Source of the DNA: a virus
DNA length: 25,162 bases
IMG/VR virus record: IMGVR_UViG_3300042295_000598
Coordinates: 1 to 25,162 of that record
Strand: one strand, 5' to 3'
Part shown: one piece after another, positions 1 through 25,162 of the stretch
Layout of the letters: every line of letters begins with the position of its first letter
Position numbering within the stretch: position 1 is the stretch's first letter
Notes under the pieces: model-generated
Databases searched by the model: none
Told to the model about the DNA's origin: nothing
The model's input: only the letters and a program-made list of their open reading frames with translations
Translations under genes and position numbers: made by a program

Positions 1-3000
1 CCCATGGCCCCGAGGAAGGCTTTGAGATCCGGGGGGCGAAGGCTGGCAAGGTCGTCGTCGTTGATGGCCTCAATCACAGGAGCGTACTTCCCGGCGCTCT
101 TACGGTTCACGACGAACTCGTCCCGTTCGGCCTCGATCACCGTACCGCCCTGACTGTGGCGTTTGCCGCCCACCCATCCCCCATCCTCGAACTGGTCCGG
201 CTGGCTGGCGGCTCGGCTCTGGGCACGGACCTTGGCGAAGAATGCGTAGATGCTGGCAATCTGGGCGAAGGCCGCAATCAGTCCAACGCCGAACGGCAGG
301 GTGCTGAAGGATGCGATAAGGTTGGCCGAGGAAGTCGCTAAGGCTGCTGCCTGTGTCACCGCATCGATGGCTACCTGCTTGCGGGCGATCTGCTGGCGTT
401 CAGCGATGGCAACTTTGCGCTGCGCTGTTGCGTCCCGCTCGGCTTGATTCACCGCATCAATTTCTGCGCGGATGGCGTCCGAGTTGTTGGCGTAGCCTTC
501 ACGCTGGGCCTGAAGTTCGCGTTCGAGTTCCCCGGTAAGCTCCGACCGCCTGCGCTGGGCGTCCGCGATAATCTGGTCCGTTGCCTCAATACGGGCGTCC
601 ACCTCTGCCTGCTGTGCTTCCAGTCCGGCCGCGATGATTTCCTGCGTGGCGGCGAAGATGTCCGCGAAGGCACCCTGCACCCGTGCCTTGTCGGCCTCCT
701 TCACTCCAAGCAGGTCCAGCAGGTCCAGCTTCACCGGGTTGTTGGAGAGCTCCGCACGGGCACGGGCGATTTCGGCCAGAATCACGGCAAGGTTGGCCCG
801 TACCAGTTCGGCCTCCTTGCCGGTCTGCCCCTCGATGATCTTGAGCTGGGCCTGTGCGCTGGCCTCCTTGATCGCCAGCAGTTCCAGTTCCTTGCGCCGA
901 GCAAACACCTTCTCGGGCTCCCCTTGATTCTGCAAGGCGTTCACCCGGGCAGTCTGGATCTGCTCGTCCAAGGCAATGGCGGCCAAGGCGGTCTCACGTT
1001 CAAAGCGGGCCTTCTCCGCCACGATGAAGCGGCGGATCTCCACCTCATCCACACCGGCTTTGCGCAGGTCATCGGCCCTGGTGGTCAGTCCTTCGAGGAA
1101 TGCCGCCCGTTCTCGTTCGTTGCTGTCCTCGATCAGTTCGATGCGCAGACGGGCCTGTTCTTGAAGAAGCTGGTCCACGGCCTCCAAGTACCGCTCCTCG
1201 GCCAACAGGCGCAAGGCGTTGATCTGCTCCTGCTGCTGGGCCGGTAGGCGGATGTCGCCGTTGTCGATCAGCGCATCGGCCCGGGCGTCCTTCTCGGCAT
1301 CGCTCAGGTCCTGCCATGCCTGCACGCCGATCCGCTTCTGGAGTTCGATGGCCGCCAGCTTGCGCTCGAAGCCCCGCTGGAGTTCGTCCACCTCCTCCTG
1401 TGCCACTTCGCGCTCGATGCGTGCACGCTCGAAGGGGTCGTCCTGCCCGGCTGCTTCCCGCTGGGCGTCCAGCAGGCGGCGGGCAAGGTCCTTGGCCGCT
1501 TGGACCAGTTCATCGTTCAGTGCCTTTCGCTGCTGCGCGTTCTCCTTGGCGCGTTCCAGCGCCTCCTTTTCAATCTGGGCCAGTTCGTTCTCAGCGGCCC
1601 GACGCACTACAAGCGTCTGGCTGTAACTGTTGGAGGCTTCGGCAAGAATTCCATCGATCTGCTGCTGGCGGTCGCGGATCTCCTCTGTCGTCAGGTCCCC
1701 AGTAGCAATCAGCACATCCAAGGCCCGCTGGAGTTCGGTCGCGTCCTTTCGACGTGCGGCTGCCTTGGCGTTGATGGCCTCGATCTCCGCGTTCGCGCTG
1801 TCCTGAACCAGACGCCTTGCCGTAGCGAAGTCCCCCTCGCTGGCCGCAATCCGCTGGCGTGCGATGTCAAGGTCCGTGAGCTGCTTGTCCAAGTCGATGG
1901 TTTGGTCGCTGATTCCCCGGAACTGGTTCAGGCTGTCGAACAGGTCGTCCCACTGCTTCATGGCCTTCTCCGCGTCATCCCCGGAGGTTGCCACCGCGAT
2001 GGCCAGGGCACCCAAGGCCGCCACGATCAGGAAGATGGGGTTGGTGAGCAGCGACAGGGTGAAGGCTTTGACGCCTGCCGTGGCCGCCGCCCATCCGGTA
2101 GCCGATGCCCCGGCAGCAGCCCCCGCCGCAGCCGTAGCCGTTCCGCTGGCCACCGTTGCCGCCGTCTGTGCCGCCGTGGCCGTGCTGGTGAGGCCCAAGG
2201 TCGCCCGCAGGGTCTTGAGCGCATCACCGAAGCCGCCCGTGAACTGCTGGAGGCTCTGGGTGGCGAAGAGCAGGGATTGGAACCCGAAGATTACCTTCTG
2301 GAGCCCTTCATTATCGCCAGCCAACAGCCCGACCGACTGCTGAACGGCTGACAGGCCAGCCACAAGGGAGAACTGCAACTGATTGAACGCCTCGAACTTC
2401 TTGTCGGGATTGAAGGCATCGAACCGGGCCGAAAGGTCTCCTACTTCGTCTGTCAGCGCCGCCACCCGCTGTTGTGCCTTTAGCGCCTCCTCGCTGTCAA
2501 GGCCGAACTCCGCAGCCAAGGCCCCGGCCTCCAACTTCGCGGCCCGTAGCTGCCTTTGCAGGCTGACCACCGGATTGTTCACTTGCTCGAAGTCCGCAGA
2601 GAGGTCCTCCGCCTCAACTCCGGCCGCAGCCAGTTCCTGCACAGCCTCGGCAATGGCCGCCACGAACTCCTCGCTTTCGATGCCCACGGCACGCACCTCA
2701 TCGCGGATAGCATCGTACTCCGCTGCCGTCAGCTTCACGCTCTTGGCAATCTCCTGCTGGGACTTGACGGCGGTGGCCCCCAAGCTGGTGAGTGATGCCT
2801 TACCGCTGGTGGATGCAGTGCGGGCCGATGCCGCGATGGCCTCAAGGTTATCGGATGCCTTGGTCGTCTGGTCGGAGACTCCCTTGACGGATGCCTCCAG
2901 CCCCTTGGTGGATGCCGTGGCCGCGTCAATGCCCTTGACGAAGCCGCCCGTATTGGATGCCGCCACCGCCTTGCCCAGCGCCGTCACGACCTTGGTGCCA

Positions 3001-3179
3001 CCCTCTACGGCCTTGCTGAACTGCTGCGCATCCTTGGCGCTGTCCTTTAGGTCCGCCTGGATGCCGTCAGTCGCCTTCCCGGTCTCGGTCCGAAGCTGCC
3101 CCACGGCCTGAGCCATTGCCCGAAGGTCGTCGAACAGACTTCCCGCCGCCTCGAACTCCAGTTCCACCTTCTTCGCCAT
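1..3179 (-). CDS. Tape-measure protein (C-terminus beyond the window)
   Basis: I read an uninterrupted frame of about 1,059 codons from the ATG at 3177-3179 to the left edge, with no stop, so the gene is partial. The protein would set tail length and line the tail tube. Most of it is Ala/Glu/Gln/Lys-rich predicted coiled coil (about residues 130-260 and 410-940). Two hydrophobic segments lie near residues 372-398 (around LLTNPIFLIVAALGALAIAV) and 948-980. The last visible part has the pattern GGWVGGKRHSQGG, then EFVVNR, then VIEAIN (about 1003-1035), which is common near the end of tape-measure proteins. Its start overlaps the -1 frame extension of the tail assembly chaperone, the classic order for long-tailed phages. 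The length implies a tail of roughly 150 nm or more at the usual 1.5 angstrom per residue (inference). Confidence 0.9.
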   Translation of the reverse strand, partial: MAKKVELEFEAAGSLFDDLRAMAQAVGQLRTETGKATDGIQADLKDSAKDAQQFSKAVEGGTKVVTALGKAVAASNTGGFVKGIDAATASTKGLEASVKGVSDQTTKASDNLEAIAASARTASTSGKASLTSLGATAVKSQQEIAKSVKLTAAEYDAIRDEVRAVGIESEEFVAAIAEAVQELAAAGVEAEDLSADFEQVNNPVVSLQRQLRAAKLEAGALAAEFGLDSEEALKAQQRVAALTDEVGDLSARFDAFNPDKKFEAFNQLQFSLVAGLSAVQQSVGLLAGDNEGLQKVIFGFQSLLFATQSLQQFTGGFGDALKTLRATLGLTSTATAAQTAATVASGTATAAAGAAAGASATGWAAATAGVKAFTLSLLTNPIFLIVAALGALAIAVATSGDDAEKAMKQWDDLFDSLNQFRGISDQTIDLDKQLTDLDIARQRIAASEGDFATARRLVQDSANAEIEAINAKAAARRKDATELQRALDVLIATGDLTTEEIRDRQQQIDGILAEASNSYSQTLVVRRAAENELAQIEKEALERAKENAQQRKALNDELVQAAKDLARRLLDAQREAAGQDDPFERARIEREVAQEEVDELQRGFERKLAAIELQKRIGVQAWQDLSDAEKDARADALIDNGDIRLPAQQQEQINALRLLAEERYLEAVDQLLQEQARLRIELIEDSNERERAAFLEGLTTRADDLRKAGVDEVEIRRFIVAEKARFERETALAAIALDEQIQTARVNALQNQGEPEKVFARRKELELLAIKEASAQAQLKIIEGQTGKEAELVRANLAVILAEIARARAELSNNPVKLDLLDLLGVKEADKARVQGAFADIFAATQEIIAAGLEAQQAEVDARIEATDQIIADAQRRRSELTGELERELQAQREGYANNSDAIRAEIDAVNQAERDATAQRKVAIAERQQIARKQVAIDAVTQAAALATSSANLIASFSTLPFGVGLIAAFAQIASIYAFFAKVRAQSRAASQPDQFEDGGWVGGKRHSQGGTVIEAERDEFVVNRKSAGKYAPVIEAINDDDLASLRPPDLKAFLGAM

Positions 3180-3929
3180 GGCCTTGTGCTTTTTTGATCG
3201 TTGCTGTCTTTTCCCGGATGTACTGCTGCTGTGCCCTCAGTGCGTAGAAGAAGTCGAACACGTCCATCGCCCTCCACACGTTGGCCTCTCCCATCTTCCC
3301 ATCGCTGATCGCTGCCATGAGGCCATGGTGCCGGGCCTTTATGCGGGCGATGCGTTGGGGGTAGTACTCGGGGAGGGTTGGCCCTTCGCGCTTTCCGCCT
3401 TCGTCGTCGCCCTTGGTGAAGAACTCAGGGAAGCGGCTCTGTAAGCCGCGAGAAAGCCGGGAATAGAACGAAGGGCAAAGCCGAAAAAATACCCCATGTC
3501 GATGCCCTCGGCCTTCCAGTCGTCGATCTTGTCCTGCACGGTCTGGTCGTCGATCGTGCGCAGGTCTTCACCGTCGCGGACCAGGAACAGGGCGCACAGC
3601 TTGAGCACCGCGTGGGGCTGGGTGGTGCCCACCAGGGTGCAGCCGATGGACAGGTCATGCAGCAGGACGGCCATCTCGGCAAAGACCTTCTTGCCCGTGG
3701 CCACCTCGTTGCACAACTCGAAGGCCCGGTTGATGCCGCCTTGGATCTCCTCGAATGTGCGGCCGATGCCGATCTCCGATTGGTAGAGTTCGTAGGCTTC
3801 GTAGCGTTCGACCGTCAGGGATGTGACAGCCGTGTACCGCTTGCCGTTGGCATCGAAGGACCGGGTTTCGGGGTCCAGCTTGCGAAGGCCCACCCAGGTG
3901 TGCTCACTTACATTAGGTTCTTGATCCAT
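3067..3929 (-). CDS. Frameshifted tail assembly chaperone (G-T type), putative -1 fusion
   Basis: The first 149 codons are those of the chaperone gene at 3339-3929. A -1 slip on the heptamer at 3489-3483 would continue in a frame open from there to a TGA at 3067-3069, adding about 138 residues and giving about 287 in total, against 196 unshifted. The extension reads like real protein (GPTLPEYYPQRIARIKARH, then VWRAMDVFDFFYALRAQQQY). It has a helical core and then a Gly/Arg-rich tail that overlaps the tape-measure start by 113 bases. In lambda, G and G-T are made this way and chaperone tape-measure assembly. The slip is inferred from sequence; a separate start at the ATG 3316-3318 could also express the second frame. 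Confidence 0.6.
3339..3929 (-). CDS. Tail assembly chaperone, unshifted form
   Basis: A 196-residue protein directly upstream of the tape-measure gene. It has a short N-terminal domain (RYTAVTSLTVERYEAYELYQ near residues 31-50) and a helical body with ALFLVRDGEDLRTIDD (about 113-128) and KIDDWKAEGIDMGYFFGFA (about 134-152). This pattern fits small tail chaperones of Bacteroidota phages as I recall them. The last 35 residues are Ser/Thr/Pro/Ala-rich and low-complexity, as expected when the functional continuation lies in another frame. The start at 3929 overlaps the preceding gene by 22 bases; longer upstream starts would run deep into that membrane-protein gene and were not used. Role is assigned by position plus the overlapping -1 frame. 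Confidence 0.7.
   Translation of the reverse strand: MDQEPNVSEHTWVGLRKLDPETRSFDANGKRYTAVTSLTVERYEAYELYQSEIGIGRTFEEIQGGINRAFELCNEVATGKKVFAEMAVLLHDLSIGCTLVGTTQPHAVLKLCALFLVRDGEDLRTIDDQTVQDKIDDWKAEGIDMGYFFGFALRSIPGFLAAYRAASLSSSPRATTKAESAKGQPSPSTTPNASPA
3433..3449 (-). promoter_or_regulatory. Small hairpin downstream of the slip site
   Basis: GCGGCT, loop TACAG, AGCCGC forms a perfect 6-bp stem with a 5-base loop on the transcript. It begins 33 bases after the slippery heptamer, farther than the usual 5-9 bases, so a stimulatory role is doubtful unless a larger fold or pseudoknot brings it nearer. Confidence 0.3.
3483..3489 (-). promoter_or_regulatory. Canonical -1 ribosomal slippery heptamer T TTT TTC
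   Basis: In the chaperone frame the codons read TAT TTT TTC GGC, so the heptamer T TTT TTC sits in the exact X XXY YYZ phase for simultaneous -1 slippage. The -1 frame is open upstream of the slip and for about 138 codons after it. It is the only canonical heptamer I found in the overlap of the two frames. Confidence 0.6.
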
Positions 3930-4258
3930 CGGTAGAGTGCTGTTATGGCATGGGCGAAGATAACGGCACTGCACGCGGCGAACAGGTGGGCAGCGATGGA
4001 TAGCAGTTCGCAAGACCAAGGCAGCACGATGGAGAAGGACCATAGGGCCAGTTGCCCGCTGAAGCAGTTTTGACAGCCACCCAGTGGGGAGGCGATCCAC
4101 GATGTCCAGCCTCCGCGCTCATGTGCCCATCGCAGCAGGTCGAACCACTTGTTCAGGGGCGTATCATTCTCGGCCAGCACTACGGCATAGACCACACCTA
4201 CGAAGGCGCAGGCAAGGCCCCAAAGGAAAGCCGTCAGTATCAGCACCGCAGCGGTCAT
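3908..4258 (-). CDS. Small integral membrane protein with CxxC motif
   Basis: A 116-residue protein with a hydrophobic N-terminal helix (about residues 2-28), a short hydrophobic stretch after GCQNCFSGQ (about 61-85) and a third helix near the C-terminus (about 86-108). The CxxC next to a membrane segment recalls small DUF1360-like membrane proteins, but I cannot make that assignment firmly. The start overlaps the preceding gene's stop (ATGA) and its end overlaps the chaperone start by 22 bases. Membrane proteins are unexpected inside a tail operon. Holin, superinfection-exclusion or host-envelope roles are possible, and nothing in the sequence decides between them. Confidence 0.65.
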   Translation of the reverse strand: MTAAVLILTAFLWGLACAFVGVVYAVVLAENDTPLNKWFDLLRWAHERGGWTSWIASPLGGCQNCFSGQLALWSFSIVLPWSCELLSIAAHLFAACSAVIFAHAITALYRWIKNLM

Positions 4259-4476
4259 GGCAGAAGTTCTTGCGGCCAGTCGGGCGGTTGTGCATTGATC
4301 GGTCGGTAGAAGATGTCTTCCGTAGTCTCGTACCAGTCGCCGATGCCCGCGTTGCCGTTGGCGTCCAGCACCACCGAATCATGCGTCAAAGGATAGGTCC
4401 AGTCGGGAGCGTTGACCGGATCCCACTCCACTACGTTGAGGACGTATCCCGATTTGATCACAGCGTATCGTGCCAT
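4255..4476 (-). CDS. Small tail-fibre-associated protein, function unknown
   Basis: A 73-residue protein beginning MARYAVIKSGYVLNVVEWDP, with Trp-rich segments (VEWDP, APDWTY, GDWYE, PPDWPQ). Short proteins of this pattern often follow phage fibre genes, and here it lies 4 bases after the adhesin-tailed fusion gene. I chose the start at 4476 because earlier starts would run back into the end of that gene and give a biased, non-homologous leader. A fibre accessory or assembly role is inferred from position only. Confidence 0.65.
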   Translation of the reverse strand: MARYAVIKSGYVLNVVEWDPVNAPDWTYPLTHDSVVLDANGNAGIGDWYETTEDIFYRPINAQPPDWPQELLP

Positions 4477-4480
4477 CCTG

Positions 4481-7009
4481 TTAGATTTTGTAGATCTCGT
4501 AAACGTAGACGATGCCATCACCGCCGTTGCCGCCATCGCCGCTGATGCCATCGCCCACACCAACGGTCCCTCCGCCGCCGCCGCCACCACCTGCGGAGAT
4601 AGCACCATTCCCGCCGTTACCAGCATTGGCTAATGCCGTACCTGCACCGCCTCCTCCACCACCGCCGCCAGCACCATTGGTTGTTGCGACACCATAGGAA
4701 GATAGCAGCGTAAGAACTATGTTGCCTGTGCCGTTCCCTCCATTGCCAGCACCTGTTGAACCGGGCAATCCCTGACCCGTCAGAGCAGCTCCATTCCAAA
4801 CATCGCCGCCCCCTCTTGCGGAAGTTGTGTTTCCACCGACTTGTCTTGATCCACCATTGCCACCCGGAGCGCCACCCGGAGCGCGGCTGCTGTTGGTAGT
4901 AAACTGAGGGACACCCGTTGTAGGCCAATAATATCCCGCACACCCACCTACGTTGCCAGCTCGCATTGCTGGATGTCCAAGCATAATGTTAGATCCCTTG
5001 AGTGGCGTACAGCCTACTACGTCACGTCCTGTTTCTGCCCCTGTTCCTACGGCTCCACCCAATGCAACAACGTGCGTTCCGAAGGATGCATCGCCGCCAA
5101 GGGTGCCAGCGATACCAGCACCATCCGTGTTGCGTCCGGGCGCACCTGCACCGCCTAACGGCACGGTGACAGACTCTGTGCCACCAAGCGATGCCGCTGC
5201 GATAAAATCCCACACCACCCATCCGCCACCACCGCCTGATCCACCCGTGGCCTGTATCGTTGTGCCTGTGCGAAGGTCACCACATTCACCACCACCACCA
5301 GCACCCACGCACACGACGAACGCGCCGACGAACGATGCGTCAGCTGGCTTGTTCCAGGTGTCGCTGGCCGTGTACTCTCGAAGAACGTTAGCGGGTGCTG
5401 CCACCACCCATGCACCGCTCACCAGCGAGCCGACGTCGTTGCCGTTGCTGTCGTGCACATCCACAGGTGCCGTGGCCCCGCAAGGGTCGGCCACCGTGCT
5501 ATACGTCGTGCCGTTGATAGTCACCGTCAGGTCCGCACACGGCACTTCGTTGCCACCGCAGTAGGCACCGATGGTAGCCTGCTCCACCGTCACGCTGGTC
5601 GCGCTCCAGTCAGCATCCCACGGGAAGGTCTCACTTCCCAACGCAGCATCCACGTCGCTACCCGGCTTCACCAGCCGCCACCTGCTCCCAGTGTACTCCA
5701 GGTTGTGGCTGCCATCCAGCGTGTAGACCTCGCGGCCGTTGAGCGTGCCGGTGACCAGGTAGGTGCCGGTGACGCTGCCGCCATCCTGCACATAGGCCGC
5801 GTCCAGCAGGGTGCCGCAGTCAAGGTTTCCGCTCGCTCCGCTTGGAACAGACAGCACAGGCAGACCATCGAAGGTCACATCTGCATCGGGTGCAACAAGG
5901 TTTAGCGATGCGCCACACGGGTCAACAACAACTCCCGATTCAAGTTCGGTATCGTCGGTGTTCACCAGGCTATAGGACAGGTCATCGCATGGCGGGCATT
6001 CCGGCACCACCCACTCCGTACCGTTCCAACTTCCTACTTCAAGGCCACCTTGCGTTACTGCGATAGCCACGCTCTCACCACAGGGATTCGGCACGATGAT
6101 CACACCATCCTCCGCGTTGATGCTGATAGTCAAATCATCGCATGGCGGGCATTCCGGAACCACCCATTGACCGCCTATCAACTCGCCTACGAGAACATCG
6201 CCCTGCACTACTTCGACCGAAGCGATTCCACCGCAAGGGTCTTCGATGGTAGCATACGGCTCACCGTTCACACGAACAGACAGCGGGTCGCACTCCCCGC
6301 CATCGCAATCCAAGCACTCAGGACCAAGCTGTTCAGTGGTCAATCCGGTAACCGGATCCGTGAGCTCGTCGCAGGTGAACTCCGATGGATTTCGGCGCTT
6401 CTTTGTCACCGGAGGCGTCCAGCAGGCATCGTCATCGGGTACCGGGGCCTCCTCGCAGCCAGGCTTGATCCGGTAAGTGGCCGTAATGTCAACCGCAAAG
6501 GCATCAAAGGGCCAGAGCAGGTACTGGCGTGCTGCTTCCGGGTAGGTGTACTGGCTGAATATCGATGCACCCCGCTGGGGGAATCCATCGACCTGGTGAT
6601 TCAGCCCGATCAGCGTGTCCGTGTTATACGGCTGCCCCACGTTCAGGTCGTTCACGAACTGCTCAATGATGCGGTCCGCTGCGTTCGGGTCGCTGCCGAA
6701 CTTGGCGGTATTCACCCAACAGACCAAACGGAGCGATGCTGAGTAGAATGTTCCGCGTGTGCGCGTGGATTCGCGGGTCGTTCCACGGTCCTCGAAGTAC
6801 ACCATGCACCCGTAGCGGTCATCCGGCACCATGTCGCGAATCGTGGCAGGGTCGCAGGCATACGCCTCGTCAACGTCACCGGCCACCGGGATCACGATCT
6901 CCTTGCCTTCACGCTGCTGCCTGGCAACGCGGGTGAGGCCGCCGATCTTGTCCACGTAGGTGAACGCCGCGATGCGGTCCTTGAGGATGGTGGCGATGCG
7001 GTGGATCAT
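4481..7009 (-). CDS. Fusion of tail-terminator-like domain, cysteine repeats and glycine-rich adhesin
   Basis: An 842-residue protein in three parts. Residues 1-180 are a compact mixed alpha/beta domain (MIHRIATILKDRIAAF, then RLVCWVNTAKFG, then DRIIEQFVNDL) in the position and style of a tail terminator or completion protein. Residues about 240-398 and 491-540 hold about four copies of a 45-50-residue unit, C-x-x-L-(T/S), then DPCG, then WVVPECPPC. Between them, about 398-490, is a beta-rich stretch with GTYLVTGTLNGREVYTLDG. Residues 541-842 open with YTASDTWNKP and become extremely Gly-rich, including runs of eight glycines, like the glycine-rich receptor-binding ends of phage fibres (Gly_rich_2-like). 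Each part is plausible alone; finding all three in one frame is unusual. A single open frame with no sign of frameshift argues that the fusion is real. Confidence 0.7.
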   Translation of the reverse strand: MIHRIATILKDRIAAFTYVDKIGGLTRVARQQREGKEIVIPVAGDVDEAYACDPATIRDMVPDDRYGCMVYFEDRGTTRESTRTRGTFYSASLRLVCWVNTAKFGSDPNAADRIIEQFVNDLNVGQPYNTDTLIGLNHQVDGFPQRGASIFSQYTYPEAARQYLLWPFDAFAVDITATYRIKPGCEEAPVPDDDACWTPPVTKKRRNPSEFTCDELTDPVTGLTTEQLGPECLDCDGGECDPLSVRVNGEPYATIEDPCGGIASVEVVQGDVLVGELIGGQWVVPECPPCDDLTISINAEDGVIIVPNPCGESVAIAVTQGGLEVGSWNGTEWVVPECPPCDDLSYSLVNTDDTELESGVVVDPCGASLNLVAPDADVTFDGLPVLSVPSGASGNLDCGTLLDAAYVQDGGSVTGTYLVTGTLNGREVYTLDGSHNLEYTGSRWRLVKPGSDVDAALGSETFPWDADWSATSVTVEQATIGAYCGGNEVPCADLTVTINGTTYSTVADPCGATAPVDVHDSNGNDVGSLVSGAWVVAAPANVLREYTASDTWNKPADASFVGAFVVCVGAGGGGECGDLRTGTTIQATGGSGGGGGWVVWDFIAAASLGGTESVTVPLGGAGAPGRNTDGAGIAGTLGGDASFGTHVVALGGAVGTGAETGRDVVGCTPLKGSNIMLGHPAMRAGNVGGCAGYYWPTTGVPQFTTNSSRAPGGAPGGNGGSRQVGGNTTSARGGGDVWNGAALTGQGLPGSTGAGNGGNGTGNIVLTLLSSYGVATTNGAGGGGGGGGAGTALANAGNGGNGAISAGGGGGGGGTVGVGDGISGDGGNGGDGIVYVYEIYKI
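5819..6292 (-). repeat. Cysteine-bearing protein repeats within the fusion gene
   Basis: Three adjacent units start at Cys240, Cys290 and Cys341 of the 842-residue protein. Each has C-D-x-L near its start and DPCG or NPCG mid-unit. The first two end WVVPECPPC; the third is degenerate and lacks that ending. A fourth unit lies apart at residues 491-540 (5390-5539). The DNA of the first two boundaries is nearly the same (around 5988-6001 and 6141-6154), suggesting tandem duplication. Confidence 0.7.
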
Positions 7010-7013
7010 CGGT

Positions 7014-7331
7014 TCAGTCCCAAGCTACGGCCTGGTCGATCAGTCGGCGTGCCTCGTTCCATGCTTGCGCGGCCTTCATGGCTGCCTGCTGGGCGGCCCG
7101 AACCTTCGGGAAGCGTGCGGCAAGCGGAGCAAGGGCCTGGGCTACGTCATCCACGTCACCGGCGTTGAACATGTGGTCCTTGAACCGGCCTCCGGGGCTG
7201 GGGGCTTGTCCTGCGGCAATGGCCCGCTTGCCCGTATCGGTCAGACTGTTCCACTCGGCGTCGGATACGCCTGCGGGTTTCTGAATCTGTCCGATCGGCA
7301 TTGCCCGACCGCCTTGGTATTTTACTGCCAT
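7014..7331 (-). CDS. QGG-tag small protein 7 (105 aa)
   Basis: It begins MAVKYQGGRAMP, the shared N-terminal peptide of the array. The body (residues about 13-70) is polar with GVSDAEWNSLTDTGKRAIAA and AGQAPSPGGRFKD, then a long Ala-rich helix (about 72-105, AARFPKVRAAQQAAMKAAQA). It is the largest tagged member and lies between the gp10-like gene and the terminator/adhesin fusion. Its first 29 bases plus leader match those of the tagged gene at 7875-8120 with one mismatch, so these two starts are recent copies. Function unknown. Confidence 0.8.
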   Translation of the reverse strand: MAVKYQGGRAMPIGQIQKPAGVSDAEWNSLTDTGKRAIAAGQAPSPGGRFKDHMFNAGDVDDVAQALAPLAARFPKVRAAQQAAMKAAQAWNEARRLIDQAVAWD

Positions 7332-7340
7332 CGTTGTAGG
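7312..7340 (-). repeat. Copied gene-start segment (pair with 8101-8129)
   Basis: The 29 bases spanning leader, ATG and the first codons of the tagged gene ending at 7014 match 8101-8129 with a single mismatch. Both read CCTACAACG ATG GCA GT(A/T) AAA TAC CAA GG on the coding strand. The bodies of the two genes downstream are unrelated by eye. Confidence 0.85.
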
Positions 7341-7343
7341 TCT

Positions 7344-7871
7344 TTATGATTCAAGGAATCGTTCGGCGAACCCGGTCATCCGCTCTTTGCTGTCCGCCCC
7401 GAGTTCGTTCACTTCTTTCTCCGACAGGCTGAACCAGTCCTTCCGGTAGTTGTCGTTGCCCTCCATCTTGCCCCGCGTCTCTTCGGTACGGCCCGTCACA
7501 ATCACTTTGACACCCTTGTCCGTGTCAATCACTTCGGTCAGGCCGATGTTCGACAGCATCCGCCCAGTGAGCGTGAAGTTCACAAAGCCCGTGAAGCGTC
7601 CAACGGGCTGGTCACCAGATGCCGGTGCAGTGGCCCGACGTGCCCGCTGCTTGGCCGACTTGTTGCCGCCGACCGCTTGCCGCTTGAATGCTTCGTAAGC
7701 GGGCGTGTAGGGTTTGAAGGGCGTCCCGTTCTGGTCGCGCCCCGTCTCGCTTACCCGCTGGATCACCTTGGAAAGCCCGTCCGTGGCGACCGTCTCCATC
7801 TCGGTGCGCAGGGCACTCTGAAGGACTGGCACCAACTCGTTCAGGCGGGCTTCCAGGGTTTCGAGGGTCAT
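7344..7871 (-). CDS. Mu gpG / HK97 gp10-like tail completion protein
   Basis: A 175-residue protein. An N-terminal helix (MTLETLEARLNELVPVLQSA) is followed by DQNGTPFKPYTPAYEAFKRQ (about 48-67) and FTLTGRMLSNIGLTEV (about 98-113), then beta strands and an acidic C-terminus. The G-x-PF-x-x-Y-x-x-x-Y-x-x-x-K and LTG-x-ML signatures are typical of phage virion morphogenesis proteins of the Mu gpG/HK97 gp10 kind, which act at the head-tail joint. Position agrees, since it lies after the capsid gene and just before the terminator-like fusion. Its first and last few codons also occur as isolated fragments at 8151-8167 and 8361-8375, so a second copy may once have existed upstream. Confidence 0.75.
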   Translation of the reverse strand: MTLETLEARLNELVPVLQSALRTEMETVATDGLSKVIQRVSETGRDQNGTPFKPYTPAYEAFKRQAVGGNKSAKQRARRATAPASGDQPVGRFTGFVNFTLTGRMLSNIGLTEVIDTDKGVKVIVTGRTEETRGKMEGNDNYRKDWFSLSEKEVNELGADSKERMTGFAERFLES

Positions 7872-7874
7872 GGT

Positions 7875-8120
7875 TCAGGTCGTGAGGTCCCGGATGATGC
7901 CCTGCATCTTGGTCATCATCTCAAGATACTGCCGCGCCTTGGACAATCTTTCCGGATCGTTCGTGGCGCGGCCAACAGACTGCATGGCTGCCAACGCCCT
8001 GACCAGCTCACGCTCCGCTTGGAATACCTCGCGCTTGATGCGGGCGATTGTTTCCATCGTTCCGGGGTTCAATGTGGGGCCTTGCATGACTGCCTTCCCC
8101 CCTTGGTATTTAACTGCCAT
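7875..8120 (-). CDS. QGG-tag small protein 6 (81 aa)
   Basis: It begins MAVKYQGGKAVM, then has a helical body: TMETIARIKREVFQAERELV (about 21-40), a turn near GRATNDPE, and a second helix (KARQYLEMMTKMQGIIRDL, about 61-79). This helix-turn-helix-hairpin layout is shared with the other array members. It lies 3 bases upstream of the gp10-like gene. No enzymatic motif, signal peptide or membrane segment is visible. Function unknown; a small virion-associated or virion-delivered protein is possible. Confidence 0.8.
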   Translation of the reverse strand: MAVKYQGGKAVMQGPTLNPGTMETIARIKREVFQAERELVRALAAMQSVGRATNDPERLSKARQYLEMMTKMQGIIRDLTT

Positions 8121-8129
8121 CGTTGTAGG
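8101..8129 (-). repeat. Copied gene-start segment (pair with 7312-7340)
   Basis: Second member of the 29-base pair, covering the leader and start of the tagged gene at 7875-8120, with 28 of 29 bases identical to 7312-7340. Confidence 0.85.
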
Positions 8130-8150
8130 TGTTTGGGTTTACGGGTTAAT

Positions 8151-8167
8151 GGTTTCGAGGGTCATGG
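8151..8167 (-). repeat. Stranded copy of the gp10-like gene start
   Basis: The 17 bases at 8151-8167 are identical to 7857-7873, which include the start codon of the gp10-like gene. Here the frame reads M-T-L-E-T-I-N-P then a stop at once, just upstream of a tagged small gene. This looks like the stub of a lost or never-completed second copy. Confidence 0.75.
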
Positions 8168-8168
8168 G

Positions 8169-8357
8169 TCACTCCTTGATCAGCATTTGCGCTTCCACCA
8201 CGCGGGTGATTGCGTTCTGAAGGATTCCGCTCAGGCGGTTGGCCTTGGCGCGGTCCATGCCCGGAATCCGTCCGACCTGCTGTTGGATGGCCTCCAGTTG
8301 GTCCAAGGCGTCGTCCATCTTTCTCGCAACCATGGAGGCTTCCCGTGAGTTACCCAC
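8169..8357 (-). CDS. Untagged sibling of the QGG-tag small proteins
   Basis: A helical protein of about 54-62 residues ending ITRVVEAQMLIKE. The longer form uses a GTG at 8355-8357. An ATG at 8331-8333 gives MVARKMDDALDQLEAIQQQV and is my preferred start, though neither has a clear ribosome site. The hairpin layout (helix, GRIPGMD turn, helix) matches tagged neighbours, but the QGG peptide is absent. The DNA just upstream (8361-8375) is a fragment of another gene's end, so the tagged start may have been replaced. It could be a decaying copy or a functional untagged version. Confidence 0.55.
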   Translation of the reverse strand: MGNSREASMVARKMDDALDQLEAIQQQVGRIPGMDRAKANRLSGILQNAITRVVEAQMLIKE

Positions 8358-8360
8358 CGG

Positions 8361-8375
8361 TATGATTCAAGGAAT
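8361..8375 (-). repeat. Stranded copy of the gp10-like gene end
   Basis: The 15 bases at 8361-8375 are identical to 7345-7359, which encode the last residues (FLES) and stop region of the gp10-like gene. Here they follow an orphan ATG and run on without that stop. With the matching start fragment at 8151-8167 they bracket the untagged small gene. Confidence 0.7.
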
Positions 8376-8386
8376 TGGGTCATGGG

Positions 8387-8692
8387 TTACGCTTTCACCA
8401 GGTAGTGACGGCGCATGAATTGCTCAAGCGTTTCTCCGTCCATGATGTCCTTGAAGATGATACCCTCTTTGGTGGTCTTGCCAAGTGCCACCATGGTCCT
8501 TTGCATCCTGATCCCAACCCTTGAATCGTAATACCCGGGCTGTTCTTGGATGTTCATCGGCTCAAGGAAGAAGCCAGGCGGCATTGTCGTCTCCTTGAGT
8601 TTTTTGGGGAGACCCATTAAGATCTTTCTTGCGTTCTCAAGGGCTGGGACCCTGAATGGTACCGCCTTGCCGCCTTGAAATTTCACTGCCAT
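8387..8692 (-). CDS. QGG-tag small protein 5 (101 aa)
   Basis: It begins MAVKFQGGKAVP, followed by a body unlike the helical-hairpin siblings: a basic helix (ENARKILMGLPKKLKETT, about 19-36), a Pro/Gly-rich middle (PPGFFLEPMNIQEQPGYYDS) and a C-terminal part with GIIFKDIMDGETLEQFMRRH. It starts one base after the stop of the 387-residue virion protein, so the two are probably translated together. The middle resembles a folded domain more than a coiled coil. No family recognised. Confidence 0.8.
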   Translation of the reverse strand: MAVKFQGGKAVPFRVPALENARKILMGLPKKLKETTMPPGFFLEPMNIQEQPGYYDSRVGIRMQRTMVALGKTTKEGIIFKDIMDGETLEQFMRRHYLVKA

Positions 8693-8693
8693 C

Positions 8694-9857
8694 TTAGCTT
8701 AGGATTGTGCTACGCCGCATGCCCCAGCGGTCCTTACACCGCCGACAGTCGCCGTAGCTGTTGATGTTCTGCTCCTCGGAAAACTTCACGCATAGGTACC
8801 CTTGGATGCCCTCGCTGAAGGTCTTGTTGTAGCTATCACGTAACGCCTCAAGCTGGTCGCCTGCCGTCATCGTGTAGCGGTTGATCGATGTGCTTTGCAG
8901 GATCTGGGTGATCAGGTTTGCCCCGGCCTTGAACCGCATGGTGTGGGCCAGCACGTTCATCACCTCGTCAAATCGGTAGTTCGGGCTATCCGGGCAGAAG
9001 GTGCTGCGAATATCGCACTCGAACTGGACCTTGATCAGAAGGCCCTGCGTAGCGTTCACCGTACCCCATTCGCTGCGGCGGTCCAGGTCGTTGCCGCTCG
9101 TGCCAGCAGCCATGCACCACTCGGCCCACAGCCTGCCGTTCTTCTGCTGGATGCTCTGGTACTGCGGACGGTTCTCGTCCCATGTGGGCCTGAAGCCTCC
9201 GCAGCCGCAGGAGCACTCGCTGTTCATTGCTGTCAGCCCTTCGGTGGGTTCGTACATGGCCCAGAAGCGCGGATTGCCGGTGCCGAGCTCGCTCATGTCC
9301 AAGTCCAGCGGCTCGGGGAGCGTGGTCCATACGATGCGGCCGGACGTGGCGGGTAGCGCGTAGGTGATCAGCGGAACATCACCATCGTACTCCGTGCGGC
9401 CGTAGATGCTCACCGGAATCGTTGCAGGGACCGTGCCCTTGAAGGCCGTGGCGATGGCAACGATACGGAAGTGACCGCCCCGGACCTTCGCGGTCTGGAT
9501 GGTCATGCCGTGGTACGACTTGGTGAGGCGGTGGGCTGTCTTGGCGGCGTTCTTCTCGTCGCCGATTACCGCGATGCCATCCTGCCTGCGGGCGTCCGTC
9601 CCCGCACCGATGCAGGCCCCGAGCTCGCTGATCGTGTCCTCGATGCCCGATGCCCGCGCCTTGTCCAGCATGTCCCAAAGGCCACCATCACCGCAGTCCT
9701 GCGCGTTGGATAGCAGTTGCAGGGACAGGCCGGGGAGTTCGTCGAGGAACAGGCCGCTCTCGCTGACGTTGGCCCCCACGGCGATCGGGTCCACGCACGC
9801 GCAGTCCTTGCGGGATAACCCGAAGACGTCAGTGAAGCAGGCGAGGTCGGCGCTCAT
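8694..9857 (-). CDS. Cysteine-rich virion protein of the head-tail region, unassigned
   Basis: A 387-residue protein in the head-tail connector interval. An N-terminal part has Cys7, Cys19, Cys21 and then SGLFLDELPGLSLQLL (about 34-49). A beta-rich middle (about 120-200) includes TIPVSIYGRTEYDGDVPLI. A cysteine knot-like CSCGCGG lies at about 215-221, with further cysteines at 248, 281, 288 and 356, and a terminal CRRCKDRWG at about 371-379. The spaced Cys pairs suggest metal binding or disulfides in the mature particle. It could be a connector, a decoration protein or even the tail-tube protein, since no other obvious tube gene is present upstream of the chaperone. It is flanked by tagged small genes on both sides. 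Confidence 0.65.
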   Translation of the reverse strand: MSADLACFTDVFGLSRKDCACVDPIAVGANVSESGLFLDELPGLSLQLLSNAQDCGDGGLWDMLDKARASGIEDTISELGACIGAGTDARRQDGIAVIGDEKNAAKTAHRLTKSYHGMTIQTAKVRGGHFRIVAIATAFKGTVPATIPVSIYGRTEYDGDVPLITYALPATSGRIVWTTLPEPLDLDMSELGTGNPRFWAMYEPTEGLTAMNSECSCGCGGFRPTWDENRPQYQSIQQKNGRLWAEWCMAAGTSGNDLDRRSEWGTVNATQGLLIKVQFECDIRSTFCPDSPNYRFDEVMNVLAHTMRFKAGANLITQILQSTSINRYTMTAGDQLEALRDSYNKTFSEGIQGYLCVKFSEEQNINSYGDCRRCKDRWGMRRSTILS

Positions 9858-9860
9858 GGG

Positions 9861-10109
9861 TTAGCGGCCGTTGCGTTCAACGATGGAGTTGATGAACTTC
9901 CGCAGCATCTGGTCTGCCTGCTGAAGTGCCCGCATTTCCTCGGTGGTTGCAACGCCAAGTTGCGAGACCTTGCTCAACAGGTCGGACATAGCGCCTTGTG
10001 CTTCAACCATGGCCGGTGAAACATTCCTGAAAGCGGCCATGTATGCCTGACGACGAGCGTCCGGTTGTCCCGCTGGGACCATCCTGCCCCCTTGTACCTT
10101 CATTGCCAT
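9861..10109 (-). CDS. QGG-tag small protein 4 (82 aa)
   Basis: It begins MAMKVQGGRMVP. The body is a helical hairpin: AMSDLLSKVSQLGVATTEEM (about 40-59), then RALQQADQMLRKFINSIVER (about 60-79). The second helix aligns by eye with that of the tagged gene at 10424-10657 (KKLRDAEDMLRSVMMEVEK), so these two are close paralogs. The leader and upstream DNA (to 10170) also copy those of that gene. It ends 3 bases before the 387-residue virion protein start. Function unknown. Confidence 0.82.
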   Translation of the reverse strand: MAMKVQGGRMVPAGQPDARRQAYMAAFRNVSPAMVEAQGAMSDLLSKVSQLGVATTEEMRALQQADQMLRKFINSIVERNGR

Positions 10110-10170
10110 AGTCGTGTGTGTTTCGTTGTTTACTGGGTTACAATTCGCTGGGCAGAGTTCTGCGCCATGG
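10073..10170 (-). repeat. Duplicated segment, copy B (end of one gene plus start of the next)
   Basis: About 98 bases match 10621-10719 with about twelve differences and a one-base gap. The segment covers the first codons and leader of the tagged gene at 9861-10109, then a stub encoding MAQNSAQRIVTQ and a stop. In copy A those 12 codons are the true end of the gene at 10679-10954. Here they lie after the stop of another gene and belong to nothing. Confidence 0.85.
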
Positions 10171-10171
10171 G

Positions 10172-10390
10172 TTAGCGGTTGGCCACTTTTTGAACCGTTG
10201 TCAATGCCGACGCCAAGGCTTTCTGGATGCGCTGAAGGTCTGCGTCCGGGATGCTTCCTTCTGCCTCAGTCATTACACGGAAAAACCCCTGATACGCTGG
10301 GTCGAACTTGTTGATCGCCCACTCACGAAAGACCGACTTTGCCTGCGGGTTGACCGGAACCGCCTTACCGCCTTGGAATCGTACTGCCAT
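10172..10390 (-). CDS. QGG-tag small protein 3 (72 aa)
   Basis: It begins MAVRFQGGKAVP, then VNPQAKSVFREWAINKFDPA and a helical C-terminus (DLQRIQKALASALTTVQKVA, about 50-69). It lacks the longer first helix of some siblings and is the shortest tagged member. Directly after its stop lies an orphan 12-codon stub identical in peptide to the end of the gene at 10679-10954, which suggests this coding region replaced most of a sibling gene. Function unknown. Confidence 0.8.
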   Translation of the reverse strand: MAVRFQGGKAVPVNPQAKSVFREWAINKFDPAYQGFFRVMTEAEGSIPDADLQRIQKALASALTTVQKVANR

Positions 10391-10412
10391 GGGTTCTGTG
10401 TGTCTCGTTGTT

Positions 10413-10427
10413 TTATTCCTTGATCAG
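10413..10427 (-). repeat. Stranded sibling gene end (LIKE-stop)
   Basis: CTG ATC AAG GAA TAA reads L-I-K-E-stop, the same ending as the untagged gene at 8169-8357 (CTG ATC AAG GAG TGA). Here it overlaps the stop of the 77-residue gene in another frame. Twelve bases are identical between the two places. Confidence 0.5.
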
Positions 10428-10657
10428 CGGGCTGCTTTCTCTACTTCCATCATCACGGATCGAAGCATGTCTTCAGCGTCCCGCAATTTCTTGAAACGCT
10501 GCGCCGTGAAAGCATCGCTCATGCTCAAGGTGTTTCGCATGTTCGACAGGTCGGCGACAGTCTGCGCTGCTTGGCGCATGAAGGCGATGCGCTTTAATCC
10601 CTTACCGGGGTCGCTTTCCGCTGGCACCATCCGCCCGCCCTGTACTTTCATTGCCAT
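10424..10657 (-). CDS. QGG-tag small protein 2 (77 aa)
   Basis: It begins MAMKVQGGRMVP. The body has a basic stretch (DPGKGLKRIAFMRQAAQTVA, about 16-35) and a hairpin ending KKLRDAEDMLRSVMMEVEK (about 56-74). It is the nearest paralog of the tagged gene at 9861-10109 in body and leader. Leader AACACTTACGACT precedes the ATG with no Shine-Dalgarno box. Function unknown. Confidence 0.82.
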   Translation of the reverse strand: MAMKVQGGRMVPAESDPGKGLKRIAFMRQAAQTVADLSNMRNTLSMSDAFTAQRFKKLRDAEDMLRSVMMEVEKAAR

Positions 10658-10719
10658 AGTCGTAAGTGTTTCGTTGGGTTACTGGGTTACGATACGTTGG
10701 GCAGAGTTCTGCGCCATGG
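10621..10719 (-). repeat. Duplicated segment, copy A
   Basis: The source-like copy of the segment at 10073-10170. It spans the last 12 codons and stop of the 91-residue gene, the gap, and the first codons of the 77-residue gene. Its 41-base gene-end part (10679-10719) differs from copy B at three positions. Confidence 0.85.
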
Positions 10720-10954
10720 CAATCGCCGACTTGGAATCGCGCAGCGCCTTGACAACGGCCTCGATCTTGGTCGGGTTGACGTCCCCCGGCTTTGCGCTGC
10801 CTTGGATCTCGCTTACCCATTGAAGGGCCTCATCGACCTTGCCTAATTTCAGGGCTTCTTGCAGTCTAAACTCACGGTTTCGGAGCCAATCCCTGCGGGC
10901 CACTACGTCCCGGGAAAGTGGGACCATGCGTCCGCCTTGTACCTTCATTGCCAT
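10679..10954 (-). CDS. QGG-tag small protein 1 (91 aa), first of the array
   Basis: It begins MAMKVQGGRMVP, followed by RRDWLRNREFRLQEALKLGK (about 20-39), then EIQGSAKPGDVNPTKIEAVV (about 49-68) and a terminal helix ending AMAQNSAQRIVTQ. It is the first gene after the capsid gene, the hairpin at 11052-11081 and a promoter-like box, so it may be transcribed independently of the capsid operon. Its last 12 codons recur as an orphan stub at 10130-10170. Function unknown. Confidence 0.82.
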   Translation of the reverse strand: MAMKVQGGRMVPLSRDVVARRDWLRNREFRLQEALKLGKVDEALQWVSEIQGSAKPGDVNPTKIEAVVKALRDSKSAIAMAQNSAQRIVTQ

Positions 10955-11032
10955 GGGTTTGTGCTTTGTTGATGGGTCAAAGGTGCACCGCTTCTTTCAA
11001 ATATGCAAGCGACCGGGTAATTTTGTTCGGTT

Positions 11033-11040
11033 CAAATGTA
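11033..11040 (-). promoter_or_regulatory. Bacteroidota-type -7 box candidate (TACATTTG)
   Basis: On the coding strand TACATTTG fits the TAnnTTTG -7 consensus known for Bacteroides. It sits just after the hairpin that follows the capsid gene, 78 bases before the first tagged small gene. I see no TTTG at the expected -33 spacing, so this is half a promoter at best. Confidence 0.3.
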
Positions 11041-11051
11041 TGGGCAAATGA

Positions 11052-11081
11052 GACCGGCCCGAGGTCTCCCCCGGGCCGGTC
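11052..11081 (-). terminator. GC-rich hairpin after the major capsid gene
   Basis: GACCGGCCCG and CGGGCCGGTC form a perfect 10-bp stem (11052-11061 with 11072-11081) around a 10-base loop. It lies 22 bases past the capsid stop. There is no long T run after it in the leftward direction, so it may attenuate, pause or stabilise the capsid message rather than fully terminate. Confidence 0.55.
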
Positions 11082-11103
11082 CCAAATTGTGACGCCGTGT
11101 CCC

Positions 11104-12144
11104 TTAGCTCGGCGCGTTGCCGCACACGAACTTCAGCACACCGGTCCGGTCGTTGTCGCATCCCAGAGGGTTCAAGAAGATGTCGCCACGGGTCTTGATC
11201 TTCCACACGTGCTTCACGTCATCGTTAGCGCACTTCTCCTGGTAGGCCACATCGTACACAATGCCGGGCAGGCTGTTGGACGGGATGGTGTACCAACGCT
11301 GTGGGCCGTCTGCCGTGTAGATCTCGCGACCTGCTGGACCGTAAGCCTCGTGGCGGGCCTTGGTGGCCATGGCAACGCTGTTCGGGTTGAACATGAACAG
11401 CGCCTTCTCACCCAGGATGGTGTCCATGCGACGGTCGAAGTAGGGCACCCCGAAGGATGTCATCTTCGCCTGGTTGCTGGCACCCGTGGGATCGCTGGTC
11501 TCCATGCCCACCTTCCACATGTACTGCTTCAGGAGGGTACCGGAGAGCATCTTGCCAGCGGTCAGCTTGTTGATCCACAGCGCCGTGTCGAAGTACCCGA
11601 ACAGGTCGGGGTTCCATGCCACGGCAGGGATGTAGGTCTCGCTGCCCACGACGGTGTACTGCCCGTCCGTGAACTTGTTGACCCCGGCCGATGCGTTCAG
11701 GAACGCGATCGCCTTGGCTGCCCAGAACTCGTCCATCAGCTTCATCTTCTTGAGCAGAGCCCGGGCCACCACTTCCTCCTGCGTGAGCAAGCTGGTGCGG
11801 AACATCTCCTCGGTGACGCTGAAGGACTTCTCGAAGCACTCCGTGAGCTCGTAGTTCACGCAGTTGTCGCCGATCTCGTCCCCGTCAATCGTGCACTGGT
11901 CGGTGCAGTCCTCGGGGTCGGTGTCGTCGCAGTCGTCAACCCAGTAGACCTTCAGTTCGCGGTCCTTCTCGGGGTTCTCCAGCACCTGGAGTTGTGCGGT
12001 CTGGCCGGACAGGATGGCGAGGGCAGGCTCAACGTCGGGGATGTACTCCGCGTTGATGATGCCATCGTTCCAGATTTCGGAGACCTTGGCCTTGATCTCG
12101 AGCAGCTTGGAGCAGTCGAAATTACCGGCGGTTGTAGTTGACAT
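11104..12144 (-). CDS. Major capsid protein
   Basis: A 346-residue protein after a putative scaffold and before the head-tail genes, the standard place for the capsid gene. The N-terminal arm is short. An acidic cysteine-rich insertion lies at about 70-103 (Cys72, 80, 84, 95, 103). Later parts are a helical stretch (TEEMFRTSLLTQEEVVARAL, about 111-130) and a mixed domain with SFGVPYFDRRMDTILGEKAL and FMFNPNSVAMATKAR. A C-terminal NPLGCDNDRTGVLKFVCGN adds two more cysteines. I associate such cysteine-bearing capsid proteins with Bacteroidota phages. Disulfide or metal crosslinking of the shell is possible. Identification rests on position, size and style, since capsid sequences diverge fast. 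Confidence 0.8.
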   Translation of the reverse strand: MSTTTAGNFDCSKLLEIKAKVSEIWNDGIINAEYIPDVEPALAILSGQTAQLQVLENPEKDRELKVYWVDDCDDTDPEDCTDQCTIDGDEIGDNCVNYELTECFEKSFSVTEEMFRTSLLTQEEVVARALLKKMKLMDEFWAAKAIAFLNASAGVNKFTDGQYTVVGSETYIPAVAWNPDLFGYFDTALWINKLTAGKMLSGTLLKQYMWKVGMETSDPTGASNQAKMTSFGVPYFDRRMDTILGEKALFMFNPNSVAMATKARHEAYGPAGREIYTADGPQRWYTIPSNSLPGIVYDVAYQEKCANDDVKHVWKIKTRGDIFLNPLGCDNDRTGVLKFVCGNAPS

Positions 12145-12168
12145 GGTTTTTAGGGGTTAAGGTTGGAC

Positions 12169-13116
12169 CTAAGAGGCCACCCCGTTCCGCCTTCCAGCCT
12201 CCCTGAGTTTGTCAAGCTGGTCCCGGCGCTCGGCCCGGTCCCACACCGTATCGGTGATGCGCTGCCACTCATTGGCGTACTGTTCGACGGTCTTGGGGTC
12301 GAACGCCTTGTCACTGCCGCCCTTGCCAGATTCCTTCCCGTTGCGGTTGGGATCATCCGCTCCCTCACGCTGCTCTCCCTCGGCGAACTCGAAGTACTTG
12401 GCCCCGATGGTCTTGATCAGTGCTTCAAACTTGACAGGGTGCCCGTGGGCATCTTCAAGCCGACCGGAGCCATCCGCCTTCATGGGCACGATGTCCGAGA
12501 TCTCACCGTCTTTCTCCATCAGTTGGTACTTCAGGCCCTTCAATGCCTGGTCCAGCAGTGTCAGTTGTGCGTCGGCCACCGCTTCGTTCTTCGGGAGGAT
12601 GGGGTTCATCTCCTTGAACGTGCGCATGGCACTGGCCCGGACGCGATCGAAGTCGCGTTCAGCTTTGAACTCGGCACGAACCGCCTCCTCGCGGGCTTTC
12701 ATCTGCTCCTCGAACGTCTTGGGCAGCGCGTTGGCGTGCTCCTCCAGCTTGAGGTACAGGGGATGCGCCTTCACGGTGTCCTCGGTGAGCGTATCGCCCC
12801 CCTTGGTCCGTGCAGCCAGTATCTCCTTAATCAGTTCCTTGCCCTTCTTGTCGGTGGCCTTGATGCCGAATTCGTCCTTCAGTTCCCGCTCCAGTCCTTC
12901 CAACGCTTCCCGCTTGCCACGCGAGTAGGTGTCGGCCTTGACCTTTTCGACGTCCCCCTTCAGGGCGGCAACCCTGTCAGCGTCCATCTTGGTCAGGTGG
13001 TCCAGTGCTTCAGTCTTGAAGGACCCGTCCTCTTCTTTGAGTGAGGCAACTCCCGTTTCGTCCAGTTTATAGCTGGTGGACAACAGCCCGGTCAATACTT
13101 CTTCTGCCGTTGGCAT
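12169..13116 (-). CDS. Putative capsid scaffolding protein
   Basis: A 315-residue, highly charged, mostly helical protein directly upstream of the capsid gene. Coiled-coil-like stretches include EALEGLERELKDEFGIKATD (about 70-89) and KTFEEQMKAREEAVRAEFKA (about 132-151). A Gly/Asn/Lys linker (PNRNGKESGKGGSD, about 254-267) is followed by a basic C-terminal helical piece (RAERRDQLDKLREAGRRNG), the usual place where scaffolds bind capsid subunits. No protease motif was seen, so cleavage would need an enzyme encoded elsewhere. Assignment is from composition and position. Confidence 0.7.
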   Translation of the reverse strand: MPTAEEVLTGLLSTSYKLDETGVASLKEEDGSFKTEALDHLTKMDADRVAALKGDVEKVKADTYSRGKREALEGLERELKDEFGIKATDKKGKELIKEILAARTKGGDTLTEDTVKAHPLYLKLEEHANALPKTFEEQMKAREEAVRAEFKAERDFDRVRASAMRTFKEMNPILPKNEAVADAQLTLLDQALKGLKYQLMEKDGEISDIVPMKADGSGRLEDAHGHPVKFEALIKTIGAKYFEFAEGEQREGADDPNRNGKESGKGGSDKAFDPKTVEQYANEWQRITDTVWDRAERRDQLDKLREAGRRNGVAS

Positions 13117-13122
13117 GATGCT

Positions 13123-13356
13123 CTACTTTGCGGCCTTGGTGGCCTTGTTGGGTTGCTCTTTGGTCACTTCGCGGCTGGCCTCAAGAATGGCTGCTTCGGC
13201 AATCGCTGCGGGAATCTTCGAAGCGCGGTCGGCGCTGGTGCGAAGCTCCTCCACAATCTCGTACCTGGAGCCCATCTGCTTGGCCACGATGGTATCCCAG
13301 CCCTCCTTGGTCACGGTGTAGACCTCCTCGGTCTTGATGTTCTTGATCTTGTACAT
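13123..13356 (-). CDS. Small protein with N-terminal domain shared with its upstream neighbour
   Basis: A 77-residue protein. Residues 1-37 (MYKIKNIKTEEVYTVTKEGW, then a YEIVEE ending) match the first 40-45 residues of the neighbour at 13362-13946 in pattern: Y-x-I/V-x-N-x-K-T, then T-x-x-x-W-D. The rest is an Ala/Lys-rich helix. I preferred the start at 13356 because it makes the domain begin exactly as in the neighbour. It lies 6 bases upstream of the scaffold start. Function unknown; a head-assembly accessory is possible. Confidence 0.7.
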   Translation of the reverse strand: MYKIKNIKTEEVYTVTKEGWDTIVAKQMGSRYEIVEELRTSADRASKIPAAIAEAAILEASREVTKEQPNKATKAAK

Positions 13357-13361
13357 GGGCG

Positions 13362-13946
13362 TCAGGCTTTGGGGGCGGTGGCTTTGGATTTCCACCCGGC
13401 TGCCTGTGCCTTCTTGGCCCCAAGGCCAGCGGCGTCCAGCACCTTGTTGATGGTCGGCAGCGTGGATCCTTTCAGATGTGCCTTGGTCGTGATACCTGCC
13501 TTGGCCAGCACTTGGGCGACCTTGGGCGTCAGGCTGGGGTCCAGACCGTTCAGTTCGGTGGGCAGGTCTTGCTCGGGGGCCTCCTCCGCAGGTGCGGCAA
13601 CCGCTTGGGCTGTTTCCTGCGCCTGGGTAGCGGCTGGCTCTGGTGCCGCCTGCTCCGCGCTGGCCTCGGGCTTCGATCCGCTGATCATCACGCTCTCCGC
13701 CGCCCGCTCCGCTTCCAGTGCTACTTGGGCGGCGGCGGCGATGGCCGGGGGGATCATCGTGGGGGTCTTCACCTGTTCCAGCTTGGCCTTCGCCTTGGTC
13801 TCAGCTTGGGGCGCTCCCTTCACGATGCGGTAGCCCTTGCGGGTGTCGCCTTGGTCGCGGGTGTTGCGCATCAGGTCCCAGGTCTGCTGGCTGATGGTCT
13901 TCTGCTGCCCGGTTTTTGTGTTCTCGATCACTACGTATGTCGCCAT
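13362..13946 (-). CDS. Two-domain protein: shared N-terminal domain, Ala/Glu linker, HhH-like C-terminus
   Basis: A 194-residue protein. Residues 1-45 form a small domain (YVVIENTKTGQQKTISQQTW, then GYRIVKG) related to the next gene's start. Residues about 46-130 are an Ala/Glu/Gln/Pro-rich flexible linker. The C-terminal 60 residues resemble a helix-hairpin-helix fold (DPSLTPKVAQVLAKAGITTK, then STLPTINKVLDAAGLGAKKA), a type that often binds DNA or proteins non-specifically. The start at 13946 is preferred over 14009 because it follows an ACAAC leader and begins at the domain. It is the first gene after the terminator at 14009-14037. Confidence 0.7.
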   Translation of the reverse strand: MATYVVIENTKTGQQKTISQQTWDLMRNTRDQGDTRKGYRIVKGAPQAETKAKAKLEQVKTPTMIPPAIAAAAQVALEAERAAESVMISGSKPEASAEQAAPEPAATQAQETAQAVAAPAEEAPEQDLPTELNGLDPSLTPKVAQVLAKAGITTKAHLKGSTLPTINKVLDAAGLGAKKAQAAGWKSKATAPKA

Positions 13947-13975
13947 GTTGTTGCTCTTTGTTCGGGGCGAATGTA

Positions 13976-13990
13976 GTGACGCGGCGTCAC
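13976..13990. promoter_or_regulatory. 15-bp perfect palindrome, possible operator
   Basis: GTGACGC-G-GCGTCAC has 7-bp arms around one base. It lies between the terminator and the start of the gene at 13946, next to TACATTCG (13968-13975), a 7-of-8 match to the Bacteroidota -7 box. The layout suits a repressor site over a promoter, but the expected -33 element is not at normal spacing. Confidence 0.4.
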
Positions 13991-14008
13991 AAAGATGGTC
14001 CGCACGCA

Positions 14009-14037
14009 AAAAGGGCGTCCGTGGTGAGCGCCCTTTT
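14009..14037 (-). terminator. Intrinsic terminator after the minor head gene
   Basis: A perfect 9-bp stem (AAAAGGGCG with CGCCCTTTT) surrounds an 11-base loop and is followed by a T run leftward (five Ts including stem bases). It starts 9 bases past the minor head gene stop. It reads well as a rho-independent terminator in the leftward direction and may also work rightward. Confidence 0.75.
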
Positions 14038-14045
14038 CGTATGGG

Positions 14046-14978
14046 TCACTTCCCCGTGAACAGGTCCGGGCGGCGGCGCTTGGCCTCCTGCTCCGAGATG
14101 TACAGCAGACGGTGCCTGCAATTCCACCTTCCCCTGTCCTCCAGCGGCGCATAGTCCGCAACGCTCCCGCTGTCCTTCTCCTCCTTCGTCCTGGGCAGCG
14201 TCGGGTCCGTGGCCCATCCGGTCTTTGGGTCCGTCGCCTCCTCAGTGGTGAAGACCTTATTGTTCCGCTTGATGCAGAATGCCCGTGATGTTTCAATCAG
14301 CCCGCCCGAATAGATGAAGTAGCGCAGGTCGAGCCTCTTGGCAAACTCGTTGTTGCTCACAGCGTCGGCCACTTGGTAAGCATCCAGCAGGAAACCGCCA
14401 AGGTTGCGCTCAAGTACGCCGGGCGTGTTCTTCGTGCCTGCGACTTTGATTTTTACGGCCCGCTCGAGTTCCCGCATCGGCCTCCCTGCTGCGATGGCCT
14501 TGGCGATCATCTTCTTCACCTCCTCCCGCGCCTTGTCGGTCCGGGATAGTTCCCCCATGTACCCCTTGGGGTTGATCTGGTGCTTTGGAGTGAGGCCGAG
14601 GCGCTTCCGCATGATGGCGTCCACCAACTTCTTGATCTCGGGGAAGCTGCCGCCCTTGGGCTCGGCAATCTGCCCGTAGTACCGGGCGTTGAGGTCCAGC
14701 ACGCCGCGCATGTCCTTCACGGCATCACGGCCGATCTTGCGCAGGCCTCTCTTCTCCACTGCCTTGAACACGGCGTCCACCATACCGGCCACGGCGACCG
14801 ATCCCCGCGTTGATCGCACCCGGCCGTCCTCACCTTCCTGAAGGTCTCGGGATAGTTCTGCCAGCAAGCGGATCACCAGCAGCTTCTCCAGCGCCGCCAT
14901 GTCGTTGAGCCGTGCGCGTTGCCCGGTATCGAGCAGACGTTCGGCATCCCGGATGGTCTTAGCGGCTCCTTGGTTCAT
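14046..14978 (-). CDS. Mu F-like minor head protein
   Basis: A 310-residue protein whose start overlaps the portal stop (ATGA). This is the usual neighbour of a portal gene. The N-terminal 190 residues are helical and basic. The C-terminal half (about 205-305) has RYFIYSGGLIETSRAFCIKR and later DRGRWNCRHRLLYIS, matching the S-R-x-x-C and N-C-R-H-x pattern of phage Mu F/SPP1 gp7 minor head proteins. These proteins sit inside or at the base of the capsid and help assembly or early DNA handling. An upstream extension is not needed because the overlap start begins cleanly with MNQGAAKTIRDAERLL. Confidence 0.78.
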   Translation of the reverse strand: MNQGAAKTIRDAERLLDTGQRARLNDMAALEKLLVIRLLAELSRDLQEGEDGRVRSTRGSVAVAGMVDAVFKAVEKRGLRKIGRDAVKDMRGVLDLNARYYGQIAEPKGGSFPEIKKLVDAIMRKRLGLTPKHQINPKGYMGELSRTDKAREEVKKMIAKAIAAGRPMRELERAVKIKVAGTKNTPGVLERNLGGFLLDAYQVADAVSNNEFAKRLDLRYFIYSGGLIETSRAFCIKRNNKVFTTEEATDPKTGWATDPTLPRTKEEKDSGSVADYAPLEDRGRWNCRHRLLYISEQEAKRRRPDLFTGK

Positions 14979-17068
14979 TCGGTGGCGCTATTGCCAGGGC
15001 TGGCTGGCAGGTCGTCGGTCGGTTCGCTTCCTTCGCCTGCGGGATCATCGACTCCCATATCATCCGGGCTGTCCGCGTTCTCCCCTTCGCCTGTGCCGTT
15101 GTCCTGCTCCTCTTCGCCATCGCCTCCCATGCCCATGTCAACCGCACCAGCATCCTTCTTCTCGTTGATCTCCTCGATCAGCTCCTCCACCACCTCATCG
15201 ATCATCTCCTGCTGCTTGGCGCGGGCCATGGAATAGAAGTCCACCGGCTTGCCGTCCTCGTCCGACATCGTGCCCGCCCGCTCCTCGCATTCGGCGAAGA
15301 CGTAGGCGAAGTTCGTCCACAGCACCTTGTTCTCCTCGGTGGTGAGGTCTTGGCTGATCATGGAAACGATGGTCGACTCACTCTTGCCAAGGAACGGGTC
15401 AAAGCTGCTCTGCACCTGGGCCTTCAGCAGTTCACGCGGGTCGTCGATGTACAGGTCTTGCAGGATGTCGTTGTTCACCTGGGCCAGTGCGGAGGAACTT
15501 GCGCCAGCCGTCCGCATCTCGCCCATCAGCTTCACGCGCTCGGATAAGGTCTCGAATCGCATGTTCCTCGGGAACTCGTGGGACACGGTGAAGGACTTCT
15601 TGGCCGTATCCGCGCTGCTCACATACACCGCCTCCAGGTTGTACACCAGCACCCGGCTTTGGCTGTACCAATCCGCCAATGGCTTCAGGGCATCGTACAC
15701 CGCTTGCAGGTCGATGATCTCACCGGTGGCCGTGACGGCCGAGGAGCTTGCCCGGAACCGGTCCGAGTTGTAGACCGCCCGGTAGCACGACTGCTCCAGC
15801 TTGTCCACGTACTTGTCCTGCCAATCCAGCACCTCCACAGGCAGTTGGACGTAGTGGACGAGCTCGGCCAGGGGGAGCAGGTCGTCCTTCGTCCGGGGCA
15901 TCGACAGGGTGATGTGGTCCTGCCCGCTTCGGTGCACCTGAAGGCCCGACCCGTTACAGGATCTGCACTTGGTCCCGCTTGGCTCGTAGCCGAGGTTGCA
16001 CTCGGTCAATGTTCCATCCCCTGCCCGGTAGCCTTCGCAGCGGTTGGCGTACATTATCTTCTGGAGAAACGCATGCAGCGCCGCGCTCAGGTCAAGCTCA
16101 CTGCCCGCCTTGATGCCTTTGAGCAAATAGGGCAGCGCCGGGTGCCACATGTTCACACAGGTCTCCCCCTTGGTGCTTTGGTCTGGAACGTACCCAATGC
16201 GGAACGCTTGCACCATGCCGGTGTTGTGGGCGTAGAAGGCCACCTCGTACAGTTCATTTTGGCTGACCCGGTAATAATACCCGGCATCGCGGCCGGTTGT
16301 AATGCTGCCGAAGCTGCTCACCGGTCTGCCGTTGCGGTCCAGCACCAATCCATCCGGGCCGCTCGTCATCTTGCCAGCGTCCACCTGCGTGAAGGTCACG
16401 TGGTTCTTGTCGGTATACATCCAGAAGGCATTGCCTTCCTTCACAATGGTGTCCGACTTGATGCCGGTGGGTATGTTCTTGCCCTTCTCCGGCTTGGTGA
16501 CCTCCGTGTACTTGATGTCGCGGTGCACCATCAGCCAGATGAGCTCCCCGTTGGCGTACCGGAAGTTCCACGCATCGGCGCTGCTCACGATGGACGGGTA
16601 CCCTCTGGCCGTCTCGAATGTGGCATCGTAATCGTCGAACAGCACCAAGCAGAAGGCGTTGGGGTCGATGGCACTCTGGTCAATCAGCACGCTGCTGAAA
16701 TAGTGGTCGACGTTCTTCCCCGCGTAGAAGTTGGCGATGGCCTTGGAGAAATTCTCATCCTCCTTGGCCTTACCCTGGCCGAAGGTCGCGCTATCCACCA
16801 CGGGCTTCACCTTGGGCACCTTCCGGGCTGGTGACATCAGCGTGTTGGTGATTGCCGGGGTGATCAGTTGGGTCAGGAGCAGGCGCTGCTTGTACGCCTG
16901 CTCGTCTTCCCTCATGTTGAAGCGCCGGATCAGATGCTCGGCCCCTTCGCCGGTGATCATGGGCCGGTAGTACTCTCGGGTGAGGCGGGTAACGCGGTCG
17001 TAGTGCCCGTGTTTGAGCTTCTGCGATACGTTGGGTAGAGCAATCCTGACGGCTTGTTCGAGGGTCAT
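14975..17068 (-). CDS. Portal protein
   Basis: A 697-residue protein between the large terminase and the minor head protein. The N-terminal region is helical and basic (about 15-85), followed by a mixed domain with DHYFSSVLIDQSAIDPNAFC (about 121-140). A cysteine group C344, C357, C368, C371 (KCRSCNGSG at about 367-375) looks like an inserted DnaJ-style zinc site. Then come the central stem-like helices (PVEVLDWQDKYVDKLEQSCY, about 410-429). The last 60 residues are very acidic (GMGGDGEEEQDNGTGEGENA and on). Portals form the dodecamer through which DNA enters. Identification is by size, position and layout; the family is divergent. Confidence 0.78.
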   Translation of the reverse strand: MTLEQAVRIALPNVSQKLKHGHYDRVTRLTREYYRPMITGEGAEHLIRRFNMREDEQAYKQRLLLTQLITPAITNTLMSPARKVPKVKPVVDSATFGQGKAKEDENFSKAIANFYAGKNVDHYFSSVLIDQSAIDPNAFCLVLFDDYDATFETARGYPSIVSSADAWNFRYANGELIWLMVHRDIKYTEVTKPEKGKNIPTGIKSDTIVKEGNAFWMYTDKNHVTFTQVDAGKMTSGPDGLVLDRNGRPVSSFGSITTGRDAGYYYRVSQNELYEVAFYAHNTGMVQAFRIGYVPDQSTKGETCVNMWHPALPYLLKGIKAGSELDLSAALHAFLQKIMYANRCEGYRAGDGTLTECNLGYEPSGTKCRSCNGSGLQVHRSGQDHITLSMPRTKDDLLPLAELVHYVQLPVEVLDWQDKYVDKLEQSCYRAVYNSDRFRASSSAVTATGEIIDLQAVYDALKPLADWYSQSRVLVYNLEAVYVSSADTAKKSFTVSHEFPRNMRFETLSERVKLMGEMRTAGASSSALAQVNNDILQDLYIDDPRELLKAQVQSSFDPFLGKSESTIVSMISQDLTTEENKVLWTNFAYVFAECEERAGTMSDEDGKPVDFYSMARAKQQEMIDEVVEELIEEINEKKDAGAVDMGMGGDGEEEQDNGTGEGENADSPDDMGVDDPAGEGSEPTDDLPASPGNSATE

Positions 17069-17086
17069 GGTGCGGCGTTGTGGCCG

Positions 17087-17593
17087 CTAATGTACCTCCA
17101 AGGCGATCAATATACAGGCCCCACACACCAGCGCCTCGAAGACAACCGCGAACACGAAGGGCGCGTGGGCGAACCGGGGGATGTACATCACCGTGCTCAA
17201 CGTGTAAATAGTGCTTCCGTGGACTTCCTGTTTGGCAGAAATGCTATGCCACAGCGTATCGTACTGCGCGTCGTCAGCCCTGCGGATCTCCGGCCCCATG
17301 TAGGTCGGGTGTTTCCGGTTGGCAATATTGAACACGACCCGGTGGACCATGGCGAAGGCGGCCATGCAGGCGAATGTCACCAGAAGCATCTGCAAGGCGC
17401 TGGCCTGCGCGAAGTACCCGAGGACCACGATGCCGATCCCGCCGATCAGCAGCCGCCCGGTGAGCAGGATGTCGTGCTCAAGGTTGCGGCCTACGCCGGT
17501 GGCGGTCCTCACTTGGACGAACATCGCCTCGAGGATGCCCGAGGCAATCGCACCAATGACCGTGCAGAGAAGGCATGCAATGGGATAGCTCAT
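17087..17593 (-). CDS. Multi-pass membrane protein, function unknown
   Basis: A 168-residue protein with hydrophobic segments at about 3-25, 44-62, 65-90 and 146-166, with a polar loop (HPTYMGPEIRRADDAQYDTL, about 94-113) before the last. It is inserted between large terminase and portal genes, which are normally adjacent, and is in step with the operon. It has no recognised family. A role at the host membrane (for example exclusion of other phages, or lysis timing) is possible but not shown. Confidence 0.65.
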   Translation of the reverse strand: MSYPIACLLCTVIGAIASGILEAMFVQVRTATGVGRNLEHDILLTGRLLIGGIGIVVLGYFAQASALQMLLVTFACMAAFAMVHRVVFNIANRKHPTYMGPEIRRADDAQYDTLWHSISAKQEVHGSTIYTLSTVMYIPRFAHAPFVFAVVFEALVCGACILIALEVH

Positions 17594-17627
17594 ATCACAA
17601 ACATAGCGCCTTCAACCGAACGCTCCA

Positions 17628-19148
17628 TCACTTCCGCACGAACCGGGCGAACAGGTCAGGGAACGCGCCGACCGTCAGGTAGTAGGACGCCTGCAAGCAG
17701 TGGCCGTACTTCTCGTAAGTGACGCCGGTGGCGCGGTCCTTCTCCATGACCTTCAGGATGCCCCCGTCCGCCGCCTCCTTGACCTGGATCATGTCCATCG
17801 TCGTGTTCACCATCCCCGGGTCGAACGTCACCCACAGGCCCAGCTTCCCGTCGAAGTAGGCGTTCCCGAAGTCCCGCACGATGCTGTGGGAAGGGTTCCG
17901 CCTAATCACACGGTCGCTGTTGTTGTGCAGGTAGGGCCGGAGCTCCCTCTCCACGATGTCGTAGTTGTGCCGAATGGCACCCACGACCTGCGTGGTCTTG
18001 TTCTTTCCCGTGGCGTCTCCGTAGTAGTAGCAGCCCTTGGCATGGCCAGCGAACGCCCCGTCCCGCATATCCTTGGCCATGCTCTGGGCCAGCGCCTCGG
18101 TGGTGGCGAACGGATGGCTCAGGCAGTACTCCTTCAGGAAGTGGCACCGCCAGCGCTTCTTGTCCTCCTCCCACCATATCTGCGCGGCCTGCCCGGTGAT
18201 ATAGGGAGCCGTGTTGAAGTCCATGGTGAAGTGCAGGGCCAGGTCCGGGTTGTACGGGACGCGGACCACGTGCTTGGCCCGGTCGTACCTGTGGAAGAAC
18301 TCCCGCCCGGTCTTGCGGGTCGCGTTCCAGTCCCCATCCAGCAGGCGGGCCTTGTCGTACTCGTCGTCGCCGTCTTCCAGTTGGCGGCGGTAGCTGGCCA
18401 CGTGCGCCTTGTCCGGGTTGTCCCCCAGCAAAACCAGAACCCGCGCTTGGTGGGGCTTGAGCTTCACGCGCTCTCCCTCCTTGTTCATCACGTAGCGGTA
18501 CTTGGTCCAGTAGTCGCCCGGGTTGCCGGTGATCAGCAGCTTTGGCACCATCCCCTTGGACCACGTGCCGCAGTTGTAGCACTCCCACTGGACCGGGTTG
18601 CCCTCGTCGTCGCAGTCCACCGCCTTGGACTTCACGGCCAGTCCATCCGCAGCGCAGGCGTGGCAGATCTCGGTGGTCCGGTATCGCAGGCGGCCGGATA
18701 GCACCCCGACGCCACGCTCCTCCACCTGGTCCCCTTCATCCACGAAGGCGTATGTGTAGGCCCGGCCCCCGAGGCGCGAATAGTTCGGGTCCTTGGGTTC
18801 GTACTTCAGGTAATCCAGTTCAATCGTGCTCCCGTTGTAGAACAGGAAGCCCTTGCCCTCGGTGTATCGGAAATGGACCCCGTCCTTCAGGCCGGACTTG
18901 TCCAGCACCTCAAACAGCGTCACAAGGGAGGATTTCCGAAGGTCTTCGGATGATGCCCGGAAGATGGCTGTGCGAATGGCTCGGTACTTCAGGCAGGAAA
19001 GAACCAGCCAAAAGCAGCCGAGGAAGGTCTTACCCGGCCCGGCCGATCCGCCGAAGAAGACCTCCTTCTTGGTCTGGTCGTGCAGGTAGTGCCATGCGTT
19101 GGACGCCCCTTGGCCGAGTGGTCGTATGCCGCTGGCCTGCTCATTCAT
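17628..19148 (-). CDS. Terminase large subunit
   Basis: A 506-residue packaging motor. Walker A GGSAGPGKT lies at 33-41, Walker B AFVDEG at 134-139, and the coupling motif ITGNPG at 206-211. The nuclease half begins at HFTMDFNTAP (Asp310) and includes YYYGDATGK and VTFDPG further on, the usual acidic residues. Between Walker B and the coupling motif lies an insertion with CHAC (about 162-165) and CYNC (about 190-193), a likely zinc ribbon that many large terminases lack. The start overlaps the preceding gene by 8 bases. Confidence 0.92.
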   Translation of the reverse strand: MNEQASGIRPLGQGASNAWHYLHDQTKKEVFFGGSAGPGKTFLGCFWLVLSCLKYRAIRTAIFRASSEDLRKSSLVTLFEVLDKSGLKDGVHFRYTEGKGFLFYNGSTIELDYLKYEPKDPNYSRLGGRAYTYAFVDEGDQVEERGVGVLSGRLRYRTTEICHACAADGLAVKSKAVDCDDEGNPVQWECYNCGTWSKGMVPKLLITGNPGDYWTKYRYVMNKEGERVKLKPHQARVLVLLGDNPDKAHVASYRRQLEDGDDEYDKARLLDGDWNATRKTGREFFHRYDRAKHVVRVPYNPDLALHFTMDFNTAPYITGQAAQIWWEEDKKRWRCHFLKEYCLSHPFATTEALAQSMAKDMRDGAFAGHAKGCYYYGDATGKNKTTQVVGAIRHNYDIVERELRPYLHNNSDRVIRRNPSHSIVRDFGNAYFDGKLGLWVTFDPGMVNTTMDMIQVKEAADGGILKVMEKDRATGVTYEKYGHCLQASYYLTVGAFPDLFARFVRK

Positions 19149-19467
19149 CGTCCGGGGTTGGCGGTTGGACCGTGACGTTGATCACCGGGGGCGTGGTGAC
19201 CAGTGATCCGGAGTGCTCATGCTGCTGGCGGGCCTTTCCGTACCCCCGGTCCAGCAGGATCTCGGCGGCGCGTAGGTCGCCCTTCGCTGCCTTGGCCCGG
19301 AGGACGCGCAGGATGGCCTCCAGTGCCGTGAGTTCGTCCTTTTCCTCCCCCAGCACATTGGCCATCAGCTTTTCCAAGTCGGGCAGCTTCTTGGGTCTCC
19401 CGTTTGGGTTGCCGGATTGGCCCTTCTTGAACCGGCTGTGCTCGGGTGGGTTCGGTCCCTGTTTCAT
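19141..19467 (-). CDS. DUF5681-type protein, putative terminase small subunit
   Basis: A 108-residue protein with the FKKGQSGNPNGRPKK signature at about 13-27, characteristic of DUF5681, then a helical middle (LTALEAILRVLRAKAAKGDL, about 47-66) and a Pro/Thr tail. It lies directly upstream of the large terminase with overlapping ends, the position of a small terminase that recognises phage DNA. The start at 19467 makes an ATGA overlap with the methyltransferase stop. A much longer in-frame extension exists but would duplicate the methyltransferase DNA and has no family match. Confidence 0.7.
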   Translation of the reverse strand: MKQGPNPPEHSRFKKGQSGNPNGRPKKLPDLEKLMANVLGEEKDELTALEAILRVLRAKAAKGDLRAAEILLDRGYGKARQQHEHSGSLVTTPPVINVTVQPPTPDDE

Positions 19468-21014
19468 CCCTGTAAGGTTTCCTGTTCGACCTTGTCTGCG
19501 GCCACCTCCTCGAAGGTCCTGCCAGTGGCCTCGTGAATGGCCTTGTTCCCCGTGAACGCTTCCCAACGCTTCACGGCCACGTCCACGTAGGCGGGCGTCA
19601 GTTCCATGCCGTAGCAGGTGCGTCCGCTTACCTGTGCGGCCATGATGGTCGAACCGCTTCCAATGAATGGCTCGAGCACAATGCCTCCCACTGGGCAACT
19701 GGAGCGGATGGCGCGTTCGGTCAGTGCTACCGGCTTGGGTGTTGCGTGTCCGTGGCGCTCCTCTCCCGTTACTCGGGGGAACTCCCACACGTCCCGCATG
19801 ATGTCGTGGGCGTTGTCGAAGAACGTGCGGGTCCCGTTGAACTGGCGGCTGAGTTCGTCCTTCACAGCATCCCATTCCCGCTTGAGCTCCTTCCACTCGC
19901 GCTTGAAGTGTCCCGGGTATGCTTCGCGCAGGGTCCGGTAGTGCTTGTCCGGGATCAGGGTGAACTGCGACCGGCTGAACCAGTGGCCGTACATGGAGCA
20001 CCCGCAGACGCGCTTGATGTCGCCCGGTGCGATTCCGGCTGCCTTGGCTTCGGCTTCAAGGGATGCGCGAAGCGGCTCCCAACTGTCGGGGAAGTCCTCC
20101 GTGTTGATGTTCCCCAGGAACTGCTTGCCGATCTGAAAGAACAGGCAGCGCTCACTGGCCTCGGGGTACTGGGTGAGGTCCGGCGATGCCATTCCGGGCA
20201 CGGCCTTCTTGTCCCATACGATCTCGTTGCGAATCTCCAGGTACTCGGAAGCCGAAAGGCCGCCAACGTACCACAGCCGCCAAAGGTCTGGAGCGTTCCC
20301 CCAGACGTAGGCGCTGCCGTTGTGCTCCATGTGTGGGCGGATGGTGCGCCACCAGTTCATCTGGAACTCGTCCAGCTTGGCTTTGTACAGGTTGTCGTTC
20401 TCCACCCCATCCGCCTCCTTTCCCATCCCGTATGGCGGGTCGGCGTGGCACAGGGAGGCCTGCTTGCCGTTCATCAGCCTTGCCACGTTCTCGGCGATGG
20501 TGGAATCCCCGCACATCAGGCGGTGGTCTCCAAGCCTCCAAACGTCCCCGGGCTGCGTCACGGGCTCCACCGGGATGGTCGGGATGTCATCGGGCTCGGT
20601 GTAACCTCCGCCCATTTCGCTGCCGAAGCCTTTGGGCAGGTCCATTCCCCAGTCCGAAAGCTGGTCGGCGTCCCATTCGTTGGCCAGCGCGTCCCAGTCC
20701 CATTCACCGAAGCCCACGTTGTCCTTGATCACGAACTGCTGGCGCTGCTCCTCGCTCCAATGGTCGGCAAGCATCACCGGTGCCTCCTTGATCTTCAGGT
20801 CTTGCAGGGCCTTCAGGCGCATGTTCCCGCCCAGCACCATGAACGTCCCGTCGGCCTGGCTCACGGCCACGATCGCCCGGTAGTTGAGCATGTCGGGGAA
20901 GTCGGTGATGGACTTCTTGAGCTTGGCGAACTTCTCGTCCCGAAGGACGCGGGGGTTGTTGGGGTTCCCCTTGAGCTTGCCCAGTGGGATGTTAATCGGG
21001 CCGTTGGTCTTCAT
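19464..21014 (-). CDS. ParB-domain DNA methyltransferase (beta class)
   Basis: A 516-residue protein. Residues 1-100 are a ParB/Srx-like domain (PLGKLKGNPNNPRVLRDEKF, then LGGNMRLKAL at about 61-70). The catalytic part has motif IV ADPPYGMG at 191-198, late HATPKPVAL at about 423-431 and motif I LEPFIGSGST at 447-456, so catalytic motifs precede the AdoMet motif as in beta-class N6-adenine or N4-cytosine enzymes. A segment at about 325-370 holds a putative DNA-binding insert (VCGCSMYGHWFSRSQ). No restriction gene lies beside it, so self-protection against host restriction, or regulation of packaging, is more likely than a full restriction system. The start overlaps the preceding stop (ATGA). 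Confidence 0.85.
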   Translation of the reverse strand: MKTNGPINIPLGKLKGNPNNPRVLRDEKFAKLKKSITDFPDMLNYRAIVAVSQADGTFMVLGGNMRLKALQDLKIKEAPVMLADHWSEEQRQQFVIKDNVGFGEWDWDALANEWDADQLSDWGMDLPKGFGSEMGGGYTEPDDIPTIPVEPVTQPGDVWRLGDHRLMCGDSTIAENVARLMNGKQASLCHADPPYGMGKEADGVENDNLYKAKLDEFQMNWWRTIRPHMEHNGSAYVWGNAPDLWRLWYVGGLSASEYLEIRNEIVWDKKAVPGMASPDLTQYPEASERCLFFQIGKQFLGNINTEDFPDSWEPLRASLEAEAKAAGIAPGDIKRVCGCSMYGHWFSRSQFTLIPDKHYRTLREAYPGHFKREWKELKREWDAVKDELSRQFNGTRTFFDNAHDIMRDVWEFPRVTGEERHGHATPKPVALTERAIRSSCPVGGIVLEPFIGSGSTIMAAQVSGRTCYGMELTPAYVDVAVKRWEAFTGNKAIHEATGRTFEEVAADKVEQETLQG

Positions 21015-21298
21015 TCCTCTGGGTTGGCGAATGCCATGGTCGGTGTGCTGTCGGTGGTCAGTTGCCCGACCTGAATGTTCTCGAATGCCACCTGAAGGAG
21101 CCAGTTGTAGACCTTGGCATGGCAGGGGATGCATCCGCTCATCATGGGGCCTCGGCTGCTGTGGGCGTTGAACAGGTTGAAGGCGCGGGCCATGGTCACG
21201 CTGTCCTTCCACTTAATGATGCCCCACCGTCCTCGGGGGATTTCCTCGATACGGGTGTCCTTGAGGATGGCGATGGCGTCTTCGGGTATGTTGCTCAT
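21011..21298 (-). CDS. Small protein of unknown function with CxxCH motif
   Basis: A 95-residue soluble protein with GRWGIIKWKDSVTMARAFNL (about 23-42) and SGCIPCHAKVYNWLL (about 54-68). The CxxCH string could bind a metal; heme attachment is unlikely without an export signal. Both ends overlap neighbours by ATGA, so it is translated with the methyltransferase. Confidence 0.65.
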   Translation of the reverse strand: MSNIPEDAIAILKDTRIEEIPRGRWGIIKWKDSVTMARAFNLFNAHSSRGPMMSGCIPCHAKVYNWLLQVAFENIQVGQLTTDSTPTMAFANPEE

Positions 21299-21534
21299 GC
21301 TGTTGCTGTCTTCTGGTCTCCGTAGTACTCGATCGCCATCCGGTGGTATCGCCGAAGCTGGCTCTTGGCCTTGAGGTCCGTCAGGCGGTACTCGGATAGG
21401 AACTGATCCATGATCCGCTCCAAGGTCAGTCCCGGAAGCGCCCGGCGCATTCCTTGAACGTAGCCGAACATCACCAAGTCGAAGTTGGACCGGTGCATGA
21501 AGGCCGTGAAGTCCCCGGACGGCTTGGGTGGCAT
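21295..21534 (-). CDS. Small helical protein of unknown function
   Basis: A 79-residue protein, mostly helical, with FDLVMFGYVQGMRRALPGLT (about 18-37) and SEYRLTDLKAKSQLRRYHRM (about 47-66). The pattern recalls small phage regulators of replication or packaging, but I do not recognise the family. Its start shares bases with the preceding stop (TGATG). Confidence 0.6.
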   Translation of the reverse strand: MPPKPSGDFTAFMHRSNFDLVMFGYVQGMRRALPGLTLERIMDQFLSEYRLTDLKAKSQLRRYHRMAIEYYGDQKTATA

Positions 21535-21986
21535 CAGCGGGATGTGATGTGCCTATGGTCGTAGCGCCCGGTGGCTCCCTTGTGCGCCCCCTTGGTGATG
21601 GTCAGGTAGTACAGGTCCTCGAACTTCGGGTCCCGCTCCTTCACCACGGCCTCGCACTTGCCCCATACTCCAGCGTCGACCTTCACCTTTTGGCCCTTGC
21701 GGAAGGATGTCTCCTTGGCCTTTGTCGCCTTCTTCTTGGGGCCAGCGTTCACCGGGAACTTAGGGTGCTGCTTGCGGAACTCCGCCTCGCTCAGACGCAC
21801 GATGCCCACTTGCTCACTGCCCTTGTAGGCGGCATCCAGAAAGCGCTCCATGCTCAGTTGCAGGACGGCCTTCTTCTTCACGGGCTCATTCAGGCATGGC
21901 TTGCCGTTGTGGCTCATGATCACCGGGTAGTGGTGGGTAGCGCTCCGGGTGACCAGATAGAGGGTGTACTTCAGCTTGTTGCTCAT
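21534..21986 (-). CDS. Basic protein of unknown function with KOW-like C-terminus
   Basis: A 150-residue Lys-rich protein. The first part has YTLYLVTRSATHHYPVIMSH (about 7-26) and a Lys/Ala linker (AGPKKKATKAKE, about 81-92). The C-terminal 55 residues form a likely small beta barrel (FRKGQKVKVDAG, VWGKCEAVVKERDPKFEDL, HKGATGRYDHRHI) reminiscent of KOW domains that bind RNA polymerase or nucleic acid. A late-transcription role is only a suggestion. Confidence 0.6.
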   Translation of the reverse strand: MSNKLKYTLYLVTRSATHHYPVIMSHNGKPCLNEPVKKKAVLQLSMERFLDAAYKGSEQVGIVRLSEAEFRKQHPKFPVNAGPKKKATKAKETSFRKGQKVKVDAGVWGKCEAVVKERDPKFEDLYYLTITKGAHKGATGRYDHRHITSR

Positions 21987-21989
21987 GGC

Positions 21990-22220
21990 TCAGAAGTTCC
22001 AGACGTTATTCCAGATCCACATGGCGACAAGGTAGGCAGGCTTCCCGATGAGGGCAAACACCGAACCTCCCACCAGCAGGAAGACAGCCGCAGCGATTGC
22101 CGTCTGTGCGGCCCTGAATGCTGCTGTAATGATGCCAAGCTGCCAGACCTTTTTGAGGTACGTCAGAAGCGGACCGGGTTTCTGTTCAGGTCCAGCGGTT
22201 GTAGGTGTAGGCTCTGCCAT
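21990..22220 (-). CDS. Small single- or double-pass membrane protein
   Basis: A 76-residue protein with a Pro-rich N-terminus and a hydrophobic region from about 28 to 72 (AAFRAAQTAIAAAVFLLVGG, then YLVAMWIW). The start at 22220 overlaps the end of the preceding glycosyltransferase-like gene by 58 bases in another frame, and no later start keeps the membrane part. Size and charge pattern allow a holin or an anchor for the sugar enzymes; neither is shown. Confidence 0.55.
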   Translation of the reverse strand: MAEPTPTTAGPEQKPGPLLTYLKKVWQLGIITAAFRAAQTAIAAAVFLLVGGSVFALIGKPAYLVAMWIWNNVWNF

Positions 22221-23044
22221 GGTTCAGCGTTCAGGTTGATGGGTTTGCTATCCTCGTACCACTCCGGGTGCTTGGCGAAGGTACGCATGGCCTCGTCGGA
22301 GTAGATGATGTCGGTGACGTACTTCAGGCGCTGACGCCAGTTGCCCGTGGGACCGGTGCCACGGTTCTTTCCGTACAGGCCCGCGTGGTACGCCTTGGCC
22401 TGCCAGGGGTAAGCGATGGGCCGCGACTGCCGCATCTGGATCCGGCGGATCAGCCCGTCCTGCTCAACGTACCCGTGGCCGATCGGGCTGTTGGGGAAGG
22501 TCTTACGGCAGTACGCCTCCGGGTTTGTGAAGTAGTCGCCAACGCTGTGCGGCATGACCAGCGTTTGCAGCACCTCCTTGCGGAAGGCAACGCCGAGGCT
22601 GCAATAGTCGCCGTCGCTCAGGTAGTAGGCGTTGTTGGGACCTTGGTCAACGAGCTTCCGGTTGGGGTTGGCAACGGCAATGGAGCAGAACAGGGTCGGG
22701 TCCGCTTCGTGCACCTGCTCATGGAAGGCGAAGAAGTCCGTGGCTACCATGATGTCCTCCTCGATCAGTATCACCAGCCCATCGGATAGCTGGGCGGCCA
22801 GTGCGTACCCTTGGAGCAGGTTGTGGCTTTGCTTGCTGATCTCCCGATACTTCGTGGGGCCAGCCTCGCTGATCTGGTGGGAGAATGGAAAGCCCGCCAG
22901 CACCTCATGGATGGCCGGGTCGTAGCCTCGGTCCAGCCTGAAGATGTAATGGTAGGCGTCGGACCCGTGGGCTCGTTTGATGTTCTCCAGCGCGTGCCAG
23001 AGCATTTCCGGGCGACGCCAGCAGGGGATCAGGACTACGTTCAT
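22163..23044 (-). CDS. Glycosyltransferase-like protein (GT-A type, GNT-I-like)
   Basis: A 293-residue protein starting MNVVLIPCWRRPEMLWHALE, the opening of nucleotide-sugar transferases with a GT-A fold. An acidic LVILIEEDIMVATDFF (about 112-127) takes the place of the DxD metal site, as the EDD of the GNT-I family does. Later NNAYYLSDGDYCSLGVAF and IGHGYVEQDGLIRRI suggest acceptor and catalytic loops. The start at 23044 forms an ATGA overlap with the FkbM gene; an in-frame ORF upstream (to 23221) is antisense-like low-complexity sequence and was rejected. Likely adds a sugar to a phage or host surface glycan or to a virion protein. Confidence 0.75.
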   Translation of the reverse strand: MNVVLIPCWRRPEMLWHALENIKRAHGSDAYHYIFRLDRGYDPAIHEVLAGFPFSHQISEAGPTKYREISKQSHNLLQGYALAAQLSDGLVILIEEDIMVATDFFAFHEQVHEADPTLFCSIAVANPNRKLVDQGPNNAYYLSDGDYCSLGVAFRKEVLQTLVMPHSVGDYFTNPEAYCRKTFPNSPIGHGYVEQDGLIRRIQMRQSRPIAYPWQAKAYHAGLYGKNRGTGPTGNWRQRLKYVTDIIYSDEAMRTFAKHPEWYEDSKPINLNAEPWQSLHLQPLDLNRNPVRF

Positions 23045-23745
23045 GGTCGGAGGCGTGCTGCTGGGGTGTAGGTGACGGGATAGCGCCCCGAGGCGCTGAA
23101 GTGGAAGGTCGGGGCCAGGTTGTACCGCTCGGTGAGCACGTACCCAAGCGGGGCAAGCAGGGCGCTGATGCTTTCCAGCACCGGCTCGTCCCATATCTCG
23201 ATGAAGAGTTCCGGCTTGCAACGGCGGATGGTCTGCATCGCCCCAGCAAGTGCTGCCTCCTCCATGCCCTCCACGTCCAGCTTGATCACCCGAACGTCAT
23301 CGGTATCCCGCACGTGGTTGTCGATCTTGGCGATGGCAATCCCGGCCTCGCAGCCTTCGTCCGGCGTGAGTTCCCACTGGCAGTTCTTCCCAGTGCCTCC
23401 CAGCTTGGCCGATGCGTAGCCCTCCTCCCGGCCAACGCCCTCCTGAATCACCAAAACCTTTCCGCCACGGTTGAAGTGTGCCACGTTGAAGATGAGCAGT
23501 TCGGCGTTGACCTCCATCGGCTCGAAGGCAATCACCTGATCCGCCCAGAGTGCGAAGGGCAGCGTATGGTTCCCCACGTTGGCCCCTGCATCAATCCATA
23601 CTCCGCCGCGTGGAAGGTTCCGTTCCATCCAGTCGAGCATGTGGTGTTCGCAGAGCTCCCCATTCCGGTAGTGCGTCTCCATGATCTCGTCATCCACGCG
23701 GATGGTGAAGGTGTGGCCATATCGGGTGATCTGGTAGGTGTTCAT
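23041..23745 (-). CDS. FkbM-family methyltransferase
   Basis: A 234-residue AdoMet-dependent methyltransferase. Motif I GVWIDAGANVGNHTLPFAL lies at about 48-66, the acidic AFEPMEVNAELL at about 74-85, and VIKLDVEGMEEAAL at about 153-166, a hallmark of the FkbM family. A WD-containing C-terminal segment (ELFIEIWDEPVLESISALLA) completes the fold. FkbM enzymes commonly O-methylate sugars, and this one sits between glycosyltransferase genes with ATGA overlaps at both ends, so it probably caps or decorates the same glycan. Confidence 0.85.
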   Translation of the reverse strand: MNTYQITRYGHTFTIRVDDEIMETHYRNGELCEHHMLDWMERNLPRGGVWIDAGANVGNHTLPFALWADQVIAFEPMEVNAELLIFNVAHFNRGGKVLVIQEGVGREEGYASAKLGGTGKNCQWELTPDEGCEAGIAIAKIDNHVRDTDDVRVIKLDVEGMEEAALAGAMQTIRRCKPELFIEIWDEPVLESISALLAPLGYVLTERYNLAPTFHFSASGRYPVTYTPAARLRP

Positions 23746-24356
23746 GCGGTTCTGGGGAATAAATAGCCAGCGGTCTGGCCGTCATGGTGGTGGTTTCCGA
23801 TGGTGCTGTCGCTGGTGCCGATGTGGTCGGCGAGGCTGGGGACGTGGAAGAACAGCCGCGTCCCGGTCCTGCGCATGGCCTCGAACAGAACGGAGTCCGG
23901 CTTGCGGGCCAAAGTCTCCGGGGCCTCCTCAATCACATCCTCCATCACCTCGGCCACAGCTTGGGCCAGCCAGCAAGGCATAATCACGGAACCGCCCCAT
24001 AGGTGGTAGTGCGGTTCGACCTCCAGCCAGCCTCGCTCCTCCCTTCGGTCGTGGGGGATGTTCTGTTCTATGGTCCACAGGCTGTACCCCGTCCGGTAGA
24101 AGCGCAGCGGGGATGTGATGCGAAGGAGGAACGACTGGTCGAAGATCAGGTCGTCATCTACCACGACCATCAGTTCGGGGCCTTCGCCTTGTGCAAGGTC
24201 GCGCATGGCCCGGATCAGGTTGCGCGTGGGGCCGAACTCTCCGCCGTCGGCGTAGACCTTCACCTGGCCGATGCCAGCGGCGTGAAGCGATGCGATGGTG
24301 GCCGGAAGCGTGCAGCGTTGCGAGGCGGTATAGTGGATGATGCCGACGCGGATCAT
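23742..24356 (-). CDS. Glycosyltransferase-like protein with DDD motif
   Basis: A 204-residue protein opening MIRVGIIHYTASQRCTLPAT, with an acidic MVVVDDDLIFDQSF (about 62-75) as the likely metal and nucleotide-sugar site of a GT-A fold. YADGGEFGPTRNLIRAMRDL (about 35-54) fits the segment before the DxD in GT2 enzymes, and HYHLWGGSVIMPCWLAQAV marks a likely acceptor loop. It is shorter than most free-standing GT2 enzymes, so a minimal catalytic domain is likely. Both ends overlap neighbours by ATGA. Confidence 0.7.
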   Translation of the reverse strand: MIRVGIIHYTASQRCTLPATIASLHAAGIGQVKVYADGGEFGPTRNLIRAMRDLAQGEGPELMVVVDDDLIFDQSFLLRITSPLRFYRTGYSLWTIEQNIPHDRREERGWLEVEPHYHLWGGSVIMPCWLAQAVAEVMEDVIEEAPETLARKPDSVLFEAMRRTGTRLFFHVPSLADHIGTSDSTIGNHHHDGQTAGYLFPRTA

Positions 24357-25162
24357 TTCAGCAGGCGGATTAGGTTCTCCTCAAATGCCGCCCCGTCCTT
24401 CAGGTACTGCTCCCGCGCATGGCCACCAAGTTCCACCAGCAGGGGAAGCGGGCACGCCATAGCAGACCGGATGCAATGCGCCAAGGCTTGAGGGTCAACG
24501 TGCTGGTGGGTAGCCAAGTTCTGCCATCCACGTGAAGCTACCCCAGCCAAAAGGCCGAACTCCCCGCCGACCAACTCATCCATGGGGTGCCCAGCCGTGG
24601 AGATGATCACCGCACCCGCCGACCGGGCCTCGTTGATGTAGTGGCCGAAGCCCTCGTACGAAGAGGGGCAGACGTGGACCGCATGTTCATTCATCAGCCG
24701 CTTGAGTTCAGCCGCGTCCTGCCTGCCCAGCACCGTGACGTTCTCCGGGGGCGATGCAATCGGGTTCTTCGTGACCATCGTCAGGTGGTGCTGGGGAAGC
24801 ATCCGCATGGCCTCGATCACCGCCGCCGTGCCCTTGGCCGAGGACCCGCCTGCAACGTGAAGCAGGGCCTTCTTCCGCTTCACCGTTGGGTCGTGCATGT
24901 CGAAGGAACTCCAGCCCGTGTACTGCACGTCGCGGTGCAAGCCTTGAAAGATGCGCTCACAGTCCCGCGTCTTGGCCCATACCTGGGTAAGCCCGTGCAA
25001 ATGTGGTCGCCATTCCCGCACGAACCATTCGGGGTTTGGGACCAAGATGTTCCGCTTGGCGCTCTGGTAGTGGTTCGGGTTCAGAAGCTCGATGAAGATG
25101 TTCACGTCGAAAGACCCCGCCGCCGATGGCTTGGCCTGCCAGTCCACCGAACTCACCTGCAT
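24353..25162 (-). CDS. GT4-type glycosyltransferase, probably cut at the right edge
   Basis: 269 residues are visible. The C-terminal Rossmann domain has LLHVAGGSSAKGTAAVIEAM (about 102-121) and the donor-binding VCPSSYEGFGHYINEARSAG (about 169-188), whose two glutamates fit the EX7E motif of GT4 (GT-B) enzymes. The N-terminal acceptor domain is short for the family, and the only start is the ATG at the very edge, so the gene probably continues to the right. The DxD-lacking GT-B fold differs from the two GT-A-like proteins after it, so the cluster covers at least two sugar-transfer chemistries. Confidence 0.75.
   Translation of the reverse strand: MQVSSVDWQAKPSAAGSFDVNIFIELLNPNHYQSAKRNILVPNPEWFVREWRPHLHGLTQVWAKTRDCERIFQGLHRDVQYTGWSSFDMHDPTVKRKKALLHVAGGSSAKGTAAVIEAMRMLPQHHLTMVTKNPIASPPENVTVLGRQDAAELKRLMNEHAVHVCPSSYEGFGHYINEARSAGAVIISTAGHPMDELVGGEFGLLAGVASRGWQNLATHQHVDPQALAHCIRSAMACPLPLLVELGGHAREQYLKDGAAFEENLIRLLK

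Follow-up and report, generated by a model that had tools for sequence, protein, structure and literature searches.

Seven small proteins encoded in the late gene block of a phage begin with the same 12-residue peptide, which, to judge from its codons, is maintained by selection, while the bodies that follow it differ in length and sequence and are exchanged between near-identical phages. We propose that this N-terminus is a putative docking peptide by which interchangeable accessory proteins would enter the virion, a reading to which we give roughly even credence. The window, by which we mean the whole stretch of DNA analysed, comprises the 25,162 bases of virus record IMGVR_UViG_3300042295_000598 (G000) and had previously been the subject of a sequence-only reading, made from the letters alone, whose claims are followed up here.

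All seven open reading frames lie on the minus strand and open with MA[MV][KR][VFY]QGG[KR], and their coordinates, their translations and a pattern scan confirm the genes and the shared 12-residue start that the earlier reading had described. A degenerate DNA pattern for the tag, allowing up to three mismatches, has exactly seven sites in the 25 kb, namely the seven genes, and finds no match in 100 dinucleotide shuffles of the window (mean 0). Their location in the interval from the putative capsid gene to the tail genes was likewise borne out. The minus-strand late genes run from terminase (phrog_979, E=3e-21) and portal (phrog_7376, E=4e-12) through a MuF-like protein, named by eye, small proteins and a scaffold-like protein, named by position, to the putative major capsid protein (11104-12144, 346 aa). 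There follow slot A, a conserved core protein of 387 aa (8694-9857), slot B, a second conserved core protein of 175 aa (7344-7871), slot C, a tail-associated protein of 842 aa (4481-7009; phrog_863, E=7e-7) and the tape measure. The 346-aa protein matches no Pfam or PHROGs family, because of which its assignment as capsid is by position only, and a fold search with the 387-aa protein gave no match at E<=0.001.

The tagged proteins are 72 to 105 aa long and fall into two sub-types according to their tags. The first, MAMKVQGGRMVP, is carried by three genes of slot A near the capsid gene: tagged gene 1 (10679-10954, minus; 91 aa, tag codons 10919-10954), tagged gene 2 (10424-10657, minus; 77 aa, 10622-10657) and tagged gene 4 (9861-10109, minus; 82 aa, 10074-10109). 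The second, MAV[KR][FY]QGG[KR]A.., is found in the remaining four, which are tagged gene 3 of slot A (10172-10390, minus; 72 aa, MAVRFQGGKAVP at 10355-10390), tagged genes 5 and 6 of slot B (8387-8692, minus; 101 aa, MAVKFQGGKAVP at 8657-8692; and 7875-8120, minus; 81 aa, MAVKYQGGKAVM at 8085-8120) and tagged gene 7 of slot C (7014-7331, minus; 105 aa, MAVKYQGGRAMP at 7296-7331). Between two of the tagged genes lies an untagged, body-like putative ORF (8169-8333, minus) of 54 aa when read from ATG, or 62 aa with the GTG at 8357.

The window was compared with related phages in a set of five informative records, the window included, and one outgroup, L037. The relatives are G001 (IMGVR_UViG_3300042992_001231), with a capsid protein 100% identical to that of the window, G002 (3300048586_000138; capsid 90%), G003 (3300048586_000088; capsid 78-79%) and the more distant G005 (3300049847_000386), in which the portal is 52% and the 387-aa protein 49% identical; a further record, G004 (3300042891_000958), is a fragment ending within the capsid gene. 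Slots A, B and C hold 4/2/1 tagged genes in the window, 2/2/1 in G001 (five in total), 1/1/0 in G002 (two), 1/0/0 in G003 (one) and 2/1/0 in G005 (three), and all tagged genes of the five records are confined to these three gaps of the late block. The tags of G005 have diverged to MAL[KT]F[TK]GG[KS]A (MALTFKGGSAFP, MALKFTGGKAAT and MALKFTGGKAVD). A search for the pattern across phages, which the sequence-only reading had recommended, thus places the tag in five distinct records counting the window, and in the late structural block only, although pattern-based scans of this kind miss distant relatives. At up to three mismatches, the whole records G000 to G004 hold no tag beyond the late block, bar one three-mismatch match without an ATG start, and of the matches that a relaxed pattern gave in viral contigs beyond the clade, most were short or internal, and a few fell at the starts of unrelated proteins, one of them of 445 aa. 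No convincing copy of the motif was found in other proteins of these phages; RHSQGG or RHYQGG at the C-terminus of the tape measure was judged coincidental. In L037, where the homologue of the 387-aa protein is 32% identical, the capsid, 387-aa and tail proteins stand in the same order with no tagged gene in any slot. The core order is therefore kept without the tagged genes, which are accessory.

The earlier observation that the Q-G-G codons vary while the residues stay was confirmed by codon comparison. All 18 tags compared have Gly7 and Gly8, for which all four glycine codons are used, and the non-orthologous tags of G000-G003 are 52% identical at third codon positions against 76% at first and second positions. 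For the seven tags of the window, pS is 0.64 over codons 2-12 and 0.67 over the QGG[KR] codons, against pN values of 0.23 and 0.11 (pN/pS 0.16 for QGG[KR]), ratios that are only indicative, as the tag pairs are non-independent and synonymous change is near saturation. The tag codons differ mainly synonymously with the residues kept, which argues that the peptide is under purifying selection. In this the codon comparison that the sequence-only reading had asked for upholds its view, pS being far greater than pN, that selection has acted on the peptide and that recent copying alone does not explain it; indeed, near-saturated synonymous differences alongside conserved residues rule out recent duplication as the sole origin of the shared tag. 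Copying also contributes, in that leaders and tags are, by sequence comparison, exchanged by recombination. Tag likeness follows phage lineage more than body family (permutation p=0.001), identity being 42-67% between orthologues and 58-83% within G005, which would be expected either from gene conversion or if the tag had adapted together with a partner that is not the same in every lineage.

Behind the tag, no two body families reached a probability of 5% in profile comparison, and by this measure most bodies are mutually unrelated, without detectable homology. Non-orthologous body pairs exceed shuffles at p<0.05 in 15% of cases against 5% expected, a weak excess which may stem from helical periodicity or from very old common descent and which leaves room for an ancient common fold. 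Orthologues are nevertheless recognisable between phages. Tagged gene 4 encodes a protein identical in G001 and tagged gene 5 has an orthologue there, while tagged genes 2 and 3 are missing from that phage. Three body families are common to G005: that of tagged gene 1, whose orthologue is 91 aa long in G001 and 94 aa in G005 (body identity 53%), that of tagged gene 7, which occupies slot C of the window and, at 101 aa, slot A of G005, and that of a 77-aa protein of G001 with a 77-aa counterpart in G005. The 15 distinct bodies contain no cysteine in 1105 residues. The pI of most of them exceeds 9, yet in charge they do not stand apart from the other small ORFs in these genomes (p=0.36), and basic charge, not being distinctive, was dropped as an argument for internal proteins. 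Sixteen aligned tagged proteins gave no credible match in Pfam or PHROGs, tblastn with three tagged proteins over 50,697 phage records gave no match, and a PDB search with tagged proteins gave no credible one.

It had been suggested that most of the proteins are helical hairpins. In the one member modelled with AlphaFold2, the 91-aa protein (mean pLDDT 84), the tag is predicted to form a beta-hairpin, with strands 3-6 and 9-12 around Gly7-Gly8, and the body three helices (15-37, 40-53 and 61-86). Confidence in the tag is modest, the two blocks that hold it having pLDDT values of 59 and 71, and a fold search with this protein gave no match at E<=0.001.

The comparison with G001 reveals how bodies change. 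In slot C the leader and the first tag codons, as far as Gly8, are almost the same in the two phages; beyond this point the bodies are wholly different (105 aa in the window and an unrelated 78 aa in G001), and identity resumes where the 842-aa gene starts. Slot B follows the same swap pattern at tagged gene 6, with an 81-aa protein in the window and an unrelated 77-aa body in G001. Bodies are exchanged behind the tag between near-identical phages, with the breakpoint within the tag. The window also carries what we read as scars of unequal exchange, all on the minus strand: a 41-nt stretch ahead of tagged gene 4 that repeats the 3' end of tagged gene 1 at 93% (D3, 10130-10170), a 21-nt stretch ahead of tagged gene 6 that repeats the start of the 175-aa gene at 95% (D5, 8151-8171) and an exact 15-nt copy of the end of the 175-aa gene (D9, 8361-8375). 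In slot B of G005 the tagged gene is followed by a piece left over from the beginning of the 387-aa gene, which would be explained by an origin of the cassette in slot A. The scars suggest spread of the cassettes by unequal recombination as the simplest account, in which homologous recombination between leader-and-tag sequences would duplicate the gene lying between two tags, and the extra copy of a core gene left behind would then decay.

A functional precedent, already named in the sequence-only reading and, on the published evidence, the right comparison, is provided by the internal proteins of T4 (PMC9026906, PMC12373910). In T4 the head takes up unrelated proteins by means of a 10-residue capsid targeting sequence (PMC9026906). 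Ip1, Ip2 and Ip3, which have the leader alone in common, are injected, and the GmrSD restriction enzymes that they block are not the same (PMC12373910). At least 10 T4-like internal proteins (IPI, IPII, IPIII and others) have been reported. As in the phages studied here, a short common N-terminal peptide (about 10 residues in T4) precedes unrelated small bodies, the number of proteins varies between relatives and bodies are exchanged at hotspots (PMC9026906, PMC12373910). The present tag, in contrast, reads MA.K.QGG[KR], set apart from that of T4 by its letters and not by a tool-made comparison; the phage lineage is different, the bodies have no detectable homology in Pfam, PHROGs or tblastn searches, and the tagged genes lie inside the capsid-to-tail block. 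A search of G000, G001, G003 and G005 for S78 and ClpP-type proteases found none, while a search for S77 proteases gave no match in these phages or in its controls. These phages thus have no recognisable S78 or ClpP-type prohead protease, and a T4-like cleavage step is unsupported. We propose that the tagged proteins may work like the T4 internal proteins without being members of them.

Short N- or C-terminal peptides also load cargo in encapsulins and in extracellular contractile injection systems, where, as proposed here, a short peptide steers unrelated proteins into a shell or tube, although these are bacterial particles and not phage heads. In the present phages, the tag, probably a small beta-hairpin with a Gly-Gly turn, would bind a single partner, shared by all tagged proteins, in the head or neck during assembly, for which the scaffold, capsid and portal are candidates. 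Small accessory proteins, in a set that changes, would in this way be brought into the virion. Their bodies would be the payload, quickly replaced by recombination, and would most plausibly serve in the cell infected next, where host defences are one possible target. We infer the binding partner, the packaging, the injection and the anti-defence role. A common partner outside the bodies is likely because the peptide is conserved and yet most bodies share no detectable homology, and host targets are suggested by the location in the structural block together with the rapid turnover of bodies. Selection on the peptide, its recurrence in five records, its restriction to the structural block and the body swaps are what a shared address label predicts.

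The same peptide might instead act on the outside of the particle, as the docking arm of alternative decoration proteins; their N-terminal strand would add to a sheet of the capsid, and their variable bodies would be exposed at the surface. The predicted beta strands of the tag and the position of slot A directly after the putative capsid gene are in keeping with this, and decoration proteins with a capsid-bound N-terminal strand are known from lambda-type phages. We nevertheless consider it unlikely, since as many as seven different proteins would be in competition for identical sites, slots B and C are located amid neck and tail genes, and the number of proteins varies from 1 to 7 between close relatives. 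It is also doubtful that the tag is simply the conserved part of the fold of one fast-evolving paralogous family of structural or assembly proteins, such as head-tail joining factors. Lengths from 72 to 105 aa, profile probabilities below 5% for all family pairs, variable gene numbers with none in L037, and the exchange of bodies as blocks with a break inside the tag all argue against such a family, even though most bodies are alike in size and helical composition and 15% of non-orthologous pairs, against 5% expected, exceed shuffles.

A third alternative takes the shared start to be mainly a DNA- or RNA-level element, for recombination or for translation initiation, with no shared function of the peptide. 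Leader and tag DNA do mark the breakpoints of exchange, tags resemble one another by lineage over body family, and there are the scars described above; but the lower identity at third codon positions (52% against 76% at first and second) and a tag still recognisable as protein in a phage some 50% diverged in portal and 387-aa protein make this explanation highly improbable. A fuller version of the docking-peptide reading, which we put forward only tentatively, holds that these phages have an independent Bacteroidota-phage cargo system without a T4-type protease, in which a beta-hairpin label would be recognised by one structural receptor, the payloads would be directed against host defences, and the DNA of the label would serve as the crossover point at which payloads are gained and multiplied.

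To our knowledge, few injected phage proteins are known in Bacteroidota phages, and our literature search found no paper on a comparable system there. If the tag is a loading signal, sequence alone would mark injected proteins in these phages, the bodies behind it would all become candidates for the inhibition of host defence, and the peptide would offer a short handle with which to load chosen proteins into the particles. The body swaps and scars show, moreover, how a phage gains new payload genes while the address is kept.

As to the host, among the core proteins used to search cultured phages the portal alone found a match, a weak one, in the Polaribacter phages P12002L and P12002S (21% identity over 34% of the portal, E=2e-3), in which the putative capsid protein, the 387-aa protein and the three tagged proteins searched had no counterpart; bacterial genome contigs scanned with the putative capsid protein and the terminase yielded no relative. 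The -7 promoter box of Bacteroidota is TAnnTTTG, and a match to it, TACATTTG, lies ahead of slot A (11033-11040, minus), preceded by a G+C-rich hairpin after the putative capsid gene (11049-11084, minus). All five tagged phages have a hairpin, followed by TACATTTG, in the gap that separates the capsid gene from the first tagged gene, the box being located 64 or 76 nt past the capsid stop, and that strand carries a single copy of it in four of the five records and two in the fifth. Together, the portal homology and the -7 box indicate that the host of the window phage is probably a member of Bacteroidota.

The tagged genes are the small open reading frames (ORFs) that share a 12-residue N-terminal peptide. 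A G+C-rich hairpin followed by TACATTTG (window 11033-11084, minus strand) separates the first of them from the putative capsid gene, an arrangement found at this place in all five tagged phages. TACATTTG matches TAnnTTTG, the -7 promoter box of Bacteroidota, and because hairpin and TACATTTG precede the first tagged gene in each of these phages, the arrangement suggests that the tagged genes head a late transcript of their own.

The cysteine-rich 387-aa core protein (8694-9857, minus strand) is conserved in relatives, in all of which its gene directly follows the capsid gene and slot A, the first gap holding tagged genes. Its predicted model, of low-to-medium confidence, has helices flanking a beta-rich middle, and a fold search with this model gave no match. 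At 8169-8333, also on the minus strand, an untagged ORF resembles the bodies behind the shared peptide and is flanked by scars (short remnant copies) of the 175-aa gene. Its protein is identical in the window and the close relative G001; the ORF may be a former tagged gene whose tag was lost.

The phage may modify its own DNA, since it carries a methylase gene of the N6_N4_Mtase family (19464-21158, minus strand; Pfam E=6e-30). By eye, the N-terminal part of this methylase looks ParB-like. Upstream of the terminase, the minus strand carries a gene cluster (22163-25162). One of its genes, at 24353-25162, encodes a group 1 glycosyltransferase and another, at 23041-23745, an FkbM methyltransferase; two further ORFs of the cluster appear glycosyltransferase-like by eye.
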